From Oscillospiraceae bacterium (lineage in GTDB: Bacteria > Bacillota > Clostridia > Oscillospirales > Acutalibacteraceae), in assembly GCA_015065645.1 (NCBI GenBank), contig SVPW01000022.1:1-38306 (forward strand): a DNA stretch of 38,306 nucleotides, given 5' to 3'. Under the pieces are notes generated by a model. The model did no database searches. It saw only the letters and a program-made list of their open reading frames with translations, and was not told the DNA's origin. This document shows positions 1 through 38,306 of this stretch, piece after piece (the first letter of the stretch is position 1; the number at the start of each line of letters is the position of its first letter). The translations under genes and the position numbers were made by a program.

Positions 1-33
1 AAGGGGTTGTAAAAAATATATTGGAACTTATAA

Positions 34-85
34 GCCTTCCCCTTTGACGGGGAAGGGGGACCAACGAAGTTGGTGGATGAGGTGA
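34..85 (+). repeat. Palindromic repeat, copy A (forward)
   Basis: Core of the dispersed repeat family. The first hairpin is CTTCCCC/GGGGAAG. The second is ACCAAC-GAA-GTTGGT at 60-74. It ends with the conserved tail GATGAGGTGA. It faces copy B (131-178) head to head across about 45 bases, so the pair forms one long imperfect palindrome like a miniature inverted-repeat element. Confidence 0.85.
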
Positions 86-130
86 TAAAAAAGTTTGCAG
101 AATCTTTATTTATGCCGATTTACGGCATTT

Positions 131-178
131 CACCTCATCAGTCGCCTACGGCGCCAGCTTCCCCATCAAGGGGAAGCC
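131..178 (-). repeat. Palindromic repeat, copy B (reverse)
   Basis: Reverse-oriented copy of the family. Read on the minus strand it has CTTCCCC-TTGAT-GGGGAAG and then a second hairpin whose stem is CGCC/GGCG (143-153), followed by GATGAGGTG. The second-hairpin sequence differs completely from that of copy A, although both are paired. The spacer between A and B carries another small palindrome, ATGCCG/CGGCAT (about 113-129). Confidence 0.8.
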
Positions 179-229
179 TTTTCCGTTCAAATTTGTTTTT
201 ATATATCAAATCATCCTGAAAAAATTAAA

Positions 230-268
230 AATGCGGAAGAAGTAAAAAAATTAAACTTCTTCCGCATT
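230..268. terminator. Bidirectional terminator-like hairpin
   Basis: A perfect 14-bp stem, AATGCGGAAGAAGT (230-243) pairing with 255-268 across an 11-base A-rich loop. A/T runs flank both sides, so it could terminate either strand. The identical 14-base stem recurs at 37369-37406 with a different loop. Which transcript it serves here is unclear, because no gene is visible immediately to its left inside the window. Confidence 0.7.
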
Positions 269-330
269 CATTTTTAACTGTTTTCCTGATTTTATGAGCT
301 TTTGAGATGATTGTGTTTTTTTACGGCCCC

Positions 331-480
331 CTTTGGTGACCCGGACGGGGTACTCTGCGTTCGGTTTTGTTTCGACCGTCCTTGACGGTGCCCGCCCCAA
401 AACCGTACTCGAGACTTCACTCAAATTTCGTTCCGAAATTTTTCGCTCCGCCGAACCCTACGGGTTCAAATCCCGTCCTT
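331..480. other. Structured non-coding stretch with tRNA-Glu 3'-end duplicate
   Basis: Bases 331-349 repeat exactly, as a 19-base direct repeat, bases 536-554, which are the 3' end of the tRNA-Glu gene read from the plus strand. Between the copies lie several inverted repeats: CGGTTTTG (362-369) with CAAAACCG (398-405), enclosing ACCGTC-CTT-GACGGT (375-389), and AAATTTCG/CGAAATTT (about 423-441). Near 460-480 there is a T-arm-like CGGGTTCAAATCCCG on the plus strand. No full tRNA can be folded from it and no convincing protein is encoded. It is probably a decayed tRNA copy or the remnant of something integrated at the tRNA-Glu 3' end. Confidence 0.5.
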
Positions 481-490
481 TTTATTTTTA

Positions 491-539
491 AAAAAATAAA
501 AAAAGAAAACCCACACTCTAATGAGTATGAGTTTTCTTT
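491..539 (-). terminator. Terminator of the tRNA operon
   Basis: Read on the minus strand, AAAGAAAAC-T-CATACTC, loop ATTA, GAGTGTG-G-GTTTTCTTT forms an almost continuous 18-bp stem with wobble pairs. It is followed by a T-rich run (the A-run at 491-501 on the plus strand). It begins at the encoded CCA end of tRNA-Glu, which suits intrinsic termination of the two-tRNA transcript. Confidence 0.85.
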
Positions 540-614
540 GGTGACCCGGACGGGATTCGAACCCGTGTTACCGCCGTGAAAGGGCGGTGTCTTAGGCCTC
601 TTGACCACCGGGCC
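539..614 (-). tRNA. tRNA-Glu (anticodon TTC)
   Basis: Minus-strand cloverleaf of 76 nt including an encoded CCA. The acceptor stem GGCCCGG pairs with CCGGGTC, with discriminator A. The anticodon loop CTTTCAC holds TTC. The T-arm GTTCGAATC is canonical. It lies 3 bases after tRNA-Met in the same transcript and ends in the stem of the terminator. Its last 19 positions are duplicated at 331-349. Confidence 0.95.
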
Positions 615-617
615 GGA

Positions 618-694
618 TGGTGGCTGTAATTGGATTCGAACCAATGACACTGCGGGTATGAACCGCATGCTCTAGCCAACTGAGCTATACAGCC
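618..694 (-). tRNA. tRNA-Met (anticodon CAT)
   Basis: Minus-strand cloverleaf of 77 nt including an encoded CCA. The acceptor stem is GGCTGTA/TACAGCC. The anticodon stem is TGCGG/CCGCA with loop TTCATAC, giving CAT. The D-arm (AGCTCAGTTGGCTAGAGC) and the standard first acceptor pair resemble elongator tRNA-Met of Gram-positives rather than initiator tRNA. A CAT anticodon could also belong to a lysidine-modified tRNA-Ile, but overall similarity favours elongator Met. Confidence 0.93.
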
Positions 695-702
695 GTATGT
701 CT

Positions 703-720
703 TGCGGAAAATATTCCGCA
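703..720 (-). other. Small palindrome in tRNA operon leader
   Basis: TGCGGAA-AATA-TTCCGCA lies between the promoter and the 5' end of tRNA-Met, so it would form a hairpin in the pre-tRNA leader. A very similar 18-base palindrome stands before recA (12123-12140). Function unknown; it may influence 5' processing. Confidence 0.5.
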
Positions 721-731
721 GAGACTAATAT

Positions 732-760
732 ATTATATCGACTACTTTTGATTTTGTCAA
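732..760 (-). promoter_or_regulatory. SigA-type promoter of the tRNA operon
   Basis: On the minus strand, TTGACA (755-760) and TATAAT (732-737) are separated by exactly 17 bases. Both hexamers match the consensus perfectly, as expected for a strongly expressed stable-RNA operon. Transcription would start near 725 and read tRNA-Met, then tRNA-Glu. Confidence 0.93.
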
Positions 761-801
761 GAGAAAATATTTAATTTTTTAATATTTTTTGCAAAATCGG
801 G

Positions 802-3654
802 TTATTTTTCGTGTTTACCACGCTTTTCCTCATCATTTTCCACTTGATTTTCGGTGACCTTAGAGGTTTCATCCGAAAAATCATTTACCGTGCCTGATGG
901 ATTATCAACAAATGAGGTATCAATTTGGAAACCGCCCTCAAAGCCCTCATTTAACTGAGGAATTTCTATTGGGTCATCATCCAGAATACTTTTTTCGCTT
1001 TCGGCTTCCAATTCATTCTCACGGCGAATATCCTCAATATCCTGCTTGTGCCACATTTTCAAAAGCTCTTCCCCTTCGGGATAAACCGTTTTATCCCTCA
1101 TATTGCGGATTGTAAAATGGCTTATAAGCAGGTAAATTGCCAAAATCATAAATGCGGCGGCTGTTATGAGTATTCCCTCAGAAAGAAGCGGTGTGCGATA
1201 ACTTAATACAATATGGCTTGTTCCTGCGGGTACCATTACCGCCATAAAGCCCATATTAACCTTTTCAATTACCGCTTTTTGACCGTTTACGGTGGCGCTC
1301 CAGCCCTCATCATAAGGAATTTGGAAATAAACAAGAGAATTTTTTTCACGGTTAACGCTTGCTGTGAACCTACCCTTTTGTTCGCTGAATTCATAAGCTG
1401 CGGTATGGCTTAATCTTTCGCAATCCTGTGACATGGTCTCATGGTCAAGATAAAGCGTTATGCCGTTATCATCATTAAAATAATCTAAGGTTTCGCCGCT
1501 TTCAAAATCCTCAGAAGAAGCTTCATTTTCTTGTGAGGAGCTTTCATCGGCAAAAGCATCGGTTTCATCGTTCTCAAAACCTGCGTAATCTTCAAAAAAA
1601 TCATCATTTTGGTTTACGGCATCCTCAATATTTTGCATTGTATCACCGTAAAGGGATATCTGCTCATCGGTTAAAAGCATTGCTTTGAGCATAAGTGCGG
1701 CACGCACATCATCGCTATAGCCGTCACAAAATTCCTTTGTCATATAGTAATCATAGGAAATACCGTATGGCACGAAATTTTTGTTTTCGTAGATATAATA
1801 ACCGCCTGAAGTCTTAATATACTCAAATCCCGGTATTTTTGTATCGCCGTTATCATCAACGAAGCTTTCACCGCCATTGCGATTAAGCAGATATTTCACC
1901 GCAAGCAGTGAACGCAGTGCATAATTTGAAATATCGGGTCGGCTTGCAACATTGCGTTCCTCACCCATATACTCATAAAATTCCATTATTGAGGCGGGCA
2001 CTATCGAATGGAATGCGTTTATTGTGGGAAGACCCAAATACATTCCCGTATTATCCACTCCGTCATAAACATCAACCCTAAAGCTGCCATCGTTTTCAAT
2101 ATCAACCTCACCCTCAATAAGCTGGTCAATCATAACCTCCTTAATATCATAGGAGTGGCTTCTGCCTGTGGCAATAAAAACATTGCCGTAAACAGCTGAA
2201 AAAACACAAACCAAAATAATTGAACGGCGGATAAACACGGTGCGGTCATCATCCATTGCAATCATCAAAAGGCGTAAAATCAAAAGTGCAACAATTGCAA
2301 TAATAACCGTAACGAGGAAACGGTAAAAAAAGGTATTGTTTTCATCCTGAGTAAAAAGACCAAATGTGAATTTGAGCTTTTCGGGGTTGGAAGATTCCTT
2401 CATTGCGGCGGTATCTTTTTGTGGAAATAAGCCTATAACCGAAGCAAAGGCTACCGTAATTCCAAAACTCCAGCGCCATCCGCTTGACCAATCAACAGAA
2501 GTATCCTCCGCCAAAACTGCGGTAATAAGGCTCATAATAAGAATAGGCATATAAAACCATCGGGCATAATATGACTGATTAAATGCGTAAAAGGCACTAT
2601 TGAGAACAGGCACCATTGCCATAAGAATACAAATTCCCAAAAGCCGTTTTTGCCAGCTGCCCTTTTTATTGATGAACCACACAAAAACACCTGTCATACC
2701 AAACAACGGCAACCAACCGCCAAGTGATGACCACTTAACTTCAGCTCCGGGGAAGAAAACAGGGCGGGCAGGAAGATCCGGCGGGAAGAAGAAACATTCA
2801 ATAATATTAAGATAAATTTGCTCCTTGCCGTACATAATGGCATTCCAGCCCTGATAAAGCTGTAATTCCCCGACACGGCCGTTTCCAATAATTGCCGCAA
2901 TGGATGGGAAAAGCAAAAATGCCGAAATCAAAACTCCCAAAACGGCTTCAAACAAGAGTATCAAAAAGCGTGAAAAACGAACCTTTACAGCACCTGAGAA
3001 AAGCCTTACAAAGAAGTAAATAATGCAGAATACAACCATTCCAAAGAAGAAGAAATAATTTGAAACGGCAGAAAGTGCTACCATTATTGCAAAAATACCA
3101 CGGCGGTTTTCGGTAATAAGAAGCTCAAGCGAAAGCAGTAATAACGGGAAAATAATAATGGCTTCGTGAAAATTGTTAAAGAACACATTGTAAACCGAAA
3201 ATCCCGAAAAAGCATATAAAAGACCGCCTAACTGTGCGGCTTCAGGGGTGCGTGTGAAACGGCGAATAAAAAGATACCCCGTAAGTGCGGCACAGGCAAA
3301 TTTTAAAATAAGCAACGGCCCCATAAGGTATGGAACAAAGAAATTTGGGAATGGTATAGTCAGCCAAAAAAAAGGACTTCCTAAAAGAGAAAAGCTGTAT
3401 GATCCGATAAAATTTGCACCAAGGTCAGTTGTGGTGCTCCACATAATATTTCCCTGCCGTATCGCTTGGTGACAGGTTTGGTAAAACGGGATTTGCTGAA
3501 CATTAAAATCACCGTAAAAGATGAAGTATCCCTCACTCAAAAGTATATACGGTACAAAAAATGCCGATGCCGTAATAAGCGCCAAAATAAAGGTGGAAAA
3601 CCTTTTTTCCTTCCTTGGGCGAAGCGTTGCCGCTTTATTTTGTGAAAAGAGCAT
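802..3654 (-). CDS. YfhO-family multi-spanning membrane protein
   Basis: A 950-residue membrane protein. I start it at the ATG at 3654, which has AAAGGAG just upstream; the frame is open further up but without a ribosome site. The N-terminal half contains many hydrophobic helices with an extracytoplasmic loop after the first (GYFIFYGDFNVQQIPFY), the arrangement of YfhO-type proteins, which are GT-C-like enzymes linked to glycosylation of lipoteichoic acid or other surface polymers in Bacillus and Listeria. A large external domain follows, then a final helix and a charged cytoplasmic tail. The external part carries an unusual Asp/Glu/Ser-rich insertion (N-Q-N-D-D-F-F-E-D onward) that looks disordered. 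It is divergent from the HD nucleotidase gene. Substrate unknown; family assignment is fairly sure. Confidence 0.85.
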   Translation of the reverse strand: MLFSQNKAATLRPRKEKRFSTFILALITASAFFVPYILLSEGYFIFYGDFNVQQIPFYQTCHQAIRQGNIMWSTTTDLGANFIGSYSFSLLGSPFFWLTIPFPNFFVPYLMGPLLILKFACAALTGYLFIRRFTRTPEAAQLGGLLYAFSGFSVYNVFFNNFHEAIIIFPLLLLSLELLITENRRGIFAIMVALSAVSNYFFFFGMVVFCIIYFFVRLFSGAVKVRFSRFLILLFEAVLGVLISAFLLFPSIAAIIGNGRVGELQLYQGWNAIMYGKEQIYLNIIECFFFPPDLPARPVFFPGAEVKWSSLGGWLPLFGMTGVFVWFINKKGSWQKRLLGICILMAMVPVLNSAFYAFNQSYYARWFYMPILIMSLITAVLAEDTSVDWSSGWRWSFGITVAFASVIGLFPQKDTAAMKESSNPEKLKFTFGLFTQDENNTFFYRFLVTVIIAIVALLILRLLMIAMDDDRTVFIRRSIILVCVFSAVYGNVFIATGRSHSYDIKEVMIDQLIEGEVDIENDGSFRVDVYDGVDNTGMYLGLPTINAFHSIVPASIMEFYEYMGEERNVASRPDISNYALRSLLAVKYLLNRNGGESFVDDNGDTKIPGFEYIKTSGGYYIYENKNFVPYGISYDYYMTKEFCDGYSDDVRAALMLKAMLLTDEQISLYGDTMQNIEDAVNQNDDFFEDYAGFENDETDAFADESSSQENEASSEDFESGETLDYFNDDNGITLYLDHETMSQDCERLSHTAAYEFSEQKGRFTASVNREKNSLVYFQIPYDEGWSATVNGQKAVIEKVNMGFMAVMVPAGTSHIVLSYRTPLLSEGILITAAAFMILAIYLLISHFTIRNMRDKTVYPEGEELLKMWHKQDIEDIRRENELEAESEKSILDDDPIEIPQLNEGFEGGFQIDTSFVDNPSGTVNDFSDETSKVTENQVENDEEKRGKHEK

Positions 3655-3686
3655 GACCTTTACTCCTTTTAAAATTAATAAATATA

Positions 3687-3720
3687 TTGCTATTATAACA
3701 AAAAATGTTATAATGTTCAA
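3687..3720. promoter_or_regulatory. Overlapping divergent promoters in one palindrome
   Basis: ATTATAACA-AAAAA-TGTTATAAT (3692-3714) contains a -10 box on each strand. The minus-strand promoter, for the YfhO gene, is TTGAAC (3715-3720) with 17 bases to TATAAT (3692-3697). The plus-strand promoter, for the HD gene, is TTGCTA (3687-3692) with 16 bases to TATAAT (3709-3714). The plus-strand transcript would have a very short leader, since the ribosome site AGGAGG begins at about 3723. The two promoters occupy the same DNA face and should exclude each other. Confidence 0.75.
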
Positions 3721-3736
3721 TAGGAGGGAAAATAAA

Positions 3737-4312
3737 ATGCAATACCATTTTTATGCAATGCTCTCAAGAATGAAAAATATTTACCGTTGGGGCCTTATGC
3801 GTAATACAAAAAGTGAGAATTTAAGCGAACACAGCCTTGAGGTTGCCGTTATTGCCCACGCACTTTGTGTTATTCGTAACCGCAGATTCGGCGGAAATAT
3901 TGACGCCAATGCTGTTGCCACAGCGGCACTTTTTCATGATACGAGTGAGATAATTACGGGTGATATGCCCACCCCTATAAAGTATTATAACGGTGAGATA
4001 AAATCTGCTTATAAGCAGATTGAGGCGGTTGCGTGTGAGCAGCTTTTAAACCTTTTGCCTGATGATTTGCGTGCCGATTATGAGCCACTTTATAATCCTC
4101 AGCCCGAAATTAAAAGAATAATAAAAGCGGCGGATAAAATTTCCGCACTTATTAAGTGTACAGAAGAGATTAATATGGGCAACCGTGAATTTTTGGCTGC
4201 GGCAAAATCCACCAGAAAAGCGGTTGAGGATATGAATCTGCCGGAGGCTGATGCTTTTTTAGCTGAGTTTATGGAAAGCTTTTCGCTAACACTTGATGAA
4301 CAAAAGGGGTAA
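3737..4312 (+). CDS. yfbR: YfbR-like HD-domain 5'-deoxynucleotidase
   Basis: A 191-residue protein starting at the ATG at 3737, behind a strong AGGAGG. It shows the HD-phosphohydrolase metal signature: EHS near residue 33, then LFHD followed by SEIITGDMPTPIKYY. That block is characteristic of YfbR, the enzyme that dephosphorylates deoxynucleoside 5'-monophosphates. Length is close to the roughly 200 residues of the E. coli protein. It would act in the cytoplasm in nucleotide-pool housekeeping. It is followed after 3 bases by a histidine phosphatase, so the two are co-transcribed. The substrate is inferred from the family only. Confidence 0.88.
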   Translation: MQYHFYAMLSRMKNIYRWGLMRNTKSENLSEHSLEVAVIAHALCVIRNRRFGGNIDANAVATAALFHDTSEIITGDMPTPIKYYNGEIKSAYKQIEAVACEQLLNLLPDDLRADYEPLYNPQPEIKRIIKAADKISALIKCTEEINMGNREFLAAAKSTRKAVEDMNLPEADAFLAEFMESFSLTLDEQKG

Positions 4313-4315
4313 AAA

Positions 4316-4984
4316 ATGACCAAGATTTATATTGTGCGCCATTGTGAGGCAATAGGAAATGTTAAAAGGCTTTTTCAGGGCACAAGTGATTATGATATAA
4401 GCGAAATGGGCGCCAAACAGCTTGAATTTTTAACCGAAAGGTTTGAAAATATACAGCTTGAGCGTGTTTATACAAGTCCGCTTATCCGCACAGTCAAAAC
4501 CGCAAAGGCTGTTGTGGGAAAAAGAAATATTGAAATTGTGCCGTATAAAGGGCTTATAGAAATTGACGGCGGTTTTTTGGAAGGTAGGCCTTTTGATGAA
4601 ACATTTTTACAATATCCCGACCTTGCCGATAAATGGAACAATGCTCCGCACGAATTTGCACCAAAAAACGGTGAACCTATGAAATTGGCTTATGAAAGAA
4701 TTTGGAATACCGTTTTATCTCTTGCAAAGGAAAATGCGGGAAAAACTATTGCTGCGGCAACCCATGGCGGTGTAATACGCTGTTTGGCATGCCGCCTTAT
4801 AAAAGGCAATATTGAACAGCTTAAAGAGGTTGGTTGGAGTGATAATACGGCGGTAGCGCTTATTGAATTTGATGATGATTTTAACGCACGGCTTGTTTAT
4901 TACAATGACCATAGCCATCTACCTGATGGATATTTACCCAAACGCAGTAATATTTCGGATTTTACAAAGCAGGTGAGTAAATGA
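4316..4984 (+). CDS. Histidine phosphatase family protein
   Basis: A 222-residue member of the phosphoglycerate mutase-like superfamily. The phosphate-binding RHC-E motif sits at residues 8-11, a variant of the usual RHG-E, and the second catalytic histidine lies in ATHGGVIRC. The substrate cannot be read from the sequence; relatives act on sugar phosphates, alpha-ribazole phosphate or small phosphometabolites. It is the middle gene of a three-gene operon, its stop overlapping the start of ruvX (ATGA). A second family member sits at 26554-27159. Confidence 0.85.
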   Translation: MTKIYIVRHCEAIGNVKRLFQGTSDYDISEMGAKQLEFLTERFENIQLERVYTSPLIRTVKTAKAVVGKRNIEIVPYKGLIEIDGGFLEGRPFDETFLQYPDLADKWNNAPHEFAPKNGEPMKLAYERIWNTVLSLAKENAGKTIAAATHGGVIRCLACRLIKGNIEQLKEVGWSDNTAVALIEFDDDFNARLVYYNDHSHLPDGYLPKRSNISDFTKQVSK

Positions 4985-5400
4985 TTATAATGGCGGTGGA
5001 TTTGGGAAAGGCAAGAACAGGCATTGCCGTAAGTGATGCAATGGAAAGCTTTGCTTTTCCAAAGGAGGTAATTACCGAGTATAATACCGACCGTTTGGTG
5101 GAAAAAATAGTGGCTGCGGCAAAAAAATACTCAGCACAGCTTATTGTGGCAGGATTGCCAAAAAATATGGATGGAACAGCAGGTAGCCGTGCTGAGGAAT
5201 GTACCGAAATTGCCGAAAAAATAAGAACTGCAAGCAAAATTGAAACCATTCTTTGGGATGAAAGGTGCACCACCGTTGCGGCATATACCGCATTGGATGC
5301 GGCGGGTACATACGGCAAAAAAAGAAAAAATACGGTTGATGCAGTTGCTGCCACCATAATTTTAGAGGGATATTTAGCCTTTAGAAAAAATAAGGGTTGA
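4981..5400 (+). CDS. ruvX: Holliday junction resolvase-like protein RuvX (YqgF)
   Basis: A 139-residue RNase H-fold nuclease. It has the YqgF-family landmarks: DLGKARTGIAVSD at the N-terminus, GLPKNMDG in the middle, WDERCTT, and the C-terminal VDAVAA block with the acidic active-site residue. Family members resolve Holliday junctions or process the 5' end of pre-16S rRNA. The start at 4981 overlaps the previous gene by 4 bases; an internal ATG at 4990 is also possible. In many Firmicutes ruvX sits beside ireB and a DUF1292 gene. Here it is at the end of a nucleotidase/phosphatase operon instead. Confidence 0.92.
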   Translation: MIIMAVDLGKARTGIAVSDAMESFAFPKEVITEYNTDRLVEKIVAAAKKYSAQLIVAGLPKNMDGTAGSRAEECTEIAEKIRTASKIETILWDERCTTVAAYTALDAAGTYGKKRKNTVDAVAATIILEGYLAFRKNKG

Positions 5401-5430
5401 GTTTTTTAAAAAATTTAATATATAGCTTAA

Positions 5431-5520
5431 AAAAGGTTGTAAAAAGGGTTTTTAACGGTTTTTTGCGTGATAAATAACGAAAAAATTAATTCCCTATTTA
5501 CAACTTTTTAATTTTTTTTA
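5431..5520 (+). terminator. Possible terminator after ruvX
   Basis: A-rich AAAAGGTTGTAAAAAGGG (5431-5448) can pair imperfectly with 5492-5509, closing a 43-base loop, and is followed by a T-rich stretch. The rest of 5401-5663 is A+T-rich, with a promoter at its right end and no recognisable gene. Confidence 0.4.
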
Positions 5521-5566
5521 AAACTTTATTATATATAATAAAAATATCTTTTCTTTTGGTGAGTAT

Positions 5567-5577
5567 TGTGATATAAT
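5567..5577 (+). promoter_or_regulatory. Extended -10 promoter of the lipoprotein/two-component operon
   Basis: TGTGATATAAT at 5567-5577: TATAAT preceded by TG-N, an extended -10 element. No good -35 hexamer is seen at the expected distance, which extended -10 promoters tolerate. The untranslated leader to the ATG at 5664 would be about 80 bases. No known riboswitch was recognised in it. Confidence 0.55.
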
Positions 5578-5663
5578 GTTTAATGTATAACTATGGGGTA
5601 ATGTGCGCTTGTGGTGCATAGCTGTAGTTGTTTGGAAGAAGATGGTTTAAAGGAGGGCTTTTT

Positions 5664-6965
5664 ATGCGGATAAAACAACTTTGCTGTATGCTTTTGGCGG
5701 CGGCTTTGGTTTTTGTATTGGGCGGATGTGAAGTATTCCCTACCGATAATGACCGTCTGCTTGTTGCCCCCCAGCTCACAGGTGAAATGAGTCCTATTAT
5801 AAAAGCTCTTGAGGATAAAATCGGTTTAAATTACACCCTGCGTTATCCTTCGGGAGGAGACCGTAAAAGTGCGGTTATACTCAAGGATGTTGATAATGAC
5901 ACCAAGGATGAAGCCTTTGCGTTTTACAGTATTGGTGAGGAGGATATGCACCTTGCAATGATTGCTCAAAACGGTAAGGTTTGGAGCTGTGTTGATGAAC
6001 GCAAGCTAACTGCGGGCGGTGTTGAAAGAATAGATTTTTATGACCTTGACCATGATGGCGTTGAGGAGGTTTTGGTGGGTTGGGAAATTCACGGAACATC
6101 CGAAAAACAGCTTGCCGTTTACAGCACCCTCAAAAAGAAGCTTAACCTTATGATGCTGCAAAAATATACGGCATTTACCTGCTGTGATATTGATTCCGAT
6201 GGTGAGGGTGAGATATTTTTACAGCTTTTAAGTGCGGCAGACCCCGCTTCCCGTGCATATATATTTAAAAAGAACGGTGATGAATTTACCGAAGCATCCT
6301 CCTGTTCTATGGACCGCAATGTTAAGTCAATAACAGCACAAACGGTTGCGGCGCTTTCTTCGGGACAAACGGCAATTTATGTTGATGAACTAAAGGCTGC
6401 AGGCGCTGTAACTGAGGTTTTCTTTTGGTCACAGGGAGAGCTTGTTAATCCTCTGCTGGATAGTACAAGCGGTGAAAACCTAAAGACCGAAAGGGCTTCT
6501 TCGCTATTGTGCGTTGATATTAACCGTGATGAGCTTTTGGAGATTCCCGTTTCGGAAGAAATTCCTTCTGTTACAGGCTCTACCGAAAAAAGCTATTATA
6601 CAAAATGGTGCTCATTCAACGGCGAAACACTTACCTCACAAATGACATATCTTATAAATCAAAATGACGGCTTTTATCTTGAGTTCCCTGAAAAGTGGAT
6701 AGGCAATATTGCGGTTTACCGTGATGGAGAGAATCGACTTCGCCGTTTTTATAATGTTGACGAAAACGGTGTTCCCACAGAGTATTTTGCCGAACTGCGT
6801 ATAGTTGACCCCGTTATTTGGGATAATCCCGATTATGCCAAAAGCGGTTTGGAGGAAATTTGCCGTAACAGCAAAAATGTTATTGTGGGTTACGCAAATA
6901 ATTCCCAAGGAAAGCTTTCCATAACTATGGATGAGCTTAAAAAAATCATTTATATTTTTGAGTAA
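5664..6965 (+). CDS. Lipoprotein with FG-GAP/VCBS-like repeats
   Basis: A 433-residue secreted lipoprotein. The start at 5664 is set by AGGAGGG just upstream and by the signal peptide that follows, ending in the lipobox LGGC. The mature protein contains at least four short Asp-rich segments (DVDNDTKDEAF, DLDHDGVEEVL, DIDSDGEGEIF, DINRDELLEIP), spaced like calcium-binding loops of FG-GAP/VCBS beta-propeller repeats. It lies 15 bases upstream of a response regulator with its kinase further downstream, so it may be an external partner of that sensor or a co-regulated envelope protein. The exact function is not recognisable. Confidence 0.75.
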   Translation: MRIKQLCCMLLAAALVFVLGGCEVFPTDNDRLLVAPQLTGEMSPIIKALEDKIGLNYTLRYPSGGDRKSAVILKDVDNDTKDEAFAFYSIGEEDMHLAMIAQNGKVWSCVDERKLTAGGVERIDFYDLDHDGVEEVLVGWEIHGTSEKQLAVYSTLKKKLNLMMLQKYTAFTCCDIDSDGEGEIFLQLLSAADPASRAYIFKKNGDEFTEASSCSMDRNVKSITAQTVAALSSGQTAIYVDELKAAGAVTEVFFWSQGELVNPLLDSTSGENLKTERASSLLCVDINRDELLEIPVSEEIPSVTGSTEKSYYTKWCSFNGETLTSQMTYLINQNDGFYLEFPEKWIGNIAVYRDGENRLRRFYNVDENGVPTEYFAELRIVDPVIWDNPDYAKSGLEEICRNSKNVIVGYANNSQGKLSITMDELKKIIYIFE

Positions 6966-6980
6966 GAGGGGTGTAGCTAA

Positions 6981-7682
6981 GTGAAAAAAATACTCATTGT
7001 TGAGGATGAAGAGGCTATACGAGAGTTTGAAGCCATAAATCTTAAAAGGGTTGGTTATGAAACGGTTGAAGCAGGCTCCGGAGAAGAGGCTCTTATGCTT
7101 TACGATACCGACCCCGATGGTTTTGATATAGCGCTTCTTGATGTTATGATGCCCGGAATGGACGGCTTTGCCGTTTGTAAGGAGCTTCGTAAAAGAAGTG
7201 ATTCAATAGGTATTATTATGCTAACGGCAAAGTCGCAGGAAATGGATAAGATAAGCGGTCTTATGATTGGTGCGGATGACTATATAACCAAGCCTTTCAG
7301 TCCCACAGAGCTGCTTGCCCGTGTGGATTCGCTTTATCGCCGTGTTGCAATGAATACTGCAAAAGCCCCTGCGGTTTCGGATGAAATTACCATTGGTAAA
7401 TTTACGCTTAATTTACGCCGCCGCACCCTTTCTAAAGAGGGTAGAAATATTGAGCTTACGCAGGTTGAATTTCAGATAATGGAATATTTCTTCACCAATC
7501 CCGATACAGCTCTTGGCAGAACCGATATTTTGCATAAGGTTTGGGGCAGTAATTATTTCGGTGAAGAAAAGATTGTTGATGTTAATATCAGAAGACTGCG
7601 TATGAAGATTGAGGATAACCCATCTAATCCGCAATACCTTGTAACGGTTTGGGGAATGGGTTATAAATGGGCGTTGTTGTAA
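6981..7682 (+). CDS. OmpR/PhoB-family response regulator
   Basis: A 233-residue DNA-binding response regulator with a GTG start and GAGGGG upstream. The receiver domain has the acidic pair E8/D9, phospho-acceptor D54 in LLDVMMPG, T82 and K104 (TKPF). The C-terminal half is a winged helix, with the EGRNIELTQVEFQIM and VDVNIRRLRMKIE regions typical of OmpR-type output domains. Its partner is very likely the kinase at 8618. Normally the two genes would be adjacent, but here 919 bases of repeats and a DUF559 gene separate them. Confidence 0.95.
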   Translation: MKKILIVEDEEAIREFEAINLKRVGYETVEAGSGEEALMLYDTDPDGFDIALLDVMMPGMDGFAVCKELRKRSDSIGIIMLTAKSQEMDKISGLMIGADDYITKPFSPTELLARVDSLYRRVAMNTAKAPAVSDEITIGKFTLNLRRRTLSKEGRNIELTQVEFQIMEYFFTNPDTALGRTDILHKVWGSNYFGEEKIVDVNIRRLRMKIEDNPSNPQYLVTVWGMGYKWALL

Positions 7683-7702
7683 ATTGTATTGTCTTTAAAT
7701 AT

Positions 7703-7948
7703 AGACGGTAGGCTTGATGAGGATTGCGTCACCTCATCCGTCACTTCGTGACACCTTCCCCGTCAAGGGGAAGGCAGTTTTGGAAGACGGTAAGCTTGAT
7801 GAAGTTTGCGTCACCTCATCCGTCACTTTGTGACACCTTCCCCGTCAAGGGGAAGGCAGTTTTGGAAGACGGTAAGCTTGATGAAGTTTGCGTCACCTCA
7901 TCCGTCACTTTGTGACACCTTCCCCGTCAAGGGGAAGGCGGATAGGAA
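7703..7948 (-). repeat. Three tandem 82-bp palindromic repeat units (copies C1-C3)
   Basis: Units begin at 7703, 7785 and 7867, exactly 82 bases apart. Units 2 and 3 are identical over their first 73 or so bases; unit 1 differs at a few positions. Read on the minus strand, each has the constant hairpin CTTCCCC-TTGAC-GGGGAAG, a second hairpin GTCAC-NNN-GTGAC (loop TTC in unit 1, TTT in units 2 and 3, plus strand), GATGAGGTGA, and a tail ending CCGTCT. All three point away from the DUF559 gene, opposite to copies D and E on its other side. They are not a CRISPR array: there are no unique spacers. Confidence 0.92.
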
Positions 7949-7955
7949 ATTTATT

Positions 7956-8336
7956 ATGAAAAGTGTTTTGACAGCAAATGCAAAAGCTTTAAGAAAAAAT
8001 ATGACCAAGGAAGAGCGTCATATATGGTATGATTTTTTAAAAAAATTACCTTTCACGGTAAACCGCCAAAAGGTAATAGGAAAATATATTGTGGATTTTT
8101 ATTGTTCACAAACCAAAACGGTAATAGAATTGGACGGCTCCCAGCATTATGAAACCGAGGGTGCTGAAAGCGATATGCTTCGTGATGAATATTTAAACGG
8201 TTTGGGAATAAGGGTTTTAAGATATTCAAATTATGATGTTAATAAAAATTTCAGTGGGGTTTGTACTGATATTTTGGAAAAGTTTGGATTGGAGAATATA
8301 AGCCTTCCCCTTGACGGGGAAGGTGGCACGGCATAA
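7956..8336 (+). CDS. DUF559 / Vsr-like endonuclease-domain protein
   Basis: A 126-residue protein with the first plausible ATG at 7956, just after the last tandem repeat; a weak GGA-type ribosome site precedes it. It matches the DUF559 family: an N-terminal LRKNMTKEERHIWYDFL, then VDFYC and the IELDGSQHY block, with acidic and histidine residues in the PD-(D/E)XK-like layout shared with very-short-patch repair (Vsr) nucleases, ending with RVLRYSNYDV. No function is established for the family. Its final residues (SLPLDGEGGTA) and stop codon are encoded by repeat copy D. The gene is flanked by repeats in inverted orientation and splits a two-component operon, suggesting it moved in together with them. 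Confidence 0.85.
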   Translation: MKSVLTANAKALRKNMTKEERHIWYDFLKKLPFTVNRQKVIGKYIVDFYCSQTKTVIELDGSQHYETEGAESDMLRDEYLNGLGIRVLRYSNYDVNKNFSGVCTDILEKFGLENISLPLDGEGGTA

Positions 8337-8350
8337 GCCGTGACGGATGA
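8302..8350 (+). repeat. Palindromic repeat, copy D (forward)
   Basis: CTTCCCC-TTGAC-GGGGAAG, then the second hairpin CACGGC-ATAA-GCCGTG, then GACGGATGAG. It overlaps the 3' end of the DUF559 gene and supplies its stop codon. The unit tail continues to about 8380 with ATCCGTCTT, matching the tail of the tandem units. Confidence 0.88.
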
Positions 8351-8387
8351 GTTTGGCAAAATTATGAATTATCCGTCTTTATCGATT

Positions 8388-8440
8388 GCCTTCCCCTTGA
8401 CGGGGAAGGTGGCACGGCATAAGCCGTGACGGATGAGGTG
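8388..8440 (+). repeat. Palindromic repeat, copy E (forward)
   Basis: Starts 86 bases after copy D, in the same orientation and with the same second hairpin CACGGC-ATAA-GCCGTG, ending GATGAGGTG. D and E therefore form a two-unit tandem on the right side of the DUF559 gene. Confidence 0.88.
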
Positions 8441-8520
8441 AAGCAAATCTAATGAATATATATTCTTTTATCCCAACCCTCACTGCTTTTAAAACAATTC
8501 CCAAAGTGAATTAAAATAAA

Positions 8521-8585
8521 ACGGACAATTAATAATAAAATAATCCGTGCCGTAAGGCACACCGAAATTATTATTTATTATTTAT
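8521..8585. repeat. Second, A+T-rich palindromic repeat
   Basis: A long imperfect palindrome centred on GTGCC-GTAA-GGCAC (8547-8560). The arms AATAATAAAATAATCCG and CCGAAATTATTATTTATT pair beyond the core. It differs in sequence from the CTTCCCC family and lies just before the ribosome site of the kinase gene. It is probably another dispersed element; only one copy is seen in this window. Confidence 0.6.
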
Positions 8586-8617
8586 TCTTTATTCTTTATT
8601 GAAAGGAGGTCATATAG

Positions 8618-10180
8618 GTGAATTTTGAGCTTAAATTCAAGGGTATTACCATGAGATGGTTGCTTTATGTTTATCTTCCGATAGCGCTTGCGGTTGTTTT
8701 GCTTGCAACGGTATTTTCACTTATATATGCTTCCTTTTATGAGGATAGGGTAAAAAATATCGCTGAGGATTACACCTATGATTTCCACAATCTTTCGGAT
8801 TGCGACCGCAACACCTTTGAAACGCTTGCTGTCACATTAACCGAGGATTTTGCACATAAAACTCTGCTTGAGGTGCAGGTTTTAAATGCTGATGGCAGGG
8901 TGTTTATTTCTACCACCGGCTTTGAACCCGCAAAGGAGCTTATGCCCGATTACCAACAGGCAACAATAACCAAAAAAACAGGTTATTACAGGGGTGAAAA
9001 TTCTGTTGGCGAGGAAGTTTTGGCAGGCACTACCATGATTTACGGCAAAAACGGTGAGCATTTGGGAGCTTTCCGTTGGATTACCTCAATGCAGGCGGCT
9101 AATTCGCATATAAGAAATTTTGTTTTGCTGCTTTTGCTTTTGTGCTTTGGAATTTTGGGAATTTCGGCACTTTCAGGTTTATATTTTATAAAATCAATCG
9201 TTCGCCCGATACGGGATGTAAGTAATACGGCACGCCGTATTGCAATGGGTGAATTTGAATCAAAAATGGAAATTAAGAAGAACGATGAAATTGGTGAGCT
9301 GTGCGATACCATAAACTATATGGCTTCTGAGCTTCACCGTGCAGAAGGAATGAAGAACGACTTTATTTCTTCGGTTTCACATGAGCTTCGTACTCCGCTT
9401 ACAGCTATTCGTGGTTGGGGCGAAACGGCGAAGATGTCGGTAGGATTTGATGATGACCTTGTTTCACGAGGACTTGATGTTATCCTTTCCGAAGGGGAAC
9501 GGCTTTCGGGATTGGTGGAGGATTTGCTTGATTTTTCCCGTATGCAAAGCGGCAGACTTTCGGTTAATACAATACCCATTGATATTTCGGGAATGTTGAC
9601 CACGGCGGTTGATATGTATATTGAGCTTGCCAAAAAGCAGGGTATTGAGGTTTCGTTCACACCTCCCTCAACACCGTCTGTTGTTATGGGTGACCCCGAT
9701 AGATTAAAGCAGGTATTTGTAAATATTATTGATAATGCGGTTAAGTATACCGAAAAAGGCGGTTTAGTGCTTGTGGTTCAAACAAGAGAGGAAGCCTGCG
9801 TGCGTATACTTGTTAAGGATACGGGTGTTGGTATTCCTGCACAGGATCTTGACCATGTTAAAGAAAAATTCTTTAAATCAAACAAAACGGTGAGAGGTTC
9901 GGGTATAGGTCTTGCGGTTGCCGATGAAATAATCAAACAGCATCAGGGATTACTTTTTATCGAAAGTACCGAAGGTGCGGGTACAACCGTTACCATAGTT
10001 CTTCCGCTTTATGAGGAGGAAAAGGTTGAGGAAGCTGATGAGGATGTGCTTCCCCTTAACGAATTTGAAACACCCGTTGTAAAAACGGAGGCGGATGAGG
10101 AAAACGATTCTGCCGAAGAGCAAAATGAGGATTCACAAACAGATGACTCTCAGAAGGAGAATGAAGATGGCGAAGGCTAA
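8618..10180 (+). CDS. Sensor histidine kinase (HAMP, HisKA, HATPase)
   Basis: A 520-residue membrane kinase with a GTG start behind AAAGGAGGT. Transmembrane segments lie at about 13-40 and 167-191, enclosing an external sensor domain of roughly 125 residues. A HAMP linker follows (about 192-240), then HisKA with the phospho-acceptor H255 in SVSHELRTPL, then the ATPase boxes NIIDNAVKY (N), DTGVGIP (G1) and GSGIGLAVA (G2). The last 55 or so residues are an unusual acidic tail rich in Glu/Asp, not needed for kinase function. It very probably phosphorylates the regulator at 6981, from which it is separated by inserted repeats. Its end overlaps the next gene by 14 bases. Confidence 0.94.
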   Translation: MNFELKFKGITMRWLLYVYLPIALAVVLLATVFSLIYASFYEDRVKNIAEDYTYDFHNLSDCDRNTFETLAVTLTEDFAHKTLLEVQVLNADGRVFISTTGFEPAKELMPDYQQATITKKTGYYRGENSVGEEVLAGTTMIYGKNGEHLGAFRWITSMQAANSHIRNFVLLLLLLCFGILGISALSGLYFIKSIVRPIRDVSNTARRIAMGEFESKMEIKKNDEIGELCDTINYMASELHRAEGMKNDFISSVSHELRTPLTAIRGWGETAKMSVGFDDDLVSRGLDVILSEGERLSGLVEDLLDFSRMQSGRLSVNTIPIDISGMLTTAVDMYIELAKKQGIEVSFTPPSTPSVVMGDPDRLKQVFVNIIDNAVKYTEKGGLVLVVQTREEACVRILVKDTGVGIPAQDLDHVKEKFFKSNKTVRGSGIGLAVADEIIKQHQGLLFIESTEGAGTTVTIVLPLYEEEKVEEADEDVLPLNEFETPVVKTEADEENDSAEEQNEDSQTDDSQKENEDGEG

Positions 10181-11258
10181 ATATACCGCAATCGGCGGTC
10201 AGGCGTTGATTGAGGGCATTTTGATGAAAAGTCCCGAAAAAACCGCAATGGCGGTTAGAAAAAAGAACGGCGAAATTGATATTTCCTACCCCGTGGGTAA
10301 AAGTGTAAGAGAAAAATATAAAATTTTGGCTCTGCCCGTAATCAGGGGTATTGTCAGCTTTGTGGAGTCGATGGTTCAGGGTTATAAGGCGATGATGCAG
10401 TCTGCCGATATTTCCGGCTTTACCGACCTTGAGGATGAGGACGAAAATAAGAAAACGGATGAAAATGAGAATATAACCGAAGAAACAGCAGAGGTAACAG
10501 CTGAGGAAACGGTGAGCGAACCGCAGGAAAAAGCAGAGAATAAAAAGGAAAAAGATAAAAAGGGAAACGGCATACTTATGGGTGTTATTATGGTAATAGC
10601 CACAGTTTTGGGTGTGCTTATGGCGGTTGCTCTTTTTATGTATATCCCCCGTCTTATAGTGGGCTTCTTGCAGAGCGTTTTCGGCATTGAATTTTCTGAA
10701 ATATGGCGTTCGGTTATTGAGCAATCAATAAAGCTTTTGGTTTTTGTTACCTATGTTTGGCTGGTTGCGTTTATGAAGGATATAAAGAGAGTTTTTATGT
10801 ACCACGGTGCTGAGCATAAAACAATCTTCTGCTATGAAAAGGGTTTGGAGCTTAATGTTGAAAATGTGAGAAAGCAAAAGCGTTTTCACCCAAGATGCGG
10901 AACATCATTTATGATTTTGATGATACTTATCAGTATTTTCTTCTCAACCGTTATACAACTTCTTTTTAAGGGGATTTATGATAATACGGTTGTTTGGGTA
11001 ATTGTTAAAATACTTATGCTTCCGCTTATTTGCGGTGCAGGCTTTGAGGTTTTGCGTGCCTGCGGAAAATACGATAATATTTTAACCCGCATAATTTCAG
11101 CTCCCGGTATGTGGTTACAGCACATTACCACCAAAGAGCCTGATGACGGAATGATAGAAATTGCCATTGCGGCAATTCGTGCGTGTGAGCCTGAAAATCC
11201 CGATGTTGACCGCAGTATTGACGAACAAATTCCAGAAGCAGAAGAAACGGAAGAATAA
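10167..11258 (+). CDS. yqhQ: DUF1385 membrane protein (YqhQ family)
   Basis: A 363-residue protein. The ATG at 10167 is preferred because AAGGAG lies 7 bases upstream and the protein then begins MAKAKYTAIGGQALIEG, the family's conserved opening. DUF1385 landmarks: IGGQALIEGILM near the start, the HGAEHKTIFCYE motif, and RFHPRCGTSF. Between the first part and the membrane helices there is a Glu/Lys-rich, probably disordered insert of about 50 residues. Several transmembrane helices follow. The biochemical role is not established. It is often found beside prmC in Firmicutes, as here. Confidence 0.9.
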   Translation: MAKAKYTAIGGQALIEGILMKSPEKTAMAVRKKNGEIDISYPVGKSVREKYKILALPVIRGIVSFVESMVQGYKAMMQSADISGFTDLEDEDENKKTDENENITEETAEVTAEETVSEPQEKAENKKEKDKKGNGILMGVIMVIATVLGVLMAVALFMYIPRLIVGFLQSVFGIEFSEIWRSVIEQSIKLLVFVTYVWLVAFMKDIKRVFMYHGAEHKTIFCYEKGLELNVENVRKQKRFHPRCGTSFMILMILISIFFSTVIQLLFKGIYDNTVVWVIVKILMLPLICGAGFEVLRACGKYDNILTRIISAPGMWLQHITTKEPDDGMIEIAIAAIRACEPENPDVDRSIDEQIPEAEETEE

Positions 11259-11263
11259 CCTCT

Positions 11264-12106
11264 ATGAACATATTTGAAGCATATAACCACGCAAAGAAAA
11301 CCCTGCAAAAGGCAGGTATTGAGGATTTTGCCTTTGAAGCAAGGTATATAATCCGCCACCTCACAGGGTATTCCAATGCGCAGATACTCACTAAATATAC
11401 CGAAAATTTAAGTGAATTTCAGCAAAGCAACCTAACCGTTATATTGCGTCAGCGTGAAATACGCTATCCTTTGCAGTATGCCTTGGGTTATTGGAGCTTT
11501 TTTGGCAGAGATTATGCAGTGGGTCCGGGGGTACTTGTTCCCCGTCAGGATACAGAAAGCTTGGTGGATAAAGCACTTGAATTTTTGAAAGCAAAGCCAA
11601 AGGCAAAGGTTTTAGACCTTTGTACGGGAAGCGGCTGTATAGGAATAACACTTGCCGCAGAAAATGAGAATGTCACGGTTGAGCTTTTGGAAAAATATGA
11701 GGAAGCGGCACGCTTTGCAAGTGAGAATATCGCAAGAAATAAAACCTATAACGCAACCCTTTTTATGGGTGATGTTTTGAACGGTGACAGAAACGGCAAT
11801 AAGTATGACCTTATTGTAAGCAATCCCCCGTATATCCCGAAAGGTGAAATGGAAACCGTTTCACCCGAAGTTAAATATGAACCCGAAACCGCACTTTTGG
11901 GCGGTGAGGACGGACTTGATTTTTACCGTGCTATTATTAAAAATTATAAAGATAGCCTGAATGAGGGCGGAATGATGTGTTTTGAAGTAGGAATGGGTGA
12001 AGCAAATTCGGTTTGTGAGCTTATGAAAAACGCAGGCTTTTGCGATGTTGGTATCAAGCAGGATTATAACGGTATTGACAGGGTTGTTTTCGGGACAGCA
12101 AATTAA
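11264..12106 (+). CDS. prmC: Release-factor glutamine methyltransferase PrmC
   Basis: A 280-residue SAM-dependent methyltransferase that methylates the glutamine of the GGQ motif in peptide release factors 1 and 2. Seen here: an N-terminal helical region, LVPRQDTESLV, the SAM-binding LDLCTGSGCIGI, and the catalytic NPPY (SNPPYIP). Length is normal for the family. It follows yqhQ by 5 bases. prfA, the usual neighbour, is not in this window. Confidence 0.94.
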   Translation: MNIFEAYNHAKKTLQKAGIEDFAFEARYIIRHLTGYSNAQILTKYTENLSEFQQSNLTVILRQREIRYPLQYALGYWSFFGRDYAVGPGVLVPRQDTESLVDKALEFLKAKPKAKVLDLCTGSGCIGITLAAENENVTVELLEKYEEAARFASENIARNKTYNATLFMGDVLNGDRNGNKYDLIVSNPPYIPKGEMETVSPEVKYEPETALLGGEDGLDFYRAIIKNYKDSLNEGGMMCFEVGMGEANSVCELMKNAGFCDVGIKQDYNGIDRVVFGTAN

Positions 12107-12122
12107 ATAGAATGATTACAAG

Positions 12123-12140
12123 GCGGAAAATATTTTCCGC
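12123..12140. other. 18-base perfect palindrome before recA
   Basis: GCGGAAAATATTTTCCGC between prmC and recA. It does not match the Gram-positive LexA box (GAAC-N4-GTTC). It could form an RNA hairpin in the prmC-recA mRNA or act as an operator. No U-run follows, so it is not a typical terminator. A close relative is present in the tRNA operon leader (703-720). Confidence 0.6.
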
Positions 12141-12167
12141 AAAATCTCAATTACGGAGGAAATAAAA

Positions 12168-13325
12168 ATGGCAGAAAAGAATACTAAAAAGGCACCGATT
12201 GATACCTCTACCGCAGAGGGTAAGGAAAAAGCATTGGCTACGGCATTGGCTCAGATTGAAAAGCAGTACGGTAAAGGCGCAGTTATGAGATTGGGTGAGA
12301 ATGCCGCTATGGCGGTTGAGCATATTAAAACAGGCTCAATCGGTCTTGATGTGGCACTTGGAATAGGCGGTATTCCAAAGGGAAGAATTGTTGAAATTTA
12401 CGGACCTGAGTCTTCGGGCAAAACCACCGTTGCACTCCACTGCGTTGCTGAAGCACAAAAAGCAGGCGGAACAGCCGCATTTATTGATGTTGAGCACGCA
12501 CTTGACCCCGTTTATGCATCTAACCTTGGTGTGAATATTGACGAACTTTTGGTATCTCAGCCTGATTCGGGTGAGCAGGCTTTGGAAATTGCCGAAGCAC
12601 TTGTTCGTTCGGGAGCTATTGATATTATCGTTGTAGACTCGGTAGCAGCACTCACAACCAAGGCTGAAATTGAGGGTGAAATGGGAGATGCCCATGTTGG
12701 TCAGCTTGCCCGTCTTATGTCACAGGCAATGCGTAAATTAACCGCCGCCCTTTCAAAGGCAAACTGTTCGGCAATATTTATTAACCAGCTTCGTGATAAA
12801 ATCGGTGTGCTTTACGGCAATCCCGAAACTACCACCGGTGGCCGAGCACTAAAGTTCTATGCAAGCGTTCGTATTGATGTTCGTCGTGTTGAAACCATTA
12901 AGGAAAACGGTGAAATGGTAGGCTCAAGAACCCGTGCAAAGGTTGTTAAAAATAAGGTTGCTCCTCCATTTAAGGAGGCTGAGTTTGATATTATGTACGG
13001 CAAGGGTATCTCTCATGACGGTGAAATAGTTGATATGGCACTTCATTTTGAGATACTTCGCAGAAGCGGTGCATGGTTCTATTACGGTGATACAAGACTT
13101 GGCCAAGGAAGAGATAATGTTAAACAGCTTATCCGTGAAAATAAGGATTTAGCGGCAGAGCTTGAAGAAAAGATTATGCAAAAGTATAACGAATTTTTAT
13201 CGGGTGATAAAAAGGCTGACACCACCGCAGAGGATGACGATGAACCCGTTATCATTCCCGTTCAGGCAGAGCTTCCCGATAAACCCAGAAAAAAGATAAA
13301 TATTGATATTGCGGTTGACGATTAA
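12168..13325 (+). CDS. recA: Recombinase RecA
   Basis: A 385-residue recombinase that forms filaments on single-stranded DNA, exchanges strands and triggers the SOS response. Walker A is GPESSGKT (79-86), Walker B is [10 protein letters not shown], followed by loop L1 ([18 protein letters not shown]) and the L2 region ([20 protein letters not shown]). It is longer than the common 345-355 residues because of a short N-terminal extension and an acidic C-terminal tail ending [12 protein letters not shown] strong GGAGG precedes the ATG. The stop overlaps recX by one base. No LexA box was found upstream, so SOS control is not evident. Confidence 0.98.
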
Positions 13326-13951
13326 TGCTTATTGAAACCTTAAAAAAGGATAAAAAACACTGTTTTAAATTGGAGTTATCCGATGGGCGTGTTTGTTTTA
13401 TAGACAGTGATGTTTGTGCGCAATACGCCCTTCATCCTCAGGATGAAATTTGTGAAGAAAAGCTTTGTGAAATTATAAAAAGGTCTGAATTTATAAGGGC
13501 AAAGGAACGTGCGCTTTGGTACTTGGATAGGTGTGACCGCACCGAAAAGGAGCTTTTTGAAAAGCTGCGTGAGGCTGGCTTTGGGGAAGAAAGCGTTTTA
13601 AATGTGCTTGGCTTTCTTAAAGAGTACGGTCTTGTTGATGACCGCCGTTTTGCCCTTAATTTCACCCAAATAAAAGCTGAAAACAATGTTTCAAAACGGG
13701 AAATTAAGTCAAAACTATACCAAAAAGGTATCTCTCGTGAGATAATTGATGAGGTTTTGGAAAACACCCAAACCGATGAATACGCACAAATTACCGCACT
13801 TATTGAAAAAAAGTACCGCAGTAGGATTTGTGATAAGGAATCTACTGCAAAGGTTTTTGCGGCACTGATTAGAAAAGGCTTTTCCTTTTCGGCGGTAAGG
13901 GATGTTTTGAAACAATATAATGAAGAATTGCAGTACAGCGAGGAATTTTAA
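13325..13951 (+). CDS. recX: RecA regulator RecX
   Basis: A 208-residue three-helix-repeat protein of the RecX family, which binds in the groove of RecA filaments and limits their growth. Characteristic segments are ALWYLDRCDRTEKELFEKL, GFGEESV and YGLVDDRRFALNFTQIKAENN, with KSKLYQKGISREIIDEVL in the later repeats. It starts on the last base of the recA stop (TAATG), so the two are translationally coupled. The next gene begins immediately after its stop. Confidence 0.93.
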   Translation: MLIETLKKDKKHCFKLELSDGRVCFIDSDVCAQYALHPQDEICEEKLCEIIKRSEFIRAKERALWYLDRCDRTEKELFEKLREAGFGEESVLNVLGFLKEYGLVDDRRFALNFTQIKAENNVSKREIKSKLYQKGISREIIDEVLENTQTDEYAQITALIEKKYRSRICDKESTAKVFAALIRKGFSFSAVRDVLKQYNEELQYSEEF

Positions 13952-15286
13952 ATGTACAAAATCAGTATGGTATCATTGGGATGCCCCAAAAATCAGGTTG
14001 ATGCGGAAAAAATGCTCTATCTCCTCAAAAACGGCGGTTTTGAAATCGGCTGTGAAGAGGCTGCGGCAGATGCAATAATTATTAACACCTGCGGCTTTAT
14101 TGAGGATGCCAAAAAAGAGGCTATTGAAAACATTTTAGAGGCTTCACAGTATAAAAAGGATGGTAACTGCAAAGCACTTATCGTAACGGGTTGCTTGGCG
14201 GAACGCTACCGTGATGATGTTACCGAAGAAATACCTGAGGTTGATGTTTGTGTGGGTATTGGAGCAAATGAGAATATTTGCGAAATAGTTAAGCAGGCTA
14301 TTGAGGGTAACTGTCAAAATGCCTTTGGTGAAAAGGAAGCATTTTCCCTTTCGGGTGACCGCATTTTAGGAGGTCTCCCCTTTTCAACCTACCTTAAAAT
14401 AGGAGATGGCTGTGATAACTGCTGTACCTATTGTGCAATACCTAAAATCAGGGGCAGAATGAGAAGCCGTACTATTGAGGATTGCGTTGAGGAAGCAAAA
14501 AAGCTTGCTGAAATGGGAGTAAAGGAGCTTACCGTTGTGGCACAGGATACCACCGCTTACGGTACTGATATTTACGGTGAGCCTAAGCTTTGTGAGCTTC
14601 TGCGTGAGCTTTGTAAAATTGAGGGACTTCATTGGATAAGAACGCTTTACACCTATCCCGAAAGAATAACCGATGAGCTTTTGGAGCTTATGAACGGTGA
14701 GGAAAAGCTGGTTAAATACCTTGATATTCCCATTCAGCATGTGAACGGTGAGATACTTAAAAAAATGAATCGCCGAGGGGATTATGAAAGCCTTTCGGCT
14801 TTGATAGACAGAATAAGGGAAAAGGTTCCCGGTATTACACTCAGAACCACCCTTATAACCGGCTTCCCCGGTGAAACGGATGAGCATTTTGAGCAGATGG
14901 CACGCTTTGTAAAGGAAAAGCGTTTTGACCGCTTGGGATGTTTCACCTACTCTGCCGAGGAGGATACTATTGCCGCTGAGATGCCCAATCAAATTGATGA
15001 GCAAACAAAGGTTGACCGTATGGTGCATATTATGGAAAACCAACTCACAATTTCTGCTGAAATCAATGCCGCCAAGTGCGATACCGATACTGAGGTTTTG
15101 ATTGAAGGTTGGGACGATTATATTAAATGTTATTTTGGAAGAACCCCTGCAGATGCACCTGAGGTTGACGGTAAGATATTCTTTTTATCACACCGTAGGA
15201 TTAAAATCGGTGATTTTGTGCAGGTTCATATAAATGATACACTTGACTATGATTTATTAGGGGAGTTGATTTGTGATGAAGCTTAA
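13952..15286 (+). CDS. rimO: Ribosomal protein S12 methylthiotransferase RimO
   Basis: A 444-residue radical-SAM enzyme that adds a methylthio group to an aspartate of ribosomal protein S12. The N-terminal MTTase domain has the three cluster cysteines C11, C47 and C81. The radical-SAM motif CxxxCxxC is C154, C158, C161 (GDGCDNCCTYCAIP). A C-terminal TRAM domain completes the usual layout. RimO is chosen over MiaB from SLGCPKNQVDAE and AIPKIRGRMRSR. It abuts recX with no gap and overlaps pgsA by about 11 bases. Confidence 0.95.
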   Translation: MYKISMVSLGCPKNQVDAEKMLYLLKNGGFEIGCEEAAADAIIINTCGFIEDAKKEAIENILEASQYKKDGNCKALIVTGCLAERYRDDVTEEIPEVDVCVGIGANENICEIVKQAIEGNCQNAFGEKEAFSLSGDRILGGLPFSTYLKIGDGCDNCCTYCAIPKIRGRMRSRTIEDCVEEAKKLAEMGVKELTVVAQDTTAYGTDIYGEPKLCELLRELCKIEGLHWIRTLYTYPERITDELLELMNGEEKLVKYLDIPIQHVNGEILKKMNRRGDYESLSALIDRIREKVPGITLRTTLITGFPGETDEHFEQMARFVKEKRFDRLGCFTYSAEEDTIAAEMPNQIDEQTKVDRMVHIMENQLTISAEINAAKCDTDTEVLIEGWDDYIKCYFGRTPADAPEVDGKIFFLSHRRIKIGDFVQVHINDTLDYDLLGELICDEA

Positions 15287-15872
15287 TACACCAAACAAAT
15301 TAACGGTTGCAAGAATGTTTTTAACACCTATCTTTTTGGCAACCTTGATGATTGATTTTAAATTCCATTATCTGGTTTCCTTGGTGATATTTGCTGTTGC
15401 CTCTTTTACCGATTATGTTGACGGTAATATGGCAAGAAAATGCGGTCTTGTTACAGATTTTGGTAAGTTTTTAGACCCATTGGCAGATAAAATGCTTACA
15501 ACAAGTGCATATTTGGGTTATATGTTTATTTATGGCGGCACAAAATTCGGCTGGCATATAGTTGTTATTACATTTATTGTGCTTTTCCGTGAGTTTGCCG
15601 TTTCCTCAATCCGTTTGGTTGCATCAACCGCAGGCGGTAAGGTGGTTGCCGCTAATATGTGGGGTAAATGCAAAACCGTAAGTCAGATGTTAGGTATAAT
15701 TTTTGCCTTGGCAGTATATGCTTTGGGTGAGTTTGTAATACTTCCTGCAAATGTATCTGATATTTTGAATATTGTAATAATTGCCCTTTTTTGGCTTTCT
15801 GCCGTACTCTGCGTTATTTCAGGAGCTATTTATATTTGGGGCGGAAGAGAGTATATTGCCAACGCAAAATAA
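15276..15872 (+). CDS. pgsA: CDP-diacylglycerol-glycerol-3-phosphate 3-phosphatidyltransferase
   Basis: A CDP-alcohol phosphatidyltransferase of about 198 residues making phosphatidylglycerol phosphate in the membrane. The full signature D-x2-DG-x2-AR-x8-G-x3-D-x3-D is present (DYVDGNMARKCGLVTDFGKFLDPLAD). Around four to five membrane helices are visible. A GTG at 15273 directly precedes the chosen ATG at 15276; AGGGGAG suits either. rimO-pgsA adjacency is common in Firmicutes. cinA, often between pgsA and recA elsewhere, is absent here and the order is rearranged (recA-recX-rimO-pgsA). Confidence 0.94.
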   Translation: MKLNTPNKLTVARMFLTPIFLATLMIDFKFHYLVSLVIFAVASFTDYVDGNMARKCGLVTDFGKFLDPLADKMLTTSAYLGYMFIYGGTKFGWHIVVITFIVLFREFAVSSIRLVASTAGGKVVAANMWGKCKTVSQMLGIIFALAVYALGEFVILPANVSDILNIVIIALFWLSAVLCVISGAIYIWGGREYIANAK

Positions 15873-15889
15873 ACGGTGGGTGATTTGTT

Positions 15890-16513
15890 TTGTTTGACAG
15901 ACTTAAAGAGGATATTCAGGCTATAAAGGATAGAGACCCTGCCGCAAAAAGCAGTTTGGAGATATTTTTGCTTTATCCCGGCCTTAAAGCAATAAGAATG
16001 TACCGCCGTGCGCATAAGCATTACCTTTTGGGGCATAGCTTTCGTGCAAGAATGCTCTCACAAAGGGCGGCAAAACGGTGGGGAATTGAAATTCACCCCG
16101 GGGCTACAATAGGCAAAAGGCTTGTTATTGACCACGGTCATGGTATTGTTATAGGTGAAACAGCCGAAATTGGTGACGATGTGCTTATTTATCAGGGTGT
16201 TACCTTGGGAGGAACGGGTAAGGATGTTGGAAAAAGGCATCCAACCATAGGTAACAATGTTATGATAAGTGCAGGTGCTAAGGTTTTGGGACCTATAAAT
16301 ATTGGGGATAATTCCCGTGTGGCGGCAGGTGCGGTGGTTCTTAAAGATGTACCTCCAAATTCTACCGTTGTTGGTGTGCCCGCCCGTGTTGTTCGTCAGG
16401 ATGGCAAAAAGGTGGAATATAAACCGCTTGACCAAATTCACATTTCCGACCCTGTTCAACAGCAGCTTGACCGCTTAGAACAGCAGATAAAGGAACTAAA
16501 AGGAGAGAAATAA
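15890..16513 (+). CDS. cysE: Serine O-acetyltransferase CysE
   Basis: A 207-residue enzyme forming O-acetylserine, the first committed step of cysteine synthesis. It starts with TTG at 15890, spaced from GGTGGGTGA; the resulting MFDRLKEDI opening aligns with Bacillus CysE. The family hallmarks are IEIHPGATIGKRLVIDHGHGIVIGET, LGGTGKDVGKRHP and the left-handed beta-helix hexapeptide repeats up to VVGVPARVV. It is followed directly by cysS, linking cysteine supply with its tRNA charging. Confidence 0.95.
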   Translation: MFDRLKEDIQAIKDRDPAAKSSLEIFLLYPGLKAIRMYRRAHKHYLLGHSFRARMLSQRAAKRWGIEIHPGATIGKRLVIDHGHGIVIGETAEIGDDVLIYQGVTLGGTGKDVGKRHPTIGNNVMISAGAKVLGPINIGDNSRVAAGAVVLKDVPPNSTVVGVPARVVRQDGKKVEYKPLDQIHISDPVQQQLDRLEQQIKELKGEK

Positions 16514-16514
16514 A

Positions 16515-17894
16515 TTGAAAATCTTTAATACACTTACCCGTCAAAAGGATGAATTAAAAACTATTGAGGAAGGCGTTGTAAAAATTTATGCCTGCGGACC
16601 TACCGTTTATAACTATATCCATATAGGAAACGCCCGTCCGCTTTGCGTTTTTGATGTGCTTCGCCGTTATCTTGAATGGCGTGGCTATAAGGTGGAGTTT
16701 GTTCAAAACTTTACCGATATTGACGATAAGCTTATAAAAAAGGCAAATGAAGAAGGAATTACCGTACCTGAGGTAGCCGCCCACTACATAGAGGAGTTTT
16801 GGGTGGATGCAAAGGGAATGAATATCCGTGAGGCAACCGTTCATCCAAGAGCTACCGAAAATATTGATGAAATTCAGCGCATTATTTCGGAGCTTGTGGA
16901 AAAGGGTTTTGCGTATACTTCAGGCGGGGATGTTTATTTCCGTGCTAAGAAGTTTAATGAGTACGGCAAGCTTTCACATCAGCCTCTTGAGGATTTGGAG
17001 GCAGGCGCTCGTATTGATGTTGCCGAAATTAAGGAAGACCCCATGGATTTCTGCCTTTGGAAGGGTGCAAAACCGGGTGAGCCTTATTGGGATTCTCCTT
17101 GGGGTAAAGGCCGTCCCGGATGGCATATAGAATGTTCGGCAATGGCAGGAAGATATTTGGGCAAAACCATTGATATTCACTGCGGCGGACTTGACCTTAT
17201 TTTCCCCCACCATGAAAATGAAATTGCACAGAGTGAGTGTGCAAACGGCTGTGATTTTGCTCATTATTGGATGCATAACGGCTTTATTAATGTTGATAAC
17301 CATAAGATGTCAAAATCCTTGGGTAATTTCTTTACCGTTCGTGATGTTGCTGAAAAGTATGGCTATGAGCCTATTCGTTATCTTATGATTTCTTCACAGT
17401 ATCGTAGCCCCATAAACTATTCTGTGGATATTATTGAGCAGGGTAAAAACGCACTTGAGCGCCTTTATACCTGCCGTGATAACCTTGATTTTGCACTTAA
17501 AAATGCGGTTGATGGAGGAGATGCTCCCGAATTTATCGCAACCCATAAGGCTGCCTTTGTTGAAGCTATGGAGGATGACCTTAACACCGCTGATGCCTTG
17601 GGTGCATTGTTCAGCTTGGTTCGTGATATTAATACCTATATTGCGGCCAATAATCAAAAGGCAGGAATTGAAGCTTGTATTGAGGTTTTTGATGAGCTTG
17701 CAGGTGTGTTAGGTCTTGTTTATAACCGCAAGACCGAAAGCTTGGATGAAGAAATTGAGGCTCTTATTGAACAGCGTACCGCTGCCCGTAAGGCAAAGGA
17801 TTTCAAAACTGCCGATGCTATCCGTGATAAATTAAAGGAAATGGGTATTGTTTTGGAAGATACCGCACAGGGTGTAAAGTGGAGCAGAATGTAA
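16515..17894 (+). CDS. cysS: Cysteinyl-tRNA synthetase
   Basis: A 459-residue class I aminoacyl-tRNA synthetase. It has a TTG start behind AGGAGAG, the zinc-ligand cysteine in YACGPTVYNY, the HIGH-like HIGN, WHIECSAM and HHENEIAQSE in the active site, and KMSKSLGN. The C-terminal DALR-type anticodon-binding region is complete. It lies one base after the cysE stop and overlaps the following methyltransferase gene by 16 bases. Confidence 0.97.
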   Translation: MKIFNTLTRQKDELKTIEEGVVKIYACGPTVYNYIHIGNARPLCVFDVLRRYLEWRGYKVEFVQNFTDIDDKLIKKANEEGITVPEVAAHYIEEFWVDAKGMNIREATVHPRATENIDEIQRIISELVEKGFAYTSGGDVYFRAKKFNEYGKLSHQPLEDLEAGARIDVAEIKEDPMDFCLWKGAKPGEPYWDSPWGKGRPGWHIECSAMAGRYLGKTIDIHCGGLDLIFPHHENEIAQSECANGCDFAHYWMHNGFINVDNHKMSKSLGNFFTVRDVAEKYGYEPIRYLMISSQYRSPINYSVDIIEQGKNALERLYTCRDNLDFALKNAVDGGDAPEFIATHKAAFVEAMEDDLNTADALGALFSLVRDINTYIAANNQKAGIEACIEVFDELAGVLGLVYNRKTESLDEEIEALIEQRTAARKAKDFKTADAIRDKLKEMGIVLEDTAQGVKWSRM

Positions 17895-18610
17895 AAAAAG
17901 AACCGCTTGGCAACGGGTTTTATGTATATGTATCACCGCATCATACCTTTGGTACAGATGCGGTTTTGCTCAGTAATTTTGCAAAGGCAAAACGAAAGGA
18001 TAGTCTTGTGGATTTGGGCACAGGATGCGGAATAATTCCGCTTTTAATGCTTCGTGACGGCAATTTAAGTTCGGCTTATGGGGTTGATATAAGTGCCGAA
18101 GCGGCATTACTTGCAGGGCGCAGTGCAAAAGAACAAAGTGATAAATTTACCGTTATTGAAAGCAATTTGAATGAACTTTCGGGCAAAATAGAGTTTGGAT
18201 GCCATACGCTTGTGACCTGTAATCCTCCGTATAAAGCACCCGGTGCAGGACTTAAAAATCCCGATATGGTTGAGGCTGTTGCACGCCATGAAATTGCCTG
18301 CACTTTAGAGGATATTGTGGGTGTGGCTTCAAAGCTTTTGCAAACAGGCGGTAGGCTTTGTATGTGTCACCGCCCCGAAAGACTTAGCGAACTGATGCGT
18401 ATTATGAGCGAAAAAAAGATAGAACCAAAAAGGCTCAGAATAGTGTGTCAGCGTATGGGTGAAGAGCCGTGGCTTGTACTTGTTGAGGGTAAAAAATGTT
18501 CAAAAACAGGACTCAGAATTGACCCACCGCTTTTTATTGAGCAAAACGGCGCTTTAAGTGATGAAATGATAGAAATTTACGGAAGTTACAAGGTGGGTTA
18601 CACCGAATGA
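17879..18610 (+). CDS. tRNA1(Val) A37 N6-methyltransferase-like protein
   Basis: A 243-residue SAM-dependent methyltransferase with a GTG start inside the end of cysS. It shows an opening FGTDAVLLSNFA, the SAM-binding VDLGTGCGIIPLL, and the N6-adenine catalytic motif NPPY (VTCNPPYK). This is the TrmN6/YfiC (YabB in Bacillus) layout. Many Firmicutes carry it next to rsmI, exactly as here, where the start of rsmI overlaps its stop. The precise tRNA target is inferred by family. Confidence 0.88.
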   Translation: MEQNVKKEPLGNGFYVYVSPHHTFGTDAVLLSNFAKAKRKDSLVDLGTGCGIIPLLMLRDGNLSSAYGVDISAEAALLAGRSAKEQSDKFTVIESNLNELSGKIEFGCHTLVTCNPPYKAPGAGLKNPDMVEAVARHEIACTLEDIVGVASKLLQTGGRLCMCHRPERLSELMRIMSEKKIEPKRLRIVCQRMGEEPWLVLVEGKKCSKTGLRIDPPLFIEQNGALSDEMIEIYGSYKVGYTE

Positions 18611-19428
18611 GTGGAAAACTTTATGTTGTAGGCACGCCTATCGGAAATTTGGAGGATTTTTCTCCACGAGGGGTCAGAATTTTAAGTGAGGTTGATTTTA
18701 TCGCAGCCGAAGATACCCGTGTTACGGTAAAATTGCTAAATCATTTTTCAATAAAAAAGGATTTAGTCTCATATTTTGAACACAATAAAAGAGAAAAGGG
18801 CGAATATATTATTAATCGCCTTAAAAACGGTGAAAGCTGTGCGGTTGTATCAGATGCAGGAATGCCTGCTATTTCAGACCCCGGTGAGGATTTGGTAAGA
18901 CTTGCTCACCAAAACGGTATTGCGGTGGAGTCTGTTCCGGGGCCGAGTGCTTTTGTTACCGCACTCAGTATTGCGGGCAGACCTACGGGCAGATTTTGCT
19001 TTGAAGGCTTTTTGCCGGTTGATAAAAAGCAAAGGCGTGAGCGTTTTGAGGAGCTTAAAGGTGAGCGAAGAACAATGATTTTTTACGAAGCACCGCATAA
19101 GCTCACCGTAACACTTGATGATTTTTATAAAAATTTCGGCGAACGGGAAATAAGCCTTGTTAAGGAGCTTACTAAGCTTCATGAAACGGTTTTTAATACT
19201 ACACTTTCAAAAGCGATAGAATATTATAACCAAAATCCGCCAAAGGGTGAATTTGTTATAATTCTTTCGGGCGCAAAGGAACAGCAAAAGGAAGCTTATA
19301 CTTTAGAGGATGCAGTTGCAATGGCAAAGGCTTTGATGAAAAACGGTCAATCCGCATCATTTGCCGCAAAAGAGGCCGCCGCTGCAACAGGCTTAAAAAA
19401 AGGCGAAATATATAAGGGAATTATATAA
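18607..19428 (+). CDS. rsmI: 16S rRNA C1402 2'-O-methyltransferase RsmI
   Basis: A 273-residue tetrapyrrole-methylase-fold enzyme that 2'-O-methylates C1402 of 16S rRNA. The family landmarks are LYVVGTPIGNLEDFSPR at the start, AAEDTRVTVKLLNHF, VVSDAGMPAISDPG and VPGPSAFVTALS. The length is normal. The start overlaps the upstream methyltransferase stop by four bases (ATGA), so the two RNA modification genes are coupled. Confidence 0.96.
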   Translation: MSGKLYVVGTPIGNLEDFSPRGVRILSEVDFIAAEDTRVTVKLLNHFSIKKDLVSYFEHNKREKGEYIINRLKNGESCAVVSDAGMPAISDPGEDLVRLAHQNGIAVESVPGPSAFVTALSIAGRPTGRFCFEGFLPVDKKQRRERFEELKGERRTMIFYEAPHKLTVTLDDFYKNFGEREISLVKELTKLHETVFNTTLSKAIEYYNQNPPKGEFVIILSGAKEQQKEAYTLEDAVAMAKALMKNGQSASFAAKEAAAATGLKKGEIYKGII

Positions 19429-19463
19429 TTTCGTTTAAATTAAGAAGAAAAGAGTGTAAAAAA

Positions 19464-21293
19464 ATGGCAGAAAATAATCAGGGTTTCCATGTTTATGATG
19501 ATGACGGCCGTGATATAAGTTCTTATTCTAAAGCTAATGAGTTTGAGGATATTTCTTCAAGTTCTGCAAATGCCGGCTCGGGTGATGATTATATAAACTT
19601 TGAATCTTTTTCTGAAAATAAGCATTTTAATAAACGCAAGCATGGTGCCGCTTCTGCTCCCGATAAGGTAACAGCTTGGTGGAAAAATAAATCAAAGGGT
19701 AAAAGGGCTTTGATGTCTATTGGTATTGCGTTGTTTACCATAGCCTGCCTTTTTGTTATATGGAAATGGGTGCCGTTTGGCATTCGCGGAAAGCTGTTTT
19801 CCTCCGCTTTTGGTTTGCTGTGCCTCACTTTGGGCTGTGGCATCTTCATTAAGTGGAAAAAGCGTGTTTTCCAAACTGTGTTGACATCTATTGGTGCGGT
19901 TTTGCTGTCTGTTATTTTGGTTTTAACCTGCACCAAGGCATCTTGGGGCTTTTTGATGGGCTTTTTCTATAATTTTGACCACACCTTTGAGGATGCCGAT
20001 ATTGGCGCACAGCCCACCATTGATGAAAAAATAGTAAATATTGCACTTTTTGGTATTGATACACGCAGTGCGGAATCCTTTACCGGAAATACCGATAGTA
20101 TTATGATTTTAAGCCTTAATACTAAAGATAGCAGTATTAAAATTACTTCAATTATGCGTGATTCCTTAGTGCCGATTGAAACCGATAACGGCACTATTTA
20201 CCATAAGATAAACAGTGCATATTCCCGTGGCTATAACAGTAAAGAAGTAAAAGGAAAATCTCAGGAAGAAAAGTGGAATAACGGTGCTGTTTGGGCAGTG
20301 CGTACCATAAACAAAATTTTTGACCTTGATATAAGTGATTATGCTACTGTAAACTTCTTTGGAATGGCAGAAATTATTGATGCGGTTGGAGGAATTGATG
20401 TTGAGCTAACCGAACGTGAGGTGACTGCATGGGGTAAGAATAATCACGGCATTAATGATATGATTACCGAAGTTTGCCACCTTATGAAGCTAAAACCTAC
20501 CGATTATCACATTTCAAAAAGCGGAAAACAGCATCTTAACGGTGTGCAGGCTGTTGCCTATTCAAGAATCCGATATGTTCCGAATATTTGGGGAAGCAAT
20601 AACGATTACGGCAGAACAGAGCGTCAGCGTTATGTTATGGAACAGCTGTTTCATAAGGCACTTACTATTGATAGTTCAAAGTATTTAAGCCTTATTAAAA
20701 CACTTATTCCCTATACCAGAACATCAATGAGTCCTGATAAAATACTTGAGTTTGCAAAGGCTATTTTGGGCAGGTCTCCAACATTCCAAAAGGCTCAAAT
20801 TCCACCTGATTCAAGCTTTCTTATGCGTTCACCGTCAGGAAGCTTTGGTTCGGTAGTTTATTATGATTTGGAACTTGCCGGAAAAATGATTCACTCTTTT
20901 ATTTACGATAATGTTTCATTTGAGGATTATTTGGTTAATAATGATATTGACAGCTCTGATTATAACGATTGGTATCGTAATTTAGGTTTGGGCGGCTCTT
21001 CCGGTTCTGCTACAAATCCACCGCCTACCACAAGCAAACCGGATGACGGTTCTTCCTCCTCTTCTGAAGATTCAAACTCTTCTGAGGAAGAAGACGATAC
21101 GGAATCGGATATTCAGAAACCCGATGATGAGGATGATACCTCCACAAATCCCGGTGATGGTGACGGCGACGATGAAGGAAACGGTGATGAGGGAGAAGAC
21201 CCACCACCTTCGGGTGATGGGGAAACAGAAACTCCGTCTGAAGAAAGTACCCCATCGTCTTCGGAGGAAAATACTTCCGAAGATGAAGTGTAA
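19464..21293 (+). CDS. LCP (LytR-CpsA-Psr) family cell-wall ligase
   Basis: A 609-residue membrane protein. An N-terminal cytoplasmic part of about 80 residues precedes three hydrophobic helices (about 81-155), one or two more than the single helix of typical LCP proteins. The extracellular LCP domain follows: NIALFGIDTRS, TDSIMILSLN, KITSIMRDS, INSAYSRG and GRTERQRYVM, including the conserved Asp/Arg residues that bind the polyprenyl-phosphate substrate. Such enzymes attach teichoic acid or other glycopolymers to peptidoglycan. The last 100 or so residues are a low-complexity Ser/Asp/Glu/Pro tail. A short gap without a clear promoter separates it from rsmI. Confidence 0.93.
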   Translation: MAENNQGFHVYDDDGRDISSYSKANEFEDISSSSANAGSGDDYINFESFSENKHFNKRKHGAASAPDKVTAWWKNKSKGKRALMSIGIALFTIACLFVIWKWVPFGIRGKLFSSAFGLLCLTLGCGIFIKWKKRVFQTVLTSIGAVLLSVILVLTCTKASWGFLMGFFYNFDHTFEDADIGAQPTIDEKIVNIALFGIDTRSAESFTGNTDSIMILSLNTKDSSIKITSIMRDSLVPIETDNGTIYHKINSAYSRGYNSKEVKGKSQEEKWNNGAVWAVRTINKIFDLDISDYATVNFFGMAEIIDAVGGIDVELTEREVTAWGKNNHGINDMITEVCHLMKLKPTDYHISKSGKQHLNGVQAVAYSRIRYVPNIWGSNNDYGRTERQRYVMEQLFHKALTIDSSKYLSLIKTLIPYTRTSMSPDKILEFAKAILGRSPTFQKAQIPPDSSFLMRSPSGSFGSVVYYDLELAGKMIHSFIYDNVSFEDYLVNNDIDSSDYNDWYRNLGLGGSSGSATNPPPTTSKPDDGSSSSSEDSNSSEEEDDTESDIQKPDDEDDTSTNPGDGDGDDEGNGDEGEDPPPSGDGETETPSEESTPSSSEENTSEDEV

Positions 21294-21305
21294 TGGTGAG
21301 TGAAT

Positions 21306-21488
21306 ATGGCAACTAAAAGCAACTGTGAAAGCTGTGCAAATTATGTTTATGATGAGGAATATGATTGCTATTGCTGTGACTGCAATCTTGATGAGGATGA
21401 AATGATGCGGTTTTTAACAGGCGGTACGGCTAACTGTCCTTATTACAGCTTTTATGATGAATATAAGATAGTGAGAAAGCAAAATTAA
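21306..21488 (+). CDS. Small cysteine-rich conserved protein (DUF6472-like)
   Basis: A 60-residue protein. I prefer the ATG at 21306, with GGTGAG just before it; a GTG at 21300 is possible. It has seven cysteines, grouped as CESC near the start, DCYCCDC in the middle and NCPYY toward the end, plus LDEDEMMRFLTGG. The pattern suggests a metal-binding fold. I recall similar short proteins in Clostridia under DUF6472, but this is from memory. Function unknown. It lies between the LCP gene and an acyltransferase with short gaps, so it is in the same transcript. Confidence 0.75.
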   Translation: MATKSNCESCANYVYDEEYDCYCCDCNLDEDEMMRFLTGGTANCPYYSFYDEYKIVRKQN

Positions 21489-21499
21489 AGGGGAAAAAT

Positions 21500-22351
21500 A
21501 TGTTTTATATCTATCTCATCGCTTCGGCGGTATTAACACTTGTTTCAAATATATTTTTTAAGGTTTTTCCGTATAGCTACTCATGGTGGCTGATACCTGT
21601 AATGCTCATAGGCTTCTTTTTTGGGCTTGTGCTTATTCATGCCGCAGTGCTGTTTGTTTCAATTCAGCCTGTTAAGGCACAAGGTATTCCAACAAAGGTT
21701 TCATCATATTACCGTGCACTTATTAATGCTACCGTAAGCCTGCTTGTGAAGCTGCTCAGAATAAGCGTTCATACAACAGGTGAGGATAAAGTGCCTGAGG
21801 ATAGCCGCTTTTTGCTTGTGTGCAATCATCTTGATAATATTGACCCTGCGGTTATTTTACATACCTTCCCAAATTCTGAATTGGCATTTATAGGCAAAAA
21901 AGAAATCTATACAAAAATGCCTTTTGTTGCTAAGGCAATGCACACTTTGAACAGCCTGCCTATTGACCGTGAAAATGACCGTGAAGCCGCTAAAACAATA
22001 ATTAACGCAACCAAATTTATCAAAGAGGATAAGGTTTCTATAGCTATTTTCCCTGAAGGCTATGCAAGCAAAACTCAACAACTTCTTCCAATGCGTAACG
22101 GTGCGTTTAAAATTGCCGTAAAGGCGGGTGTTCCGATTGTTATTTGTACCGTTTTGGGAACTCCCCAAACGGTTAAGCACCTTTTTGTAAAACACAGTGA
22201 TATTTATTTTGATGTTCTTGAGGTTATTCCTGCCCAAAAGGTTAAGGAAATGGATACTGTACATATTGGTGAATATGTAACCCGTGTTATGCAGGAAAAT
22301 CTTGAAAAACGCCGTAAAGAGCATCCTGAATATGATGTTTCTGTTTCGTGA
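21500..22351 (+). CDS. 1-acyl-glycerol-3-phosphate acyltransferase (PlsC-like)
   Basis: A 283-residue membrane-anchored acyltransferase. Two N-terminal hydrophobic helices are followed by the catalytic NHxxxxD motif (CNHLDNID), a LPIDRENDREA region and the substrate-binding FPEGYAS. This is the PlsC/LPLAT layout of phosphatidic acid synthesis. AAAGGGGAA sits before the ATG. Acyl specificity cannot be read from the sequence. Confidence 0.88.
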   Translation: MFYIYLIASAVLTLVSNIFFKVFPYSYSWWLIPVMLIGFFFGLVLIHAAVLFVSIQPVKAQGIPTKVSSYYRALINATVSLLVKLLRISVHTTGEDKVPEDSRFLLVCNHLDNIDPAVILHTFPNSELAFIGKKEIYTKMPFVAKAMHTLNSLPIDRENDREAAKTIINATKFIKEDKVSIAIFPEGYASKTQQLLPMRNGAFKIAVKAGVPIVICTVLGTPQTVKHLFVKHSDIYFDVLEVIPAQKVKEMDTVHIGEYVTRVMQENLEKRRKEHPEYDVSVS

Positions 22352-22362
22352 ATTTAAGGTTT

Positions 22363-22395
22363 GGGAAGATGCATTTTAAATTTATGTATCTTCCC
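22363..22395 (+). terminator. Possible terminator hairpin after the acyltransferase
   Basis: GGGAAGATGCAT (22363-22374) pairs with ATGTATCTTCCC (22384-22395) with one G-U pair. The following T content is low, so it is a weak terminator or a processing hairpin. It lies in the 122-base gap before zapA. Confidence 0.45.
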
Positions 22396-22473
22396 TTTGC
22401 GATTTAAAAAACACTTCCCATTTAGCAAAGGATAATAAAATAAATGCAGTTTAAATGATTGTGAGGTTTTTTT

Positions 22474-22800
22474 ATGGCAAACAAAATCAGGCTTACCGTT
22501 GGCGGAATATCCTATTCCGTTTATAGTGAGGATAGCGAGGAATATGTTCGTGAAATTGGGCGGGAATTAGAGCATAAAATGGATAAGCTTGCAAAAAATA
22601 ATCCGTTTTTATCTACCACAATGGTTGCTGTGCTTGCCGCATTGGATGCAACCGATGCCCTTAAAAAAGCTGAGGCTCAGAATAATGAGCTTATTAATGA
22701 AATAAAGGCTCTTTCGGAGCGTTGTGCTTTAGCACGCAGTGACGCCGACCACGCTGTTAGGCAGTTGGAGGAGTATAAACGCACAAATGGCGAAATATAA
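22474..22800 (+). CDS. zapA: Cell division protein ZapA
   Basis: A 108-residue small coiled-coil protein that binds and bundles FtsZ at the division ring. The N-terminal IRLTVGGISYSVYSEDSEEYVREIGREL is the family's signature head, followed by a long helix with heptad-like Leu/Ala spacing (AALDATDALKKAEAQ). Its end overlaps the U32 gene start by 14 bases, an arrangement common in Clostridia. Confidence 0.92.
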   Translation: MANKIRLTVGGISYSVYSEDSEEYVREIGRELEHKMDKLAKNNPFLSTTMVAVLAALDATDALKKAEAQNNELINEIKALSERCALARSDADHAVRQLEEYKRTNGEI

Positions 22801-24841
22801 TGTTGAGGTTTTAGCACCTGCAGGCTCTATGGAGGCTTTGCAGGCGGCAGTTCGCAGTGGTGCGGATGCTGTTTATTTGGGTGCACGGGAAATGAATGCA
22901 CGGCGCAATGCCGAAAATTTTGATGAGCAACAGCTTAAAGAGGCGGTTTCATACTGTCATATAAGGGGTGTTGCCGTTTATTTAACACTTAATATTCTTA
23001 TCTCAAATAATGAGCTTTCCCGTGCCTTGGAAATAGTGCGTTCGGCTTATAGGGCAGGAATTGATGCCGTTATTGTTCAGGATTTGGGGCTTGCTCGGCT
23101 TATACATTCGGCTTTTCCTGAAATGCCGCTTCATGCTTCCACGCAAATGACGGTTATGTCACCAGCGGCTCTGCCCGCTTTAAAGGAGCTTGGCTTTTGC
23201 CGTGTTGTTGCCGCAAGAGAAATGAGCGAAAAAGCATTGAGGGAGCTTTGTGATGCCGCCCGCAAGCTTGATATGACGGTTGAGGTTTTTGTTCACGGTG
23301 CACTTTGTATGTCGGTTTCGGGGCAGTGCTTGATGTCGGCAGTGCTGGGAGGCAGAAGCGGAAACCGTGGCCTTTGCGCAGGGCCGTGCCGTCTCCCCTT
23401 TTCGGCACCTTCGGGCACAGGGTTTGACCTTAGCTTAAAGGATTTATCCCTGCTTTCTGAGGTTGAAAGAATGGCACAAATGGGGGTTGTCTCCCTTAAA
23501 ATTGAGGGCAGAATGAAGCGTCCTGAGTATGTTGCGGCTGCCACTGCCGCAGTAAGACAGGCTCTTGATTCAAATGAGGTTTCGCAAAATCTTCTCACAA
23601 GCCTTAATAATGTATTTTCCCGTTCGGGCTTTACAAACGGCTATTTCACAGGGAAAATCGGGAGTGATATGTTCGGCACACGCACAAAAGAAGATGTGGC
23701 AGCTGCAAATATGGCTTTCCCCTTTATACACGAATATTATCGTAATGAAAGGCAGTCCGTTCCGATTGCGATAAGAGCAAATATAAATGAAAACGGTTCT
23801 TCCCTTACCCTTTGTGACGGCGTAAACACCGTTACGGTGAATGGTGAAATACCGCAAAAGGCACAAATGCGTGAGCTTGATAATGATACGGTTGTTTCTT
23901 ATATTACCAAGCTTGGCGGAACCCCGTATTATTCGGCTGATGTTGCAACACGCATATCTTCGGGGCTGTTTTTGCGTGGGGCTGACCTTAATGCAATGCG
24001 CCGTGATGCGGTTGAGGCACTTAATAAGGCACGCTCTAAATCAGCCAAAAGGCAGGAATGTGAGTATAAATTAAGCAGGGAGTTTTATTATCCTTCACAA
24101 AAAAGCGCTTTGGTGGTGCGGCTTGAGGATGCAAACCAAATGTGTGGGGATATGACGGGTGTTTCAGCGGTGATTTTTCCGCTTGAAAAGCAACCTCCAA
24201 AAGAAATGCCTCAAAATGTGAGGCTTATTGCAGATATTCCCCGTGGTATGCCGGATGAGCTTGTTGCAAGCAGACTGCGCATTTTTAAAAACCACGGATG
24301 TAAAGCCGCCCTTTGCGGAAATTTGGCAAATATCAAAACGGTTAAGGATATGTCACTTGCCCCAATTGCAGGATTGGGACTTAATGCCTATAACAGCGAA
24401 AGTGTTTCGGTGATGAAATCTATGGGTTGCCGTGCGGTTACGATGTCTCCTGAGCTTTATCTGAGCGATATTTGCAAAATGAACACCGCACTTCCAAAGG
24501 GCATTTTTGCCTATGGAAGATTACCTCTTATGCTCACAAAAAATTGTCCTGTTGCAAATGGTATGAGCTGTGAGGAATGTGGAAGAAATCAGGTTTTAAC
24601 CGACCGCTTGGGTACACAGTTCCCCGTTCGTTGCAGGGCAGGTTTCAGTGAGGTTTTAAATAGTGTTCCAATCTATCTTGCTGATCGTCTTTCGGAAATC
24701 AAAGGAATTGATTTTATGCTTCTTTATTTTACCGATGAAGATAAATCTATGGTTGAGCGTATTATAAATGCCTATCGTTTTGGTGCCGGCGTTGCAAACG
24801 GCGGTTATACAAGGGGTCTTTATTACCGAAAAGTTGATTAA
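22787..24841 (+). CDS. U32-family protein (RlhA-like RNA hydroxylation factor)
   Basis: A 684-residue protein annotated historically as a U32 peptidase. I start it at the ATG at 22787, giving VEVLAPAGSMEALQAAVRSGADAVYLG, the family opening; GGAGGAG lies 13 bases upstream. Conserved cysteines occur in VSGQCLMS, GNRGLCAGPCR and near the C-terminus (CPVANGMSCEECG). Length and the extra C-terminal region resemble E. coli RlhA (YdcP), needed for 5-hydroxycytidine in 23S rRNA; related proteins make hydroxyuridine in tRNA. RNA modification is more likely than proteolysis, by family knowledge. Confidence 0.88.
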   Translation: MAKYNVEVLAPAGSMEALQAAVRSGADAVYLGAREMNARRNAENFDEQQLKEAVSYCHIRGVAVYLTLNILISNNELSRALEIVRSAYRAGIDAVIVQDLGLARLIHSAFPEMPLHASTQMTVMSPAALPALKELGFCRVVAAREMSEKALRELCDAARKLDMTVEVFVHGALCMSVSGQCLMSAVLGGRSGNRGLCAGPCRLPFSAPSGTGFDLSLKDLSLLSEVERMAQMGVVSLKIEGRMKRPEYVAAATAAVRQALDSNEVSQNLLTSLNNVFSRSGFTNGYFTGKIGSDMFGTRTKEDVAAANMAFPFIHEYYRNERQSVPIAIRANINENGSSLTLCDGVNTVTVNGEIPQKAQMRELDNDTVVSYITKLGGTPYYSADVATRISSGLFLRGADLNAMRRDAVEALNKARSKSAKRQECEYKLSREFYYPSQKSALVVRLEDANQMCGDMTGVSAVIFPLEKQPPKEMPQNVRLIADIPRGMPDELVASRLRIFKNHGCKAALCGNLANIKTVKDMSLAPIAGLGLNAYNSESVSVMKSMGCRAVTMSPELYLSDICKMNTALPKGIFAYGRLPLMLTKNCPVANGMSCEECGRNQVLTDRLGTQFPVRCRAGFSEVLNSVPIYLADRLSEIKGIDFMLLYFTDEDKSMVERIINAYRFGAGVANGGYTRGLYYRKVD

Positions 24842-24845
24842 CGGC

Positions 24846-24873
24846 TTGAAAAAATTTTCAAGTGTGTTATAAT
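24846..24873 (+). promoter_or_regulatory. Promoter of pduL with a palindrome over the -35 box
   Basis: TTGAAA (24846-24851) with a 16-base spacer to TATAAT (24868-24873). The -35 lies inside the palindrome CTTGAAAA-AA-TTTTCAAG (24845-24862), which could be an operator or a weak terminator of the preceding gene. Confidence 0.75.
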
Positions 24874-24907
24874 AAAATCAAATAAACAGAAAAAGGAAGT
24901 TTTGTAA

Positions 24908-25480
24908 ATGGAAAAACCGGTATTAGTTGAAATTTCTGCTCGTCATATTCATGTAAGTGAAAGTGACCTTGAAGTGCTTTTTGGTGCAGGTCATAAGCTC
25001 ACCCCTAAAAAGGATCTTTCCCAGCCGGGTCAGTATGCTTGCGAAGAAAAGGTTACAATAGTTGGCCCTAAGGGTAGCTTAAAGGCTTCAATTTTGGGGC
25101 CTGTTCGTCCTGCTACTCAGGTTGAAATTTCTTTAACAGATGCTCGTTCTATCGGTGTTGGTGCCGCTATCCGTGAGTCGGGTGATATTGCAGGCACTCA
25201 GGGCTGTAAGGTGGTAGGCCCCTGCGGTGAGGTTGAAATTGCTGAGGGTGTTATCGCCGCTAAGCGTCATATACATATGACCCCTGCAGATGCTGAGAAG
25301 TACGGTCTTGTTGATAAGCAGGTTGTTGGAGTTAAGATTCCTACAGAAGGCCGTTCTCTTGTTTTTGATGATGTTGTTGTTCGTGTAAACGAAAACTTTA
25401 GCTTGGCTATGCATATTGATACCGATGAGGCAAATGCTGCTGCTGTTCCCGGCGGTTGCACAGGTGATATAATTGCCTGA
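24908..25480 (+). CDS. pduL: Phosphate propanoyltransferase PduL
   Basis: A 190-residue phosphotransacylase converting acyl-CoA and phosphate to acyl phosphate and CoA. The two metal-binding HIH motifs typical of PduL are present: ARHIHVSESD near the start and KRHIHMTPADA in the second half, with GPVRPATQVEIS between. No microcompartment shell genes or encapsulation signal are seen, so it is likely a housekeeping phosphotransacetylase used in acetate or propionate formation. The acetate kinase partner is not in the window. It has its own promoter, and its stop overlaps the hemW TTG start. Confidence 0.95.
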   Translation: MEKPVLVEISARHIHVSESDLEVLFGAGHKLTPKKDLSQPGQYACEEKVTIVGPKGSLKASILGPVRPATQVEISLTDARSIGVGAAIRESGDIAGTQGCKVVGPCGEVEIAEGVIAAKRHIHMTPADAEKYGLVDKQVVGVKIPTEGRSLVFDDVVVRVNENFSLAMHIDTDEANAAAVPGGCTGDIIA

Positions 25481-26552
25481 TAGTATAGGGCTTTACTGTC
25501 ATATCCCTTTTTGCCAAAAAAAGTGCGCTTATTGTGATTTTTTTTCTGCCTTTACCTCCTGTGAGGGCTTGGATAATTACACTGCGGCACTTAAAAATGA
25601 GATTAAACGGTGGGGCGGCTCTTTTAGTCGCCCCATTAATACTATTTATTTTGGTGGCGGAACTCCGTCTCTTTTAAAGGGAAGAATAGTAGAAATAATG
25701 GAAACGGTGCGGGAAAGCTTCGGGGTATCTGACAATGCGGAAATTACTGCAGAAATAAACCCTTCGGGTGATAGTGAGGAGTTTTTGCATGCCGCAAAAA
25801 AGGCAGGGATAAACCGCCTTTCGGTTGGGGTGCAAAGCGCAAATGATGATGAGCTTCGCCTTTTGGGAAGAAACCATACCGCAAAGGATGCTGAAAACAC
25901 CGTGCTCATGGCAAGAAAGCTTGGGTTTGATAATATAACGGTGGATTTGATGCTTGCATTGCCTGAAAGCACCGATGAAAGCTTTGAAAAGAGCATTGAT
26001 TTTGCGTTAAAGCTTTCTCCGCAGCATATTTCGGCATATATTTTGAAGATAGAGCCAAATACTCTTTTCGGCAAAAGGCAGGATATTAACTTTGCGGATG
26101 ATGATACCGCCGTTTCGCAGTATTTATTGCTTTGCAAAAAACTGAGGGAAAACGGGTTTTGCCATTATGAAATTTCTAATTTTGCAAAATCGGGGTTTGA
26201 AAGCAGGCATAATCTTAAATATTGGAATTGTGAGGAATATTTAGGAATAGGGCCTGCGGCACATTCTTTTTTGGATGGCAAGCGGTTTTATTATCCTAAG
26301 AATTTGCAGGGTTTTTTAAAAAATCCGCAGATTGTATTTGATGGTGATGGCGGCGATTTACAGGAAAGAATTATGCTTGCACTTCGCCTTAGTGCGGGAT
26401 ATGATTTTTGTGAGCATACTGAGGTTTTAAGCTATCTTAAAATACTTTCCAAGGCAGGCCTTGGGAAGCTTTGCGGCACAAAATTTTCTTTAACTGAACA
26501 GGGTATGCTGGTGTCTTCCGGCGTAATAACCGAAATATTGGAGCGATTATAA
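25473..26552 (+). CDS. hemW: HemW-like radical SAM protein
   Basis: A 359-residue radical-SAM protein. It starts with TTG at 25473, preceded by AGGTGAT, inside the end of pduL. The cluster motif is C14-x3-C18-x2-C21 within CHIPFCQKKCAYC. GGGTPS, EINPSG, SVGVQS and HNLKYW follow in the order of HemW, a heme chaperone formerly annotated as an oxygen-independent coproporphyrinogen oxidase. It lacks the extra N-terminal residues of true HemN. Whether this organism uses heme is not visible here. Confidence 0.92.
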   Translation: MPDSIGLYCHIPFCQKKCAYCDFFSAFTSCEGLDNYTAALKNEIKRWGGSFSRPINTIYFGGGTPSLLKGRIVEIMETVRESFGVSDNAEITAEINPSGDSEEFLHAAKKAGINRLSVGVQSANDDELRLLGRNHTAKDAENTVLMARKLGFDNITVDLMLALPESTDESFEKSIDFALKLSPQHISAYILKIEPNTLFGKRQDINFADDDTAVSQYLLLCKKLRENGFCHYEISNFAKSGFESRHNLKYWNCEEYLGIGPAAHSFLDGKRFYYPKNLQGFLKNPQIVFDGDGGDLQERIMLALRLSAGYDFCEHTEVLSYLKILSKAGLGKLCGTKFSLTEQGMLVSSGVITEILERL

Positions 26553-26553
26553 A

Positions 26554-27159
26554 ATGAAAACCTTTAAAATACATCTTATTCGTCACGGGCTTACCGATGC
26601 TAACATTCTTGGTAAATACATAGGCTCAAAAACCGATTTACCACTTTGCCCTGAGGGGGTTGATGAGCTGAGGATGTTGCGTGAATCGGTGGATTATCCT
26701 CGTGTGGAAAGGCTTTATTCAAGCCCAATGCTTAGGGCAAGGCAAACGGCGGGTGTTTTATATCCGGATATGGATGTTAATGTGGTTGATTCACTAATTG
26801 AGTATGATTTTGGTGATTTTGAGGGCAAAAGTGCACAGGAGCTTGAAGTGAATACAGCTTATACACAGTGGACTTCGGGCAAAATTGATGCACCTCCTAA
26901 CGGAGAAAGCACTACCGATTTTATAAAGCGTCTTTGCTTGGGGCTCAACCAAATTGTACAGGATATGATGATGAATAATGTAACCAATGCGGCTGTTATG
27001 ATGCACGGTGGTGCAATTATGATGCTGCTTGCCGCTTGTGCAGTGCCAAGAAGACGCAGTGTTGAATGGACAAGCGAAAACGGCAGGGGCTATTCCCTGC
27101 TTATCACACCTTCACTCTATCACAGCAGTGGTATTGTTGAGGTTTATGATGTTATTTAG
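26554..27159 (+). CDS. Histidine phosphatase family protein (CobC/GpmB-like)
   Basis: A 201-residue protein with the catalytic RHG (LIRHGLTDAN) near residue 9, the YSSPMLRARQTA block, the acidic EYDFGDFEGKSAQEL and the second histidine in MMHGGAIMML. It resembles alpha-ribazole phosphatase or small phosphoglycerate-mutase-like enzymes; no cobalamin genes are nearby to favour the former. It begins one base after hemW and precedes ung by 11 bases. It is a more canonical RHG member than the paralogue at 4316-4984. Confidence 0.87.
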   Translation: MKTFKIHLIRHGLTDANILGKYIGSKTDLPLCPEGVDELRMLRESVDYPRVERLYSSPMLRARQTAGVLYPDMDVNVVDSLIEYDFGDFEGKSAQELEVNTAYTQWTSGKIDAPPNGESTTDFIKRLCLGLNQIVQDMMMNNVTNAAVMMHGGAIMMLLAACAVPRRRSVEWTSENGRGYSLLITPSLYHSSGIVEVYDVI

Positions 27160-27170
27160 GGGTTGATAAA

Positions 27171-27839
27171 ATGGTAAATATCGGAAACGATTGGGATGAA
27201 ATCTTAAAGGATGAATGGGAAAAGCCTTATTATAAAAAGCTTCGTGAATTTTTAAAGAGCGAATATTCCACCAAAACCGTTTACCCCAATATGCACGATA
27301 TTTTTAACTCTTTAAGATATACTTCATTTGAAAAAACCCGTGTTGTTATAATCGGGCAGGATCCATATCACGGACCCGGTCAGGCACACGGACTTTGCTT
27401 TTCGGTTAAAAAGGGTGTTGAAAAGCCACCCTCACTTAAAAATATTTTTGAAGAGCTTAAAGGTGACCTTGGTATAACACCGCCAAATCACGGTGAGCTT
27501 ACCGATTGGGCAAAGCAGGGTGTTTTACTTCTTAACACGGTGCTGACTGTGCGTGCAAATAATGCAAACAGCCATAAAGGAATGGGTTGGGAAAACTTTA
27601 CCGATAGGGTTATAAGTGAGCTCAACCGCAAGACCACACCTGTGGTTTTTCTCCTGTGGGGGACCCCTGCTCGCAAAAAGGCGGAGGTTATAACCAATCC
27701 GATACACCATAAATTGATAGCGGTACATCCAAGTCCGCTTTCGGCATACCGTGGATTTTTTGGTTGCCGTCATTTTTCAAAGGCTAATGAATTACTTGAA
27801 AAAAGCGGTCAAAGCGGTATAGATTGGCAGATTTTATGA
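27171..27839 (+). CDS. ung: Uracil-DNA glycosylase (family 1)
   Basis: A 222-residue enzyme that removes uracil from DNA to start base-excision repair. The catalytic water-activating loop GQDPYHGPGQAHGL and the DNA-intercalation loop HPSPLSAYRGFFGCRHF are both intact, and LLLNTVLTV matches the uracil-binding strand. Length is normal. It is the last gene of the hemW-phosphatase-ung group; a new promoter follows. Confidence 0.97.
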   Translation: MVNIGNDWDEILKDEWEKPYYKKLREFLKSEYSTKTVYPNMHDIFNSLRYTSFEKTRVVIIGQDPYHGPGQAHGLCFSVKKGVEKPPSLKNIFEELKGDLGITPPNHGELTDWAKQGVLLLNTVLTVRANNANSHKGMGWENFTDRVISELNRKTTPVVFLLWGTPARKKAEVITNPIHHKLIAVHPSPLSAYRGFFGCRHFSKANELLEKSGQSGIDWQIL

Positions 27840-27878
27840 GCAAATAATGGCGCATTTGTAAACAATTTTTTACCTTTA

Positions 27879-27907
27879 TTGACAAAATTTTTCTTTCATG
27901 TTAAAAT
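27879..27907 (+). promoter_or_regulatory. SigA-type promoter of the AbrB-type gene
   Basis: TTGACA (27879-27884), a 17-base spacer and TAAAAT (27902-27907). The start of transcription is about 25 bases before the ATG at 27939, leaving room only for the ribosome site. Confidence 0.85.
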
Positions 27908-27938
27908 CATCACATAAAAATGAGAAGGGAAGATTATT

Positions 27939-28199
27939 ATGAAGTCAACCGGAATGATTCGTGGTGTTGACAGAATGGGTCGTGTGGTAATTCCTAAGGA
28001 AATTCGTAAGCAGCTTAAAATTCAAAATGATATTGATAGCTTTGAAATTTTTGTTGAGGATGATTCCGTAATACTAAAAAAATATGAGCCTAAATGTATT
28101 TTTTGCGGAAAAAATGAAGCAAGCCTTGAAATGAACGGTCATAATGTCTGCCGTGAATGTATTGAAAAGCTTTACGAATTGCGTGATACAATAGAATGA
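27939..28199 (+). CDS. AbrB/SpoVT-type transcriptional regulator with Cys4 tail
   Basis: An 86-residue protein. The N-terminal swapped-hairpin DNA-binding domain (GMIRGVDRMGRVVIPKEIRKQL) matches AbrB, Abh and SpoVT. The C-terminal half carries two CxxC pairs (CIFCG and CRECI), a likely zinc ribbon found in many clostridial AbrB-family proteins. It is transcribed alone from a strong promoter and ends at a clear terminator, as expected for a global transition-state-type regulator. Its targets are unknown. Confidence 0.93.
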   Translation: MKSTGMIRGVDRMGRVVIPKEIRKQLKIQNDIDSFEIFVEDDSVILKKYEPKCIFCGKNEASLEMNGHNVCRECIEKLYELRDTIE

Positions 28200-28205
28200 A
28201 AAAAG

Positions 28206-28245
28206 CGGGACTGCTTCGCCTATTGGTGATACAGTCCCGTTATTC
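28206..28245 (+). terminator. Terminator of the AbrB-type gene
   Basis: CGGGACTG (28206-28213) pairs with CAGTCCCG (28232-28239), followed by TTATT. It lies immediately after the stop codon. Confidence 0.75.
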
Positions 28246-28275
28246 ATTTATTATAATATGAATTGAATTTGTTGC

Positions 28276-28304
28276 AAAAATGCCCAAGCCGTAAGACTTG
28301 GGCA
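28276..28304 (-). terminator. Terminator of gdhA
   Basis: On the minus strand, TGCCCAAG and CTTGGGCA (28281-28288 with 28297-28304) form a stem with an 8-base loop, followed by five T. It is placed 7 bases after the gdhA stop, facing the AbrB gene terminator. Confidence 0.88.
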
Positions 28305-28310
28305 TTAAAA

Positions 28311-29663
28311 TTAATATGCAACACCTTGTGCTATCATAGCATCGGCAACCTTTTCAAAACCTGCAATGTTTGCACCTGCAACAAGGTCACCCTCCATACC
28401 GTACTTTTTAGCAGCTTCATAGGAGTTTTTGTAAATGTTAGCCATAATCTGACGAAGCTTAGCATCAACCTCTTCAGCAGTCCAGCTGTAACGCATTGAG
28501 TTCTGGCTCATTTCAAGACCGGAAACTGCAACACCGCCTGCATTAACTGCCTTAGAAGGAGCAATAACTACGCCGTTTGCTCTGAGATATGCAACAGCCT
28601 CATCTGTGGTAGGCATATTAGCAACCTCAACATAATACTTAACACCGTTTGCAACGATGTTCTTAGCATCCTCAAGACCAACCTCATTCTGGGTTGCGCA
28701 AGGCATAACAACATCAACCTTTTCGCCCCAAGGTCTCTTACCCTCAAAGTAAGGTACGCCAAACTTATCGGCATAATCCTTAACCTTATCACGGCCTGAT
28801 GCACGCATTTCAAGCATAAAGTTAATCTTTTCTTCTGTGCAGATGCCGTCCTTATCATAAATATAACCGTCAGGACCGGAAATTGTTACGCACTTACCGC
28901 CAAGCTCATTAATCTTCTTAACGGTACCCCAAGCAACGTTACCGAAGCCTGAAACTGCAAAGGTTTTACCTTGAATATCCTCACCGAATGTCTTGAGCAT
29001 TTCGGTGGTGTAGTAAACTGCACCAAAGCCTGTAGCTTCAGGACGGATAAGTGAACCGCCGTATGCAATACCCTTACCGGTAAGAACACCTGTAAATTCA
29101 TTGCGAAGTCTCTTATACTGACCGTAAAGGTAACCAACCTCACGTGCTCCAACACCAATGTCACCTGCAGGAACGTCAGTATCAGCACCGATGTGCTTAG
29201 AAAGCTCTGTCATAAAGCTCTGGCAGAAACGCATGATTTCGCCGTCACTTCTGCCACGGGGGTCAAAGTCAGAGCCGCCCTTACCGCCGCCCATGGGAAG
29301 ACCTGTAAGGCTGTTCTTAAAGGTCTGCTCAAAGCCCAAGAACTTCATAATGGAAGCGTTTACGCTGGGGTGGAAACGAAGACCGCCCTTATAAGGACCG
29401 ATAGCAGAGTTAAACTGTACTCTGAAACCACGGTTTACCTGAACTGTGCCTGCATCATCAACCCAAGAAACACGGAAAGATATCATACGCTCAGGCTCAA
29501 CCATACGCTCCATAATACCGTGCTTTTCAAACTTAGGGTCAGCTGCAACTACCGGCTCCAAAGATTCAAGTACATCACGAACCGCCTGTAAAAACTCATT
29601 CTCACCAGGGTTTCGTGCTTCAACACCGGCATAAACACGGTTCAAATACTCAGATTTAAACAT
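28311..29663 (-). CDS. gdhA: NADP-type glutamate dehydrogenase
   Basis: A 450-residue hexameric-type glutamate dehydrogenase interconverting glutamate and 2-oxoglutarate plus ammonium. It has YKGGLRFHPSVN, with the catalytic lysine region in PMGGGKGGSDFDP, and the Rossmann motif GFGNVAWG. The conserved length of about 450 points to the short NADP-linked class used for ammonium assimilation in gut Clostridia; cofactor choice is inferred. GGAGGA precedes the ATG. It is monocistronic, with its own promoter and terminator. Confidence 0.96.
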   Translation of the reverse strand: MFKSEYLNRVYAGVEARNPGENEFLQAVRDVLESLEPVVAADPKFEKHGIMERMVEPERMISFRVSWVDDAGTVQVNRGFRVQFNSAIGPYKGGLRFHPSVNASIMKFLGFEQTFKNSLTGLPMGGGKGGSDFDPRGRSDGEIMRFCQSFMTELSKHIGADTDVPAGDIGVGAREVGYLYGQYKRLRNEFTGVLTGKGIAYGGSLIRPEATGFGAVYYTTEMLKTFGEDIQGKTFAVSGFGNVAWGTVKKINELGGKCVTISGPDGYIYDKDGICTEEKINFMLEMRASGRDKVKDYADKFGVPYFEGKRPWGEKVDVVMPCATQNEVGLEDAKNIVANGVKYYVEVANMPTTDEAVAYLRANGVVIAPSKAVNAGGVAVSGLEMSQNSMRYSWTAEEVDAKLRQIMANIYKNSYEAAKKYGMEGDLVAGANIAGFEKVADAMIAQGVAY

Positions 29664-29684
29664 TTTTCATTCCTCCAAAAAATA

Positions 29685-29719
29685 TTTGATTGCATATTTA
29701 TTTATAATGAGCAATCAAA
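29685..29719 (-). promoter_or_regulatory. Stem-loop in the gdhA 5' untranslated region
   Basis: TTTGATTGC and GCAATCAAA (29685-29693 with 29711-29719) form a 9-bp stem around a 17-base loop, between the promoter and the ribosome site of gdhA. No T-run follows on the coding strand. It may stabilise the mRNA or bind a regulator; no known riboswitch class was recognised. Confidence 0.5.
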
Positions 29720-29735
29720 AAAAGAATACCTTTAA

Positions 29736-29764
29736 ATAATACTACCATTATACTCATTCGTCAA
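29736..29764 (-). promoter_or_regulatory. Promoter of gdhA
   Basis: On the minus strand, TTGACG (29759-29764), a 17-base spacer and TATTAT (29736-29741). Transcription starts near 29730, giving a leader of about 65 bases. The region 29765-29884 is A+T-rich with no gene seen. Confidence 0.8.
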
Positions 29765-29884
29765 TAAAAAATTTGTTTTTTTATTAAAAAAGTTTTTAAA
29801 TAAATACATTTGTCCGCTATACGCATACAATTTTTATTTAATTATGACAAAATTTGGCATATTTCTTTTAATATAATTAATATG

Positions 29885-29913
29885 AAAGGGGCGTCCTATA
29901 AAAACGCCCCTTT
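29885..29913 (-). terminator. Terminator of the nrdR-gltX-glnS-nif3 operon
   Basis: AAAGGGGCG (29885-29893) and CGCCCCTTT (29905-29913) form a GC-rich stem just after the nif3 stop. T-runs are present on both sides, stronger on the plus strand, so it may work in both directions. Confidence 0.8.
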
Positions 29914-29918
29914 GTTTT

Positions 29919-30668
29919 TTATGCCCAATTTATAAAATTAGGGTGGAAGGTGTGTACCGTAATATCCGCCGTGATATTTGAACGGATAATTTCGGCTAAA
30001 GGTTCGGTAACAACATCCTCGGTTGAGTAATGACCTGCATCAAAAAGGGCAATTCCCGCATTTGCGGCATCAATAAAGAAATTGTGCTTAACATCGGCAG
30101 TGAGAAGTGCATCTGCACCCACATTTACCGCTTCACCCACAAAATCACCACCACTACCCGAACAAACAAGTACGGTTTTAATAGGACGATTGGTTTTCAC
30201 ATACTTGATTTCGCTGTTAAGGGCTGATTTAAACCGCTTTGCAAGGGTTTCACAGTCACACGGCTCAATTTGGGCAATACGCAAACCGTAACCGTCAGGG
30301 GCTATGTGGGTTTTGATGTTTTTAAATCCCACCGCTTTGCAAAGGCAGTCATTAACTCCGCCCGCACCAACATCAAGATTTGTGTGCATTGAAATTACCG
30401 AAATGCCGTTTTTTATAGCGGCATAAACAACGCTTTCTTCGGTGACAGTTTTAAGCGGGTTAAAAATTATGGGATGGTGGGTAACGATAAGGTTACACCC
30501 AAGCTCCACCGCTTTTTTGATTGCCGCCATATCACAGTCAAGCACCGTTAAAATCCCGCTTATTTCAGCAGTTCTATCCCCCACCAAAAAGCCCACATTA
30601 TCAAAACTGCAGGCAGTATCGGCAGGAAAAATATTATTCAGAATATTAAAAATCTCTACCGTTTTCAT
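29919..30668 (-). CDS. Nif3-like dinuclear metal-centre protein
   Basis: A 249-residue protein of the Nif3/YqfO/YbgI family, which forms hexameric rings with a dinuclear metal site. Metal ligands are visible in THHPIIFNPLKTV, HTNLDVGAGGVND and the C-terminal DAGHYSTE. The regulatory insert of the longer YqfO form is absent, so this is the short version. Some members are linked to GTP cyclohydrolase I or tRNA methyltransferase (TrmK) functions, but the role is unproven. It begins 3 bases after glnS, as the last gene of the operon. Confidence 0.9.
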   Translation of the reverse strand: MKTVEIFNILNNIFPADTACSFDNVGFLVGDRTAEISGILTVLDCDMAAIKKAVELGCNLIVTHHPIIFNPLKTVTEESVVYAAIKNGISVISMHTNLDVGAGGVNDCLCKAVGFKNIKTHIAPDGYGLRIAQIEPCDCETLAKRFKSALNSEIKYVKTNRPIKTVLVCSGSGGDFVGEAVNVGADALLTADVKHNFFIDAANAGIALFDAGHYSTEDVVTEPLAEIIRSNITADITVHTFHPNFINWA

Positions 30669-30671
30669 AGC

Positions 30672-32357
30672 TTACTTTTTGGCAAAAGAGTCTTTAAGAG
30701 CAACGGTGCGGTTGAAAATGATGTTATCTGCTGTGCTATCGGGGTCAACGCAGAAATAACCCTGACGCATAAACTGGAATGTATCGCCAACATTTGCATT
30801 CACAAGGTCATTACCGATTTTACATCCGGTAAGTGTTTCAAGTGAATTGGGGTTAAGGTTATCCGCAAAGGATGAAACACCCTCTTCATCGCTGGGATTT
30901 TCAACATTGAAAAGGCGGTCATAAAGGCGAACGGTTGCATCCTTACAGTCAAGCGCATTTACCCAGTGCAAGGTTCCCTTTACCTTTCTGCCGTCAGGTG
31001 TTTCTCCGCCACGACTTTCGGGATCGTATGTGCAGTGAACAACGGTGATATTGCCGTTTTCATCGGTTTCGTGGGAAGCGTACTTAATATAATAAGCACC
31101 CTTTAAACGAACCTCCTTAGTGGGGCAAAGTCTGAAATATTTTCCGGGTGGGTCTAACATAAAGTCATCCTGCTCAATGTATATCTCTCTTGAGAAGGTA
31201 ACACCCTTTTTGCCAAGCTCACTCTTATTGGGGTTGATTTCAACCTCAACAACCTCACTCTGATTTTCAGGGTAGTTATCAATAATAACTTTAAGCGGAC
31301 GAAGTACAGCCATTGCACGGTCAGCATTAAGGTTAAGGTCATCCCTTACGCAGGATTCAAGCAGAGCGTAGTCAATAACACTGTATGCCTTTGAAACACC
31401 TATTTTATCAACAAAGGCACGCACTGCTGCTGCGGGGTAGCCTCTTCTTCTCATACCGCAGATAGTTGCCATTCTGGGGTCATCCCAACCTGAAACCAAA
31501 CCGTCATTAACAAGCTTTAAGCATTTACGCTTACTTGTAAGGGTGTAGTTTACATTCATACGGGCAAATTCAATCTGTCTTGGTGGCTGTTTAAGCTCAC
31601 ACGCAACAAGTACCCAATCATAAAGAGGACGGTGATTTTCAAACTCAAGTGAGCAAAGCGAATGGGTAACACCCTCTCTTGCGTCACTTAAAGGATGTGC
31701 AAAGTCATACATTGGGTAAACGCACCACTTATCCCCTGTACGGTGGTGATGAGCCTTTAATATACGGTAAATAACAGGGTCACGCATATTAAGGTTAGAG
31801 GATGACATATCAATTTTTGCACGAAGCACCATTGAGCCTTCATCAAACTCACCTGCGGTCATTCTGCGGAAAAGCTCACGGCTTTCCTCAATGGGACGGT
31901 CACGGTACGGACTGTTTGTACCGGCTTCGGTTAAGGTGCCTCTAAGCGCACGAATTTCATCAGCACTTGATTCATCAACATAAGCAAGACCTTTATCTAT
32001 AAGCATTACAGCACACTCATAGATGAAATCAAAATAATCAGAGGCAAAAAATACCTGATCCCACTTAAAGCCAAGCCATTCAATATCCTTTTTTATGGCA
32101 TCAACATACTCAACATCTTCCTTTGTGGGGTTGGTATCGTCAAGACGCAAATTGCACTTTCCGCCGTATTTTTCTGCTGTGCCAAAGTCAATACAGATAG
32201 CCTTTGCGTGGCCAATGTGCAAATAACCGTTAGGCTCAGGCGGAAAACGGGTTTGAACATAAGGATAAACCCCTGTGCGTAAATCCTCATCAATAAAATC
32301 GTGAATAAAGTTAGAGGGAGCACCCTCTGCGGGAATAATATTTTTCTCAAGTTCCAT
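30672..32357 (-). CDS. glnS: Glutaminyl-tRNA synthetase
   Basis: A 561-residue class I synthetase charging tRNA-Gln directly. FPPEPNGYLHIGHAKA carries the HIGH motif; the KMSKS counterpart is TSKRK (NYTLTSKRKCLKLV), and CSLEFENHRPLYDW is typical of GlnRS. The C-terminal beta-barrel anticodon domains are complete. Many Firmicutes lack glnS and use the GatCAB amidotransferase route, so its presence is informative for lineage. It lies 15 bases after gltX in the same operon. Confidence 0.96.
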   Translation of the reverse strand: MELEKNIIPAEGAPSNFIHDFIDEDLRTGVYPYVQTRFPPEPNGYLHIGHAKAICIDFGTAEKYGGKCNLRLDDTNPTKEDVEYVDAIKKDIEWLGFKWDQVFFASDYFDFIYECAVMLIDKGLAYVDESSADEIRALRGTLTEAGTNSPYRDRPIEESRELFRRMTAGEFDEGSMVLRAKIDMSSSNLNMRDPVIYRILKAHHHRTGDKWCVYPMYDFAHPLSDAREGVTHSLCSLEFENHRPLYDWVLVACELKQPPRQIEFARMNVNYTLTSKRKCLKLVNDGLVSGWDDPRMATICGMRRRGYPAAAVRAFVDKIGVSKAYSVIDYALLESCVRDDLNLNADRAMAVLRPLKVIIDNYPENQSEVVEVEINPNKSELGKKGVTFSREIYIEQDDFMLDPPGKYFRLCPTKEVRLKGAYYIKYASHETDENGNITVVHCTYDPESRGGETPDGRKVKGTLHWVNALDCKDATVRLYDRLFNVENPSDEEGVSSFADNLNPNSLETLTGCKIGNDLVNANVGDTFQFMRQGYFCVDPDSTADNIIFNRTVALKDSFAKK

Positions 32358-32372
32358 AAATAAAAAACCTCG

Positions 32373-34025
32373 TTATAAAGAGTTTATCATTTCATCAATT
32401 CTTGCAAAACAACGCTCACTGCCCAATGTTTGCATAATACTGCAAAGGTCAGGCGTATTGCGGCGTCCCGTTACTGCAATTCTAAGCACTGTGCTAAGGT
32501 CACCCGCACTGCCCTTGAAAGCACCGGGATTTGCTTTGTATTCTTTAGTTTCTGCTGCAAAGCCGAGTTTCGGACAAAGTGCCTTTATGCGGTCAAACCA
32601 AGCTTGTCGGTCATCGGCAGGAGAATAAACCTCCTTATAAGCTGAAAGGAAAGCCTTGGCATCATCAGCGCTTATGTTTTCGGGCAGCTCACTTGACGGT
32701 GTGTAAAGCTCATCAAAGAAGAATGCAAGGTATTCGGGAGTTTCGCTCCATTTTGCAATATCCTTACGAGGCTTTGGAACATCACGGTCAATAGCAAGGC
32801 ATGCTTTTGTATAGGCGGGGTCACGGGTTAATAAGGAATAGAAATCTTTATTAAACTCCTGTGCCCAAGCGCAAAGCTTTTCATAAACCGTTTCGGCATT
32901 CATTGAAGCCACACGGATTTTGCTTACATCATTGAGCTTGTTTTGGTCGAAAAGCGCACCCGAAACACTCATCTTTTTAAGATTGAACTTAAAGGTGCGG
33001 TAATCGGCTGTGGGGTTAGCACGGCGCCAATCCTCAAAATCGGAAGCGGCTATTGTCATAAGATACTCAATGACACTTTCGGGGTCATAACCCTCTTCTG
33101 CAAAGAAGTGAACGGCGGCTTCGGGGTCCTTACGCTTTGAGATTTTGCGTTTTGCACCGTTATCAAGCTTCATTATTGGGGAAATATGGCCGTATTTCGG
33201 CACCTTGAAGCCAAGTAGCTTGAATAATTGTATATGCTTGGGTACGGAAGAAATCCATTCATCTCCACGCAGTACATGGGTGGTGTGCATAAGGTGGTCA
33301 TCCACAGCGTGGGCAAAATGATATGTGGGGATACCGTCAGACTTGAGTAAAACAAAGTCCTCATCGTTTTCGGGCATTTCAATCTTGCCTTTAATAACAT
33401 CATCAAAGGCAATGCGGTTTTCTTCATTTCCCGGTGAGCGAAGCCTTACAACAAAGGGTTTACCCTCATCAATAAGAGCTTTTGCCTGCTCATAGGTAAT
33501 ATCACGGTGTTTTGCCCATTTGCCGTGGTAGCCTGTGCGTATTTTAGCGCCTTCCTGCTCCTGCCTTACGGCATCAAGCTCCTCAGCGGTGCAAAAACAC
33601 GGATAGGCAAGTCCTTTTTTAATAAGGTCTTTAACATAGGTTTGGTAAATTTCAGCACGGCGGCTTTGCTGGTAAGGCCCATATTCGCCTGATTCTTCAC
33701 TTCCGCTTATAAAGCCCTCATCAATGGTTATACCAAAGCGTGAAAGCCCATCAATAATATCCTCAATACCGCCTACTATCTCACGCTTTTTATCGGTATC
33801 CTCGATACGGGTAAAGAACACACCGCCTGAGGTGGTGGCAGTAATACGGTTTATAAGGGAGGCAAAAAGTGTGCCCAAATGCAGATAGCCTGTTGGGCTA
33901 GGTGCAATACGGGTTACTCTTGCTCCTTCAGAAAGCCCCCTTTGCGGATATAGATTTTCATAAAAATCGGGGGTTTTGTCAATATTCGGCAGTAGGAGTT
34001 CTGCCATTTGTTCAAACTGATTCAT
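32373..34025 (-). CDS. gltX: Glutamyl-tRNA synthetase
   Basis: A 550-residue class I synthetase with RIAPSPTGYLHLGTL (HIGH motif as HLGT), FTRIEDTDKKR, LRGDEWISSVPKH and KISKRKDPE (KMSKS motif). It is about 60 residues longer than the common 480-490; an N-terminal extension (PNIDKTPDFYENLYPQR) accounts for part. The ATG at 34025 follows AGGAGAG. Because glnS is next door, this enzyme is probably of the discriminating type, charging only tRNA-Glu, but that is inference. Confidence 0.95.
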   Translation of the reverse strand: MNQFEQMAELLLPNIDKTPDFYENLYPQRGLSEGARVTRIAPSPTGYLHLGTLFASLINRITATTSGGVFFTRIEDTDKKREIVGGIEDIIDGLSRFGITIDEGFISGSEESGEYGPYQQSRRAEIYQTYVKDLIKKGLAYPCFCTAEELDAVRQEQEGAKIRTGYHGKWAKHRDITYEQAKALIDEGKPFVVRLRSPGNEENRIAFDDVIKGKIEMPENDEDFVLLKSDGIPTYHFAHAVDDHLMHTTHVLRGDEWISSVPKHIQLFKLLGFKVPKYGHISPIMKLDNGAKRKISKRKDPEAAVHFFAEEGYDPESVIEYLMTIAASDFEDWRRANPTADYRTFKFNLKKMSVSGALFDQNKLNDVSKIRVASMNAETVYEKLCAWAQEFNKDFYSLLTRDPAYTKACLAIDRDVPKPRKDIAKWSETPEYLAFFFDELYTPSSELPENISADDAKAFLSAYKEVYSPADDRQAWFDRIKALCPKLGFAAETKEYKANPGAFKGSAGDLSTVLRIAVTGRRNTPDLCSIMQTLGSERCFARIDEMINSL

Positions 34026-34043
34026 GATGCTCTCCTGAAAAAA

Positions 34044-34496
34044 TTATTTGTTAAGAAGCTTTGAAAGCTCGTCCATAAAGGTGTTTATATCCTTAAACTG
34101 ACGGTAAACCGATGCGAAACGAACATAGGCAACCTCATCAATTCCCTTGAGCTTTTCCATAACCAATTCACCGATTTTTTCGGAATAAACTTCCCTATCA
34201 AGCGAATTTTGAATAATTGCTTCAATTTCGTCAATGGTGCGCTCTAAAGTGTCAAGCGATACCGGACGCTTTTCACAAGCACGAAGCAAACCGTTGAGCA
34301 ATTTTTCACGGTTAAAGGTTTCACGGGATTTATCCTTTTTGATAACTATGATAGGCAGACTTTCAATCATTTCATAGGTTGTGAAACGCTTGGTGCATTT
34401 AAGACATTCACGCCTACGGCGTATACGCTCACCCTCATCTGTAGGACGAGAGTCAATAACCTTGCTTTCTTCATAACCGCAGTAAGGACATTTCAT
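34044..34496 (-). CDS. nrdR: Ribonucleotide reductase repressor NrdR
   Basis: A 150-residue repressor. I start it at the ATG at 34496, with AGGTGG upstream, giving the canonical MKCPYCG opening. The zinc ribbon uses C3, C6, C31 and C34 (CPYCG, ECLKC), followed by RRRREC and the ATP-cone domain (about 47-137) that senses ATP/dATP. It represses ribonucleotide reductase genes. Length is standard. It is the first gene of the operon with gltX, glnS and nif3. Confidence 0.96.
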
Positions 34497-34550
34497 AAGA
34501 TTTACCACCTTTTTCTTGCAAAAATGCATATTTTCGCATATTGATATATT

Positions 34551-34579
34551 ATTGTACCATAATTTGCGCAAATATACAA
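34551..34579 (-). promoter_or_regulatory. Promoter of the nrdR operon
   Basis: On the minus strand, TTGTAT (34574-34579), a 17-base spacer and TACAAT (34551-34556). The leader to the nrdR ATG is about 50 bases. Confidence 0.75.
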
Positions 34580-34645
34580 GATTTTTAATTTGATAAATTT
34601 GAAAATTTATTGTTTATAATTACAAACTCACACCGCAAATAATTA

Positions 34646-34674
34646 TTGTAAAATATGAAAAAATATGATACAAT
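34646..34674 (+). promoter_or_regulatory. Promoter of lepA
   Basis: TTGTAA (34646-34651), a 17-base spacer and TACAAT (34669-34674). It is divergent from the nrdR promoter, about 65 bases away. Confidence 0.72.
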
Positions 34675-34706
34675 ATTTTAGAATATAGACTAAGGAGAAT
34701 AACGCA

Positions 34707-36512
34707 GTGTCATTTCCACTTGAAAATATAAGAAATTTTTGTATAGTTGCTCATATTGATCACGGTAAATCCACCTTGGCTGACCGTCTTTTGGAGCTTA
34801 CGCAATCGGTAGCACAGCGTGATATGGAGGAGCAGATTCTTGATAGTATGGACCTTGAAAGGGAGCGTGGTATCACCATAAAGGCGCACGCTGTAACCCT
34901 TTATTATAAGGCAAATGACGGCAAAGAATATGAGCTTAATCTTATAGATACCCCCGGTCATGTTGACTTTAATTATGAAGTCTCCCGTTCCTTGGCGGCA
35001 TGTGAGGGTGCAATACTTATTGTTGATGCCTCTCAGGGTATTGAGGCACAAACATTGGCAAATACCTATCTTGCGGTAGACCATGGGCTTGAAATTTTGC
35101 CGGTTATTAATAAAATTGACCTGCCAAGTGCCGACCCCGACCGCATTAAGCAGGAAATTGAGGATGTTATAGGTATTCCTGCCGATGAAGCACCGCTGAT
35201 TTCTGCAAAAACAGGGCTTAATGTTGAGCAGGTGCTTGAAATGATAGTGCGTGATGTGCCTCCACCAAAGGGTGAGCGTAATGCACCGCTTAAAGCACTT
35301 ATTTTTGACTCTTATTATGATGCTTATAAGGGTGTTATTGTTTATTTTCGTGTTATCAGCGGTAAAATAAAAACCGGTGATGTTGTTCGAATGATGGCAA
35401 CAGGTGCCGATTTTGGTGTTGTGGAGCTGGGCAGAAAAAGCGCTACCGCATTAGAGGCTTGTGATTGCCTTGAAGCAGGTGAGGTTGGTTATCTTGCGGC
35501 ATCTATTAAAACGGTTAGTGAAGCACGTGTTGGTGATACCATAACCTTGGCAAGTGAGCCTGCGGATGAAGCTCTTGAGGGTTACCGTCAGGTAAAACCG
35601 GTTGTATTCTGCGGAATTTATCCGCAGGACGGTGCAAAGTATCCTGACCTTAGAGAGGCGCTTGAAAGATTGCAGCTTAATGATGCTTCGCTTCTTTTTG
35701 AGCCTGAAACCTCAACTGCCTTGGGATTTGGCTTCCGTTGCGGATTTTTGGGGCTTTTGCACATGGAAATAATTGAGGAAAGATTAGAGCGTGAGTATAA
35801 TCTTGACCTTATAACCACCGCACCAAGCGTTGAATATGAATTTCACCTTAACGGCGGTGAAACCGTTATGGTGGACAACCCCACAAATTATCCCGACCCC
35901 GGAGCTATAGCCGAAGCTTTGGAGCCGGTTGCAAATGTTAATATCTATAGCCCAAGTGAGTATGTGGGTACAATTATGCAGCTTTGTGAGGAGCGCAGAG
36001 GAACCTATATAGATATGAAATATATGGGTGACCGTGTGGATATACACTATGTAATGCCTATGAGTGAAATAGTGTATGACTTTTTTGATGTGCTTAAATC
36101 ACGAACAAAGGGATATGCAAGCTATGATTACGAAACCTGCGGTTACGAAAAGGCAACACTTGTAAAGCTTGATGTATTGCTTGCAGGTGATGTTGTGGAT
36201 GCACTTTCGTTTATTGTTCATACCGATAATTCCTATACAAGGGCAAGAAAAATTGCCGAAAAGCTTAAAGAGCATATTCCGAGACAGCTTTTTGAAGTAC
36301 CCATTCAGGTGGCAGTGGGCGGTAAGGTAATTGCCCGTGAAACCGTTAAAGCACTTAGAAAGGATGTTCTTGCTAAATGCTATGGCGGTGATATAACCCG
36401 AAAGAAAAAATTGCTTGAAAAACAAAAGGAAGGAAAAAAGAAGATGCGCCGCTTAGGTTCGGTAGAAGTACCGAAGGAGGCCTTTATGTCGGTGCTGAAG
36501 CTGGATGAATAA
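34707..36512 (+). CDS. lepA: Translation factor LepA (EF4)
   Basis: A 601-residue translational GTPase associated with ribosome back-translocation and biogenesis. It has a GTG start behind AAGGAG. G-domain motifs: AHIDHGKST (G1), RGITIKAHA (G2), DTPGHVDF (G3), NKIDLP (G4) and SAKTG (G5). The C-terminal LepA-specific domain ends with [19 protein letters not shown]. Length matches the family. The carboxypeptidase gene overlaps its stop. Confidence 0.97.
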
Positions 36513-37353
36513 TATGGCTAAGAAAATGACAGCAAGACAGCGTGCAATCAGACGCAGAAATATATTTTTAGTGTGTGTTTCATTGGCTCTTATATTGGTT
36601 ATAGCACTTTTTATATGGCTTGTTTCCTTGCTTTTTAGCGGTTCGGATGATACAACCAAAAACGATTCACAAATACAAAGCAGTTCAAAGGTGGATGTTG
36701 ACAGCAGTGAGGATGAATTACCTGCGGTAAATAATGAGCCTAAGGTGGTTCAAAAGGGAAATTATACTTTGGATGTAGAGTTTACCAACCTTTTGCTTGT
36801 AAATGAAAAAAATCCTTTGCCTGAGGATTATGATTATGAGGGCGAACTTGTATCACTTGACGGAAAGTACCGTAACGGTCAGCTTGATAAGATAAACCGT
36901 CAGATTGAGCCTTATGTTAAGGCGATGTGTGAGGCGGCTTGGGCTGAAAATGTAACGCTTAAAGTGTGGTCTCCTTATCGTAGTTATGCAACACAGAAAA
37001 TGCTGTTTGATAACCGTGTTAACGGCTATATAAATCAGGGCTATTCTGCACAGGAGGCTGAAAAAAAGGCACTTACAATTAATGCCCGTCCCGGAACAAG
37101 TGAGCATCATACGGGTCTTGCTATAGATTTTAACTGTGCAAATGATTCCTTTGAGGGTATGCCTGCATTCAAATGGATGCAAGAACACGCCCATGAATAT
37201 GGCTTTATTATGCGTTATCCTAAGGATAAAACCGAAATTACGGGTGTTATTTACGAACCGTGGCATTGGCGGTTTGTTGGAATAAGCGAAGCTGAGAAGA
37301 TTAAGGATTCAGGGCTTTGCTTGGAAGAGTATCTTGAAAAGAATAAAGATTAA
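36505..37353 (+). CDS. VanY-type D-alanyl-D-alanine carboxypeptidase (M15B)
   Basis: A 282-residue membrane-anchored peptidase trimming D-Ala from peptidoglycan stem peptides. One N-terminal helix (about 20-45) precedes a Ser/Asp-rich linker. The zinc site of the M15 family is clear: [21 protein letters not shown] (HxxxxxxD) and EPWHWRF. The start is either ATG 36505 or ATG 36514; the latter has GGATGA at a suitable distance. It overlaps the end of lepA and is followed by a strong terminator. There are no other van genes, so it is a cell-wall housekeeping enzyme, not resistance. Confidence 0.92.
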
Positions 37354-37368
37354 TTGCTGTTAAAAATG

Positions 37369-37409
37369 AATGCGGAAGAAGTTTGATTTTTCACTTCTTC
37401 CGCATTTTT
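37369..37409. terminator. Bidirectional terminator between VanY and HTH genes
   Basis: AATGCGGAAGAAGT (37369-37382) pairs perfectly with 37393-37406 over a 10-base loop, followed by TTTTT on the plus strand; the minus-strand gene ends at 37411, so it can serve both. The 14-base stem is identical to the one at 230-268. Confidence 0.85.
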
Positions 37410-37410
37410 C

Positions 37411-37626
37411 TTAATAATTAGTTGTTATTTCCCACACGCAAGATAATAGCTTGCAAAAATCGCAGTTCATTTTTTGGCAGTATGTATTAAGAACATCTAT
37501 CGCCACTTCATCCAAAGCGGAGGATTCGTAATTAATGATGGCTTTTTCGGAAAATCCCGTTACCTGTGCCGCTTCTTCTATGGTATAACCCCTTTGCTCC
37601 CTAAGCTCTTTGAGCAGCATAGACAT
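37411..37626 (-). CDS. Small Xre-like HTH protein
   Basis: A 71-residue protein if it starts at the ATG at 37626. The segment LLKELREQRGYTIEEAAQVTGFSEKAIINYESS fits a Cro/C1-type helix-turn-helix; the rest (VLNTYCQKMNCDFCKLLS) has three cysteines. The same frame stays open upstream to 37839, and the part just upstream (EENEKEIESKAKNS) looks coding, but no in-frame start with a ribosome site is visible. The best ribosome site (AGGAGA, 37679-37684) serves an ATG at 37670 in another frame. Either a leader ORF controls it or a frameshift has removed the true start. Target unknown. Confidence 0.65.
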   Translation of the reverse strand: MSMLLKELREQRGYTIEEAAQVTGFSEKAIINYESSALDEVAIDVLNTYCQKMNCDFCKLLSCVWEITTNY

Positions 37627-37631
37627 AATTC

Positions 37632-37670
37632 TTACAGAATTCTTGGCTTTACTTTCAATTTCTTTTTCAT
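37632..37670 (-). CDS. Possible 12-codon leader ORF before the HTH gene
   Basis: ATG at 37670, preceded at ideal distance by AGGAGA (37679-37684), encodes 12 Lys-rich codons and stops 5 bases before the HTH ATG at 37626. Such placement would couple its translation to that of the HTH gene. Alternatively this is the real start of the HTH gene separated by a one-base frameshift. Confidence 0.35.
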   Translation of the reverse strand: MKKKLKVKPRIL

Positions 37671-37684
37671 TTTCTTCGTCTCCT

Positions 37685-37721
37685 AAAATAAAAAAGTGTG
37701 TGCAACCAAGGTTACACACAC
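37685..37721 (-). terminator. Attenuator-like terminator in the HTH gene leader
   Basis: On the minus strand GTGTGTGTAACC and GGTTGCACACAC (37696-37721) form a 12-bp stem with one mismatch and a 2-base loop, followed directly by TTTTTTATTTT and then the AGGAGA ribosome site. Lying between promoter and gene, it could terminate transcription early. Confidence 0.65.
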
Positions 37722-37865
37722 CGAAAAACGCATAACTCGTGATTGCTACCACACAACATTTTCTGCCAATACTTAAAGTATGCGAAAATAGAGCTTGCAT
37801 TTTTACCAAAAGAAAAATACAAACTTTAAATATTGGCATATTAAAAAATGTTATGTGGTAATTTC

Positions 37866-37894
37866 AGTATACCACCGTAATATAAAAAAATCAA
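37866..37894 (-). promoter_or_regulatory. Promoter of the HTH gene
   Basis: On the minus strand TTGATT (37889-37894), a 17-base spacer and TATACT (37866-37871). The -10 box lies within an inverted repeat GTGGTA/TACCAC (about 37855-37875), a possible operator. The leader to the HTH ATG would be about 230 bases. Confidence 0.65.
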
Positions 37895-37951
37895 TTATAT
37901 AATTTGTTATAAAATAAATTATTGTTTTGCGGTATAAATTGTAGTATTTTA

Positions 37952-38002
37952 GCCTTCCCCTTGATGGGGAAGGTGCCGAGTGTAACGAGGCGGATGAGGT
38001 GA
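37952..38002 (+). repeat. Palindromic repeat, copy F (forward)
   Basis: CTTCCCC-TTGAT-GGGGAAG followed by the variant second segment GCCGAGTGTAACGAGGC, which is only weakly palindromic, then GGATGAGGTGAGGCAAATC. The unit repeats after 86 bases as copy G, with the tail CCGTCTT shared with the tandem units at 7703-7948. Confidence 0.85.
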
Positions 38003-38037
38003 GGCAAATCTGCTATATCGTCCGTCTTCGTTAAATA

Positions 38038-38142
38038 GCCTTCCCCGATTTATCCCCCTTGTGAAAGGGGGATGTCACGGATAATTCCGTGACAGGGGGA
38101 TTCAGGGAAGGTGCCGAGTGTAACGAGGCGGATGAGGTGAGG
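38038..38142 (+). repeat. Palindromic repeat, copy G, interrupted by another repeat
   Basis: The same unit as copy F (38038-38046 GCCTTCCCC; 38104 onward GGGAAGGTGCCGAGTG), but the loop of the first hairpin is replaced by about 57 bases of a different palindromic element. This is an insertion of one repeat family into another. Confidence 0.85.
38047..38103. repeat. Nested palindromic element inside copy G
   Basis: Two hairpins: TCCCCCTT-GTG-AAGGGGGA and TGTCACGGA-TAA-TTCCGTGACA, then AGGGGGATTCA. It is distinct from the host repeat. Only this copy is seen in the window. Confidence 0.75.
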
Positions 38143-38306
38143 CAAACTAATAGAATATATATTCCAATTATCCCCCCTCATCCGTCTTTGCCTTACGGCA
38201 AATCGGCAAATTATAATATCAAGTGCAACAGTAAAAAATAAATAGACTTCATACTAACCAAAGTGTAAAATGTAGTCACCACAACAAACATAACACGGAG
38301 GTTAAT
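38143..38306. other. Right-edge intergenic region leading into a gene outside the window
   Basis: A short stretch with CCCCCTCATCCGTCTTTG and CCTTACGGCAAATCGG resembles repeat debris. The last 12 bases, ACGGAGGTTAAT, are a strong ribosome site, so a plus-strand gene probably starts just beyond 38306. AAGTGCAACAGT near 38220 faintly recalls terminal sequences of IS30-family elements; this is weak. Confidence 0.4.

Follow-up and report, generated by a model that had tools for sequence, protein, structure and literature searches.

A DUF559 nuclease gene and the inverted two-hairpin palindromes that enclose it probably form a minimal, REPtron-like mobile unit, in which the nuclease would recognize its own palindromes and the unit would move by break and repair; this reading was derived from comparisons of sequence and predicted fold. 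As such genes and such repeats are paired recurrently, at changing places and in distant bacteria, they may represent a very small kind of mobile DNA that has been overlooked. The starting point was a stretch of 38,306 nucleotides (the window), which represents contig C19 of a 1.86-Mb draft genome assembled into 51 contigs.

In the window, the unit interrupts a two-component pair composed of a response regulator (6981..7682, plus strand; Pfam Response_reg and Trans_reg_C) and a sensor histidine kinase (8618..10180, plus strand; HAMP, HisKA, and HATPase_c). With the GTG start of the kinase at 8618, the coding gap between both genes amounts to 935 nt, and the 919 bases (7683-8601) that a sequence-only reading had placed between the regulator stop at 7682 and the kinase ribosome-binding site at 8602 were confirmed. 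The same reading had described three repeat units on one strand, a DUF559 gene, and two units on the opposite strand, and covariance model R1 (built from 32 units, two of the window's five among them) scored all five at 51 to 60 bits. The left units are located on the minus strand at 7732..7774 (59.9 bits), 7814..7856 (58.5 bits), and 7896..7938 (58.5 bits); all three are carried by a tandem array of three 82-bp copies identified by repeat search (7703..7948), and the last one ends 17 nt before the DUF559 start codon. The DUF559 gene itself (7956..8336, plus strand) encodes 126 amino acids. The right units are found on the plus strand at 8303..8352 (51.3 bits) and 8389..8438 (58.2 bits), the former overlapping the 3' end of the gene, so that the palindrome contains the codons of the final residues and the stop codon. 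An exact palindrome, CCTTCCCC-n5-GGGGAAGG, is present at 7754, 7836, 7918, 8303, and 8389, and also at 37953. A search pattern with up to three mismatches gave 17 matches in the window (both strands of a palindrome counted) versus a mean of 0.06 in 100 shuffles.

Further units of the same palindrome family were found near one contig end at 35..82 (plus strand, 37.1 bits) and 133..177 (minus strand, 57.7 bits), which form an inverted pair of approximately 140 bp, and near the other end at 37953..37999 (plus strand, 51.0 bits) and 38039-38137. Several contig ends in relatives also bear such units, and the palindromic repeats probably break the assemblies at these positions. Ahead of the kinase, a different hairpin (8546-8592) is followed by an AT-rich CACCGAAATTATTATTTATT-type tract, and a similar form was observed in another genome (G059, L201). 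A second tandem array with four units and the same 82-bp period was present in a fetched stretch without a DUF559 gene (L255, G000:C16:30330-31000). The possibility that the palindromic units represent a known RNA was set aside, as a search of the whole window with Rfam at gathering thresholds gave two tRNAs and nothing else.

The assignment of the gene product to DUF559 was verified by its match to PF04480 (E 3.2e-30; 104.7 bits at a cut-off of 20.6 bits). A sub-threshold Pfam match was obtained for MTES_1575, and the matches were to nucleases only. An AlphaFold2 model (pLDDT 86) had its nearest solved fold in 3HRL, a DUF559-like protein of N. gonorrhoeae, followed by the homing endonuclease I-Bth0305I (3r3p_A, E 5.6e-5, TM 0.80 on target length). 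Weaker fold neighbors were Vsr (1cw0, E 0.037) and TnsA (E 0.11), and mitochondrial ribosomal proteins of Toxoplasma and Tetrahymena were also among the fold matches. The residues E20, D47, E58, D60, H64, and D73 were invariant in 58 sequences and form a putative active site. E, D, H, and D are present in the order of the EDxHD motif, and a profile alignment to 3r3p (E 0.012) matched only some of these residues. One DUF559 gene has been assigned to the EDxHD family of homing endonucleases (PMC9403480), in agreement with the fold result obtained here. An assignment as defense gene was rejected, since the PADLOC matches were weak (DpdF, E 2.5e-7 over 52 residues; mREase_II, E 0.002).

The repeat unit comprises 42 to 50 nt (typically around 45 nt) and consists of two hairpins and a purine-rich tail, GGATGAGG. 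The arms of the first hairpin are pyrimidine/purine (CCTTCCCC...GGGGAAGG), the second hairpin is variable in sequence, and the units of the window fold into stable hairpins. In an alignment of 32 units, 94.7% of the positions in the two helices were paired, and 51 cells were changed on both sides, versus a mean of 14 in shuffles and at most 12 in slid versions; the two-helix structure had been chosen from the same 32 sequences on which pairing was scored. Two main subtypes were distinguished by the tail, A with GATGAGG and B with GGAGGG, with CCTTCCCC or CCTCCC as arms. Because automatic folding of a 69-unit alignment recovered the first hairpin only, two subtype alignments were used. With regard to a possible heterodimer of left and right ends, a regular expression left 71 of 125 loci unclassified on both sides, and no claim is made. 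Nested repeats were observed in two genomes (G013 and G051; L230-L232 and L237-L239), where several copies of a longer repeat whose ends resemble AAATTATAGTTTATCG contained or adjoined a palindrome pair.

Within the genus, DUF559 genes were detected in 30 of 61 genomes; across the phylum, the figure was 52 of 199, many of these being weak matches or parts of very long open frames. A scan of species genomes revealed at least 566 DUF559 relatives; the best 80 (L100-L179) derived mainly from Clostridia, together with Acidaminococcus, Schwartzia, Anaerovibrio, and one Anaerolineaceae record. One stretch with two genes is represented by both L150 and L059 and was counted twice in the 125-instance flank, 102-instance unit, other-lineage, repeat-label tree, gene-pair flank, and hairpin-overlap counts, and two further loci (L047 and L048), 99.8% identical, originate from two genomes. 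The unit survey with models R1 and R2 covered 102 of the 125 instances (L156-L179 were left out) and omitted partial matches (most with E above approximately 0.001), some stretched matches, and R1/R2 duplicates.

A unit was found within 300 nt of the gene in 96 of 100 distinct, mostly clostridial, instances (98 of 102 with the duplicate locus), a presence that is partly by construction since units of the surveyed DUF559 loci had served to build R1 and R2; orientation, density contrast, and a test with control ORFs depend less on this construction. Units were located on both sides of the gene in 61 instances, on one side in 35, and on neither in four. Among the two-sided cases, 58 of 61 were inverted, 50 with the tails inward and eight with the tails outward as in the window, and three were direct. 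The density of units was 3.47 per kb within 300 nt of the gene versus 0.131 per kb beyond 1 kb (duplicate locus counted). The flanks were also compared directly in the 125 instances that had 150 nt or more on either side, by the best match of the 300 nt upstream to the 300 nt downstream. An inverted match with a score of at least 20 was obtained in 75 of the 125 instances (73 of 123 distinct ones) versus 9 of 571 control ORFs from the same loci. Such scores were reached in 13.5% of cross-locus pairs, and in 49 of the 125 instances the own flank pair scored higher than each of 15 sampled cross-locus pairs. The coding sequence ran into a hairpin in 44 of 125 DUF559 genes, and in one subclade both units lie downstream of the gene. 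The sequence-only reading had expected DUF559 genes of relatives to lie close to inverted copies of the repeat, and this association was recovered; at the level of sequence, the linkage of DUF559 genes to the repeats is well supported. In three genomes (L061, L062, and L040), the DUF559 unit was observed directly upstream of a gene similar to low-molecular-weight protein-tyrosine phosphatases (name inferred).

The main repeat subtypes were shown by sequence to track the nuclease clade. On the DUF559 tree, subtypes A and B required four changes over 89 labeled loci, and 200 label shuffles never gave fewer than 21; such shuffles show clustering only, which is inflated by close relatives. The tree comprised 120 of 125 rows, five rows with more than one stop being omitted. 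A third label, C (nine rows), was unclustered, with nine changes versus a shuffled mean of 8.8; 22 rows had no repeat label, and when all rows were counted, A needed 11 and B 16 changes. In each of two genomes (G019 and G051), an A-type gene accompanied by A repeats coexists with B-type genes accompanied by B repeats. The window's genome harbors another DUF559 gene on contig C36 (L018), which has other palindromes next to it, including a B-like unit (29.3 bits). These observations argue against a mere genome-wide background.

Closely related DUF559 genes mostly occupy different places. Of 78 gene pairs with at least 85% amino acid sequence identity, 61 had no flank in common, 11 had one, and six had both, two of the latter six representing the L150/L059 duplicate. 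The genes of L044 and L047 were 97.9% identical at the nucleotide level, and the only common sequence was a 760-bp block plus a separate 35-bp match; for L040 and L058, 409 bp were in common, extending from the start of the left palindrome into the right palindrome. In one subclade, the common block of 760 bp exceeds the span from palindrome to palindrome.

At the junction of regulator and kinase, the gap was 28 to 130 nt in 29 of 29 other loci versus 935 nt in the window; these loci were the best 30, the own one included, of 59 genomes with a kinase match. The empty site suggested by the sequence-only reading was thus found in all relatives examined, and the existence of junctions without the unit disagrees with an insertion shared by all relatives and followed by ordinary vertical divergence. 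A further empty site was identified in G027, in which two nearly abutting genes occupy the site that holds a DUF559 unit in G037 (flanks 89% and 84% identical). The two also differ outside the palindromes, over approximately 43 nt on the left and 30 nt on the right, with no exact end of the unit discernible, and the occupied and empty states may reflect either gain or loss of the unit. At the whiA-dnaE junction (gene names inferred), surveyed in 30 of 61 genomes, five of them without whiA upstream, DUF559 was present in three of 25 measurable loci, 20 had a gap of 13 to 79 nt, and two contained a longer stretch. At two such loci (L281 and L282), the upstream frame (whiA, name inferred) enters the left palindrome, which supplies its C-terminus and stop codon. 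The earlier proposal that nuclease and repeats constitute one mobile unit has therefore gained ground, as the combination recurs in inverted arrangement and relatives have empty junctions; mobility of the unit is well supported by these comparisons.

The pairing is also found outside the Clostridia. A protein search for DUF559 yielded 41 plasmid and seven phage records, from which 20 loci were chosen before their flanks were viewed. A significant inverted flank match (p ≤ 0.01) was obtained for 14 of the 20 versus 3 of 120 overlapping control windows; the 20 loci include four from Deinococcus and two from E. coli and are thus not independent. The positive loci belong to alphaproteobacteria, Deinococcus, cyanobacteria, Neisseria, E. 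coli, and two uncultured phage records. The other six, two of which had significant direct matches, gave no significant inverted match and comprise Shinella, Azospirillum brasilense, Photobacterium, Picosynechococcus, one E. coli, and one Sinorhizobium locus. Examples of positive loci are Sphingomonas, with DUF559 between sufB and sufC, and three species of Deinococcus, in each of which the gene occupies another junction within the 4-hydroxyphenylacetate (hpa) gene cluster (L181, L183, and L191). At E. coli ycjD, a perfect 17-nt inverted repeat overlaps the start region (L270, 1649-1693), and GC-rich repeats are present downstream (L270, 2031-2234). In 3361 of 5426 genomes, at least 80% of a 1301-bp query of ycjD with its flanks was recovered. 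The use of ycjD for a clean test of empty sites was discarded, since two strains without the ycjD region carry an efflux gene after sapF and such sites are thus not simply empty. In a wider and more tentative reading, which we consider slightly less probable than its contrary, DUF559 nucleases would be the motors of pan-bacterial one-gene mobile elements with palindrome ends, and much untagged palindromic repeat DNA in Clostridia, alphaproteobacteria, Deinococcus, and cyanobacteria, possibly also beside E. coli ycjD, would be their non-autonomous progeny generated by break-and-repair copying.

A mobile unit is the simplest account of the inverted enclosure, the clade-specific repeats, the changing places, and the gene-less pairs. 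In its simplest form, it would span approximately 450 to 550 bp, with the nuclease as the sole encoded protein. The Vsr/EDxHD-like nuclease would recognize the two-hairpin end as duplex, as cruciform, or as single strand at replication, and would nick or cut at or near the palindromes. Host repair or replication would then copy or join at the break either the whole unit or its two ends without the gene, and the dispersed repeats would be non-autonomous offspring of the unit. In the window, the unit may have entered the regulator-kinase gap, and its left end may later have been amplified to the 82-bp tandem array. In this scheme, recognition and cleavage by the nuclease as well as the way in which the unit moves are putative.

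The alternative that retains most weight, though it appears unlikely, is transposition proper, in which the palindromes would be terminal inverted repeats cut by a DUF559 transposase, perhaps with a host partner and with little or no target duplication. A discrete unit with inverted ends at different sites is what this alternative expects, and it gains from the long inverted ends, with arms of 56 nt (95%) at the locus of Deinococcus proteolyticus and of 114 nt (96% complementary) at that of Sinorhizobium, and from the weak fold neighbor TnsA, which cuts for Tn7. Inspection by eye of the G037/G027 empty site and of the fetched inverted pairs revealed neither an evident target-site duplication nor a constant outer end of the unit, both of which speak against it; furthermore, PD-(D/E)XK-like nucleases are not known to join ends alone. 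With modest confidence, we favor homing-like break and repair over classical transposition, on the grounds that a target-site duplication was not evident and that a homing endonuclease has the nearest characterized fold.

Inverted unit pairs without the gene (approximately 120 bp, MITE-like) are dispersed in several genomes of the genus, some as identical copies. Units were detected in 30 of 30 DUF559-positive genomes versus 19 of 31 without detected DUF559, and at least ten units were present in 13 of 30 positive versus 2 of 31 negative genomes. A repeats-only excess in DUF559 genomes was discarded as an argument, since the raw significance became weak after subtraction of two flanking units per gene (p 0.098). 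In one genome (G057) with at least 101 B-type (R2) matches, many of them equal in score, the single detected DUF559 gene was flanked by another repeat type and not by the abundant family. Such repeats in genomes without detected DUF559 would be expected if the palindromes spread by other means and marked insertion-tolerant intergenic sites, at which DUF559 genes accumulated by homologous recombination between repeats; the clustering of units in arrays and the occurrence of direct flank matches (score of at least 20 in 33 of 125 instances) point in the same direction. We regard this explanation as somewhat less likely still than transposition, because control ORFs of the same loci would then not so rarely have inverted flank matches, the main subtypes follow the nuclease clade even within one genome, nearly all distinct two-sided cases are inverted, and coding sequences frequently enter the hairpin. 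That the protein is a domesticated Vsr-like nuclease for mismatch repair or damage processing of the host, with the hairpins as terminators or mRNA stabilizers, fits their stable folding and a finding in Caulobacter, where a methyltransferase mutant needs the DUF559 protein VsrA (CCNA_02930) for its SOS response (PMC12907096), but is improbable in view of the patchy presence within the genus, the changing location, and hairpins that are inverted on both sides and also dispersed without the gene, a misfit for a fixed gene with terminators.

If the preferred reading of a mobile nuclease-palindrome unit is true, palindromes in several phyla would be accompanied by a second enzyme family, unrelated to the first, which would give DUF559 a function; RAYT-like partnerships would have arisen more than once, and the origin of the repeats would become testable. 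Short palindromic repeats are common in bacterial genomes, and the pairing might explain some scattered hairpin repeats. It also bears on the practice of treating DUF559 proteins simply as mismatch-repair enzymes. In the literature on DUF559 and palindromic repeats consulted, mainly open-access, in part as excerpts, and including PMC8836110, we found no published link between the two.

Among known systems, the homing endonuclease I-Bth0305I of the EDxHD type has the nearest characterized fold, and its dimer binds a target of nearly 60 bp (PMC3943268), comparable to the length of the unit described here. It differs as an intron-type homing enzyme with an extended DNA-binding region (PMC3943268; PDB name 'Mobile intron protein'), whereas the window protein is little more than a nuclease domain, and no intron was found at the DUF559 locus. 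Vsr and Vsr-like proteins are related in that E. coli YcjD and Caulobacter VsrA are DUF559 proteins and Vsr is a weak fold neighbor; in contrast, Vsr is a repair enzyme encoded together with dcm in E. coli (PMC1189080, PMC12907096), and the neighbors here are a regulator and a kinase. Palindromic repeats were grouped in 2013 into a GTAG class with a recognized enzyme partner, a CGTC class apparently without dedicated transposase, and further untagged classes (PMC3733652). The CGTC-tagged REPs resemble the repeats studied here in forming inverted pairs of short palindromes across phyla; for these REPs, no dedicated transposase is apparent. Their stems almost always start with AT-type pairs and bear a CGTC tag (PMC3733652), unlike the units described here, which combine pyrimidine/purine arms (CCTTCCCC or CCTCCC) with another hairpin and with GATGAGG or GGAGGG as tail. 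An identity with CGTC-REPs was rejected: the units have CCGTC at the base of their second hairpin, but do not fit the definition in PMC3733652, according to which stems start with AT pairs.

The closest parallel in architecture is the REPtron with its RAYT enzyme. Both have one small nuclease-type gene, in few copies per genome, between inverted palindromes, and both have dispersed non-autonomous inverted palindrome pairs, a repeat type tied to the enzyme type, and intergenic insertion. RAYT is an HUH tyrosine transposase, unlike the Vsr/EDxHD-like nuclease of Pfam family DUF559 described here. RAYT repeats are GTAG-tagged REPs (PMC3733652), whereas the units here consist of two hairpins and a purine tail; GTAG was absent from the hairpin foot in the consensus of aligned units, and the tail was GGATGAGG or GGAGGG. 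The analogy to RAYT transposases and REP sequences drawn in the sequence-only reading thus holds for the architecture and fails for the enzyme, because the fold is Vsr/homing-endonuclease-like and not HUH. The DUF559 unit is REPtron-like in architecture but lacks two defining features, the HUH transposase and the GTAG tag, in place of which it has a Vsr/EDxHD-like nuclease and two-hairpin palindromes with a purine-rich tail.
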